Virus record (IMG/VR): IMGVR_UViG_3300045973_000430
Coordinates: 1 to 41,546 of that record
Direction: 5' to 3' (one strand)
Length of the DNA: 41,546 nucleotides
Source of the DNA: a virus
Shown here one piece after another: positions 1-41,546 of this stretch. Position numbers and translations under genes: made by a program. The notes beneath the pieces were generated by a model, which saw nothing but the letters and a program-made list of their open reading frames with translations, was not told the DNA's origin and ran no database searches. How positions within the stretch are numbered: the first letter of the stretch is position 1; every line of letters begins with the position of its first letter.

Positions 1-127
1 TCTGCGGCCGTCTTGTCGGCTGGCGCATCGGCCACCGGCGGCGCGCATTCGGGCGGCAGATCGCCCAAGTTGAACTCCCGGCTCTCGCCGGGCTGCAGCA
101 GCTTGCCGCCGACAAACACGGCGTGGG
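1..127. repeat. Terminal direct repeat, left copy (127 bp)
   Basis: Bases 1-127 are identical to bases 41420-41546. The repeat lies inside a gene that reads continuously across the junction once the copies are merged, so it marks a circular assembly and not a duplicated locus. A length of 127 equals a commonly used assembler k-mer, which favours an assembly overlap over a biological terminal redundancy. Confidence 0.95.
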
Positions 128-158
128 CGCCGGTATTCTCATAATTTTGTGTGGCCAT
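1..158 (-). CDS. Small head-region protein, N-terminal part (continues at the right end)
   Basis: This is the 5' part of a 116-residue protein that crosses the circle junction; the rest is at 41227-41419. The ATG at 158 has a GGGAG ribosome-binding site about 6 bases upstream and follows the capsid gene's stop by 14 bases. The N-terminus has a short Gly-rich beta-like segment (AVFVGGKLLQPGES), then Pro/Ala-rich linker, then an acidic helical Ala/Leu-rich C-terminus. Its place directly after the capsid gene fits a head-completion, decoration or neck-associated protein, but I recognise no family. Confidence 0.8.
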   Translation of the reverse strand, partial: MATQNYENTGAHAVFVGGKLLQPGESREFNLGDLPPECAPPVADAPADKTAA

Positions 159-172
159 CGTGTGCTCCCGGC

Positions 173-2848
173 TCAGCGCGACACGCGGCCCGTGCCGCTG
201 TACAGGATCACGCTGGTGGCGGCGTTCTTGCGGCTGACAGGCGTGTGGCTGACGATGTACTGCTCGCCGTAGCCTTCCTTCATCGCAATGAAATTGCCAG
301 CAGAGTTGCGAGCTTCCTGCATCGGCCCCATAGCCCAGGCCTTGCACATGCGGAAACGGCTGTTTTTCGACTCGCCCACGATGATGCGGTTGTCGTTGAG
401 CATCATGCCCGGCGCGCTCACCTGGAACGTCGGCACGCCCTTGGTGACGCCCACCGTGCCATCCGCATTGAGGCTGGTGCCCAGCCGCGACGCGTTGGCG
501 CTGAAGGTCGTGGCCTGCCCGAGCGCGTTGTTGACGCCGCCGGTCATGAGCGCCATGTTTGCGCGGTAATAGCGGTCGTTTTCGATCACCACGCGGCGCG
601 AACCGATGATCGTCAGCAGATCGTCGTAACGCTGGCCAACCGTCTGCGCGCCCAGGTCAACGTCGAATTTAGAGGCGTTCAGGCTGTAGCTGTAAGCCAC
701 CGTCAGCACCCAGCCGTTGGTCGGCACCACGGTGACGCCCGATTCGTTGACAAAGCGCAGCTCGCCCAGGTTGTAATCCATCACCCAGTAAGTTCCGGCG
801 GCCAGCGCCGAGCCGTTGGCGGGCGGCAGGTATTCGTTGCGCGCCACGGCGTTGAGCATGACCGTGACGGCATTCGTGGTGGCTTCGGCCACATTGCCTT
901 TGAGGTCGTATCGCGTGCGCGGGCGCACAACCGGGAATTTGGTCGTGACAAACACCGTCTTGGTGCCGTTGACCTGCGCCGTCAGCGTGTCGGTGATCGT
1001 GGATGCCAGGTGCTCATCGGCGCTGCGAACGATTTCGTTCAGATTGAGCGCTTCGGTGTTCTCGCCCACGATGCGGATGACGTTCAACGCATTTTCGGCA
1101 ATCGCGTCGAAATTGATCGGGCCAGCAGCCAGCAAATACTGCATTTCGTTGCTGACGCGGAAAGCCAGCTTTTGCGGGATTGGGTACGCCGTGTCCCAGG
1201 TCTGGATGATGCCCGCGTTCGGGATGCCCTGACCTTCATAAATCAGCGTCTGGGCAGAGCCAGCGGCGCTCAGATCGCGGTAGGAGTACGGGATATTGAT
1301 AGACGGCGCCAGGGCCGCCGTGCCCACATCCATGAAGCTCAGGCTGGTCAGGTTGTACAGCGCCTCGCGCAGCACGGTGCGCTCAAAGGACGCTGGCACC
1401 TTGATATCGCTGACCGTACCAACGCCTGCCGCCAGCATTTTGTGCTCGGCGTGCAGCTGCGGGCCGTGAATGTGATCGTATTCGGCCAGCACTTTTTCGG
1501 CGAAGGCCTTGTTTTGCGCCAGCAGCACGCCGCCGGTGCCAAAGAATCGTTTGGTGTCGCCGGTTTCATTGGTCAGGCCGAGGCGCTTGTCCAGCGTTTC
1601 CTGCAGGCTCTTGACTTCGTTGGTGCTGTCCACAGTGATGCGCACGTTGCCGCCCGGAATGTGATAACCCAGCCCGGCCAGCTTCACCGCCGAGCTGATT
1701 TCCTGCTGCTTGCTCAGCGCCACGGTGGCCAGGTGCTTGACCTGGTCGTCCGTCGAGCTGGCGCCGATCAGCGGCGCGTATTCCGCCGACAGCTTGACCA
1801 CATCGTCGGCAGACAGCGTTTTGCCGCCTGCCGTGATGGTTTCGCTCAGCAGCTTTTTCTTGCCTTCCAGCGTAGCCACAGCCTGCGCATTGGCCGTTTC
1901 GCGTTCGGCCAGAGCCTTTGCCACGGCCTGGGCAATATCAATCGGCGGCTGCGGCTCGGCCAGCGTGATGACCACGCTTTTGCCGTCGCCGCCAGCGGCC
2001 TTGATTTGCGTCATTGCCGTTTCGCCAGCGGCGACAAAGCTGTCCACCACGGCGAGGCATTTGGTTTCGTCGGTCTGGCCTTCGAGCTGCTTTTGCGCGG
2101 CGTCGAGCAGCGGCTTGGCGCTGGCTTCGGTGTAGCTGAGTTTGATCAGGCGGGCGAGCAGCGTTTGCAGGTGTTTGTTCATGGTGTTGTTGTCCGGTGT
2201 CGAAAGTTGTTTGAGGAGGTTGGGAGAGATCAGCAGGCGCACGGGCGGCGCGTGATCGTTGTCGTCGGTGCTGAGCTGCACCCGGCCCACAGAATCCAGG
2301 TGCTTGATGACGGGGCGAATCGTCAGGCCAGCGCCGAGCAGCACACAGCCGCTTGACGTGGCACCGGCTTCATTCGCAACCCAGTTTTCATGGAATTCGG
2401 CGCTCAAGTACGAAAAGCCGCGCACGTTGACGGCTTCGCGGCCAAAGTCAGTCCACTCGACCAGCGCCCGCAGCTTGCCGCCTTCCACGGCCAGCCTGAG
2501 CACCTTGGCCGCCGCGCCGTCGGAATGGCGGTGGGCCACGTCGATATACACGTCTTGCCCAAGCACGCGCTTGTCAAAGTTGCTAACCATTTGGGACAGC
2601 ATCGCGCCGGTGATGGAAAAGTTGCCGTAGCGCTCATCGCTGAAATCACCCGTCCGGGTGACCGTGACCCAGCTTGTCGCCGCGCCGCTGGCCAGTTCAA
2701 TGGATTGGGACAAAAACCGCACCGTGCCGGGTGCAGCGCCGCCGCCGTCAGACAGTCGGAAATGCCGCCCTTGCCGGGCAGCAGGCGCAACGCGGCAGGC
2801 CATACCGGCCAGCGCGCGCGCAATACCAAAAAATCGAGATCGCACCAT
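173..2848 (-). CDS. Fused Mu-like prohead protease and major capsid protein
   Basis: This 891-residue protein joins two head functions that most phages encode separately. Residues about 60-160 resemble Mu gpI-type prohead proteases: a DVAHRH segment (candidate catalytic His106), an EWT motif at 131-133 and YLSAEF at 147-152 (candidate Ser149). Residues about 220-420 are helical and charged, as expected of a scaffold or delta region. From about 430 to the end the sequence looks like an HK97-fold capsid subunit, rich in beta-forming stretches. The ATG at 2848 has an AGGGGG ribosome-binding site; a TTG one codon upstream is less likely. An in-frame ATG at 2182 (residue 223, MNKHLQ) could give a separate scaffold-capsid product, but it lacks a strong ribosome-binding site. 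The protease would free the mature capsid by cutting the middle part. Protease identity is strong; capsid identity rests on position, size and fold-like character. Confidence 0.85.
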   Translation of the reverse strand: MVRSRFFGIARALAGMACRVAPAARQGRHFRLSDGGGAAPGTVRFLSQSIELASGAATSWVTVTRTGDFSDERYGNFSITGAMLSQMVSNFDKRVLGQDVYIDVAHRHSDGAAAKVLRLAVEGGKLRALVEWTDFGREAVNVRGFSYLSAEFHENWVANEAGATSSGCVLLGAGLTIRPVIKHLDSVGRVQLSTDDNDHAPPVRLLISPNLLKQLSTPDNNTMNKHLQTLLARLIKLSYTEASAKPLLDAAQKQLEGQTDETKCLAVVDSFVAAGETAMTQIKAAGGDGKSVVITLAEPQPPIDIAQAVAKALAERETANAQAVATLEGKKKLLSETITAGGKTLSADDVVKLSAEYAPLIGASSTDDQVKHLATVALSKQQEISSAVKLAGLGYHIPGGNVRITVDSTNEVKSLQETLDKRLGLTNETGDTKRFFGTGGVLLAQNKAFAEKVLAEYDHIHGPQLHAEHKMLAAGVGTVSDIKVPASFERTVLREALYNLTSLSFMDVGTAALAPSINIPYSYRDLSAAGSAQTLIYEGQGIPNAGIIQTWDTAYPIPQKLAFRVSNEMQYLLAAGPINFDAIAENALNVIRIVGENTEALNLNEIVRSADEHLASTITDTLTAQVNGTKTVFVTTKFPVVRPRTRYDLKGNVAEATTNAVTVMLNAVARNEYLPPANGSALAAGTYWVMDYNLGELRFVNESGVTVVPTNGWVLTVAYSYSLNASKFDVDLGAQTVGQRYDDLLTIIGSRRVVIENDRYYRANMALMTGGVNNALGQATTFSANASRLGTSLNADGTVGVTKGVPTFQVSAPGMMLNDNRIIVGESKNSRFRMCKAWAMGPMQEARNSAGNFIAMKEGYGEQYIVSHTPVSRKNAATSVILYSGTGRVSR

Positions 2849-2892
2849 CAAACCCCCTGCGCCCGAAATCAGGGCTAGGGCTTGATGATTGT

Positions 2893-2927
2893 CAAAAGCG
2901 ACTTGTAAAAAAAGTCACCTTTTTTGC
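2893..2927 (-). promoter_or_regulatory. Shared upstream element, copy B (capsid block)
   Basis: This 35-bp element lies between a terminator and the protease-capsid gene. It matches 11014-11046 ahead of the small-terminase candidate: both read CAAAA, a GAC, seven A's, GT-A/C-ACC and TTTGC on the plus strand, with a 2-base gap. On the minus strand a TTGACA hexamer (2890-2895) overlaps its downstream edge, but no good -10 follows at 17 bases. It may be a late promoter, operator or antitermination site. Confidence 0.5.
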
Positions 2928-2941
2928 GGATTTTCAGACGC

Positions 2942-2971
2942 AAAAAAGCCCGCGTGGTGCGGGCCTTTTTT
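2942..2971. terminator. Bidirectional intrinsic terminator
   Basis: A perfect 6-bp stem, GCCCGC (2948-2953) and GCGGGC (2959-2964), closes a 5-base loop. It is flanked by six A's on the left and six T's on the right, so it is a terminator on both strands. On the minus strand it ends transcription from the 4.9-3.0 kb cassette just after the KorA/TrfB-like gene and before the capsid gene. Confidence 0.85.
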
Positions 2972-3001
2972 CCAGTTGTTGCAGTCGCTGCGCTTATTGG
3001 A

Positions 3002-3220
3002 TCACGCTTTGCAGCGGGTGCAAGAAACGACTTTCGCAAGCGCCATTGCGTCATTGCATCGCCTAATCACATGGGCCACACCTCCAGATGTAAGCCCCGT
3101 CTCCCTTGCTGCTGCAGCGCTTGAAGTGCCATCGACCAGCACCATGCGGGCGGCCTGTTTTGATGGGCATTCCTGCAGGCGCATCAGCTTGGCCAGCGCG
3201 TTGAATTGCTCGTGCGTCAT
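3002..3220 (-). CDS. KorA/TrfB-like DNA-binding regulator
   Basis: This 72-residue protein resembles the DNA-binding domain of IncP-plasmid KorA (TrfB), a repressor that binds palindromic operators. The matching core is residues about 24-58: ARMVLVDG, an alanine-rich helix, then GLTSGGVAHVIRR, which parallels the GLTRGAVSQAVHR recognition helix of KorA. It lacks KorA's C-terminal dimerisation part but ends with a CTRC pair. The ATG overlaps the stop of the upstream gene (ATGA), so it is the last gene of a coupled four-gene cassette and is followed by a terminator. A perfect 30-bp palindrome at the head of the cassette (4982-5011) is an obvious candidate operator. Family membership is fairly sure; the autoregulatory role is inference. 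Confidence 0.8.
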   Translation of the reverse strand: MTHEQFNALAKLMRLQECPSKQAARMVLVDGTSSAAAARETGLTSGGVAHVIRRCNDAMALAKVVSCTRCKA

Positions 3221-3684
3221 GCTGACCTCAGATCAGGATTACGGGTGATCCATGCCCATGCGCAGCAGCGCTCAAAGTCGCCAAGCCACTGCGCGGCTTT
3301 TAGGTCATTGAGCAATGCGACGTGCAACGCTACGGCGCACCACGGTTTTGCGGGCCGTTTTGCAGATGCGTGAGCGCCAAAATTTGCAGTGAGCAGCCCC
3401 CAAAGCGGCTCACCCTGACGTGACCGCTGGGCAACACCGAAAGTTACCAGCGGCATGCGCGGGCCAATATCCGGCTGGCGACCATAGACGGTCACCACCA
3501 GACCGCCATCCTCAACGATGGCGGAAATGGCGTAATCCTCAAAATTTGGAATAGGGTGCTGCTGACCGCTGTTGACGGCTGTCAGCAGCCATGGCGCAAC
3601 GATTGCGAGCGTGGCGTCGCTGACGGCTTGGCGCTGGCTGCGGGCGTTGTGGCCGGTGTTTAAGGTGATGTGATTGATGTACAA
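3217..3684 (-). CDS. Unknown phage protein, TTG start
   Basis: A 155-residue protein starting LYINHITLNTGH, a beginning I associate with uncharacterised proteins of proteobacterial phages. The proposed start is a TTG at 3684, placed by an AGGA ribosome-binding site directly after the upstream stop; no ATG lies nearby, and upstream in-frame ATGs would overlap most of the previous gene's C-terminus. It has no signal peptide or membrane segment, and a C-terminal Trp/Cys-rich helix (FERCCAWAW). It overlaps the downstream KorA/TrfB-like gene by ATGA. It belongs to the cassette between head genes, so it is more likely accessory than structural. Function unknown. Confidence 0.7.
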   Translation of the reverse strand: MYINHITLNTGHNARSQRQAVSDATLAIVAPWLLTAVNSGQQHPIPNFEDYAISAIVEDGGLVVTVYGRQPDIGPRMPLVTFGVAQRSRQGEPLWGLLTANFGAHASAKRPAKPWCAVALHVALLNDLKAAQWLGDFERCCAWAWITRNPDLRSA

Positions 3685-3694
3685 AAAAAGTCCT

Positions 3695-4474
3695 TTATGG
3701 GTTTTTAAGGGATTGCGCTCTGATGGCTTCGCGGCGTGCCAGACGGCGCTCATAGCTTGGACGGCCTCCACGGGACTGACCAGCGCCCGCTGACTCTGCG
3801 GACTGTCCAAGCTGGTATTGATGCTCGCAGGCCGTAAGCGGCTTAACGGGATGCCTCCAGGCCGCCCGGTGTTCGCCAGGCGATCCTGGGCGGGCACCGT
3901 TTGGCTGCAGCGTCGCGTCTTTTCCTCGCCTGTGCTGGCGGGTGTTAGCCCCAGCGCTTGTTGTCGGCAAAAACCGCCATTTGATGTAGCCGCCCACTGC
4001 TGCAGCCTCGCACACCTCATCATCAGCTCCTTCGCCCACCACCAGCGGCTGGCCGCAGATGGTGTACGGGTTGCGGCCAAAGCTCGGAGCAATACCATGC
4101 CGTGCGTCCCACCAGTCAGCTCCAGCAGCCAATGGTGCCAGCTCCAGCCGCACCAAATCCCAAGAGCCCATTTCCCAGGCTGCAGCCAATATGGCGTCTT
4201 CCAGCTCTGCCGGGCTGGCCAAGTTGCGATCTAGGCGGATGGCGGTGTCCGCTGGGCGGCTGATGACCGAGGCTCGAACCCCTGGCAGCGCCACCTCTGG
4301 CACATCAATGACTGCGCCCGCATCGGGCATTGACCAGGTGATGAGCATGATCGGGTCATGCGTCCAATCATGCGCAGCCGCTATGGCTACGCTCTTGACG
4401 TAAATTCCAGCCATTGCCGGACCTCGGGCGGCTTGCGCCACCGCCCGTTTGATAAGTTGGGCGATGGCTTGCAT
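3695..4474 (-). CDS. Unknown cassette protein (259 aa)
   Basis: The start ATG overlaps the preceding stop by one base (TAATG), which implies translational coupling. Residues 1-160 alternate helices and beta-like strands with several Trp residues (WEMGSWDLVRLEL, GADWWDARHG). The last 90 residues are low in hydrophobics, Arg-rich and probably disordered, ending in a basic helix (RLARREAIRAQ). I see no enzyme motif. It is the second gene of the 4.9-3.0 kb cassette. Function unknown. Confidence 0.7.
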   Translation of the reverse strand: MQAIAQLIKRAVAQAARGPAMAGIYVKSVAIAAAHDWTHDPIMLITWSMPDAGAVIDVPEVALPGVRASVISRPADTAIRLDRNLASPAELEDAILAAAWEMGSWDLVRLELAPLAAGADWWDARHGIAPSFGRNPYTICGQPLVVGEGADDEVCEAAAVGGYIKWRFLPTTSAGANTRQHRRGKDATLQPNGARPGSPGEHRAAWRHPVKPLTACEHQYQLGQSAESAGAGQSRGGRPSYERRLARREAIRAQSLKNP

Positions 4475-4920
4475 TACTTGGCCTCGTTGAGCATGGTCAG
4501 CACGTTGGCGCTGCGGTTGTCGATCCAGTAGCCTGCCTTGGTGTTGGCCTTGATGCGCTCGATCTTGGCAATCACATCGACGGTCTTGGCGCGTTCGGCG
4601 GCGATGCGCTCGGCAGGTGCTTTGCCGTCGGCTTCGCCAGCATCAATGCGGGCGATGATGGTCTGACCGCGTGTGGCCTGTGCATCGAGCAGGGGCAGCA
4701 GCTTAGCGCGGCACTCGCTGGCCCAGCCGATTTGTTTCTCGGTGCCCTGCAGAGCGGGCAGGCCTGCGGCGTTGTCGGCTGCTGCGGCCTTGGTTGCGCG
4801 GCAGGCTGGGCAGTTGTGGTTCAGGGCAGCGGCAACAGTGCGCTCGCGCTCGCTGACCTTGCCGTAGAGCTGCTGCTCTTCGGTGTGACCGCATGCAAAG
4901 GTGATTGTGTTCCAAGCCAT
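4474..4920 (-). CDS. Unknown protein with a possible zinc-binding N-terminus
   Basis: This 148-residue protein begins MAWNTITFACGHTEE and has a later CPAC pair near residue 40; together Cys10, His12 and the CPAC cysteines could bind a metal. The rest is mostly helical and charged (RIAAERAKTVDVIAKIERIK). The chosen ATG has an AGGAAA ribosome-binding site; an ATG 18 codons upstream would run into the regulatory region. It is the first gene of the cassette, with a 30-bp palindrome 62 bases upstream of its start. Function unknown. Confidence 0.75.
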   Translation of the reverse strand: MAWNTITFACGHTEEQQLYGKVSERERTVAAALNHNCPACRATKAAAADNAAGLPALQGTEKQIGWASECRAKLLPLLDAQATRGQTIIARIDAGEADGKAPAERIAAERAKTVDVIAKIERIKANTKAGYWIDNRSANVLTMLNEAK

Positions 4921-4981
4921 TTTTATTTTCCTACCTGCTACCGGAGGCGTCGGTGCCAGCGATTTTGCTGGCATGGCCGAA

Positions 4982-5011
4982 TTTTAACTTACTTCTAGAA
5001 GTAAGTTAAAA
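4982..5011. promoter_or_regulatory. Perfect 30-bp palindrome, candidate operator
   Basis: TTTTAACTTACTTCT (4982-4996) is followed at once by its exact reverse complement (4997-5011). It lies in the 97-bp gap between the F-like head gene and the 148-residue cassette gene, upstream of the latter. With no loop and no following T-run it is a poor terminator and a good dimer-binding site. The KorA/TrfB-like protein at the end of the cassette is the nearest candidate binder. Confidence 0.7.
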
Positions 5012-5017
5012 CAATTT

Positions 5018-6109
5018 TCAATTTATTTTTCCCTGCCGCCCCAGCCGCTGTTCCACCGCTCGCAGCGGTGCCCGGATCATTCCTGTGGTCAGCAACCCCT
5101 TGTCAAAATACGCGGCTTTACCCTGCCCCAGCGCACCTGCGCGCACCTCCGGGCTCAGCTGCTGCAGCGCCTGCAGGCTGGTCTGCTTGCCCGCCCGGTC
5201 TTCGGCGGTGACCTCATCCACAAACACCAGCTCGACAAAGCTCAAGGTGTTCGGGTGCGCTGGCCACGGCGTGGCCTGGCGGCTTGGGTACACGCCCCGG
5301 CCCAGCCCGTACAGGTTCTGAGCGCTCAATAAATTGCACACATCAGGCGCAGGATGGCGCGGCGATAGCAAATACCGCCAGCCGGTGAACCCCGGCGTAC
5401 CCTCGCCCGCAGCCATAAATGCCTCGCCGTGCGCCCGGTTGATTTCGGTGCGCATCACGCGCTGGGCGTTGGCAAAAGCGCCCGTGCTGGCGTTGGTCAG
5501 CAGGTCCGTGGTCTTTACCAGCGCGGGCACTTTGGCGCGCTGCAGGCGGGCGGCCACGTCAGCGGGCAACGGCTCGCCGCGCATCAGCAGCTGCTGCGCC
5601 GCCGTGGCCGCGCTTTGGCCCTGCACCACGGCCATGCCAATCGCGCGGGTCAGCGTCTCTTTCGCGCCCCGGTCAAGCCGCCAGACGCGGTCACTCAGCG
5701 CCAGCCCGTCAGCCTGCACAAACTCCCTGACAAAGCTCACCGCACGCTCGTTGATGCGGCTGGCCGCCGCGCTGTCGAGCACCGCCTGAGTGCCGCCCAC
5801 GGCCAGCACGCCCGGCGCGGTGAAGGGCCGCACACCCAGCGCTGCCGCTTGCTCAATGGCCGTGCCCAGCAGCTGGTCGCGCTGCAGGCCCAGGCCGTCA
5901 ATCACCGTCTCGATTTGTCCCAGCAGCGTCTGGAGCTGGTGCGGCGGCACCGTGCCCCCAGCATCGGCCACCGCATTGAGCCGTCCTCGCACCTCGGCGG
6001 CGGCGTCCTGGTAAATGGTCAGCAGGTCAGCCACCGCTTGCGCATCGAGCGCATACATGGCGTTCCGCGCCTGCTGGCTTGCGCGCCGGATGGCAGGCGC
6101 GAGGTTCAC
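5018..6109 (-). CDS. Minor head protein, Mu gpF-like
   Basis: A 363-residue protein whose residues about 215-300 carry the features of the Mu gpF-like (SPP1 gp7) head-protein family: AQRVMRTEINRAHGEAF, then GWRYLLSPRHPAPDVCNLL and a PWPAHPNTL segment. These proteins sit inside the head near the portal and help start assembly. The start is a GTG overlapping the stop of the 46-residue gene upstream (GTGA). It follows portal and methyltransferase genes in one coupled chain, the usual position for this family. Confidence 0.85.
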   Translation of the reverse strand: MNLAPAIRRASQQARNAMYALDAQAVADLLTIYQDAAAEVRGRLNAVADAGGTVPPHQLQTLLGQIETVIDGLGLQRDQLLGTAIEQAAALGVRPFTAPGVLAVGGTQAVLDSAAASRINERAVSFVREFVQADGLALSDRVWRLDRGAKETLTRAIGMAVVQGQSAATAAQQLLMRGEPLPADVAARLQRAKVPALVKTTDLLTNASTGAFANAQRVMRTEINRAHGEAFMAAGEGTPGFTGWRYLLSPRHPAPDVCNLLSAQNLYGLGRGVYPSRQATPWPAHPNTLSFVELVFVDEVTAEDRAGKQTSLQALQQLSPEVRAGALGQGKAAYFDKGLLTTGMIRAPLRAVEQRLGRQGKIN

Positions 6110-6246
6110 CGCGCAATCCAGAATTGCCAGAACTGGCGCTGCCGGTCGCGACTGCTGCGCGGGCCGTATTTTTCAATGGCGTACAGAATATAAAGCCCGG
6201 CGGCGGCTTTCTGGAGCTGCAGGACGGCGGCGCGGATGGTGTTCAT
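6106..6246 (-). CDS. Small unknown protein (46 aa) between methyltransferase and head genes
   Basis: A short gene starting MNTIRAAVLQLQKAAAGLY and ending FWQFWIAR. Its ATG overlaps the methyltransferase stop (ATGA) and its TGA overlaps the GTG of the F-like head gene (GTGA), so it fills the gap exactly. This packing is the main evidence that it is real. It is amphipathic and basic with a Trp/Phe-rich end. Function unknown. Confidence 0.65.
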   Translation of the reverse strand: MNTIRAAVLQLQKAAAGLYILYAIEKYGPRSSRDRQRQFWQFWIAR

Positions 6247-7010
6247 AAATCCCCAAGAATGTGAAGTTGTTCACCCCCATTTTGCCTGTCATAGAAGGCT
6301 TGGATGCGGCGGCAGGCCACATCAAAATGAACAGGATCGATCTCGCAGCCAATGAAGGTGTGGCCCAGGCTCAGCGCAGCAATGGCCGTCGAACCGCTGC
6401 CCATAAACGGATCGAGCACGATACCTTTTGGCGTGGTAACGCTGCGCACCAGGTGTTTTACAAGCTCTAGCGGCTTTTGGTTGGGATGGCCGACTTTTTC
6501 AGCACGCCCATAGCGCAGTGAGTCGCACAAAAACACATTGCAGCGCCCAGGGTTTTCATCGCCAAAAAACGCACCTTTGCGATACCCGTAAACCATTGGC
6601 TCATGCGCAGATGGCCACCAGTTTCCTGGCATCGGTGGCGGCGGGTATGGCTTTACCCACACTGCATGCTTTGACACCATCTTGCTGTTTCTCAGCACTT
6701 TTGCAATTTCACCTGCCTGTTCAGGCCCACAAAAAACAAGCGCCGCATTTCGTGTTTTCTCTGCGCAATACTTCAAAACTGGCAATACAACATGATCGGT
6801 TACCCCCGCAACATCCCAGGCAAACTCAAGCGTGCGCACACCGCGCCCGGCCCCCCTGTTTTGCGGCTTAGACTTGTTTGGAATTTCATAGGGAGGATCG
6901 GTTACGAGAGAGTCAACTTCTCCAAAAATCCCTTCACTCGCCAATTTAAGCGAGTCGCCCCGGTACAGCGTGCAGTCTCCAATCACGCGCTTTTCAAAAT
7001 CCATGTTCAT
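6243..7010 (-). CDS. DNA adenine/cytosine-N4 methyltransferase
   Basis: This 255-residue enzyme would transfer a methyl group from S-adenosylmethionine to an exocyclic amine in DNA. It has DPPY at 38-41 (catalytic) and DPFMGSGST at 200-208 (cofactor site), with HPNQKP at 175-180. The catalytic motif before the cofactor motif is the beta-class order. The ATG overlaps the portal stop (ATGA) and has an AAGGA ribosome-binding site. No restriction enzyme is adjacent, so it is probably a solitary phage methylase protecting phage DNA or marking it. The gene is visibly more AT-rich than its neighbours, which suggests it was inserted into the head operon. Target sequence and N4 or N6 chemistry cannot be read from here. 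Confidence 0.93.
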   Translation of the reverse strand: MNMDFEKRVIGDCTLYRGDSLKLASEGIFGEVDSLVTDPPYEIPNKSKPQNRGAGRGVRTLEFAWDVAGVTDHVVLPVLKYCAEKTRNAALVFCGPEQAGEIAKVLRNSKMVSKHAVWVKPYPPPPMPGNWWPSAHEPMVYGYRKGAFFGDENPGRCNVFLCDSLRYGRAEKVGHPNQKPLELVKHLVRSVTTPKGIVLDPFMGSGSTAIAALSLGHTFIGCEIDPVHFDVACRRIQAFYDRQNGGEQLHILGDL

Positions 7011-8416
7011 GCTCTTCCTTTTCCGCCGTTGCCGCCGGGGTTGTTGATGGCCGTTGCGCTTTCGCCTTTTGGCGCGTTTCCCGGCGTGATGCTCACCTTT
7101 GGCACCGGCGCGCCGCCCGGCAGCGCCACGGGGCCGCCAGGGGCCGGGTAAGGGTCGTTGCGTTCGGCCTGCTCCTCTTTTTTCTGGCGCACATAGTCCG
7201 GGTCAAGGCCCATGTCGGCGTACACCATGTCTTCGGGCAGGCCAATGGCCATGTACTTCAGCGCCAGATCAGCGACTTGGTTCGGCGTTTCCGTGCGCCG
7301 GGTCGCAAAGCGCAATTTAAAATCGTCGGTGTCCGGGTCAATGCCTTTAAATAATAAATGGATGCGAAACGCCAGCGCATAGCCATAAGACAGATTATCT
7401 TGAACGCTGTCCACTTCATCATAATAATCGCGCTTGAGGTCTTCCAGAATATCGCGGCTCAGGCCGTTGGTATAACCAAACAACGCCTTGGGCGCAGGGC
7501 CACCGGCATAAAACGTGTCCATCAAATGCACCACGTCAGCCATATCGCTCATGCCTGAATCGCCTTGAATGGCCGACACGCTGCCTTTTCGATTTAAATA
7601 AAAATCGGTGGTGATATCACCTTTCTCATTTTCGGCGTTTCGGCGATATTCGGCCATCGCCTTTTCGTCAGCACCTTCCAGCACGTGCGCCAGGCGCAGC
7701 GGCGCGCGCATGCGGCGGCGAATCACAAGGTCTTCTTCCGTCATGATCAGCTTTTGCCAGCTTGTGGCGCACGCGTCGAGCAGCGGGCGGCCCATCGAGC
7801 CCTGATCGTCGTAATTGTCCGGGTCAAGGCGGCACAACGCCATCTGCCACGCTGGCCAGGTTGCCAGCGTCTGGCCTGTCATCACGTCGCGCTGTTCATA
7901 AGCCGCCGCCGGGTTTTTGAAGCGCCCGCCCATATCGGTGATCGGGTTGATGGTTTCCGAGGGCATGCGGATCGCGGCCACCACCTCGCGCCGGTCGTTC
8001 AGGACCAGTTGCAGCGGCAGGTTGCCTTCCATCACAAAGCCTCTGGCATCGGATTTCAGCTTTTCGGCGGCGTCAAGCTGCAGGCGGCCTGAAAACAGCT
8101 CCCACTCCCGTTTCAGCACCTCGCTGCTTGCCAGGTTGCGCACCTGAAGCACCAGCCCGCCGCGAATGCAGTCCCGCGCCACCCGGTTGTGAATGCGCTT
8201 AACGCGGCCATCGGTGCGGTCCATGCGGCGCACCTGCTGCACCATCGCCCGGCGGTCTGTGTCCAGCCACATCGACCGATAAAGCCTGTCCATCGCGTCA
8301 TCGCTGGCCAGCCGGTCGCCGGTTTCGCCTGGTAGCGCGCTGGCTGACGGGTTAAAGTTTTTCCAGGCTGCTGCCATAGCTGCCACAGCGCTGGTGGTGC
8401 GGGTGATGATGTTCAT
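7007..8416 (-). CDS. Portal protein
   Basis: A 469-residue protein in the portal position directly after the large terminase. It would form the dodecameric channel at the head vertex through which DNA enters. Portal-like features are RMDRTDGRVKRIHNRV near the N-terminus, ETINPITDMGGRFKNP in the middle, and a Pro/Gly-rich disordered C-terminus (PAPGGPVALPGG). I chose the ATG at 8416 (MNIITRTT); a TTG at 8443 overlapping the terminase stop is an alternative. Its stop overlaps the methyltransferase start. Confidence 0.85.
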   Translation of the reverse strand: MNIITRTTSAVAAMAAAWKNFNPSASALPGETGDRLASDDAMDRLYRSMWLDTDRRAMVQQVRRMDRTDGRVKRIHNRVARDCIRGGLVLQVRNLASSEVLKREWELFSGRLQLDAAEKLKSDARGFVMEGNLPLQLVLNDRREVVAAIRMPSETINPITDMGGRFKNPAAAYEQRDVMTGQTLATWPAWQMALCRLDPDNYDDQGSMGRPLLDACATSWQKLIMTEEDLVIRRRMRAPLRLAHVLEGADEKAMAEYRRNAENEKGDITTDFYLNRKGSVSAIQGDSGMSDMADVVHLMDTFYAGGPAPKALFGYTNGLSRDILEDLKRDYYDEVDSVQDNLSYGYALAFRIHLLFKGIDPDTDDFKLRFATRRTETPNQVADLALKYMAIGLPEDMVYADMGLDPDYVRQKKEEQAERNDPYPAPGGPVALPGGAPVPKVSITPGNAPKGESATAINNPGGNGGKGRA

Positions 8417-8439
8417 TTTTTCGATCTCAAATGTAGGGT

Positions 8440-10050
8440 TCAAAGACCGTTCAGCCGCACCCCGGCGGGCAGTCCCAGCAGGTTGGCGCGGCTCACTGTC
8501 CGGGTTTCAATCACCGATGGCGCGTCGGCTAGGCCGCGTGTCAGCAGCGCATAAACGCCCGCCATGCACGCATCAAACAAATCGTCGCCAATCTTTTTAT
8601 CGGCCATCTTGAAGCTGGTGTAGCTGGCCTTGGTAGGTTCGGCGCGCATGTTGGCCAGCTGCCTGCAGAACGCAATCCACTCGGGCGGCTCAAGGTCATT
8701 GGCCTGGTCAACAAACGGCATAGCGGCGCGGCTGTGGTGGAACGCCTCACGCACGGCGCTGGCCATGACGTGTTTAGTTTGGCCCTCAAAGCGCATGGGC
8801 GCAAAAGCCCACTCGCCCCAGCTCGACGCGTTGCTCTGGCCTTCGTTGACCGTTTCGCGGTTGATGTGCGTCAGACCTTTTCTGAAAAGCACATCGTTCA
8901 GGCTGGTGAGCATGCCCACGCCGTAAGCGTCGCCAATTGAATAGTCAGGCCGGAAATAGTCCCAAAATGCCACCAAGTCGTTCATGATGCTGGAGTCGCT
9001 CACGCCCGGTGCCCAAAGATGCACAAACGGAAACGTGATCCAGTTCCCCAGCTGCTCGCACACTACCAGCGCGCTTTTAGATGCCGCAACGTCCTCACCG
9101 TGGCCGGTGTGGTCATAGCCAAAGCTGATCAGCCCGCGCCGCTTGTAGCGCATGCCAGGCACGGGCACAGCACGCTCCAGACCGGCCTCAAGGCCCAGCG
9201 CTGCAGCGCGGCGAATGTGCTCTTCCCAGATCCAGTTCTTGGCTTTGACGTTCAGGCAAAGAAACTGGCGCAGATATTCGTCGGGCGGCAGCTGCAGGCG
9301 CATACTTTCGGCCCAGGCCTTGTCCACCGCGCCCATCTGCACGCCAAGGTGAATGTTCACGGCGGGCAGGATGTGGTATTCGCCCGTGTTGATCAGGCTC
9401 TGCAGCACGTCGGCACCTTTAAAAACGCCGGTGATGCGGATTTCCGGTTTGAAACTCTGGGTGCGCGAATCAACGCCCAGCCGCCGCGCCGCGCCAAGCA
9501 TCGGCAAAAACCGGCTCAACAGTCGGTCTTGCGGCATATCGTCAACTTCTTCAAGGTCGCCGATGGTGATGGAGTCGCCGTCGATCTGACTCATGATCCC
9601 ATAGGCACTGCATTTGCTGTGGTTCACAAGCTCAAACCCCAGGTCTTTCATCTGCGGGCGGCCTGATTCATAAGCAATGTAGGCTTTCAGAATCTCGCTG
9701 CGCTTGATGGCGTCGAGCTGGTAATTGAGGTTGTTCTGGCTCTGCTGCAGGCGCGGCGCAACAATGCCGCACTCTTGATATGGCATTGTGGCCAGCTTCT
9801 CAAGGATGTACATCTCTTTCACAGCAGTTTTGCCCGTGCGGCGGCAGCTGTTGTCCACAGTGTTCGGGTGCAGGTCCATTTCCTGCATCTTGAGCAGCTG
9901 GATGGGGTCAAGCTCGACGTTGTGGACGTGCTTGTGCCAAAGGCCGTGCGGCTTGATGCCCGTGACCGGGTCCGGCAGCGCAAAGCGCATGATTTCGCGC
10001 TCAGCGACGTTCGAGCTGCGCAGGCGCGTGGCGGGTGTCGAGCGGCTCAC
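8440..10050 (-). CDS. terL: Terminase large subunit
   Basis: This 536-residue packaging motor has an N-terminal ATPase and a C-terminal nuclease. A Walker A-like motif (CRRTGKTAV, 69-77) is followed by a Walker B-like strand (ITIGDLEEVDDM, 161-172). The nuclease part begins at FGYDHTGHGED (310-320) with candidate metal-binding Asp313, and later acids in IGDAYG and DDLFDACMAG. The start is a GTG overlapping the stop of the preceding gene (GTGA). Together with the small-subunit candidate it would cut and load phage DNA at the portal. Confidence 0.92.
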   Translation of the reverse strand: MSRSTPATRLRSSNVAEREIMRFALPDPVTGIKPHGLWHKHVHNVELDPIQLLKMQEMDLHPNTVDNSCRRTGKTAVKEMYILEKLATMPYQECGIVAPRLQQSQNNLNYQLDAIKRSEILKAYIAYESGRPQMKDLGFELVNHSKCSAYGIMSQIDGDSITIGDLEEVDDMPQDRLLSRFLPMLGAARRLGVDSRTQSFKPEIRITGVFKGADVLQSLINTGEYHILPAVNIHLGVQMGAVDKAWAESMRLQLPPDEYLRQFLCLNVKAKNWIWEEHIRRAAALGLEAGLERAVPVPGMRYKRRGLISFGYDHTGHGEDVAASKSALVVCEQLGNWITFPFVHLWAPGVSDSSIMNDLVAFWDYFRPDYSIGDAYGVGMLTSLNDVLFRKGLTHINRETVNEGQSNASSWGEWAFAPMRFEGQTKHVMASAVREAFHHSRAAMPFVDQANDLEPPEWIAFCRQLANMRAEPTKASYTSFKMADKKIGDDLFDACMAGVYALLTRGLADAPSVIETRTVSRANLLGLPAGVRLNGL

Positions 10051-10997
10051 CTGTCGCCGCCCCGCGCCTTGTGCTCGATGTAAACAGGATCTTGCTGTGT
10101 CGCCAGTTGCGCATTGACAATCATCTGTGAGGCATTTTTGGTGGCTTCCAGCATGCGCTGGCCAAAGCCTTCGAGCGACTCTTTGCTCGACTGATCCAGC
10201 TTGAGCACGCCCATGCTCTTTTCTTCTTCAGCCTCTGCGTTGCGCACCGACATGCCCAGATCGCTCATCGACAGGCCCAGGCGGCTGATCAAATCGGTGA
10301 TGGGTTTGAACGCTGGGTTTGAGGCGTAGTCGTACACATGGCACAGGTTGCCGTTTTGATCTTTGTAGGTCAGCGCCACCGGAACGCCTTCACGCGACAG
10401 CTCGACACGCGGCGTTTTGAGCACCACGCCGTCGCCCAGCACCGTTTGCAGGCACATCTGCAGGGTCGCCATCAGCGCCGCGTGCAAATTGGCATGCAGG
10501 CTGGTCAAAACCTTCGGGTTACGCTGATCGAAAGCCGCATGGTGCAACATGAAAATTTCGGTTTGCTTGACGCAAGCCGACTGCCTGGCGCACCAGTCCC
10601 GCCCCACGTCGCACTGACCGCAAAAAGAGTACCCATCAGGCTTGGCCGGAAAATAGGTCGCGGTTTGGGCAGTCATGCCGTGCTTCATGGCGTTGAAGCG
10701 GGTCCGAAACGTTTCCTCATGGGTCGGGTGCCCGTCAAGGTTGGCAGCGCTGGCGGCTTTACCGGCAGCCGTCACCGGGCCGGTGCTTTTCTGGTGTGCT
10801 TTGAGCAGGCCGCGTTCCCAGCCAGCCTGCGGCTGGTGCTCTGCGCCGCATTTGATGCAGTCTGCAAAGTAGCGGTAAGGATGGTGCGGTGAGTCTGGAT
10901 CGTCTTCGATCAGATCAGGAATGCTGGTGAACGAGCACCGGCATTCCTTGCACTTGAAATTCACTTCCTTGAGCTGTCCTGTCCAGTCTTTTGCCAT
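10047..10997 (-). CDS. Probable terminase small subunit or TerS-linked zinc protein
   Basis: A 316-residue protein directly upstream of, and overlapping, the large terminase gene. Residues about 14-50 hold two Cys pairs (CKEC, then CIKC), a likely zinc ribbon. Next comes STGPVTAAGKAASAANLDGH and NAMKHG, a motif style common in phage packaging-region proteins, and later CGQC with two more Cys. The C-terminal third is helical and acidic. Position suggests it recognises the packaging site. The ATG at 10997 has no clear ribosome-binding site; a TTG at 11048 would fall inside the terminator and is unlikely. Unusually long for a small terminase, so the role is not certain. Confidence 0.65.
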   Translation of the reverse strand: MAKDWTGQLKEVNFKCKECRCSFTSIPDLIEDDPDSPHHPYRYFADCIKCGAEHQPQAGWERGLLKAHQKSTGPVTAAGKAASAANLDGHPTHEETFRTRFNAMKHGMTAQTATYFPAKPDGYSFCGQCDVGRDWCARQSACVKQTEIFMLHHAAFDQRNPKVLTSLHANLHAALMATLQMCLQTVLGDGVVLKTPRVELSREGVPVALTYKDQNGNLCHVYDYASNPAFKPITDLISRLGLSMSDLGMSVRNAEAEEEKSMGVLKLDQSSKESLEGFGQRMLEATKNASQMIVNAQLATQQDPVYIEHKARGGDR

Positions 10998-11013
10998 CGC
11001 GGGATGATGGCCG

Positions 11014-11046
11014 CAAAACTGACGCAAAAAAAGTAACCCAATTTGC
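11014..11046 (-). promoter_or_regulatory. Shared upstream element, copy A (packaging block)
   Basis: This 33-bp sequence matches 2893-2927 upstream of the capsid gene, with a conserved run of seven A's followed by GTAACC and TTTGC on the plus strand. Like the other copy it lies just past a minus-strand terminator and just before a late structural gene, here the small-terminase candidate. A common late promoter, operator or antiterminator-loading site is the simplest reading. Confidence 0.5.
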
Positions 11047-11072
11047 AAAAAAAAGCCCGGACAGGCCGGGCT
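11047..11072 (-). terminator. Intrinsic terminator after the serine recombinase gene
   Basis: On the minus strand a perfect 7-bp stem (AGCCCGG and CCGGGCT, 11054-11060 with 11066-11072) and a 5-base loop are followed by eight T's. It would end transcription from the recombinase operon before the packaging genes. Confidence 0.85.
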
Positions 11073-11110
11073 ATGAATTCAGATGACTCTGAAAGGGAGG
11101 GGAAGCCCAG

Positions 11111-11146
11111 CGCGAACCGGAACTTCCCGGAACGAACTGTAACACG
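11111..11146. other. Tentative attachment-site candidate beside the serine recombinase gene
   Basis: This short stretch lies between the recombinase stop and its terminator. It contains a repeated CCGGAAC-type element around an imperfect dyad (CGAACCGGAACTTCC then CGGAACGAAC). Large serine recombinases use short attP sites with imperfect dyads near their gene. Nothing here proves it; the core dinucleotide and boundaries cannot be assigned. Confidence 0.2.
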
Positions 11147-11148
11147 CT

Positions 11149-12753
11149 TCAGGCTGCCCTTTTGGCACCCTCTCCACGTGTCAAAACGAGCGTTTTGGTT
11201 CGTAGAGTGCCCAGCACGGGGAGCCACTTGCCGCCACTGCGAACCGCCGAGCTGCCCAAGCTCAGCATGCGGCCTTCGCTGTAGTCGATTTCCACCGTGT
11301 CGCCGCGCACCGTGGCCTGCTCCACAAACGATCCAAAAAACACCCGCAGCTTTTTCGGGTCTTTGCAGTCCTGTACAAGGCCGCGCAGCAGGCCAGTGAC
11401 CTCCTCCACGTCCAGCGCTGGCGCGTCCAGCGGCCCAATAGGCTCCTCCTCCAGCTTGATGATGCTCTGCTCCAGCGCTTTTACCTGAGCGTTCAACTCG
11501 CGCAGGCGTGGCCCCATATCAGCAAGGTTTGGCGCATCGGTGCCCAGCAGCTCTAGCACGCCGTAGAGTTTGCCGCGCTTGGCCTCGGTGGCGCGCAAGT
11601 CCTTCACCAGGGTATCGCGGCGCTGCTGACGGTCGCGCGCCCACTGCCCGCTCATCGCCGTGGCCTCTTCCATGACGCGCTCGACTACTTCGGGCGTGAG
11701 CACCTTGTCCAGCAGCTCGGACACAAGCCACGGGTCTAGCTCATCAACCCGAACAGGCTTAAACCCGCAGGTGATCTTGCCGCGCATGTGACTGCAGCAG
11801 GCGTAATAGTGGTGCCGCTGCCCGTTGCGGCTTGTGCCATTTGTCAGCGTGACGGCCCCGCCGCATGCACCGCAGCGCAGCATGCCAGCAAACACGGCCA
11901 GGCTGCGCGGCGTGCCGCCCACGCGCTCGGGGCGACGGTTCTCAAGGCCTTCCTGAGCGCGCTCAAAGGTCTCAGGCGACACAATCGGCGCGTGGCTGTT
12001 GACGCGTATCCAGACATCGGGCGGGTTGGTCACGCCCTTCCTGACCCGGTTAAAAATGCTGACACCCGCATAAATTTCGTTTGACAACAAGAAATTGACG
12101 GTGTTTTTGGCCCAGGGCCGCCCGCGCTGGAGCTGGCCAGCATCGTTCAACGTCATGGCGATGATTTTCACGCCCGCGCCGCGCAACGACATTTCAAAGA
12201 TCGTCTTGACCGTCTCGGCCTCAACTGGATGCGGCACCAGGCGGCGGCGCTTGCCATCGGCGATGGTTGAAAACCCAAAGGGCACGCGCCCACCCATGAA
12301 ATACCCATCGCTGCCCGCCTTGAGCATCGAGCGCCGGGTGTCTGCGCTGACGCGCCTGCTGACGTGTTCGTCAAACAGGGCAAAAAAGTTGTCCATGAGC
12401 CAGCCATCGTCTGTGCTTGTGTCCACGTCGCCCGAAACGTATGTCAGCCGCGTGCGGTGCGACTTCAGGATCAGCTTGTAGCGGGCCGCGTCCATGACAT
12501 TTCTGGCAAAACGGCTGCTCGACCAGGTGATGAAGTGGTCCACGTCCATGAGCGAACAGAAATTGATGGCCTCCTGAAAGCCTGGGCGTTTATCTGTTGT
12601 TCCCGATATACCGCCATCTACAAATTCGCGCAACACCTCGGCCCCAAGGGCTTCGGCCTTTTCGCGGCACCGGGCGAGTTGGCTTTCAATCGGCAGGCCG
12701 TCATCGGCTTGGCGTTTGCTGCTCACTCGCGCATAAATAATGGCTTTTTTCAT
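11149..12753 (-). CDS. Large serine recombinase
   Basis: A 534-residue site-specific recombinase. Residues 1-150 form the resolvase catalytic domain with YARVSS (candidate nucleophile Ser11) and ITWSSSRFARN. A recombinase domain follows (PHPVEAETVKTIFEM, then the GRPWAKNTVNFLLSNEIYAG region), then a zinc-ribbon domain with CGACGG and later CC and C residues near 300-335, and a coiled-coil region at about 380-430. This is the full architecture and length of a phage integrase of the large serine group. Its ATG overlaps the stop of the upstream regulator-like gene (ATGA), and a terminator follows. It could integrate the phage into the host chromosome or act on host or plasmid sites. The genome also carries two tyrosine recombinases. 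Confidence 0.93.
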   Translation of the reverse strand: MKKAIIYARVSSKRQADDGLPIESQLARCREKAEALGAEVLREFVDGGISGTTDKRPGFQEAINFCSLMDVDHFITWSSSRFARNVMDAARYKLILKSHRTRLTYVSGDVDTSTDDGWLMDNFFALFDEHVSRRVSADTRRSMLKAGSDGYFMGGRVPFGFSTIADGKRRRLVPHPVEAETVKTIFEMSLRGAGVKIIAMTLNDAGQLQRGRPWAKNTVNFLLSNEIYAGVSIFNRVRKGVTNPPDVWIRVNSHAPIVSPETFERAQEGLENRRPERVGGTPRSLAVFAGMLRCGACGGAVTLTNGTSRNGQRHHYYACCSHMRGKITCGFKPVRVDELDPWLVSELLDKVLTPEVVERVMEEATAMSGQWARDRQQRRDTLVKDLRATEAKRGKLYGVLELLGTDAPNLADMGPRLRELNAQVKALEQSIIKLEEEPIGPLDAPALDVEEVTGLLRGLVQDCKDPKKLRVFFGSFVEQATVRGDTVEIDYSEGRMLSLGSSAVRSGGKWLPVLGTLRTKTLVLTRGEGAKRAA

Positions 12754-13250
12754 TTCTCTTTTCTCCCTTTAGCGATTCTGTAAATTGCGTCCAGCTGAAT
12801 AGATTCACCCAGCTTTTCTTTGACTTTGCACTGTATCGCGGCACCCTTCAGGCCACGGCTGGACAGCTCTTCGATCCAGCGGTTGCGCTGATAGCGCTTG
12901 TAGCTGCTGTACCTGCGCAGGCTGGCCAAAATCATGGCACCGCTGTCGGACAGCCTGACTTCGCCGTGATCGGCGGAGGTGTCGAGGATGCGCCAGACGC
13001 GCAGGAAAGCGTCGTAACCGATGTCTTGGGCGACGCGAATCCAGACTGCTGGCAAGCCCATTTTTTCAAATTCCTGAATTTTGGCCAGTTCCAAAAATTC
13101 TGAAGAGGTGCATTCGTTCAGGTACCCACCCCCCCCCTGCCGGGCGCTGAAGTGGCCCTGCCGTGCCCCCACCCCCATCGGCTCAGGGCAGGCACCGGGC
13201 AGCTCAGGCGCGCGTGCAGGCGAGGCACTGCGACTTTCATGCAAATTCAT
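12750..13250 (-). CDS. Regulator-like protein coupled to the serine recombinase
   Basis: A 166-residue protein translated just ahead of the recombinase with an ATGA overlap. The first 50 residues are Pro/Ser/Gly-rich and probably disordered. Residues about 60-166 are helical, with a RYSSYKRYQRNRWIEELSSR segment and a final QLDAIYRIAKGRK that looks like a DNA-recognition helix, loosely reminiscent of Mor-type or transposase-type helix-turn-helix proteins. The ATG at 13250 has a GAGGAG ribosome-binding site. A repeated 15-base element spans its start region. It may regulate or direct the recombinase; no family is assigned. Confidence 0.7.
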   Translation of the reverse strand: MNLHESRSASPARAPELPGACPEPMGVGARQGHFSARQGGGGYLNECTSSEFLELAKIQEFEKMGLPAVWIRVAQDIGYDAFLRVWRILDTSADHGEVRLSDSGAMILASLRRYSSYKRYQRNRWIEELSSRGLKGAAIQCKVKEKLGESIQLDAIYRIAKGRKEK

Positions 13251-13370
13251 TGTTCTTTTCTCCTCTGAGAGTTGCGTCAAGCACTGCGACTTTCACCAGA
13301 CTACGCAGTGACCATTGAAATAGGCACTTGAGAGTTTGCCCGCTTTTGTTACATATTTGAGAAAGTCGCA
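13225..13370. repeat. Repeated 15-base element at the recombinase operon start
   Basis: GCACTGCGACTTTCA occurs exactly at 13225-13239 and again at 13281-13295. A 10-base inverted copy (GAAAGTCGCA) lies at 13361-13370 and CGCAGTG at 13304-13310. The first copy lies within codons 4-8 of the regulator-like gene and the others upstream of it. The spacing of 56 bases and mixed orientations suggest regulator-binding sites. Confidence 0.6.
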
Positions 13371-13477
13371 AGATCATTGATGCACATAGGATATTTAGAT
13401 CAAGCAAGGTAACACTGTTAGGTTTGTGTAACCCTACCGGCAGTTCAAACGGGGCGCGCGGATAGGTCATGATGCGG

Positions 13478-14506
13478 TCAGGAAGGCAGGCGCTTGAGCA
13501 ATTCAGACACCGGCGTCTTCATCTTCGCCAGCGGCCCATGCTGATCGACTGCCGTGAACTTCCTGCGCGCAGCCAGGTGCGTGTAAATCGAGGTGCTCTT
13601 GATGTCTTCATGGCCCATCAGATCCTGCACGGCAGCTGTAGCCACATTGCCTTCGGTCAGCTCGGTTCCATACAAGTGACGCATCGCATGCGGGTGCAGC
13701 TCAGAAGCAGGTATGCCCAGGCGCTTGCCATACCTTTGAATCATGTCGTGGACAGCCTTGCGCGTGAGGCGGCGCGCCTCGCCCCGGTGCTCATCAGCGG
13801 GCAGCTTTGTCGAGCGCATCGACACAAACACCACACGATCAGGCGGCTGGCCCAGGGGCGCGGGCAGGTCGCGGTCGATCTCGGCCAGCTCCTCATGCTC
13901 CAAATACACCCTCACCTGCATTTCAGCCTCTTGAGGGATAGGGACGATCCGGTCTTTCCGCCCCTTTTCTGTGACCCGCAGCGCAAGGCGAACGCGGCCC
14001 TCGATCTGCACGTTGGTGAAGTGGCTTTCATTGATGCCCACCAGGCCCGACACACGCAGCCCGCAGCCCATCATCAGCGACAGCATGGCCGCGTCGCGCA
14101 GGCCAATCAGCGTGTTCAAGTCCGGGGCCCACATCAGCTTCTCAGAATTCTCCAGGGAGATCGTGCGCGGCAGCGGGCGGCCCGTCTTCGGGTGCGAGAT
14201 GCTTGACGCCAGATTGCTGCGCACAAGGCCGCGTGCCAGGGCGTAGGTATAAAAGCCCTTCACCGCCGAAATGTAGGGAATCCGGCTGCGCGCCACGATC
14301 CCTTTTTTGTGCAGCCAAAGCCCGCAGAAAGTTTCGAGCTCGACAGGATCAGCCTCCAGCAGCGGGCGGCCCCGCATGAATTCCTGCAGCTTTTTCAGCG
14401 CCATCGAGTACGCCTCGATAGTGCGCTCACTGCGACCGCGAGAGTGCTGCAGCCACTGCAGCCATTCGTCGATGACCACGAAATTCTTAACGGTTTCAGT
14501 AGCCAT
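13478..14506 (-). CDS. XerD-like tyrosine recombinase
   Basis: A complete 342-residue tyrosine recombinase. The N-terminal core-binding domain (about 10-105) has RSERTIEAYSMALKKL; the catalytic domain has Arg151 (GLRVSG), Lys181 (EKGRKDR), His273 and Arg276 (HPHAMRH), His299 (GHEDI) and Tyr308 (SIYTH). Length and motif spacing match XerC/XerD-type enzymes. The ATG at 14506 has an AGGTGGA ribosome-binding site; a GTG three codons upstream is the alternative. It has its own AT-rich upstream region and lies apart from the other operons, next to the noncoding region with DnaA boxes. It could integrate the phage at a dif-like site or resolve multimers of a plasmid form. Confidence 0.92.
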   Translation of the reverse strand: MATETVKNFVVIDEWLQWLQHSRGRSERTIEAYSMALKKLQEFMRGRPLLEADPVELETFCGLWLHKKGIVARSRIPYISAVKGFYTYALARGLVRSNLASSISHPKTGRPLPRTISLENSEKLMWAPDLNTLIGLRDAAMLSLMMGCGLRVSGLVGINESHFTNVQIEGRVRLALRVTEKGRKDRIVPIPQEAEMQVRVYLEHEELAEIDRDLPAPLGQPPDRVVFVSMRSTKLPADEHRGEARRLTRKAVHDMIQRYGKRLGIPASELHPHAMRHLYGTELTEGNVATAAVQDLMGHEDIKSTSIYTHLAARRKFTAVDQHGPLAKMKTPVSELLKRLPS

Positions 14507-14679
14507 CAAATCCACCTAATTATTATTTGTTGCTAATTTGCAGTTAAATGAATTTAAAAAGCAAAAAATACATACCAAAACACTTAATAAAACCATGCTG
14601 GTGACCGCGCCAAAATGGTCACGCTGCAGCGCTCGGCGGCGGCGCGGCACCGGCTGGCCATCAAGCCCAGACAGCTGGC

Positions 14680-14766
14680 GAAAAATAATGAAATTGCTGA
14701 CAAGCCATTGAAACCAAACAACTTTTCAGGTTTTTAGAGTTCATTATCCAAGCCCAAAAATAATGA
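14680..14766. repeat. Direct and inverted repeats of AAAAATAATGAA
   Basis: AAAAATAATGAA occurs at 14680-14691 and 14755-14766, each preceded by CAAGCCCA (14661-14668 and 14748-14755). An inverted TTCATTAT lies between at 14739-14746. The set lies about 175 bases upstream of the XerD-like gene, so recombination-site or regulator-binding roles are both possible. Confidence 0.5.
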
Positions 14767-15418
14767 AGCGCGGCGCGCACGGCCACCACCTGGAGCACCG
14801 GCCCGCCCTGCCCGGCGGCGGCGCTGGCCGCACCATTCGGAGGATGCGCTCGCAATGGTCGTGGCCAGCGCCAAAACCCCCCTCATTTTTCCGACGAAAA
14901 CCGGAAAGCAAAACCGGAAACCATCCGCTACACCCAGAAACAGATTTTACGGGCCTTAGAGCGTTTTAAACGGGTAAGGCTAGGCGCTGGCATCGGCGAC
15001 CCCCTGAAATCAGCGCCTTGGCCCCATTGCATCGATTTTTCGGCGGTTTTGCGCTGGATTCTTTCCCTTGATGAGCGGTTTTGATGGGCGAAGCCCATGT
15101 GAGCGAAGCGAAGCGGTTCCCGCCTTTGCGGTGCCTGATCGCTCAAAAGCCGATCCCGCAGGGTCGGCCCCTGACGGTGGGCGTGGTGCCCGATTGAGCG
15201 CTGGCTTGATCATCGCGCCTTGAAAGCAACCGCGCCAGCGGCCCGGACCTTTGCAGCCATGAGGCGCTTGCGCCTACTTGGCCGGGCCTCTACGCGGTGT
15301 TGACCCCTGCCTGATCCTGCCCCGATGGTTAAGGCGCTGGGGGACGTTCTGCACCCCCCTTGGGGGTCTGTTGTTTCTTCCCCCCGCGCGGAACGCGTTT
15401 TTCTGAGGGGTGAAAAAG

Positions 15419-15580
15419 TTATCCACAGCAACCGGACTTTTAAGAGATAAAGAGATTGAATTAAAAAAGACATTGATACCCTCTTGGCATATCTCCCGGC
15501 TAATGTCCGTCAATCCCTTGTAAGTCCTTGTTTTTGCTTGAGAAAGTTATGCACAATCTCCGGTGATACCTCTTGGCTTA
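15419..15580. other. Candidate replication origin
   Basis: TTATCCACA at 15419-15427 and TTATGCACA at 15547-15555 both match the DnaA-box consensus TTATNCACA exactly and lie in the same orientation 128 bases apart. Between them is an AT-rich run (15430-15475) suited to strand opening. A near-repeat, TGATACC-(C)-TCTTGGC followed by A/T-TA, lies at 15474-15491 and 15564-15580, like a degenerate iteron pair. The layout resembles plasmid and phage origins; function is not shown. Confidence 0.55.
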
Positions 15581-15612
15581 ATTGTCCAGACGTGCAAAAA
15601 CGCAAGGGGAAA

Positions 15613-15750
15613 TCAACTCATTTTTTGAAGGGCTGCGCCTGCAGCCACGGCCTCCAGAGCGCCGCAAAGGGCGTCCAGTAGGCGCAGCAGCCCGCCAGCG
15701 CTGATCAGCGCCAGGACGGCGTTCAGAGGCTGCAGTGCTGCTTGTGTCAT
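15613..15750 (-). CDS. Short partial paralogue (45 aa) of the upstream gene
   Basis: A 45-residue reading frame starting MTQAALQPLNAVLALISAGG, 12 bases after the 112-residue gene. Its segment AGGLLRLLDALCGALEAVA parallels the C-terminus of that protein (VGMLRLLEPVAGSLDTLCG), and the DNA agrees too: both contain CGCCGCAAAGGG-Y-GTCCAG and CCAG-Y-AGGCGCAGCA. It looks like a tandem duplicate that lost an internal piece. Its ribosome-binding site is weak. It could be a working small protein or a decaying copy. Confidence 0.5.
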   Translation of the reverse strand: MTQAALQPLNAVLALISAGGLLRLLDALCGALEAVAAGAALQKMS

Positions 15751-15762
15751 CGTCGATACCGC

Positions 15763-16101
15763 TCAGTGCGTGTTGGCGAGGTTCGCCACGGTGCCCAGAT
15801 CGCCGCAAAGGGTGTCCAGGCTGCCCGCCACCGGCTCCAGCAGGCGCAGCATGCCGACAGCGGTGATTTGATGGCCAGCGGCGCAGCCGCGCAGCAGCTC
15901 GACGATGGTGGTCAGCGTGACGCAGGCGCATTGGGCGTCGATCAGCACGTCCTGGAGCGCTGCATTGCCTTCGGGCATGTCAACGTAAGGGTTGGCGAGG
16001 CTGATGCGCTGGGCGCTGTCTGCGGGGGCGGCAGAGGTGCTGGCGGCGGCCAGGTGTGAAGAAACGCCAGCGGTTGCTGGGCAAAGTGAAGTTTTAGCCA
16101 T
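15763..16101 (-). CDS. Unknown small protein (112 aa) at the end of the early operon
   Basis: The protein starts MAKTSLCPATAGVSS, has an Ala/Ser-rich linker to about residue 35, then a helical domain with three Cys residues (VLIDAQCACVTLTTIVELL). The ATG at 16101 has a strong GGAGG ribosome-binding site. The frame stays open 124 codons further upstream through a strongly folded noncoding region, but that part reads poorly as protein. The gene follows this structured RNA region, so its expression may be controlled by it. A shortened duplicate lies immediately downstream. Function unknown. Confidence 0.7.
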   Translation of the reverse strand: MAKTSLCPATAGVSSHLAAASTSAAPADSAQRISLANPYVDMPEGNAALQDVLIDAQCACVTLTTIVELLRGCAAGHQITAVGMLRLLEPVAGSLDTLCGDLGTVANLANTH

Positions 16102-16408
16102 AAGTGGCCTCCAGGCGGGTAAGTTATTAACCGCTGCCACTACTTCCCGGTAATGGCGGCGGCACGACTGGCCGGGAAGACGGGTACCCGCTGGCGCGAA
16201 CCCGTGAGCCTTGCGACTCACCAATCGTGCCGCCAAAACTGGGGCGCGAAACAACAAAGCCGCACGGCTTACGAAAAGGCTGCGGCTTGCGTCACAGCGG
16301 GTAATCTGGCTTCCCGGCCAGGTCAGCATGAGGCTGACACGGCTGCAATTATGCAGCATGGCGAGCACCGAAATCGGAAAATTGCCCAATTTTTTCACCA
16401 TGGCAATC
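16102..16408 (-). ncRNA. Structured leader or antisense-type RNA candidate
   Basis: This 307-base gap has dense complementarity. A 14-bp stem pairs 16158-16171 with 16221-16234 (one G-U in minus-strand RNA); inside it ACGGGT (16180-16185) pairs with ACCCGT (16200-16205), or GTGAG (16204-16208) with CTCAC (16217-16221). A 12-base segment at 16310-16321 (CTTCCCGGCCAG) is the exact complement of 16168-16179, which would compete with the 14-bp stem. A terminator-like hairpin lies between (16249-16288). Mutually exclusive pairings upstream of a small gene resemble P4 CI or P1 C4 style immunity RNAs, or an attenuator. No match to a known RNA family was checked. Confidence 0.45.
16249..16288 (-). 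terminator. Terminator-like hairpin in the structured leader
   Basis: On the minus strand AAGCCGCA (16288-16281) pairs with TGCGGCTT (16264-16257) over a 16-base loop and is followed by TGTTGTTT. The stem is GC-rich with a T-rich but interrupted tail. It would separate the early operon from the 112-residue gene unless the alternative pairing prevents it. Confidence 0.55.
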
Positions 16409-16792
16409 TCAATACACAGCCTGAATTGGAGTTCCCTTTGGGGTCCATCCATCAGGGTGTTGTCCAGCGGCAACTAGCCGAGATCGTTTTATGTTTATTG
16501 ATTGCGCAGACCGTTGAAGTCGAATGGCAATTTCTGTGTCAGTCATTGATTTTGAGAAGATCAAGGCCAATTCTTCGGGCTGCCATTTCTTGCCCTTGTT
16601 TGGGAGTCCTTGTGTTTTTTTTGCGCGGCGCAGTCTTTGTTCTGAAGGTTTTGGCTGACCGCGCAGTCGCATCCGATGTTTTAGTTTTGTAGAAAATTTA
16701 TCCCATTGTTTTTTCTGTGATTCTTTTGCCCGTTCAGGGTGCCGTTTCACATATCTACGCTGTTCTTCCGCATGCTTGGTTTTTGAGTTCAT
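16409..16792 (-). CDS. Basic DNA-binding-like protein (127 aa)
   Basis: A Lys/Arg-rich protein with a charged helical N-terminus (KRHPERAKESQKKQWDKF) and a C-terminal domain, residues about 70-110, with WQPEELALIFSKSMTDTEIA then SAQSINIKRSRL. That pattern, a conserved Trp, acidic first helix and basic third helix, resembles SANT/Myb-like or homeodomain-like helix-turn-helix folds. The ATG follows a GAAAG purine stretch and lies 11 bases after the preceding stop. Probably a nucleic-acid-binding protein; target unknown. Confidence 0.65.
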   Translation of the reverse strand: MNSKTKHAEEQRRYVKRHPERAKESQKKQWDKFSTKLKHRMRLRGQPKPSEQRLRRAKKTQGLPNKGKKWQPEELALIFSKSMTDTEIAIRLQRSAQSINIKRSRLVAAGQHPDGWTPKGTPIQAVY

Positions 16793-16803
16793 GGCTTTTT
16801 CTT

Positions 16804-17103
16804 TCAGTTTTTGACCAGCGACGTGAACAGGCCCAGCTGCCGCTCGGCGGCCTTGTGCTCTGCCAGGTGCGCCGGGCAGTAATGCCGGTTTTTGCCGACG
16901 GGCGTGGCGTGGGCCTCGCACAGGGCGCGGTCGCACGTCTTGCCCTCCCCTGCGGGCCAGTCGCACAGGTAGCGGCTCATGGTCATGCACTTGCGTTGCC
17001 CATTGCCGACCGGCCACGGCTGGCCAGCGATGGCCTCACAGGCTGGGGGAAGTTTGGTGCCCTTCACGAACACCAGCAATCCATCAATGCGGTATGCAGG
17101 CAT
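16804..17103 (-). CDS. Cys/His-rich small protein (99 aa)
   Basis: The protein contains CEAI, a CMTMSRYLCDW stretch, CDRALCEAH and HYCPAHLAEH. The last two are spaced like metal ligands (C-x5-C-x2-H and H-x-C-x2-H), so one or two zinc sites are likely. It lies 5 bases after the probable replication protein gene in the same operon. Small zinc proteins like this are common in phage early regions; its partner or substrate is unknown. Confidence 0.7.
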   Translation of the reverse strand: MPAYRIDGLLVFVKGTKLPPACEAIAGQPWPVGNGQRKCMTMSRYLCDWPAGEGKTCDRALCEAHATPVGKNRHYCPAHLAEHKAAERQLGLFTSLVKN

Positions 17104-17108
17104 AGCGA

Positions 17109-17852
17109 TTACGCGGCCTTTTTCGCTTTGGCTGCTTTGGCTTCTTCGGGGTAGTAGCCATTCTTTTCAAAATACGCCTGGCGGCGTTGCTTCTTCGCCT
17201 CATCGGCGATGCTCTTCAGCTCCTCGGCCATCGAGCCCGAAGGCGTGGCCGCTGCAGGGCTTGCAGCGGCCTTGGTGGGCGCTGGGGCGCTTTCCTGCGT
17301 CTGCCGAGTTTGTGCAGCGCTGACAGCAGCCTGCGCCTCTGCAGCGGCCCGCTCCTCTGCTTTCTGCGCCTCTGCGATGGCTGCAGCGCCTTTCAAGAAA
17401 AGCTTTTCCGTCTTTTTGGTGATCGGGTCGTGGTACTGCGCGAACTCCTCCGGGTGCCGCATCACCACCACCTGCAGCCTGAGCTGGCCTTGGGCGGTGT
17501 TGTTTTCGGCGTCGCGGCTCAGCAGGCCCACAGAGATCAGGTCGCGCACAGCACGCGTGACCTGCTCAAGAGACGGCCCCGGCACGCTGCGCCCGCGCTC
17601 GGGCTTGGGCGGTGTGGACAGCGCCACCAGACGGGGGTAGTTCCCAAGAAATTCACCCGTTTTGTAATCGGCGTGCATCTTGATCAGCTGGTAAATGTAG
17701 GCCGTTGTCGCTTCCCGAAAAACGTTGAACAGGTAGTGAATCTCTACCTGTTCAATCCGCGCAAAGTTCGGGGTCTTGAACGATGCGGGCAGCGTCTTGG
17801 CCTTCACCGTCGGTTTGGCGGTGGCGAGCGTTTGGGTTTTTTTCGTGGTCAT
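17109..17852 (-). CDS. Winged-helix protein, probable replication protein
   Basis: A 247-residue protein. Residues about 25-135 look like a winged helix: NVFREATTAYIYQLIKMHADYKTGEFLG, then LEQVTRAVRDLISVGLLSRD as the recognition helix, and a beta wing (GQLRLQVVVM). Residues about 150-210 form an Ala/Glu-rich helix and a low-complexity Ala/Pro linker; the C-terminus is Lys-rich. This arrangement resembles phage replication initiators of the lambda O type. No helicase or primase is visible, so the phage would depend on host enzymes. The candidate origin is 1.5 kb downstream, not inside the gene. Its ATG overlaps the preceding stop (ATGA). A transcriptional role is the alternative. Confidence 0.6.
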   Translation of the reverse strand: MTTKKTQTLATAKPTVKAKTLPASFKTPNFARIEQVEIHYLFNVFREATTAYIYQLIKMHADYKTGEFLGNYPRLVALSTPPKPERGRSVPGPSLEQVTRAVRDLISVGLLSRDAENNTAQGQLRLQVVVMRHPEEFAQYHDPITKKTEKLFLKGAAAIAEAQKAEERAAAEAQAAVSAAQTRQTQESAPAPTKAAASPAAATPSGSMAEELKSIADEAKKQRRQAYFEKNGYYPEEAKAAKAKKAA

Positions 17853-18166
17853 GGTGTTGGGTCAGGTTCTGAGGAGAGTTTCACAATTCCGAACTCGGCC
17901 AGGTGAGCCATGCAGCGCTCCACCTCCGAGTTTTTGAGGCGTTTTTTTGGTTCTTGGGGCAGCGTCTCGCGCTGCAGGTCATCCGCGCTGAACGGCCCCA
18001 CGCGGCCAGCGCTGGCCGCACAGACCATGAAGGTCCAGATGTAAATGGCCAGCGACACGTCGGCGTGTTGCCACTGCATTTGCAGGCGCATGAATGTGTC
18101 GGTGGGAATGTCTGCCGCGCCATCGGTGCGCACTGGTGGCAGTTCGGCGAGTTGAATCTTGATCAT
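17849..18166 (-). CDS. Unknown early protein (105 aa), winged-helix-like
   Basis: The protein starts MIKIQLAELPPVRTDG. It has a helical middle (VSLAIYIWTFMVCAASAG) and a VGPFSADDLQRE segment followed by a charged helix and FGIVKLSS, suggesting a small winged-helix or related helical domain. The ATG overlaps the stop of the upstream gene (ATGA) with a GGAG ribosome-binding site, and its own stop overlaps the winged-helix gene. It may act together with that protein. No family recognised. Confidence 0.65.
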   Translation of the reverse strand: MIKIQLAELPPVRTDGAADIPTDTFMRLQMQWQHADVSLAIYIWTFMVCAASAGRVGPFSADDLQRETLPQEPKKRLKNSEVERCMAHLAEFGIVKLSSEPDPTP

Positions 18167-18435
18167 CGGGTGCTCCAAAAAAGTTGAAGCCCGATTGTCA
18201 AGCCCACCAAGACCATGAAGTGCCGCCACCAGCTGCGCGCCTTGCGCCGCTCTGCCCCGAGGGTGCAGTACATCAGCGCCAGGTCAATGTCGGCAAGCTG
18301 GCGCGTCGGCGAGCGCTTGAAGACCACAAACGGAACGCCCTGCACCCGGTTGCGCGGGTTGCCGGTGATTTTTGCCCGCCGGGCCTTGAGCTGGTCCGGC
18401 GAGTAGCGCATGAACAAATTGAATGCGCGGGTCAT
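18163..18435 (-). CDS. Small tail-anchored membrane protein (90 aa)
   Basis: Residues 1-70 are basic and soluble-looking (YSPDQLKARRAKITGNPRN), and one hydrophobic segment (HFMVLVGLTIGLQLFW) ends the protein, as in a tail-anchored protein with its N-terminus in the cytoplasm. It starts 4 bases after the ASCH gene's stop. Holin-like roles are conceivable but it sits in the early operon. Function unknown. Confidence 0.6.
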   Translation of the reverse strand: MTRAFNLFMRYSPDQLKARRAKITGNPRNRVQGVPFVVFKRSPTRQLADIDLALMYCTLGAERRKARSWWRHFMVLVGLTIGLQLFWSTR

Positions 18436-18438
18436 CGC

Positions 18439-18834
18439 TTAAGGCCTGTCCGTGTTGAAAAAGCCCAGCCTGCCCTTCCACGGCCGGAACGGCAGCGGGC
18501 GGCCATGCGTCAGGACAAAGCCAAAGCCGCCGTCCGGCGTGCCTTCAAACCAGGGCGATTCGTGCATGGCCACGCAATCGACCAGCGTGGCCATGCCCAC
18601 AATGCCGCCCCGGCGCAGCGCGCCAAGCTCGGGCACATGCTGCACCAGCGCCGGGTTGACAGCCTCGACAAAGCGCATGGCCGCGTCGTAGTCGGCAGGC
18701 TTGCAGGTCAGGCCCGCATGCACCAGGAACTCGCCCCGGAACGGCGTTGGCCAATCCCGGTTCTCGATGTCCTTGAAGCCGTTGACGATCAGCCAGGCCC
18801 AAGGCTGGCGGATCGAAAGCGCTACGGTTGGCAT
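18439..18834 (-). CDS. ASCH domain protein
   Basis: A 131-residue protein with a clear ASCH domain: ALSIRQPWAWLIVNGFKDIE at residues 5-24, then NRDWPTPFRGEFLVHAG, the classic start of this RNA-binding fold. ASCH proteins bind nucleic acids and some process modified cytidine. The ATG overlaps the previous stop by one base (TGATG); an ATG 14 codons upstream would overlap further and is less likely. Within this operon it may act on phage or host RNA. Domain identity is strong; the task is unknown. Confidence 0.85.
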   Translation of the reverse strand: MPTVALSIRQPWAWLIVNGFKDIENRDWPTPFRGEFLVHAGLTCKPADYDAAMRFVEAVNPALVQHVPELGALRRGGIVGMATLVDCVAMHESPWFEGTPDGGFGFVLTHGRPLPFRPWKGRLGFFNTDRP

Positions 18835-19385
18835 CACAGCGCACCTCCACAACGCCGGGCCAGCTCGACAAGCCACACGGCCAGCGCGGGCGGCGTGTGT
18901 TCGCGCTCTGCTTTGCTGACTTCTGGCCGGTCTTTTTTGCGTGAGTTGATGACGTGCGTGGGGTAAGCCAGACTCAGCGGCATATCGGGGATTTGAGCTG
19001 GCTCACAGCCCACGATGTACAACCGCGTTGCCTTTTCGGCACGGTGCCCCCAGCTGCTTTGCAAAATTGGCAAAGTCCAGCCGCCGAACGTGTCGCGCTG
19101 TCCAGGTGCTGGCAGGCCCGCAGCCGCCCAGAGTGTCGAGCTGGCCGGATGCTCCAGCACCCCGCCGAACTGTCTCACCTGTTGCACGGCAAACAAGGCC
19201 AGCGCCTTTTCATCGGGGCGCGGTTTTGCCATATGGCGAAGCCGTCCCCATGCCCTGCACGGCGGATGAGCCACCACGGGCGCGCCACCTGTCCAGGTGC
19301 GGGCGTCTCGCCCGGCGTCGTATACGTCCGTGCCCTGCAACGTCTTGTAAACGCTGTCAGCACGGGCAAACAATACGGCTATCAC
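18834..19385 (-). CDS. Phage protein resembling cytosine-C5 methyltransferases
   Basis: A 183-residue protein starting at a GTG that overlaps the upstream stop (GTGA). The core has VVAHPPCRAWG at about 38-48, similar to the PPC catalytic loop of DNA cytosine-C5 methyltransferases, then GGVLEHPASSTLW and DTFGGWTLPI. It is far too short for a full enzyme and lacks a visible cofactor-binding Gly motif at the N-terminus. I associate this pattern with a widespread uncharacterised phage family. It could be a reduced enzyme or a derivative with another job. It ends against the ASCH gene. Confidence 0.65.
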   Translation of the reverse strand: MIAVLFARADSVYKTLQGTDVYDAGRDARTWTGGAPVVAHPPCRAWGRLRHMAKPRPDEKALALFAVQQVRQFGGVLEHPASSTLWAAAGLPAPGQRDTFGGWTLPILQSSWGHRAEKATRLYIVGCEPAQIPDMPLSLAYPTHVINSRKKDRPEVSKAEREHTPPALAVWLVELARRCGGAL

Positions 19386-19576
19386 GACAGCACCCGATAA
19401 AGCAATTGGCCAGCCCAGCCGGTAACCACAAACCAGAAAATCACCGCCAGCAGCACCGTCATGTCGGTTTGCCTGAACCGTCGGCCCGATGCAAGGCACC
19501 AGGCATTGAAGCTGATCAGCAGCGCGCCCGAGACGAACAGCAAAATCAGCAGCGCGATCAATGTGGTCGATGTCAT
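19382..19576 (-). CDS. Two-helix small membrane protein (64 aa)
   Basis: Two hydrophobic segments (residues about 4-28, LIALLILLFVSGALLISF, and 39-60, MTVLLAVIFWFVVTGWAG) are joined by a basic turn (ASGRRFRQTD). Size and layout would suit a class II-type holin, but it lies in the early operon with no lysis enzyme beside it. The ATG overlaps the upstream stop (ATGA) and its stop overlaps the next GTG. Confidence 0.65.
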   Translation of the reverse strand: MTSTTLIALLILLFVSGALLISFNAWCLASGRRFRQTDMTVLLAVIFWFVVTGWAGQLLYRVLS

Positions 19577-20094
19577 GCAACCTCCAGCACCGTGCGGCCA
19601 ACAGCGTGACCGGCCAGCGCATTGCGCGCCTTGATGGCCACACGCGTCAACGCGTCAAAAAACTCAGCTTGAGACACAAACTGGAGCTGGATTTCGTGGA
19701 TCTCCATCGCGTCTTTGACAACTTGCATACGGCGCTCGCCGGGCACCCACGTTTGGGTAAAGCTGTATCGCGTTGCCAGCACTTCGAGCGCCAGCAGCAC
19801 CGCGCCAAACTTGTGCGCGTGGTCGTTGCACAGGTTGTAAGGCGGCTTGGCCAACAGCTCGCCGACGTTGAACGCATCGACCAGCGAGCGGAAATGTTCG
19901 GTGGTGAACGTGCCGATCTGCAGCGCCGCCACCGCCTCAAGGCACGGCGTGAGAATGTAGTCGCGTTGCGCGGGCGTCAGCTTGGCCACCTGAACTTTGA
20001 CCTGGCTCATGAGGTCAGCGGGCTTCTGCTCCATCTTGACCACTGTGCGGCGCATGTTCTGCGCACTCAGCATCCGGGTGTTGTTCGATTTCAT
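19573..20094 (-). CDS. Unknown helical early protein (173 aa)
   Basis: The protein is helical, with a basic N-terminus (MKSNNTRMLSAQNMRRT), KLTPAQRDYILTP in the middle and a long C-terminal helical part (EFFDALTRVAIKARNALAG). No membrane segment or motif is recognisable. Its start overlaps the stop of the large membrane protein gene (ATGA) and its stop overlaps the 64-residue membrane protein gene, so all three are co-translated and may work together. Confidence 0.65.
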   Translation of the reverse strand: MKSNNTRMLSAQNMRRTVVKMEQKPADLMSQVKVQVAKLTPAQRDYILTPCLEAVAALQIGTFTTEHFRSLVDAFNVGELLAKPPYNLCNDHAHKFGAVLLALEVLATRYSFTQTWVPGERRMQVVKDAMEIHEIQLQFVSQAEFFDALTRVAIKARNALAGHAVGRTVLEVA

Positions 20095-21935
20095 GCTTGG
20101 TCTCCCAGCAGGCTGAGCTGTTCGCTCTTTGGCTTAGATTTTGATTTGGCCGTGGTCTTGGCCTTGGCCTTGTCTTTGTTGAGCTGCGCGGCGTATTTCG
20201 GCGCGAGCATGTAGCGATTTCCCTTGCGCACCAGCACGCCGTCCCGAACCATGCCGCGTTGGTAGCCACGCGCCACTTCCGTGCTGCAGGGCACATCGGC
20301 AATGATCAGATTTGCCACGGTCGGCTTGAGGCCGCCCATCACCGCCTCTTTCAGGCGGCGGAATCGGTAGCCGTCATGCTCGCCGGTGCCCGTGTCAACC
20401 TGCGGCCCGAGCTTGCGCCCTGTCGTGGTTTTTCGTGCTTTATTGAGCACGATTTCAGCAGCATGTTCAGGCTCTGCAGCAGGCGCTTGAACGATGGTTT
20501 CATGCTCTGGCGCTGCAGCAGGTGCGACAGGCTCAGCAGGCACATCGTTTTGTGCTGGATTCGACACAATTTCAAGCGCTTGTTCTGGTGCTGGCGCTGC
20601 AGGTGCAGGGGTTTCAGCGCGCTCTTTTGGCACCAGCTTCAGCTCGAATGAAGGCTTTGCAGCGGGCTTTTCATGCTCCTCGGCTTGTGCTGGATTGAAC
20701 ATGATGGCCCGTGCCATTTCAAGGCCGTGATCAGCAGCAGCCGGTGCCGTTTTCGGCAGGGCAGGGGAGAGGGTCAGCTCTGGCGCTGGCGCTGGCTCGG
20801 GTGCCAATTCCGGCGCTGGCGCTGGTGCGGCTGGCGCGGCTGGTTCGGCTGGTGCGGCAGTGTCGTCGTTGGCTGCGAGCTTGGGCGCTTTCTGCGCTTC
20901 CAGCTTGATCGAATACTCCACACGCGGCTGAGCTGGCTCTGGCGCTTCGGGCGCTTTGGCTGACACGCCAGAAGCGGCACCCACTGCAGCGGGCACCACA
21001 GCGGCCTGCTGCCAGGTGGGCAGCGCCTTTTTGATGCTGGCCGCAATGCGCGCTGTCCATGAAGGCATCGCAGGCACAGCGACCGGGGCAGGGGAGGGCA
21101 CTTTGCCGAACGGGACCGGCGCGGGCGCTGGCTTGCCGAATGCCATTGGCTCGGTTGAGGAAACAGGCGCTGCAGCAGCGTTGACAAAAGCCTGTTGAGC
21201 CTCCACCGCGCTGCCCCGACGCCACAGCGCTCCGCCGAACATCGAGAACATCAGCGCACCAGCACTCAGGCCAAAGCAGCGGGCGACGATCAGGCCGATA
21301 GAGAACGCCAGGCCAAAATTGAACCCCACGATGTTGCCAATGAAATCCATCGTCGTGGTGAGCGTCGGCTGCATCTTCGCCTTCACCACCCTCAAATCTT
21401 CATAAAGTGGTTTGGTCTGCAGCTCCTCATCTGTTGCCTCCCGGCTTGACTTTGCCGCCAGCTTTAGCTCATACGCATCGCGGGCTTTTGACACCTGCAG
21501 ATTTGCCGTCTGGCGCTTTGTGTTGACGCTTGACTCGATGCGGTCAATCCGGGCCTGCAAGCTTGCCGCCTCTGCGCCCAGCTTTGCCTGTGCCATATCT
21601 ACGCTCAAAGCGCCCGAAATCTGGACGATGCAGATGAACAAAAATTCCATCAAAAATATGAAGCCGGAATAGGTGTACAGGGCAGCGCACCAGGCGCGGA
21701 ACCGCTGGCCAGACAGCATGGCAGCCATCCAGCCAGACATCAGCTCTGCAGAGACAAGGGCAATCACGGTGATGACGGCCAGCGCCTTCAGCACAGGATC
21801 AGTTTCCAGCGCTTCCGCGCCGTGGGTAAAGTACCGGATCGTCAGCCAGGTCAGCAGCCCGGAAATGGCGATAGAAGGAACCGCCATCATCCTGTAGTAG
21901 TGGAGGGGGAGGGAGTTCAGGAATTTGAGGTTCAT
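20091..21935 (-). CDS. Membrane protein with long linker and possible C-terminal DNA-binding domain
   Basis: A 614-residue protein with unusual architecture. Hydrophobic segments lie at about 17-36, 49-74, 82-108 and 198-237, with a charged coiled-coil-like stretch at 112-190 between the third and fourth. From about 250 to 510 it is an Ala/Pro/Glu-rich linker with repeated PAPAPE-like units. Residues about 520-590 (YRFRRLKEAVMGGLKPTVAN, CSTEVARGYQRGMVRDGVLV, then RKGNRYML) read as a helix-turn-helix with a wing. The layout would tether DNA binding to the inner membrane. It sits in the middle of the early operon with overlapping starts on both sides. No family recognised; roles could include replication at the membrane, segregation or sensing. 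Confidence 0.75.
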   Translation of the reverse strand: MNLKFLNSLPLHYYRMMAVPSIAISGLLTWLTIRYFTHGAEALETDPVLKALAVITVIALVSAELMSGWMAAMLSGQRFRAWCAALYTYSGFIFLMEFLFICIVQISGALSVDMAQAKLGAEAASLQARIDRIESSVNTKRQTANLQVSKARDAYELKLAAKSSREATDEELQTKPLYEDLRVVKAKMQPTLTTTMDFIGNIVGFNFGLAFSIGLIVARCFGLSAGALMFSMFGGALWRRGSAVEAQQAFVNAAAAPVSSTEPMAFGKPAPAPVPFGKVPSPAPVAVPAMPSWTARIAASIKKALPTWQQAAVVPAAVGAASGVSAKAPEAPEPAQPRVEYSIKLEAQKAPKLAANDDTAAPAEPAAPAAPAPAPELAPEPAPAPELTLSPALPKTAPAAADHGLEMARAIMFNPAQAEEHEKPAAKPSFELKLVPKERAETPAPAAPAPEQALEIVSNPAQNDVPAEPVAPAAAPEHETIVQAPAAEPEHAAEIVLNKARKTTTGRKLGPQVDTGTGEHDGYRFRRLKEAVMGGLKPTVANLIIADVPCSTEVARGYQRGMVRDGVLVRKGNRYMLAPKYAAQLNKDKAKAKTTAKSKSKPKSEQLSLLGDQA

Positions 21936-22231
21936 GCTTTGCTCACTACACGGGCTATACCGGCGCGGATGCGCTGGCTATTCAAATTGAGTTCGCGGGC
22001 GTAATCGATCTGAGGTTTTTTCTCTTCGATCTTGGCGGCCTTGATGCGTCCTGCAGACATGGCCCACTCTTTGGCCTCGATGGTGTCTTTGTGGAAATTG
22101 GCGACAAGCTCGACGCGGCATTCATTGCCTTCGTACAGGCGAACGCGCTGGATCATTGAGCCGTCTGGCTGCTGCACGGGCATGGCCCAGTCGATGCGGT
22201 CGGCTTCGAGTTGGATGATGGCGGTTTTCAT
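21932..22231 (-). CDS. Unknown early protein (99 aa)
   Basis: The protein starts MKTAIIQLEADRIDWAMPVQ, with beta-like strands in the first half (RVRLYEGNECRVELVANF) and a basic helical second half (GRIKAAKIEEKKPQIDYAREL). Its start and stop both overlap neighbours by ATGA. No motif recognised. Confidence 0.65.
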   Translation of the reverse strand: MKTAIIQLEADRIDWAMPVQQPDGSMIQRVRLYEGNECRVELVANFHKDTIEAKEWAMSAGRIKAAKIEEKKPQIDYARELNLNSQRIRAGIARVVSKA

Positions 22232-22623
22232 GGGCGAATCCTTCCTGCGCTGGCCAAGTTGTAATTTTTTCCGCGACCTTTGAGCTTGAGGTCAAAGGCC
22301 CATCGCTCAAATTCGTTGCCCGTCGAGTACGTGTCGTTGTAAAAGGCATCGAGCAGCGCATGCACTTCGCAATACGTGCGGCGTGCATCCATCTCCAGCA
22401 CGGTCAGCGCCGCGTCGAGGTTTTCTGAGTCAAAAGAGCGCAGGGCGGTCAGGTCGTAGGGAAAGCGGGTGCCGTTGTACAGGCCCAGCAGCAGCTGAGC
22501 CGCAGCATTGCCGCCGCCGGTGCCCAGGTGCTGCTTTGCAGTGCGATACATCAGCGTGATGGCGTCGATCTGCTTGTCGCTGTAGTTGGCCAGCAGCTGG
22601 GAGGAGGGGAGGGTAGTCATCAT
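22228..22623 (-). CDS. Unknown helical protein (131 aa), DUF7673-like
   Basis: The sequence has AAQLLLGLYNGTRFPYDLTALR then AALTVLEMDARRTYCEVHALL, a pattern I associate with a small uncharacterised family (DUF7673-type) found in proteobacterial plasmids and phages; this is from memory and not checked. It begins MMTTLPSSQ with its ATG overlapping the recombinase stop. Function unknown. Confidence 0.65.
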   Translation of the reverse strand: MMTTLPSSQLLANYSDKQIDAITLMYRTAKQHLGTGGGNAAAQLLLGLYNGTRFPYDLTALRSFDSENLDAALTVLEMDARRTYCEVHALLDAFYNDTYSTGNEFERWAFDLKLKGRGKNYNLASAGRIRP

Positions 22624-23360
22624 GCCCGTGCTCCCTGTGCCGCGCGCTTGGCATCGGCCTTGTGCATGCGGCCCGAGCTGCTGGCCACGACCTGCATGGA
22701 CTCGGCAAAGTACTCGCGATTCATGTGGGTGTAAATCTGCGTCGAGCTTAGGCTGCGGTGGTTTAGGGCACGCTTAATGACCAGCAGCGCATCGTCTCCC
22801 CGGTGCGTATCCATGATGTTCATTGCCAGCGTGTGGCGCAGCCAGTGCGGGCTGATGCGGCTGTCCAGATTGGCGGCCACGGCCCAGTGCTTCAGGCGGG
22901 CCTCGTAAGAGCGGACGCTCAGAGCCGATGCGCTGGCGCTGGGCTCAAAGTCAAAACCAGCGTCAAGGCTGATTTTCTCCAGCGGCGTCAGCGCCCCGGC
23001 GCGGCCAGTGCGGCCCCACACCAGAGGCTGCACACCAAACAGCATGCCCTGCGCCTGATCGTCGCTGATTTTGATCAGCGCCTTGAGGTGGTGGTAAAGC
23101 TGAATGGTGATGCAGTAGCTGTTTTCCTCGCGCCTTCCCTTGCAGTCTTCTTTTTTTGAAAACAGCCAGCCGGTGGCGATCGCCTGGCGCACCATCGGCA
23201 CTGTCAGGCGGCTGAACTCGGTGATGCGCATGCCGGTCAGGATGAGCGTGGCCATCCAGTGGTAATCACGCTGGGCCAGCGGGCAGGCTTGGCTCTTTGC
23301 AGCGTTGAGCAGTTCGCGCTGCTCAGGCTTTGTCAAATATCGCTCAGTTGCGTTATTCAT
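22620..23360 (-). CDS. Short tyrosine recombinase (catalytic domain only)
   Basis: A 246-residue tyrosine recombinase with the catalytic set Arg45 (TGMRITE), His172 and Arg175 (HWLRH), His201 (NHRSL) and Tyr210 (QIYTH). The sequence starts only about 40 residues before the first Arg, so the core-binding domain found in typical phage integrases is missing. The ATG has a GGGAGAAA ribosome-binding site and a terminator-like hairpin lies just upstream, so no longer frame has been cut off by a wrong start. Plasmids carry recombinases of similar short form. It heads the coupled early operon. It may be a resolvase, an inversion enzyme or an integrase using few contacts. Confidence 0.88.
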   Translation of the reverse strand: MNNATERYLTKPEQRELLNAAKSQACPLAQRDYHWMATLILTGMRITEFSRLTVPMVRQAIATGWLFSKKEDCKGRREENSYCITIQLYHHLKALIKISDDQAQGMLFGVQPLVWGRTGRAGALTPLEKISLDAGFDFEPSASASALSVRSYEARLKHWAVAANLDSRISPHWLRHTLAMNIMDTHRGDDALLVIKRALNHRSLSSTQIYTHMNREYFAESMQVVASSSGRMHKADAKRAAQGARA

Positions 23361-23379
23361 GGTTTTCTCCCGGTGCGTT

Positions 23380-23418
23380 AAAAAAAAGCCTCGACTGCTG
23401 CACCAGGTCAGTCGGGGC
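23380..23418 (-). terminator. Terminator or attenuator before the recombinase operon
   Basis: On the minus strand GCC-C-CGACTG (23418-23409) pairs with CAGTCG-A-GGC (23397-23388), leaving one mismatch, over an 11-base loop, followed by eight T's. It lies between the small basic-protein gene and the tyrosine recombinase gene. No promoter is evident in the 20 bases that remain before the recombinase ribosome-binding site, so readthrough or antitermination must supply the operon. Confidence 0.8.
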
Positions 23419-23426
23419 GGGGCGCA

Positions 23427-23648
23427 TCAGCGCGGGTTTGTGGACAACAGCGACACGACGGCGGCGCTGGGCGCGGCGGCGGTGGCTGGGGCGGGGGATT
23501 GGGTGGCCTGCACCAAGGCAGGGCCGAAGAATTCGATCAGCAGACCGGCCACATCGGGCACACGGCCAGCGGGCAGGTTGTGAATGGCGGTGAAGCGGCG
23601 CGGGGCGCGAGCGGGGCGCTTTGTTGCCGGGGTCAGAGCGTCACTCAT
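23427..23648 (-). CDS. Small protein with Arg-rich N-terminus (73 aa)
   Basis: The ATG overlaps the end of the ribbon-helix-helix gene by 8 bases, so the two are coupled. Residues 9-19 (TKRPARAPRRF) are strongly basic, then comes a hydrophobic helix (VAGLLIEFFGPALVQA) and an Ala/Pro-rich tail. A terminator follows 9 bases after the stop. A basic N-terminal peptide directly before a terminator recalls lambda N-type antiterminators, but this is analogy only; no boxA or boxB-like site was identified. Confidence 0.55.
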   Translation of the reverse strand: MSDALTPATKRPARAPRRFTAIHNLPAGRVPDVAGLLIEFFGPALVQATQSPAPATAAAPSAAVVSLLSTNPR

Positions 23649-23814
23649 GATCTTTGACCTCGGCGACAGATTTCTTCTGATTGAAAAGCTGATCCAGCAA
23701 AAGGCAAATTTCTGCCGTCCGACTTCTGCTTTCTTTTTTTGCCAAGGCGTCGATCTGCTCCAGCAACGGGATCGGGATGCGCAGCAGTACCTGTTTGCAA
23801 TTTTTTTTGGTCAT
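23641..23814 (-). CDS. Ribbon-helix-helix repressor (57 aa)
   Basis: A short gene reading MTKKNCKQVLLRIPIPLLEQ at the start: a beta strand (KQVLLRIP), helix A (PLLEQIDALAKK) and helix B (SRTAEICLLLDQLF), the order of CopG/Arc-type ribbon-helix-helix proteins, which bind DNA as dimers through the strand. The ATG lies 28 bases downstream of a predicted promoter that overlaps a perfect dyad, so it probably represses itself and the early operon. It is divergent to the plus-strand Arc-like gene, which forms a two-regulator switch with it. Confidence 0.8.
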   Translation of the reverse strand: MTKKNCKQVLLRIPIPLLEQIDALAKKESRSRTAEICLLLDQLFNQKKSVAEVKDHE

Positions 23815-23841
23815 AGTTGATGTAAATCTAGTGGATGCACG

Positions 23842-23870
23842 ACTATATCTGAAAGATATACGTCGGGCAA
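23842..23870 (-). promoter_or_regulatory. Early-operon promoter
   Basis: On the minus strand TTGCCC (23870-23865) and TATAGT (23847-23842) are separated by exactly 17 bases, close to the sigma-70 consensus. The -10 overlaps the left arm of the dyad at 23844-23860, so a bound repressor would block it. It would drive the ribbon-helix-helix gene and, past the terminator, the rest of the early operon. Confidence 0.65.
23844..23860. promoter_or_regulatory. Operator dyad in the divergent control region
   Basis: TATATCT, gaa, AGATATA is a perfect 7-bp inverted repeat, extendable with GAC (23841-23843) and GTC (23862-23864) with one base offset. A further TATATCAC half-site lies at 23881-23888 near the Arc-like start. 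Spacing and length fit ribbon-helix-helix dimers, and both flanking genes encode such proteins. Confidence 0.7.
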
Positions 23871-23902
23871 CGATAATTTGTATATCACTTGGAAAAATTC
23901 AC

Positions 23903-24226
23903 ATGACAGATGACCAACCAGCGCAACTACTGCTGCGCATGCCGTCCCAGCTCAAGGCGGAACTGCAGCGCGCAGCTACGGCACAAGGTAGGAAACTCAC
24001 CCACGAGATCAACATGCGGTTGCGCGAAAGTCTCAAGACGAACCCCGTTCAGGGAATTTCATCTGCACCCATCCGCTATAGCGTGGCAACTGCCGCAACA
24101 GCTCAACTTGCAAAAGAAGGGGGGGCGGCTTACCACGCCTTCACCGAGCTTGACCGGGCAATGCTCGAAGTCTTCCACGGCATGCCTGTGCAGAAGCAGC
24201 TCGCGCTGCTTTCGTTGTTCAAATAG
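23903..24226 (+). CDS. Arc-like ribbon-helix-helix regulator (107 aa)
   Basis: Residues 8-42 (LLLRMPSQLKAELQRAATAQ, then LTHEINMRLRESL) match the Arc family of phage P22. The second half is an extension with a C-terminal helix ending QLALLSLFK. It starts at the ATG 23903 with only a weak GGA upstream, on the opposite strand to the other ribbon-helix-helix gene and with the operator dyad between them. It would act as the opposing regulator in the lysis-lysogeny decision. It also begins the only plus-strand gene group, so it may be expressed in lysogens. Confidence 0.85.
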   Translation: MTDDQPAQLLLRMPSQLKAELQRAATAQGRKLTHEINMRLRESLKTNPVQGISSAPIRYSVATAATAQLAKEGGAAYHAFTELDRAMLEVFHGMPVQKQLALLSLFK

Positions 24227-24258
24227 GTTTTCACCTCTATCTAAGAAAGCAATTGGCC

Positions 24259-24510
24259 ATGAATGACCGCGACCTGATTGACATCCTGCAAGCGATACAC
24301 CTCTTGAGCGAGGGGGTACGGGAGTTGAGCAAGGACTTGCCACTGGAAACCGTCCAGCGCCTGTCAAAGCACCAGCAAGGCGTTCAGGCGGCTATCACGA
24401 ACGTGATCGGGCGTCGTGATCCGCACTCCCCTGAGTTCACGGAAACGGATGAAGGCTTGACGTTCACCAGGGAATTCCCCTTCATGCTTGACGATTCCGT
24501 TAATTTTTAA
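24259..24510 (+). CDS. Small unknown protein (83 aa), plus-strand group
   Basis: The protein starts MNDRDLIDILQAIHLLSEGV, is helical to about residue 45 and ends acidic (EFTETDEGLTF). The ATG at 24259 follows an AGAAAG stretch; a TTG two codons upstream is less likely. It lies 32 bases after the Arc-like gene and probably shares its transcript. Function unknown. Confidence 0.6.
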   Translation: MNDRDLIDILQAIHLLSEGVRELSKDLPLETVQRLSKHQQGVQAAITNVIGRRDPHSPEFTETDEGLTFTREFPFMLDDSVNF

Positions 24511-24527
24511 GCAAAAAGACAAAATCC

Positions 24528-24569
24528 GAACTACAAAAAAAACTCGCGCTGCTGTCGCTGCTGCAGTAG
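24528..24569 (+). pseudogene. Remnant resembling the Arc-like gene's 3' end
   Basis: This stretch reads ELQKKLALLSLLQ-stop with no start codon after the previous in-frame stop. The Arc-like protein ends VQKQLALLSLFK-stop, and the DNA matches as well (CTCGCGCTGCT then TCG). It appears to be the tail of a second, mostly deleted Arc-like gene, so the region between the small gene and the lipoprotein gene has been rearranged. Confidence 0.45.
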
Positions 24570-24593
24570 CCATCGACCCACAAGGAAATTCCC

Positions 24594-25328
24594 GTGAGAC
24601 CTTTTCGCGCCTACCTGCTGATCGTGCTGCTGTTCGCCCTGGCGGCATGCGGAAAAATTGGCGACATACCTGACACCAAGACACCGATGCTCTCCACAGC
24701 CACGGCAGAAGACTGGAAAAAAGCGCTTGACTCTTCTTTTACGTCTTCTCAGATGAAGGATGAGGGCAATGGCGTTGTTTCATTTCTTGCTTGTTTTCAA
24801 AAAGATGCGGATAAATGTTTTGCCTCATCGTTTGCATCTCATGATGCTTTCAAAAAAAGAACGTTCTTTATGGGTGGTCCAAAGTCTGTTGGCCCGCCCG
24901 ATACATACGTGAAAACTTACCTCTCAGTTGGTGATAGCCAGAGACCATACTTCCTGATGCTTCCTCATTTTTTCTCTGGTACGCATCAATGGCTTTTTAT
25001 GAGAAATTTATCCATCCTTCTTGATGGAAAAATACTTTTTGAAAAAAACTTCAATTTACTTGAAGTCTCTCAGCGCATAGAAACTTATGGCGTATATGAG
25101 GGTTTTCAATTTGCGCTTTCTGATGATGAAATCAAATCATTAAAAAACATAAAAGCAGAGTCAACCCTATCAATTAGGCTGACCGGAAAAGACTCCTATG
25201 AAGCCATTGACGAAAAAGGAGTTAAGCTATTTAAATCAGATATTGCCAATATGTTATTTATTTATGAAAACATAAATAAATCTTTAAATGGCAATGTCCC
25301 ATTGGAAATGGTGATTCCTAAAACGTGA
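24594..25328 (+). CDS. Lipoprotein, candidate lysogenic-conversion gene
   Basis: A 244-residue protein with a lipoprotein signal: basic start, hydrophobic stretch (YLLIVLLFALAA) and lipobox Cys at residue 19 (LAAC-G). The Gly after Cys, not Asp, suggests sorting to the outer membrane. The mature part is a mixed alpha/beta domain with no recognised motif and two further Cys (ACFQKDADKC) that could form a disulphide. The start is a GTG with an AAGGA ribosome-binding site. Base composition from about 24770 on is clearly more AT-rich than the rest of the genome, a sign of separate acquisition. Opposite to the late genes and downstream of a regulator, it would be made in lysogens and could change the host surface, for example excluding other phages. 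Confidence 0.8.
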   Translation: MRPFRAYLLIVLLFALAACGKIGDIPDTKTPMLSTATAEDWKKALDSSFTSSQMKDEGNGVVSFLACFQKDADKCFASSFASHDAFKKRTFFMGGPKSVGPPDTYVKTYLSVGDSQRPYFLMLPHFFSGTHQWLFMRNLSILLDGKILFEKNFNLLEVSQRIETYGVYEGFQFALSDDEIKSLKNIKAESTLSIRLTGKDSYEAIDEKGVKLFKSDIANMLFIYENINKSLNGNVPLEMVIPKT

Positions 25329-25336
25329 CCCGGCAA

Positions 25337-25645
25337 TCAAGCCGGTGGCCAGCCGTCCATGATGGGCATCATCAAACCTTCCTGCGCGTGGATGAACGAC
25401 TCCAGTTGAAAGATTCGGCGCAGGTACAGCCGTTTTTCAGCGTGTGAGTTCGACAGCTCCAGGCGCAGCACGCGGATTTCTTCGTAGAGCCGCACCGACA
25501 GCTCATTGCGCGCCGCCGCTTCGGCCAGCTCGCCTTTTGTCTGCTGAGCGTCGATGTACATCAGCAGCCACTTCGCGCCGCCGCCCAGCGTCACCAGCAG
25601 CGCCGCCGTTGCGCCCAAGATCAGGTTCAGGTCTGAGGGATTCAT
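25337..25645 (-). CDS. Single-pass membrane protein with coiled coil (102 aa)
   Basis: Residues 7-31 form one hydrophobic segment (LNLILGATAALLVTLGGGAKW) and residues 35-90 a charged coiled-coil (ELAEAAARNELSVRLYEEIR). The ATG has an AGGAAGG ribosome-binding site. It is the last late gene, after the tail fibre, where phages often keep holins or spanins; the single membrane helix and long helical tail would suit either. No lysis enzyme is next to it. Candidate lysis or fibre-associated protein. Confidence 0.6.
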   Translation of the reverse strand: MNPSDLNLILGATAALLVTLGGGAKWLLMYIDAQQTKGELAEAAARNELSVRLYEEIRVLRLELSNSHAEKRLYLRRIFQLESFIHAQEGLMMPIMDGWPPA

Positions 25646-25682
25646 TTTTTTAGCCTTCCTAGATGACTTTTTTAGCCCACTG

Positions 25683-28472
25683 TTACGCGCTCACGGCCTT
25701 GACCAGGGCAAAGTTGAGCACCACGGCCTCGGCCAGCGCCGCCGCGCTCAGGTTGCGCAGCGACACGCGGCACGAACCCGCCGCCACCGCGTCAACCGTG
25801 GCGAGGTAAGCGCCAGCGGTCGCGCCCGATGCAATGCACGCCGTGACCACGTCCGTGGCGGCGATGGTGCTGTTCGTCAAGGTGAAGCTCACAACGGCCC
25901 CGGCGGCCAGCGACGCCGCGTTCAGCGTGACCTTGCCGCTGGCTTTGTTGAGCGTGACGGCGGTGGCTTTGCTGGTCGGTTGCATGACCGCGCCGCCCGC
26001 GCCGGTGGCGTAGCCGACGCCGCCGGTGCCGCTGGCCAGCAGACTGGCGGCGGCTACCTTGCCTGTGAGGGAGGCGTCGCCAGCAACCTGGAGCTGGTTC
26101 ACACCGTCATCGGTGACAGTGCCGAGCAGTAAGTTTCCAGCAAAATAGTTTTTGTTTGCTGAGCCCGATTGGTACACGCCCCAGTTTGTCGTGCCTGCCG
26201 TCAGTGGTTCTATATAAAAACCATACTGCACCGTGACGGTTTGATTGGTGCCTTTTGCGTAATTGCTAATCCGCACATTCTGCACGCCCGTCGTTGTGTA
26301 TGCCGCACTTCCAGCTGCCCCCCGCAGTCCGATGTACGCTCCGTAATGGGTCGCTATGCAGGACTCCGAGCACATGCCATTTTCGTAGTAGCCGTACTGA
26401 TTTGTTGCGCTTCCGGCATTGCGGTATCTGTTATAAAAACCAACAGATGAGCTTCCTCCATCTACCGATCCCGTTCTCATTGAGCCGGTGAAATCCCAAT
26501 CTCCCGCTGCATTTGCTGTTGCTTTAATATTGCCGTCGCCATCGGACAGGATGATTGCGTTATTGACAGCGCCCGCACCATCGTTGCTGCCCAGCACCAC
26601 CACTGCGCGCGTCGTAGCGGGTAGGGCAGAGCCGGAGTTGCAACCAAGCAACACGTTGCGGTTGCCAGAATTTGCTACTGAGCCAGCGCTGGCGCCAATA
26701 ATCGTGTTTTCTTCTGCGCTTAGGCCAATTCCCGCCTGATAACCAAAAATTGAATTTTTTCCGCTGGTTATGTTTTGTCCAGCAGCATATCCAATTACCG
26801 TATTCGACCGACACAAATTGCCCGCCGCGTTTTGCATTGCCGCGCTGCCCATTGCTACATTTTCACCCCCCACGCTCGCCAGTCCGCTGCTTGACAGCGA
26901 GTTGTCTCCGATGGAGATGTTGTAATTTGCTGTCGTGATTGCCGTTCCTGCCCCGGAACAAATCGCCACATTTCCATCGCCAGTGGTGACGTTTTTTAAC
27001 GTGTAGGGGCCGATGGCGACGTTGTATCCTGCGTCTGTGCATAGCTGCAGCGCCTGAGTACCTATGCCGATGTTTTCTTGCTTCCCAGACCCGCCCGCCG
27101 TTGCCAGCGCTTGAGTGCCTATAGCGATATTTCTATAACCGAACGTCGCATCAATGCCGCCTGTGCTGGCGTCGCCGATTGAATAATTGTCTTGCGTCAC
27201 GTCACCGCGCATCAGCACGCCGTCAGCCGTGTCGAGCATGACTTTGCCCGCTGAGCTTTTGACTTGCAGCCCGTAAGCAGCGCCGACACCGACGCCGTAG
27301 CCCAGACGCACGCGCTCGATGCCGCCAGAAAAAACGCAGATCCGCTTGTTCAGCCCATCAATCACCACGCCATTGCTGGATGTCCCCGCCGTGATCGAGG
27401 CGCTGGCCGACATCGTGAACGCGCCTAGGTGCGTCGTTTGCAGCACGCCGGGGATAGAGGTCAAGCTGACCTGTGCCGATGCGCCGCCGCCCGTCAGGGT
27501 TCCGTCTGCAGCCAGGGCGATGGCGCTGTTGAGCACGCTCACCGCAGGCGTGGCTCCAGCGGTCGCCAAATTTGCAGGGACTGCGGCGACGCCTGACCAG
27601 GCGGCTGTTGTTGCAGCCGTCGCTATTCCTGCGGCAACGTCTTCGACGGGCGGCGTCCAGTCTGTTGCTTTATTCCCATATTCCAGCTTTATTTTTCTGA
27701 CGCAGACGGTAGAAGCTGAGCCGTCACCTCCATTGTGGTCAAACCGTATTGTTATTGGCTCCCCATGAAATGTTGATGGTAATTTAAATCCAAATTTGTT
27801 TTTTATCCATGAACTTGATAATGGGTAATTTATTGATGAAATTGCGCCAGTAATCCAATAACTTTCTCCAAGAAAATATAAATCACAATTGCTTACGACA
27901 CCGATCTGCATTGACTCAAACGAAAGAGTAACCTCCTCACTTGGATCAAATGTTATTTGGTTACTGTATATATAACCAGTTTCCGAGGTGGCAGATCGAG
28001 TTACTCTAAATTCATCACCATCTCTTGCGTCATACAGCCATCCATTCCCATTGCTTGAGCCAACAGCAAGATTTCTGCCGCCCACAACCACCAAATCGTT
28101 TTTAATCTCCTCTGTGCCCGCAAGCGCAGTCAGATTTGCGGGTGCGCCTAAAACATTGGTGCCCCACGTCGCGCCCACGGTCGCCCCAGGCGCTGCCGAT
28201 GCCACGGGTGTGGCCGTGAGCTGGGCTGACACGTCGTAATCGGTCGGGTCGATTTCGCTTAACAACGCGTAGCGCACGTAATGCGCTGTGCCAGCGGCGA
28301 GGCCGATGATTTGCAGCGTCAAGTCTGCGCCGTTGTACACCTGAGTGGCGGGGCCGGGCGCGAAGCCGTTGGTGGTGCTGCACCAGACGATCATGCCGAC
28401 CAAATCGTCGCGGCTTGGATTTGAAACTTGAAAGGTGATGGCGTTGCCGCCTGCGGTCAGGGTTGCGCTCAT
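25683..28472 (-). CDS. Tail fibre / receptor-binding protein
   Basis: A 929-residue fibre protein starting MSATLTAGGNAITFQV, 2 bases after the tip-protein stop. Residues 1-100 are a fibronectin-like or base-attachment domain. About 125-270 is a carbohydrate-binding-like module ending KLEYGNKATDWTPP, encoded by visibly AT-richer DNA. About 420-620 holds some ten repeats of the N-x-x-IG-x-x-A type (NIAIGTQAL, NVAIGPYTL, NTVIGYAAG, NTIIGASAG), as in trimeric adhesin head or stalk repeats. The C-terminal third is beta-rich with low charge. This is the most likely host-recognition protein. Confidence 0.85.
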   Translation of the reverse strand: MSATLTAGGNAITFQVSNPSRDDLVGMIVWCSTTNGFAPGPATQVYNGADLTLQIIGLAAGTAHYVRYALLSEIDPTDYDVSAQLTATPVASAAPGATVGATWGTNVLGAPANLTALAGTEEIKNDLVVVGGRNLAVGSSNGNGWLYDARDGDEFRVTRSATSETGYIYSNQITFDPSEEVTLSFESMQIGVVSNCDLYFLGESYWITGAISSINYPLSSSWIKNKFGFKLPSTFHGEPITIRFDHNGGDGSASTVCVRKIKLEYGNKATDWTPPVEDVAAGIATAATTAAWSGVAAVPANLATAGATPAVSVLNSAIALAADGTLTGGGASAQVSLTSIPGVLQTTHLGAFTMSASASITAGTSSNGVVIDGLNKRICVFSGGIERVRLGYGVGVGAAYGLQVKSSAGKVMLDTADGVLMRGDVTQDNYSIGDASTGGIDATFGYRNIAIGTQALATAGGSGKQENIGIGTQALQLCTDAGYNVAIGPYTLKNVTTGDGNVAICSGAGTAITTANYNISIGDNSLSSSGLASVGGENVAMGSAAMQNAAGNLCRSNTVIGYAAGQNITSGKNSIFGYQAGIGLSAEENTIIGASAGSVANSGNRNVLLGCNSGSALPATTRAVVVLGSNDGAGAVNNAIILSDGDGNIKATANAAGDWDFTGSMRTGSVDGGSSSVGFYNRYRNAGSATNQYGYYENGMCSESCIATHYGAYIGLRGAAGSAAYTTTGVQNVRISNYAKGTNQTVTVQYGFYIEPLTAGTTNWGVYQSGSANKNYFAGNLLLGTVTDDGVNQLQVAGDASLTGKVAAASLLASGTGGVGYATGAGGAVMQPTSKATAVTLNKASGKVTLNAASLAAGAVVSFTLTNSTIAATDVVTACIASGATAGAYLATVDAVAAGSCRVSLRNLSAAALAEAVVLNFALVKAVSA

Positions 28473-28474
28473 TT

Positions 28475-31400
28475 TTAAGCAATCTTGGTGATGGTGATGG
28501 ATGAAATGGCCGAGGCCGGGGAGTAGTTGTCGGATTTGTCGCGCATGCGGCAGGCCACGCGGTATGTCACGCCCGCCGTGCTGTACAGCGGGGCGGTGAA
28601 CTTGGCCAGCGCAATGCTGGCGCTGGGTGTGGCGCTGCGCACAATCTGGCAATCGGGGTCTGACCAAAAGTTGTCGGTGGTTCCCGACACGATGGCGTCG
28701 GGCGTGTCATCGCCGCCGGTCGCGCCGGTGCGCACTTGCCCGATGCGAAATTCGTAGCAGTCGAAATCGGCAGGCTTGGCGGGCAGGTTGGCCAGCGTCA
28801 TGGTCAGCGTGGCGCGGGCGCGCGCCAGCGTCAGGGTGGCGGTGGCCAGGCTGGCGGGTGGTGTTGCGTCATGCACGATGGTCAGCGCCGCCGCGCTGTA
28901 GTTGCCCAGCGCGTCGAACGTCTTGAGATACAGCGTGGTGGTCGCCGTGGCTGACAGGCTGGTGAGCTGGCAAATCGAGGCCGCGCCCCGGTATTTGAAG
29001 CCCGCAGTGCCCCAGCCGGTGTTTGCAGCGCGCAGCTCATAACCCGCGACCACAAAAGAGGTGGCAGCGGGCGCTGGCCAGTCGATGGACAGGTTGACCT
29101 TGCCCGCAGCGACTTTGATGATGTCCTGCACGGCGCTGGCGGGCGCGGCGGGCGCGGCGTAGGTGTAGCTGCAGCTGGCGGCCAGCGTTGACCAGTTGCC
29201 CGCGTCGTCGCGGGCTTTGGCATAAAACGTGTAAACGCCGGGCGCGCCGGGCGTGAAGTACGCCGTCGATGAGCCGCCGAAATACACCCGGTTGGCATCC
29301 GCCGTGCCCCATCCGCTGTTGGTTTTGCGCACTTCGTAGCGCGTCACGTCGGGCTCTTGGCTGTCTGCCCAGTCCAGCAGCAGGCGGCCACCAGAAACTG
29401 CGACCGTCAAACTGGCGACTGTTGCGGGCGGGTTGATGCGCCCGGCGACCGTGTGCGTCTGCACCGCCGTCCAAGGCCCAGCGCGCCCGGCGGCATCGAC
29501 GTAGCGCAGGCGGAAACGGTACGCGCTGCCCTCTTGCACGTGGTCAAACGTGATGGAGCCCAGCTTGATGGCCACGATGGTGTCGTGTTGCCAATCGTCG
29601 GTATCGTCATCAGCAAAGTCGATTTGGCCCTGCACGTGCGTGACCGCCTTGGGCAGACTGGACGGGCCGGTGAAGGCCACGCGCAGGCCGTACACGTACT
29701 GACCGGGCGCGGTGCGTTTCATCACGCGCTCATCGGACACCACGCCCACCACTGTGGGCTTTTGCGTCACCACGGGCTGCAGCAGCGTCGGGGGCAGGGT
29801 GATTTGACTGTCAAAAGCTGGGATGGCTTCGGTGTCGCTGTCGTAAATTGCTGGCGAATAGTCCACCAGCGTCAGGCGCGCCGTCATGTTTTCGGCGGGC
29901 TCAATGCTCTGCACGATCAGGTCCACCGACTCTTGGCCAAGCTCGCCAAAAAGCACCAGCGCGCCGGGCTCGCCTTGCGTGCTGGTCACGCCGGTGGTGA
30001 GCGTGAGCTGGCGGTAGTAGCCATCTGTGCCCACGGCGGCCACGGTGCGCGTCAGGCTGGAGCCGTCGGACTGGCGGATGCGCAGCGTGTACTGCTTGCC
30101 CGCGTCCATGCCCAGCTCCTCATCGAGCTGCAGCACCGTGGCGCTGATGCGCTCATCGATGCGGGCGCTGCCCAGACCCCACATCGGCACGTCGTGCGTC
30201 ACTTTGACCAGGTCGCCGCGTGTGCAAATCAGGTGCTCGATGTCGGCATTGAGCGTGTAGGTTTCGGGCCGTAGCTTGAGCTGCGCCAGGTGAAAGCGGG
30301 CGTGCTTGTGTGCCACGGTGGCGCTGGTCACGCCCGGAAAGCTGATGGCCTCAAAAAGCGTGGCGTTGGCTTTTGAAAAACCGTCGTTGTACACGATCAG
30401 CTCATCCGCTTGGTAGTCGCGCTGGGCGTTGGCAAAGTTGACGCGGAACGCGTGGGGCAGCACCGGCAGCGCCCGCGTGCCCTCGAAACCCCAACTGTTG
30501 TGCGGGGTGAAGTGCTGGCTGATCTCGCTGCGCGGCTGGTCAATCACCACGGTCCATTTGCCGTCCACCAGCGTCGGGCTGGCGCGCCCGGCGGCGGCAA
30601 TGTCGCGCAGCACGTCAAACAGCGCTTGCTGCCCGGTCAGCACGCTGTCGAACATAAAACCGTTCGTGCGGCAAAAGCTGTGCCACTGCGCAAGCGCCGT
30701 GAGGTTGATCTGGCTGTCGGCCACGCGCTTGGCGTTGCCGGGGTGCTGCAGCACATAGCGCAGCAGGCTGGCGGGGTTGCGGGTAGGGCGGCTGATCCAG
30801 GTGCTGGTGGCGCTGCTGTAGTCCAGGCAAATCGAGGTGACTGTGCCCGCAATGCCATCGACGTTGCCGTTGAGTTGATTCGTTGCCTTGATGCGGATAG
30901 CGCTGAGCGCCAGCGGCTTGGGCGGCGCGACCGGGCGCACGTTGTTGTAGCCGGTAATCGTCGTGATGTAGCACTCGCTGACGCGCATGCCTTTGTTGCC
31001 CAACGGGTAGTAAAAATCCGTCGCATCGTCATCAATGCGGCGAACTCGAATGTCGTAATGTCCTTTTTCGACGCTGAAATTGAGGGGTTTTGAAAACGCG
31101 GTGCGGGTGTTTTTTGATATGCCGAAAGTCGTGCCGGTGCGGGTAATTGCGCCCTTGGCCATCGTCACCGTCAGGCCGCTGGTGCTCAGCGCGCAGCCGG
31201 TGAGGGCGCTCACGCTGGCGCGGTGATCGACCAGCTCGACGATGGCACCGCCGCACACACACACGTCCCACAGCAGCGTTTCACCGGCGGGGATGGCGGG
31301 CAGGTGCGCGGTGGCACCCGTCACGACTACTTGCCCCCAGCGATCGGGCGAATACATGGCGCTCTGCAGCGCATAAGACGCGTCAGCATGCTGCAGGTCG

Positions 31401-32959
31401 CTCAGCGCGCCCGTGTGCCTTTTGACGCTGTTGTATTTGTCAAAAGAGATGCGTGTCCACTGGTAAATCGCGTCAAATTCGCCGTCCAGATCCACATCAA
31501 AAAAGGCGCTGCCCAGCGTGGCCGCGTAGGCGTTGATCGCGTTGCCGACCAGCAGCCAATCCGCGTCACCCACTTTGCGCACCTGCACCTCGACACTACA
31601 GCTGGTCGCGCCTTGAGTCCCGGCGGCGCTGCCCTCGACAGCGCCCCGCCACAGCCCGCCCGGAAAGTTGAGCACCACGCTGATTTTGCTGGTGTCGCCT
31701 GCAAAACGGCGCTCTGTCCAGCCGTCTGTGGTTGCCAGCTTGACGTTGATGGGCAGCTGGTCCACGTCGGTGCCGTAAATCGCTTTGAAGGCGGCCTGAT
31801 CAACCTCGGCGGCGCTCAGGCCGCTGGTGGTTTCAATCTCCACCTCATCGTAAGAGTGCATTGGCGTCGAGCCAATGCTGATGTCGCTGACCTGCAGCGG
31901 GCCGTAGCCCCACACCAAAATCATGCGCAAATAATTGGCCGATTCGGTGGATTCGGTGTAAATCTCGGCCCCGAGCGGCGGCGTGAAGCGGTAGCGACCT
32001 AAGACCACCGGCACAGCGCCGTATTTGTTCGCGCTGTTGCTGCCGCCCTGGAGCATGGCCATCGACGCCGGTGTCGAGGGCATAGACGGGCTGGACGCCT
32101 GACGCACGGGAAAAATGGCATTGAGCAATAAGCCGCCCACCATGTTGATGCCCATGCTCGCCACACCCACCGCAGCGCCGTAGCTCAATCCGCCCACGCC
32201 GATGGCCGCCGTCGTCGCCGTGGCCGCCACGCCGCCCATTGCGCCGATCAGCAGCGGGGCGGCGTAAAACGCGACGGCCATGATGGCCACCATCGCCAGC
32301 ATTCGGCCCGCACCGCTGCCCTGCGCCGTGGCGCGGTACTCGACACGCGCCCCGGCAGGCGGCACGGTGGTGTCCCACAGCTCGGGCGGCACATAAACGC
32401 CGTCCACACAGATCAGCGCCTGCAGCGGCACGCCGTCAGGCACACGGCCCGCCCGGCGCACGTCGCGCGCTACTTGCGCAAGCGTCATGCCCGGCGTGAT
32501 CTGTGCCGCAATGCACAAGGTTTGAAGCGGATGAGGGCGCGCCACGATGTCCAGCGCCGCGCCGTGGGCGGTGTAGCGGTAAATGCCGCTCAGGCGGTGC
32601 TTCCACGCGCTCGAATCCAGCCGCTCCACCACCGCCGTGCCGCCCTGCCGGACGTGCAGGAAATAACCCGGCCGCACGATCACACCGACGTGCGAGTCCC
32701 AGCCCAAAACGTGGAACAGCGCCACATCGCCCGCACGCGGCACATCGGCCAGCGCCCAGCCTTCACGCCGCGCCGCAATCAGCTCAGCGGTGCGCTCGCG
32801 CTCGCTGGCGTCGTAAGCGCCCGACAGGCTGGGCAGCTCCACACCCAGCTGCTCGGCATGCACCAGCCGCACCAGACCCCAGCAGTCCAGCCCGTCGCGG
32901 TCGCGGCCCTGGGCGAGGTAGGGAATGCCGATGTAAGCGTCTGACCAGTTCGGTGCCAT
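28475..32959 (-). CDS. Tail tip protein fusing lambda K-, I- and J-like parts
   Basis: This 1,494-residue protein joins functions lambda spreads over three genes. Residues 1-130 are an NlpC/P60 peptidase with catalytic candidates Cys26 (DCWGLVRL), His90 (DSHVGVIV) and His102, for cutting peptidoglycan peptides at infection. Residues about 140-270 resemble lambda gpI, with a Gly/Ala-rich membrane-active stretch (VAFYAAPLLIGAMGGVAATA). From about 300 on it is gpJ-like: WGYGPLQVSDISIGSTPM, the baseplate-hub region, and near 1,100-1,400 several fibronectin type III domains. The ATG overlaps the previous stop by one base with an AGGA ribosome-binding site. It would form the tip that plugs the tail and contacts the host. 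Confidence 0.9.
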   Translation of the reverse strand: MAPNWSDAYIGIPYLAQGRDRDGLDCWGLVRLVHAEQLGVELPSLSGAYDASERERTAELIAARREGWALADVPRAGDVALFHVLGWDSHVGVIVRPGYFLHVRQGGTAVVERLDSSAWKHRLSGIYRYTAHGAALDIVARPHPLQTLCIAAQITPGMTLAQVARDVRRAGRVPDGVPLQALICVDGVYVPPELWDTTVPPAGARVEYRATAQGSGAGRMLAMVAIMAVAFYAAPLLIGAMGGVAATATTAAIGVGGLSYGAAVGVASMGINMVGGLLLNAIFPVRQASSPSMPSTPASMAMLQGGSNSANKYGAVPVVLGRYRFTPPLGAEIYTESTESANYLRMILVWGYGPLQVSDISIGSTPMHSYDEVEIETTSGLSAAEVDQAAFKAIYGTDVDQLPINVKLATTDGWTERRFAGDTSKISVVLNFPGGLWRGAVEGSAAGTQGATSCSVEVQVRKVGDADWLLVGNAINAYAATLGSAFFDVDLDGEFDAIYQWTRISFDKYNSVKRHTGALSDLQHADASYALQSAMYSPDRWGQVVVTGATAHLPAIPAGETLLWDVCVCGGAIVELVDHRASVSALTGCALSTSGLTVTMAKGAITRTGTTFGISKNTRTAFSKPLNFSVEKGHYDIRVRRIDDDATDFYYPLGNKGMRVSECYITTITGYNNVRPVAPPKPLALSAIRIKATNQLNGNVDGIAGTVTSICLDYSSATSTWISRPTRNPASLLRYVLQHPGNAKRVADSQINLTALAQWHSFCRTNGFMFDSVLTGQQALFDVLRDIAAAGRASPTLVDGKWTVVIDQPRSEISQHFTPHNSWGFEGTRALPVLPHAFRVNFANAQRDYQADELIVYNDGFSKANATLFEAISFPGVTSATVAHKHARFHLAQLKLRPETYTLNADIEHLICTRGDLVKVTHDVPMWGLGSARIDERISATVLQLDEELGMDAGKQYTLRIRQSDGSSLTRTVAAVGTDGYYRQLTLTTGVTSTQGEPGALVLFGELGQESVDLIVQSIEPAENMTARLTLVDYSPAIYDSDTEAIPAFDSQITLPPTLLQPVVTQKPTVVGVVSDERVMKRTAPGQYVYGLRVAFTGPSSLPKAVTHVQGQIDFADDDTDDWQHDTIVAIKLGSITFDHVQEGSAYRFRLRYVDAAGRAGPWTAVQTHTVAGRINPPATVASLTVAVSGGRLLLDWADSQEPDVTRYEVRKTNSGWGTADANRVYFGGSSTAYFTPGAPGVYTFYAKARDDAGNWSTLAASCSYTYAAPAAPASAVQDIIKVAAGKVNLSIDWPAPAATSFVVAGYELRAANTGWGTAGFKYRGAASICQLTSLSATATTTLYLKTFDALGNYSAAALTIVHDATPPASLATATLTLARARATLTMTLANLPAKPADFDCYEFRIGQVRTGATGGDDTPDAIVSGTTDNFWSDPDCQIVRSATPSASIALAKFTAPLYSTAGVTYRVACRMRDKSDNYSPASAISSITITKIA

Positions 32960-33573
32960 CAAAAAAGTCCTGGGAAAGAGGAGGGCGTGAAGGTGTGCGC
33001 CGGGAAAGGCTCTGTGGCCAGCGAGTCCACCGTCAGCTCTGCGGAAATGCTTTCCGCGCTGTAGCTGATCGCGCCCATCTTGAAACCCGGAAACGACGCT
33101 TCCACGACGCTGGGCGTGCTGGACAGCACAAGGTCAATGCCCACGCTGGGCGCGCTGGTGATGGTGCGAAGCACGGGCACCATGAGCCGCGTCACATCGT
33201 GAATCGTCACGCTGCAGCGCGGCGCGGCCTCTTCTTCGGTCGGCAGCGTCAACTGAAACGGCAGGAACAGAAACGGCACGGTGCCCGACATCACGCCGTA
33301 AAGCGCGTTGGCAGGGTCGGCATTGACAGCGGCCTGCAGCACCGCGTCGCCAGCGGCATAGGCAAAGGCACTGGCCGCGCCCGTTGACAGCGTGGTGACC
33401 GTCATTGACGTGCTGGTGAGCCACTCGAATTTGTGCGTGTACCCGTCAGCCAGGCGAATCGGCTGCGCAATGCCGGTGCCCGACAGCGTCATGGCGGCAA
33501 TCAGCGTGTCATCGCTGTCCGTCGAAAACATCGCCTTGAGCGCGGCGGGGGATAGGCTGGCCAAGCGGCTCAT
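32959..33573 (-). CDS. Minor tail protein, lambda L-position, DUF1833-like
   Basis: A 204-residue beta-rich protein starting MSRLASLSPAALKAMFS, with IRLADGYTHKFEWLTS and APRCSVTIHDVTRLMVPVLR. Its place between the M-like gene and the tip protein and this sequence pattern match the DUF1833 group of siphophage tail proteins. It would help build the tip at the tape-measure end. Its ATG overlaps the upstream stop (ATGA). Confidence 0.75.
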   Translation of the reverse strand: MSRLASLSPAALKAMFSTDSDDTLIAAMTLSGTGIAQPIRLADGYTHKFEWLTSTSMTVTTLSTGAASAFAYAAGDAVLQAAVNADPANALYGVMSGTVPFLFLPFQLTLPTEEEAAPRCSVTIHDVTRLMVPVLRTITSAPSVGIDLVLSSTPSVVEASFPGFKMGAISYSAESISAELTVDSLATEPFPAHTFTPSSFPGLF

Positions 33574-33935
33574 GGCAGGATCTCCAGCGCCAGCGCTACG
33601 GTCCAGCAGTTGGGAGATTTGTAAGTGATGCCGTAGAGCTGGCCATCGCTCGACGGCACCAGCCGCACCTCGGCTTCGCTCTGCAAACGCGGGTGCGGAA
33701 AGCCAAACCGCGACGTGCCGCGCAGCGTGTCGAGGATGAAGGTTTCCATGATGGCCACCTGTGCGGTGGTCATATCGAGCGACACCTGCAGCGTCTGCGG
33801 GCGCATGCCGCGTCGGCGCAATTTGGCCGGCCCGGCATCCATCGGCGTGCGCAGGATCAGCGCGCCGCCGGTCTCGGCGTAGTTCTGGGCGACGTTCTGG
33901 GGTAGGGTGCCCGGCCACACGTATGACACGGCCAT
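33570..33935 (-). CDS. Minor tail protein, lambda M-position
   Basis: A 121-residue protein starting MAVSYVWPGTLPQNV. Its LRRRGMRPQTLQVSLDMTTAQ and LRGTSRFGFPHPRL segments resemble small distal tail proteins found just after the tape measure. It begins directly after the tape measure stop and overlaps the next gene. It should form a ring joining tube and tip. Confidence 0.75.
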   Translation of the reverse strand: MAVSYVWPGTLPQNVAQNYAETGGALILRTPMDAGPAKLRRRGMRPQTLQVSLDMTTAQVAIMETFILDTLRGTSRFGFPHPRLQSEAEVRLVPSSDGQLYGITYKSPNCWTVALALEILP

Positions 33936-36900
33936 TTAGCGCCCCACCAGCTGCGGCGAGCTGCCAAAGGTGCCACGGATTGAGCTGTTCATGCCCGAGC
34001 CTGCGCGCCGGACTTCGCCCGCCACCATATCGCTGATCGTCAGCTCCACCCGCCGGTTGCCCCGGCTGTCCGTGCTTTCGTGCTTGTCGATTTTGGTGTT
34101 CGAGCCGTTGTTGATGATCGTGATTTGCACGTTGCCACCACCACCGCCGCCGCCCGCGCTGCGCACGCCCAGCGAGCCATCCGGGCCGCGCATGAGCGGC
34201 ATGATGGCTTCGTGGCCAGCCTCGCCCATGAGGCCCGCGCCCTTGGCAAAGGCAAACATCGTGGGTTTACTGACGATCTGATTTGAGTAGCTGCTCAGGT
34301 CTGCAGACTGCACTACGCCGCCCTTGGCAAACACCCCCAGCGAAGTCAAATCGGCCATCGTGCCCGCGCTGGTCATACCGGCACTGGCCGCAGCGCTGCC
34401 GCCCGAAAACATGCCCATGATGCTGCCCAAGATACCCCCGCCGCCTGAGCCGCCGCCAGCGCCACCGCCCGCCACGCCCAGCGCGTTGCTGAGCTGCTGT
34501 TTGATGATGATGCGCATGATGTCGCTGATGATCGACTGAGCCATGCTGCTAAAACTGAGTTTCCCGGTCGTGGCAAATGTCACCAGCGCGTCCTCCATGC
34601 CTTTAAAAGCGTTGGTAAATACATTTTCTGTTTGTGCCGCAATATTGCTGGCGCTTGATTTGTAATTGGCAAACGCCTCATTTGCGCCAGTAGTCCATTC
34701 ACCCTGTTTTTGCGTGATGGCTTGTGTGCGTTCGGTATAAGCCTGAACCTCTTTTGAATAAGTATCGTTGACAATGCCTAAATAAATATCAAACTGGCCT
34801 TTGTCAATCTTTTTATTCCGCAAATCATCATCAAGCTTTTGCGTTTGACTGGTTTGTTTATCTTCAATTGCATTGATGCCCGACTGCTGGGCGCGAAATT
34901 CCGTTCCCTTGCCAATGCCGTTAATCTCCCGCGCATTTTGTCGGTTGACCGTTTGAATATAAATATTCGCGGCGGTGCTGGCGTCAATATAAGACTGAGC
35001 GATTTTCTGATTGGCAGCGGCTTCTTGAATCGCCAGCAGTTCTGAATTGGCAGCAGTGCCCGCCTTGACGTTTGCCAGCTTGGCCTGCGCGTCGGCGATT
35101 TTCTTGGCGTTGTCCACCTGCTTTTTGCCGGTCAACTCTTCCTGCTGCAGGCGCTGGATGTCGGCCTGCAGCGCCGCTTCTTGAGCAGCGCTGTTCAAAT
35201 TCAGGAAACCCAGCTTGGCCGCGTAATACTCGGCTTCGCTGATCAGCCCGGCGCTGCGGCGCGCCTCCATGATTTTTTCTGCATCGGTGTAGTTTTTCGC
35301 CAGCGCTTCGGCGGCGTTTTTGTTCTGGTCAAGGTCAAAGGCGAGCTGGGAGTTGTCGAGCGCGGCAGCTTGGCCAGCCGCTGCACCAGCGCCCGGATTC
35401 TCTTTTTTGTTGATGCTGGCCAGGTCGGCCTTGAGCTTGATGGCAACGGCCTTTTTGGCTTCGGCCACCTTCTTTTCGTACTCCACCGCCTGCTCGGGCG
35501 TGGTGGTTTTGTTCGCCTTCAGCGCGGCCAGCTGAGTGTCCAGCGCCGAGGTTTCCAGCTTGGCTTCAGCTTGCGCTGCGCTCACGGTCTTTTGCTTTGA
35601 CAGCAGCGCATCCAGCGACTTGGTGGCCCCCATTGCGTTGACCTGCAAACCCGACTCAGATTTTTTTGTGATGGCATCAGCCGCCGCCGCCACGCCGGTC
35701 AGCTCTGCGGTGCGCTGGCGCACCTTGGCCAGCTCAGATTCGTAGCGGGCGAGCCGCTCGCGCTCCACTTTCCCGTTGATGGCCCACGGGTCGTTATTTT
35801 TGATGTTCAGTTCGAGCTGGTCAGCCTGCGATTTCAGCGCCTCGACTTGCGGCGCGATTTTTTGCACGTCGCGCGATTCGGCTTGTTTTCCCGAGGCGTT
35901 CGCGGTCTTGACGCGCTCAAAGGACTGCGCATCGAGCGCGGCGGCTTGGCCCTCACTGCGCAGGGAGGCCAGCTTGATGATCAGCAACCCAATGGCCGCA
36001 ATCGCAATGCCCACTGGCCCGCCCAGCGCACCAATCACCGACCCCATCGCGCCGGTCGATGCCGACGCCGCCCGCTGCGCCGCTGCCAGCTGCCCGCTGG
36101 CCAGCGCCGCGCCTTCGGTGGCCGCCGCCTGCGCCCCGATGGCCACCGCCGTCGCCGCATGCACGCTGGCTTGCTGGCGGCCCAGCACGGCCAGTTCTGT
36201 GACCAGCGCCGCATTCGTGGCTTGCGCCATCGTCAGCGTGACCGTGGCCTCTCTGACCAGCGCCAGCGCAAAGCTCTGCGCGCCCGCTGCCCGCGCCGCC
36301 GCAAGCTGGGCCTCGGCCTGCGCAATCGTCGAGCGCGTCGCGGCCAGCTTTGAGACGGTCTCCTCGCGGGACACGGCAATCATCGCCAGGCTGGTTTCAA
36401 GAAATGCCACGCGGCCCGCCGTCTCGACCGCCGTGGCCTGGGCCGATGCCTGCTTTGCGGCCAGCTCGGCGATGTAGGCCGCGAGCTTTTGCTGCGCGGT
36501 GAGGGTGACTTGCGTGTTGGCCAGCGCTTCAGCCGCGCTCTGGGCCGCCTGCAAGCGCGACGCTGCAGATGCCGCCGTCATGGCCTGCGCCGACGCAACC
36601 CAGCCCGCCACCATCGCGCCGAACTTGATGGCGGCATAAGCCTGCCCGACTGCCACAATCGCGCCGCTGTGTTCGATGGCAAAGCGCGTGGCCATGCCCA
36701 GCCCTGTCGCCACCGACGCCACAGCGCCCGAGATTTTGGACAGCCCGGCAACGTTCTGATCGTTGTTCAGCGCCTCGCCGATGCCAGCCGCCTGCTCTTT
36801 CAGCGCGTCGGCCAGCGGTGCGAACATCACCGATGCCGTCATCTTGGCGCGCTCGGCCAGCAAATCCATCGTGCCGGTGAAAGTCTTGGCGTAAGCGGGG

Positions 36901-37625
36901 CCAGCTTCTTCAAAGCCCTTGAGCCGCTTCATCAAAAACGCATACAACCCTTCGGCGCTTGCCCTTGCCCGAGCAATATCAGCATCCTTCAGTCCCAGCG
37001 ACGATGCCAATTGAGAGCTGGCTGGCGTAATGCCACCTTGCACCAAATCGCGCAGTTCTTGCACCACCTGGTTGCTGGCCATGCCCATAGATTTGACAGC
37101 CGTCACGCCCGTTGATGTGAGCTTTTCGATTTCAGCGACCGTCATCCCTGCGGCCAGTCCGGGCGCAAGCAACGCCTGAAACGTGCTCACCAGCTCTTGA
37201 GTCGTGGCCGCCGTCATCATGGCTTCGCGCTGCAGCCGCTGGGTGATGCCGCTGGCCAGCTCCATGCCTTTGGCGTAGCTGGTCGCCTTGCCATCCATTG
37301 CCGTCATGCTGGCCAAAATGCCCGCCATGCCGACCTGGCTTACCTCCAGCGATGCCGCAAACTCAATGCCGCTGGCGGGCAGGCGCTGCATGACGCTGAG
37401 CAACCCGCTCGCCGCCGCATTGACCGCGCCAAACACAACGCTGGCGCGCCCGATGCTCGCAAATGATGTGCTGACACCAGCGCCAGCGTTTTGCACGCCC
37501 TGCAGCGCGCCACTGGTGCGCCCGGCCTGGGCATCGACGCCCTGCAGCGCAGCCTGGGCCTCTTTGGCCGCCTGCACCACGGCTTTGCCGTCTGCCGTGA
37601 ACCGGATCGCAATTTCCGCTGCCAT
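33936..37625 (-). CDS. Tape measure protein
   Basis: This 1,229-residue protein sets tail length; at roughly 0.15 nm per residue the tail would be about 180 nm. It is Ala/Gln-rich and helical throughout, with coiled-coil stretches, a hydrophobic segment near the middle (GPVGIAIAAIGLLIIKLASL) and a C-terminal part like the lambda tape measure tail (FATTGKLSFSSMAQSIISDI), then Gly-rich SGGGG stretches. Its gene follows the tail chaperone pair. The stretch at about 34600-35040 is more AT-rich than its surroundings. Confidence 0.92.
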   Translation of the reverse strand: MAAEIAIRFTADGKAVVQAAKEAQAALQGVDAQAGRTSGALQGVQNAGAGVSTSFASIGRASVVFGAVNAAASGLLSVMQRLPASGIEFAASLEVSQVGMAGILASMTAMDGKATSYAKGMELASGITQRLQREAMMTAATTQELVSTFQALLAPGLAAGMTVAEIEKLTSTGVTAVKSMGMASNQVVQELRDLVQGGITPASSQLASSLGLKDADIARARASAEGLYAFLMKRLKGFEEAGPAYAKTFTGTMDLLAERAKMTASVMFAPLADALKEQAAGIGEALNNDQNVAGLSKISGAVASVATGLGMATRFAIEHSGAIVAVGQAYAAIKFGAMVAGWVASAQAMTAASAASRLQAAQSAAEALANTQVTLTAQQKLAAYIAELAAKQASAQATAVETAGRVAFLETSLAMIAVSREETVSKLAATRSTIAQAEAQLAAARAAGAQSFALALVREATVTLTMAQATNAALVTELAVLGRQQASVHAATAVAIGAQAAATEGAALASGQLAAAQRAASASTGAMGSVIGALGGPVGIAIAAIGLLIIKLASLRSEGQAAALDAQSFERVKTANASGKQAESRDVQKIAPQVEALKSQADQLELNIKNNDPWAINGKVERERLARYESELAKVRQRTAELTGVAAAADAITKKSESGLQVNAMGATKSLDALLSKQKTVSAAQAEAKLETSALDTQLAALKANKTTTPEQAVEYEKKVAEAKKAVAIKLKADLASINKKENPGAGAAAGQAAALDNSQLAFDLDQNKNAAEALAKNYTDAEKIMEARRSAGLISEAEYYAAKLGFLNLNSAAQEAALQADIQRLQQEELTGKKQVDNAKKIADAQAKLANVKAGTAANSELLAIQEAAANQKIAQSYIDASTAANIYIQTVNRQNAREINGIGKGTEFRAQQSGINAIEDKQTSQTQKLDDDLRNKKIDKGQFDIYLGIVNDTYSKEVQAYTERTQAITQKQGEWTTGANEAFANYKSSASNIAAQTENVFTNAFKGMEDALVTFATTGKLSFSSMAQSIISDIMRIIIKQQLSNALGVAGGGAGGGSGGGGILGSIMGMFSGGSAAASAGMTSAGTMADLTSLGVFAKGGVVQSADLSSYSNQIVSKPTMFAFAKGAGLMGEAGHEAIMPLMRGPDGSLGVRSAGGGGGGGNVQITIINNGSNTKIDKHESTDSRGNRRVELTISDMVAGEVRRAGSGMNSSIRGTFGSSPQLVGR

Positions 37626-37634
37626 GCACTGTCC

Positions 37635-38009
37635 TTATTTTTTTGCTGCTGCCCGCGCTTCGCGCTCGTTCAGAATTCGCAGGGCTTCGCGCTCCATCAC
37701 GCGGTATTGCGGCACCACGGCGCGCTGGCGCTTGCAGCCCATGCCCAGCCAGCGCGCTTCCTGCAGCACGCTGGCCGATGACGCTCCCCGCCAGGACACG
37801 CCGCCCATGCCGATGCTGATCTGGAGCTGGTCCAGGCATTGCATAAACAGGTTCAGCGCATCGCTGTGCTCAGGCCACACATCACAAGCGACCTCTTGGC
37901 GCGGCTGGCGCTCCATGCGCAGGCCAAAAGCCTGCAGCGCCTTGTCAAGCTCCTCATCGTCCGCCGGGCAGGTGTCCTGCCGCAGCGCGTGGCGGGCGAT
38001 GGCTTTTAG
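37635..38009 (-). CDS. Tail assembly chaperone extension (T-like), made by -1 frameshift
   Basis: This frame has no suitable start and opens at the slippery site at the end of the G-like gene. Reading on after a -1 shift adds 124 residues beginning LKAIARHALRQ and ending AAAKK, giving a 249-residue GT-type fusion. An ATG at 37916 (MERQPRQ) would lose the first 31 residues. In lambda, G and GT coat the tape measure and recruit tube subunits. Position between tube and tape measure genes is exact. Confidence 0.85.
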   Translation of the reverse strand, partial: LKAIARHALRQDTCPADDEELDKALQAFGLRMERQPRQEVACDVWPEHSDALNLFMQCLDQLQISIGMGGVSWRGASSASVLQEARWLGMGCKRQRAVVPQYRVMEREALRILNEREARAAAKK

Positions 38010-38383
38010 TTTTTTGCCGAGGCGTTCACGTAGTTGTCAAAAAACGATTTGATGATGGCCGGTTCGACCATCCAGAGTTCGCACAGCGCATCGACGTTTT
38101 CAGTGGTGAAGGGCAGGGGGATTTCGTCCTTGTCCACCACTTCGGGGCCAAAACCGGCCAGCACCTTGTCGATGATTTCGCGGTCTTTGAGCATGGGCGC
38201 ATCGGGGTTTTCCGCCGACACTTTGGCGCGCTGGCGGATGTGCGCCAGCAGCGTATCAATTTCGGATTTCTTCAGCGCTTTAAAAATTACGCTGAACTCG
38301 GCGCGCTCGAAAGTGCCGCCATCTGCCGGACGGTTGACGATGACAGGCGCGGAAAAAGTAGGCTTTTGGGTAACGACAAACAT
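38006..38383 (-). CDS. Tail assembly chaperone (G-like)
   Basis: A 125-residue protein starting MFVVTQKPTFSAPVIV, with a beta-rich N-terminus and helical C-terminal part (TENVDALCELWMVEPAIIKS). It lies between the tail tube and tape measure genes, where siphophages encode the G-like chaperone. An AAGGA ribosome-binding site precedes the ATG. The last codons overlap an A-AAA-AAC slippery heptamer. Confidence 0.85.
   Translation of the reverse strand: MFVVTQKPTFSAPVIVNRPADGGTFERAEFSVIFKALKKSEIDTLLAHIRQRAKVSAENPDAPMLKDREIIDKVLAGFGPEVVDKDEIPLPFTTENVDALCELWMVEPAIIKSFFDNYVNASAKN
38009..38015 (-). promoter_or_regulatory. Programmed -1 frameshift site A-AAA-AAC
   Basis: The minus strand reads GC-A-AAA-AAC-TAA at the end of the G-like gene: a perfect X-XXY-YYZ heptamer in the zero frame, directly followed by the stop. 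A -1 slip continues into the T-like frame (CTA-AAA-GCC). Confidence 0.9.
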
Positions 38384-38427
38384 GCTGAAAATCCTTGAAA
38401 AATGGTTATTTGCAAACTAAAAAAAGG

Positions 38428-39393
38428 TTATTTGCAAATGATGCGCAGCTCAGAATTGGCCGAGCTGGCGGGCGTAAAGCGCAGGTCCACGCCGAGGTTC
38501 ATGCGGCCCTCGTAATCCACATCCTTGGGACTGGTGCGCTGCACCGTGCTGCCGAAAATAGCGATTTTTCCGCCCGCCGTGGTGCCGTGCTCAAAACTGA
38601 GCGAGGTCAGGGTGTTGGCATAAATATCCGTCAGGAAAGTGGCTTCCTGATCAGCGGTCAGTTCAAACTGGCATGAGCCAGTCACTTCGCGGTCTTTGAA
38701 ATCCACGCCTTGCGCATTGAGCATTGAAATTTGCGAAATAGAGCCGCCCAAATCAAGTTCCAGACCCCGGCTGATATAAGCCGTGCCGCCACTGATAACG
38801 CCCGTTGACGCATTGAGCGTGCTGCCCAGCCTAATATCTCCGCTGTTGCCATTGCTGATCAACAGCGGAGGTTTCCACGCGGTCAGCGTGCGGTCTGGAT
38901 TGGCGCTGACAGCAATGCCCGCATCAATCAGCGTGAATTCGAATTTCAGCCCTGGAATATCACCTTCCAGCATGCCGAATTTGACAGTGCCACGGCCATA
39001 AGTGCCTTTTTTCAGCAGGCCGTCTTTGTAGTAATAAATCGTGAGCGATTCAATGCCGCTGGACACTGGTGCATAGCTCACACATACGCCTGCCGCAATG
39101 ACTTCGGAAAATGCACAGGCGCGCACCAGCGGCCCCCACGCCGGTGGAGTCCCCAGCGTTCCAGAGTTTGCAAACTCGACTTCAAAACTGAGTTTGATAA
39201 ACCGTGTGCCCTGCAGCTCTTCGGCACCGCCCATATAGGGCCGAATCAGCTCGCGCTTGACGTTGTTGTAAATCGGGTCAAACGTCGAGTTGCGAACCAG
39301 AATGGCATTGCTGTTTGCGACAGGCACGGCATCAGTGCCCGGCGTGCCTTCGATTTTGGCCATGATGACCGTGTTGCGGGTATAGCGTGGCAT
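38428..39393 (-). CDS. Major tail tube protein
   Basis: A 321-residue beta-rich protein starting MPRYTRNTVIMAKIEGTPG, with EVEFANSG, FEFTLIDAGI and a GLELDLGGSISQ segment. Length, composition and position between the tail terminator region and the chaperone pair fit the tube subunit of a long-tailed phage. The ATG has an AGGA ribosome-binding site and lies 3 bases after the preceding stop. Copies stack in rings around the tape measure. Confidence 0.85.
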   Translation of the reverse strand: MPRYTRNTVIMAKIEGTPGTDAVPVANSNAILVRNSTFDPIYNNVKRELIRPYMGGAEELQGTRFIKLSFEVEFANSGTLGTPPAWGPLVRACAFSEVIAAGVCVSYAPVSSGIESLTIYYYKDGLLKKGTYGRGTVKFGMLEGDIPGLKFEFTLIDAGIAVSANPDRTLTAWKPPLLISNGNSGDIRLGSTLNASTGVISGGTAYISRGLELDLGGSISQISMLNAQGVDFKDREVTGSCQFELTADQEATFLTDIYANTLTSLSFEHGTTAGGKIAIFGSTVQRTSPKDVDYEGRMNLGVDLRFTPASSANSELRIICK

Positions 39394-39396
39394 GGC

Positions 39397-39603
39397 TTAG
39401 TCCTGGTTGCGGGTGTAGCTGCCATCGGTGGCCAGCGTGTAGCAGCCGCCGCGCTCTGGGGCGGTCAGGGCGGGCGCTGCGGTTTCACCAGAGGCCGCAG
39501 GCGCTGCGGGCGCAGCGGCGGCAGGGGCAGCGCTGGGCACCGCCGAATTCACGCTCTCCAGCGCGTCAGCGCCAGCGGGCAGGGTTGGGTTTTTCGTCGC
39601 CAT
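39397..39603 (-). CDS. Small Ala/Pro-rich protein (68 aa) before the tube gene
   Basis: The ATG at 39603 has an AAGGA ribosome-binding site 7 bases upstream; upstream TTG is less likely. The protein is a low-complexity Ala/Pro/Ser linker (residues about 15-45) ending in a Cys/Tyr segment (GGCYTLATDGSYTRN). Probably virion-associated by position. Function unknown. Confidence 0.6.
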   Translation of the reverse strand: MATKNPTLPAGADALESVNSAVPSAAPAAAAPAAPAASGETAAPALTAPERGGCYTLATDGSYTRNQD

Positions 39604-39624
39604 CAGGCATTCCTTTTTCAAAAA

Positions 39625-40038
39625 TCAGGTTCGGACTTCGAGGTTCAAAACCAGCCAGCCGAACGGGTGTTCGAGCTGCTGGCTCTGCGTCCAGTCCATC
39701 AAATACACGGCATTGACGCCGGGGACGGAGCTGCCCACCCACTCCAGCAACTGCTCCAGCAGCGCCAGCTCGGCGCGCTCGATGTCTGCAGGCTCGGACT
39801 TTTCGGGCACGCTGACAAAGCCCACCAGCGCGACCTTGAGCGTTCCCAGCTCGCCCAGGCGCCCGATGTACTGGGCAAACTTGCCGCCGCTCTGGCTGAC
39901 CACACACAGCACGCCCGCTTGCAGCTTGTCGGCCTTGACGCTGGCCGGGTCGATCAGGCTGCGCTGTACGTGGCGCGTCGGCAGCGCGGTAGCCAGGCTG
40001 GCCACCAGCGCATCGAGCGCGGTGTTGTAGCCGCTCAT
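39625..40038 (-). CDS. Tail terminator protein (lambda U-position)
   Basis: A 137-residue alpha/beta protein starting MSGYNTALDALVASLA, with KVALVGFVSVPEKSE and a C-terminal LVLNLEVRT strand. It lies between the gp10-like gene and the tube gene, and this size and pattern fit the terminator family that caps the finished tail and joins it to the head. Its ATG overlaps the previous stop (ATGA). Confidence 0.75.
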   Translation of the reverse strand: MSGYNTALDALVASLATALPTRHVQRSLIDPASVKADKLQAGVLCVVSQSGGKFAQYIGRLGELGTLKVALVGFVSVPEKSEPADIERAELALLEQLLEWVGSSVPGVNAVYLMDWTQSQQLEHPFGWLVLNLEVRT

Positions 40039-40595
40039 GGCGCAAGCCCCCGGTCTGCCAGCACGCGGCGCACGGCGGCGTCAATGCGGGCCAGCGCCAG
40101 CGGTGCGGCTTCGGCCATCGTGGGCGCGACAAAAGGCTGCGCCTTGATGCCGTACCGGCGGATGTGGGCGCTCATGCCGTAATAGCGGTCTTTCAGCACC
40201 TTTTGCACCGCCAAAAAGGCTTTGGAGCCGGTGCGCGGCGCACGCTTGCGCACCAGCGGATGAGGCCCGACAAAGCGGCTGGCGTTCTGGCCTTGCAGCC
40301 ACTGCGCCATGTCGTTGTTGGGGTTAAATTTCGGCAGGCCTTTGCCGCCGGGCTTGACGCCGTTTTCCACGTACCCGGCATAAGCCACGCCGGGCTTGAT
40401 CTCATAAGCCAGCGGGCCATCCTGGTGGACAGCAATCGTTTTCCACAGCGTGCTACGGAATTTCGGCGCGTGGCGCTGCATCGTCTTGGCAATCATCTGT
40501 GCCTGCACCGCCATTTCCAGCCCGACAGCCTGCATTACATCGGCCCCGACCGCCTCCAGATTGATGCGGATTTCGTTCGGCGCGGCGCTGCTCAT
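40035..40595 (-). CDS. HK97 gp10-like tail-completion protein
   Basis: A 186-residue protein with typical gp10-type features: MIAKTMQRHAPKFRSTLWKTI near residue 35 and IKPGVAYAGYVENG at 66-79, then QPFVAPTMAEAAP near the C-terminus. These proteins help join tail to head. The insertion at about 85-150 makes it longer than many family members. Start overlaps the preceding stop. Confidence 0.85.
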   Translation of the reverse strand: MSSAAPNEIRINLEAVGADVMQAVGLEMAVQAQMIAKTMQRHAPKFRSTLWKTIAVHQDGPLAYEIKPGVAYAGYVENGVKPGGKGLPKFNPNNDMAQWLQGQNASRFVGPHPLVRKRAPRTGSKAFLAVQKVLKDRYYGMSAHIRRYGIKAQPFVAPTMAEAAPLALARIDAAVRRVLADRGLAP

Positions 40596-41230
40596 GGCGT
40601 CTCCAGAAACTGGCGCATGAGCGCATCGGCCATCGCCGACGGGGTGCTGTTGCGGCTCTGGCCGCTCACGCCGTCGCGCATGGCCACCGGCTTGCCCGCG
40701 TTGCGGATAGCCAGCTCGCGCATGGCCTCAACCTGAGCGCGCAAGATCAACAGGCCGCGATCCTGTAAGCCGATGGTCGTGCCCTCGGGCAGCTCGCCAA
40801 TCGTGTGCTGGGCGTAGTACCAAAAATCAAACTGGCTGCCGTGAACGCTGATCTGGCGACCCGATGGCGCAGGCGAAAAGTTCAGCCACCATTGCCCAGC
40901 CTCAAAGCTCGCGCTCACACGCGGCAGCGTGCCTGGGTAGTCAGGACTCCAAGGTTTGATCTTGCAATCGTCCCCCCACAAATACGTTTTGAACGCCGCA
41001 AAGCCTGCATTGCTGCTGCCCACAGACATGCGCGCCACGCCCGCCCGCAGCTCGACAGTGCCCAGCCGCGTGGCCGGGCGCTTGATCTGCATATCGGGCA
41101 GCGCCTGGAGCAAAAACCGCTCAAAATTCGCGTCAGGCGCGGCGGTGTCGCCATCGAACACGCTGGCCACATCGTGCAGTGACGCCTTCAGCGCCAGCAC
41201 CAGATCAGCCCGGCTCATCGTGTACGTCAT
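40592..41230 (-). CDS. Head-tail connector candidate (212 aa)
   Basis: The protein starts MTYTMSRADLVLALKASLHD and shows a helical N-terminus, a beta-rich middle with AGQWWLNFSPAPS and FWYYAQHTI, and a helical C-terminus. Its place between the small capsid-adjacent gene and gp10 matches adaptor or stopper proteins. The sequence alone does not name a family. Starts and stops overlap both neighbours. Confidence 0.65.
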   Translation of the reverse strand: MTYTMSRADLVLALKASLHDVASVFDGDTAAPDANFERFLLQALPDMQIKRPATRLGTVELRAGVARMSVGSSNAGFAAFKTYLWGDDCKIKPWSPDYPGTLPRVSASFEAGQWWLNFSPAPSGRQISVHGSQFDFWYYAQHTIGELPEGTTIGLQDRGLLILRAQVEAMRELAIRNAGKPVAMRDGVSGQSRNSTPSAMADALMRQFLETP

Positions 41231-41546
41231 TGCGGCACCACAGCGCTGGCCAGCGCCAGCAGGGCCGCGTCAATCGCCTGCAGCACGCCCTTGCGCGCGG
41301 CCCCGGCCTGCTCCAGCGCCTGCAACTCGGCCAGCTCGGCCTTGTCCAGCGCGGGCAGGTCAGCGACCACGCCGCCCACATTGCCCGCCAGAATCATGCC
41401 AAAGCGCTCGGCCTGCAGCTCTGCGGCCGTCTTGTCGGCTGGCGCATCGGCCACCGGCGGCGCGCATTCGGGCGGCAGATCGCCCAAGTTGAACTCCCGG
41501 CTCTCGCCGGGCTGCAGCAGCTTGCCGCCGACAAACACGGCGTGGG
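41227..41546 (-). CDS. Small head-region protein, C-terminal part (starts at left end)
   Basis: This is the continuation of the gene starting at 158. Bases 41420-41546 repeat the left end, so unique sequence is 41227-41419. The stop overlaps the start of the 212-residue connector candidate (ATGA). The C-terminal half is helical and Ala/Leu-rich (LAELQALEQAG). Confidence 0.8.
   Translation of the reverse strand, partial: HAVFVGGKLLQPGESREFNLGDLPPECAPPVADAPADKTAAELQAERFGMILAGNVGGVVADLPALDKAELAELQALEQAGAARKGVLQAIDAALLALASAVVPQ
41420..41546. repeat. Terminal direct repeat, right copy (127 bp)
   Basis: Identical to bases 1-127. Removing one copy gives a 41,419-bp circle in which the gene ending at 41227 and starting at 158 is intact at 116 residues. 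Confidence 0.95.

Follow-up and report, generated by a model that had tools for sequence, protein, structure and literature searches.

The gene at positions 20091-21935 (minus strand) of a viral contig from IMG/VR encodes a 614-residue protein in which four N-terminal hydrophobic helices, a charged helical hairpin, a long Ala/Pro-rich linker and a predicted C-terminal winged helix are joined, and its relatives on plasmids and other mobile elements are placed by replication and partition genes. We propose that the protein is an inner-membrane anchor with a DNA-binding domain, which may tether the DNA of the element, or its replication complex, to the membrane, a reading to which we give about an even chance. 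Whether bacterial plasmids and phages fix their DNA to the membrane while it is replicated and segregated has long been asked, yet few anchors have been identified. The family described here offers concrete candidates, located beside rep, parA and parB on natural plasmids and carrying a membrane part and a predicted DNA-binding part in one polypeptide. That membrane-anchored DNA-binding proteins serve phage replication and plasmid partition is already known in principle.

Domain layout of the window protein

The window, by which we mean the whole stretch of DNA analysed, is a viral contig 41,546 bases long, and since head, packaging, tail-length and integrase genes are present on it, its gene content makes it look like a temperate tailed phage. 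The gene under study is an exact and complete open reading frame with an ATG start. Judged by comparison of its translation with those of relatives it is not a chance frame, because divergent homologues retain the identical domain order.

Hydropathy gives four hydrophobic blocks, at about residues 15-36, 48-70, 88-112 and 197-238, and the structure model also gives four transmembrane (TM) segments. TM1 (21828-21893; like all features of the protein, on the minus strand) was placed by hydropathy, model and loop charges, with the N-terminus predicted inside. Homologue comparison adds to hydropathy and model for TM2 (21726-21794), which carries a conserved Glu (E64), and for TM3 (21600-21674), in which E97 and Q105 are conserved in the Comamonadaceae lineage. 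TM4 (21222-21347; hydropathy and model) is followed by a Trp-Arg-Arg that is predicted inside. Between TM3 and TM4 lies a charged antiparallel helical hairpin (residues 113-196; 21348-21599), predicted periplasmic from the model and from topology by charge; its tip region is well conserved among homologues. In the model of the membrane part, whose overall confidence is low (pTM 0.38), the TM helices are accompanied by a long hairpin of two antiparallel helices (76-149 and 154-188), and Foldseek with this part returned only low-confidence, unspecific matches to helical bundles. Mean net loop charge alternates across 31 members (N-terminus +1.0, loop 1 -2.0, loop 2 +3.1, after TM4 +1.3), and for this reason an N-in/C-in topology seems probable, in which the hairpin would be periplasmic and the linker and winged helix cytoplasmic.

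The linker (residues 239-512; 20400-21221) is Ala/Pro/Glu-rich and predicted to be cytoplasmic and flexible; residues 241-510 consist of about 26% Ala, 17% Pro and 9% Glu. Its length varies strongly between homologues. Three short stretches of the window linker resemble one another (ARAIMFNPAQ at 408-417, LEIVSNPAQ at 454-462 and AEIVLNKAR at 493-501, spaced about 40-45 residues apart), and linker repeats in the window protein are no better than those of shuffled sequence. Several homologues (L031, L032, L035, L036, L006 and others) conserve a weakly hydrophobic Ala-rich linker stretch, absent in L037, which often follows Trp-Arg-Arg and ends in A-x-A like the end of a signal peptide. We considered this stretch as a fifth conserved TM or signal-like segment and rejected it, as it is absent or weak in other members (-0.6 in L037, 1.1 in the window protein). 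The linker of one homologue (L038, 8016-9560) contains a zinc-ribbon-like insert with a match to the Lar-like restriction alleviation family phrog_599 (E 9.8e-5 among the members scanned, of which this one was identified by reading its sequence).

The C-terminal domain (residues 519-577; 20205-20381) is predicted to be a winged helix of three helices and two strands, on the evidence of AlphaFold, Foldseek, the VIA comparison and weak Pfam matches of homologues. An AlphaFold model of residues 505-614, built from two sequences (this segment and the Malikia relative), places helices at 519-533, 541-547 and 552-565 and strands at 568-571 and 574-577 (pLDDT about 70-84), giving a helix-helix-helix-strand-strand topology with a wing and fold neighbours of the GntR, IclR, MarR and FtsK-gamma kind. 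When the C-terminal model was submitted to Foldseek, all recognisable top rows were winged helices, none with E below 0.001. The VIA comparison scored FtsK gamma at Z 8.2, aligning 58 of its 60 residues with an rmsd of 1.6, and IclR and GntR regulators scored equally well. When the C-termini of eleven family members were combined into a profile and searched against the PDB, winged-helix chains were likewise found, the best of which (E 1.4e-4) was the winged helix of a Fic protein and among which FtsK gamma (2j5p) reached only E 0.54. Pfam winged-helix models (GntR, MarR and other wHTH) were matched weakly by many members, the GntR model by 8 of 19. A winged helix is thus a well-supported prediction for this fold, and we infer that it binds DNA.

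The first-pass annotation of this sequence had proposed multiple membrane helices, a charged coiled segment, a linker and a C-terminal domain, and this layout is confirmed in the four TM segments, the charged residues 113-196 and the winged helix. Its linker is indeed rich in Ala, Pro and Glu, although about 270 rather than some 250 residues long, and its helix-turn-helix-like C-terminus is predicted to be a winged helix instead of a plain helix-turn-helix. The structure prediction that it had suggested for the C-terminus, run here on residues 505-614, yielded the winged helix, so a fold of non-DNA-binding type did not emerge.

Distribution and variation of the family

No match above curated cut-off was obtained for the window protein in Pfam, PHROGs or NCBIfam. 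Among 50,697 phage records, tblastn found no match to it, nor did any phage record match the Malikia relative used as query, and the DNA of the window between 15 and 25 kb had no similarity in phage records. Among the viral contigs of IMG/VR, only a prophage record of Malikia was found besides the window. Plasmids were more informative: with tblastn, the membrane half was matched by a plasmid protein of Comamonadaceae (E 4e-11) and the C-terminal block by two plasmid proteins of Cupriavidus. In full, the Cupriavidus proteins have four TM segments, a coiled segment, an Ala/Pro linker and a C-terminal block starting D-[ST]-G-T-G-E-x-D-G. The Malikia granosa prophage, the one that is also an IMG/VR record, encodes another homologue. 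With a profile, members were detected in 10 of 401 genomes of Comamonadaceae and, as more distant matches, in another six genomes from a draw of the GTDB class. Full-length forms are also present on three further plasmids; a draw of 399 genomes of the order returned only the already known Malikia genome. As far as these sequences tell, this is a rare family, found mainly in Comamonadaceae genomes and on plasmids of Burkholderiales; a second, deeply separated lineage occurs in other gammaproteobacteria (class as in GTDB). It appears to be undescribed in the libraries searched, and since no name is given to it in those family databases, its members are probably annotated everywhere as hypothetical protein.

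Both ends of the protein are common to most relatives outside the second lineage. Homologues sharing both ends, the lack of which had been named beforehand as evidence against the first-pass reading, occur in prophages and plasmids, with full-length forms in Cupriavidus, in Malikia granosa and on further plasmids. The same annotation had called this an unusual phage protein; it is phage-encoded, but it is not phage-specific, since plasmids and chromosomes carry members too.

Some members are short forms without the C-terminal block, consisting of the membrane and hairpin part only (L034, L040, L045, P0003, L005). The same small genes (c9 and c10) lie upstream in three short-form loci, and a similar small protein adjoins the gene in P0003 and L005. 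In the second lineage, chromosomal copies (L082, L084-L088) have no winged helix; their C-termini share another conserved block instead, ending RL-[DEN]-E-x-C. When the HTH-like C-terminal block of this lineage was compared by hhalign with the winged helix of the Comamonadaceae proteins, no match emerged (E 0.12, probability 0.5). In a tree of the membrane half, copies adjacent to ParA-ParB fall into two groups split by the deepest branch, and the window protein lies on a long branch, grouping with L037 and L038 at 100/99.

Gene neighbourhoods of the homologues and of the window gene

A replication, partition or recombination gene is immediately adjacent to the family gene in 14 of 21 mobile-element loci, where 2.0 would be expected from other genes of those loci, a comparison whose significance is too optimistic because the neighbour classes were chosen after the neighbours had been seen and several of the loci share a genome. 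The early regions of mobile elements, moreover, often carry replication genes in any case. None of the ten chromosomal copies has such an adjacent gene; they are solitary. The solitary chromosomal copies L041, L042 and L044 share a conserved location, flanked on one side by the gene of a DUF1624-like membrane protein and on the other by that of an rRNA methyltransferase-like protein, as named from reading the sequences.

Partition genes recur on the plasmids. On two plasmids, from Cupriavidus oxalaticus and Cupriavidus sp. P-10, it is preceded by rep, parA and parB (Rep3, ParA-type ATPase and ParB_N by Pfam), and on a C. gilardii plasmid it is divergent to an adjacent parA-parB pair. In the second deep lineage, one genome has ParA-ParB directly upstream in two contigs and SSB downstream in one of them. 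In prophage-like loci the neighbours are of several kinds: a DUF3987 protein that comes after a CHC2 zinc-finger protein and has DnaB and SSB in its vicinity (L031, L035); a phage GPA replication protein that overlaps the gene, with DnaB nearby (L037); a DUF927-Toprim protein (L039, L089); HTH_36 proteins (L006, L032, L033, L038); and RecT with YqaJ (L036).

In the window itself the gene belongs to a minus-strand run of overlapping genes. The run begins with a short Xer-like tyrosine recombinase (22620-23360; PF00589, with XerC/XerD-like models below their cut-offs) and continues with a DUF7673 protein (22228-22623), a 99-residue protein (21932-22231), the gene itself, a 173-residue protein matching phrog_20828 (19573-20094) and a 64-residue membrane protein (19382-19576). 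The overlaps of the gene with the 99-residue protein upstream and the 173-residue protein downstream are 4 nt each. The recombinase comprises the catalytic part only and is XerC/D-like, and two integrases, one of the serine type (11149-12753) and one of the tyrosine type (13478-14515), are encoded elsewhere in the same phage. The two small membrane proteins mentioned by the first-pass annotation fit the 64-residue protein, with two hydrophobic stretches, and a 90-residue protein (18163-18435) with one C-terminal hydrophobic stretch, both as read from the translation. The neighbours of the window gene include no recognised replication gene, none of the run neighbours recurs in the homologous loci, and no convincing array of repeats of the origin-iteron kind was found close to the gene. 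The role in the phage of the window is consequently carried over from relatives, by analogy, because no neighbour there is a recognised replication gene. The idea that the protein tethers DNA for replication or segregation, also put forward in the first-pass annotation, is thus supported in part, by the neighbourhoods of the homologues with their replication and partition genes, and tethering remains our interpretation of these placements.

Proposed role and competing explanations

In the mechanism that we envisage, the four N-terminal helices, with both ends of the protein cytoplasmic, would fix it in the inner membrane and hold the helical hairpin in the periplasm, and the long flexible Ala/Pro linker would let the C-terminal winged helix reach DNA. 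The origin or centromere region of the element, or its replication complex, could then be held at the membrane, which may aid replication or segregation. We count against tethering the absence of a replication neighbour in the window, the ten solitary chromosomal copies, the short forms that lack the winged helix and the different C-terminal block in most second-lineage chromosomal copies.

Several known systems resemble this arrangement in part. Phage phi29, which infects a Gram-positive host, uses protein-primed replication, and its p16.7 binds single-stranded DNA and terminal protein; the four-TM, long-linker, winged-helix layout of the window protein differs from the anatomy of p16.7 as generally known, and no relation by sequence was noticed. 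Like the window protein, p16.7 (and p1) is a phage-encoded integral membrane protein, and a role in organising the replication of phage DNA at the membrane, through binding of DNA and terminal protein, has been proposed for p16.7 (PMC4974454). TubY, of the type III TubZRC partition system, binds both DNA and membranes and has a helix-turn-helix, a coiled coil and a Lys-rich tail (PMC7762940). Its helix-turn-helix is N-terminal and of the MerR type, it attaches by an amphipathic tail without TM helices, and it works with TubZ and is encoded beside tubRZ, whereas the present family has a C-terminal winged helix, four TM segments and ParA-ParB (type I) or phage replication neighbours. FtsK and SpoIIIE resemble the window protein in having four TM segments at the N-terminus and a linker that is long and Pro-rich (PMC5357621 for FtsK), followed by a C-terminal winged helix (gamma in FtsK, the domain that reads KOPS; predicted in the window protein), but the window protein has no ATPase motor and has a coiled hairpin between TM3 and TM4. 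No match to the RecA-like FtsK_SpoIIIE motor was found in Pfam or NCBIfam, residues 239-512 being low-complexity linker, and Pfam did not indicate homology to the FtsK TM segments. Having no motor, a C-terminal winged helix and true TM segments, the family is not a member of the p16.7, TubY or FtsK groups. A more far-reaching and rather doubtful possibility is that its members are undescribed, membrane-integral, motor-less "FtsK-like" tethers, shared by ParA-ParB plasmids and temperate phages, which fix the replication or centromere complex at the inner membrane and so represent a third, membrane-bound component of type I partition.

The main rival to tethering is a membrane-bound one-component transcription regulator, in which the periplasmic hairpin would sense a signal or partner and the cytoplasmic winged helix would regulate a promoter. 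The fold neighbours (GntR, MarR, IclR) are of the regulator type, and both the solitary chromosomal copies and the conserved hairpin tip would suit such a role; CadC and ToxR are likewise membrane proteins with a winged-helix domain and a periplasmic part. In those proteins, however, the winged helix is N-terminal and precedes a single TM segment, the reverse of an order in which it follows four TM segments and a long linker, and there is no sequence relation. Copies on mobile elements adjoin replication and partition genes, without a consistent target gene, and across some 270 residues of flexible linker the coupling of a signal to DNA binding would be poor, although regulation by availability would still be possible; we therefore regard a regulator as unlikely, if still a serious competitor. 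Weaker still is the option of a membrane-anchored activator of site-specific recombination or dimer resolution, with a motor-less FtsK-like layout whose gamma-like winged helix would stimulate the Xer-like recombinase of the run. That recombinase does begin the overlapping run, recombinases lie near three plasmid copies (L003, L004, L091), FtsK gamma is among the best structural matches, and the four TM segments and the long Pro-rich linker have counterparts in FtsK (PMC5357621). Yet most loci have no recombinase adjacent to the gene, the match to FtsK gamma is tied with unrelated regulators, and the window protein matched no FtsK family in Pfam or NCBIfam, all of which make this activator improbable.

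The protein might also be an accessory membrane protein, for example in exclusion or host interaction, with a C-terminal fold that is not used for DNA binding. Short membrane-only forms persist, and many winged helices bind proteins or RNA instead; but, short forms aside, many plasmids and prophages conserve the C-terminal block, and the neighbourhood signal concerns DNA replication and partition, so we think an accessory role very improbable. The slightest chance goes to the other weaker option, a replisome recruiter that would attach to the host beta clamp by its C-terminal tail and so draw host replication proteins to the membrane or element. The tail of the window protein is Lys-rich (residues 578-614; 20094-20204) and ends in QLSLL (606-610), which fits the canonical clamp-binding motif, Q-aliphatic-x-[L/M]-[F/L] (PMC11139829). 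Such a motif occurs in 6.7% of shuffled window proteins and is thus not significant, and most family members lack one; the copy in the Malikia prophage ends in QMALI.
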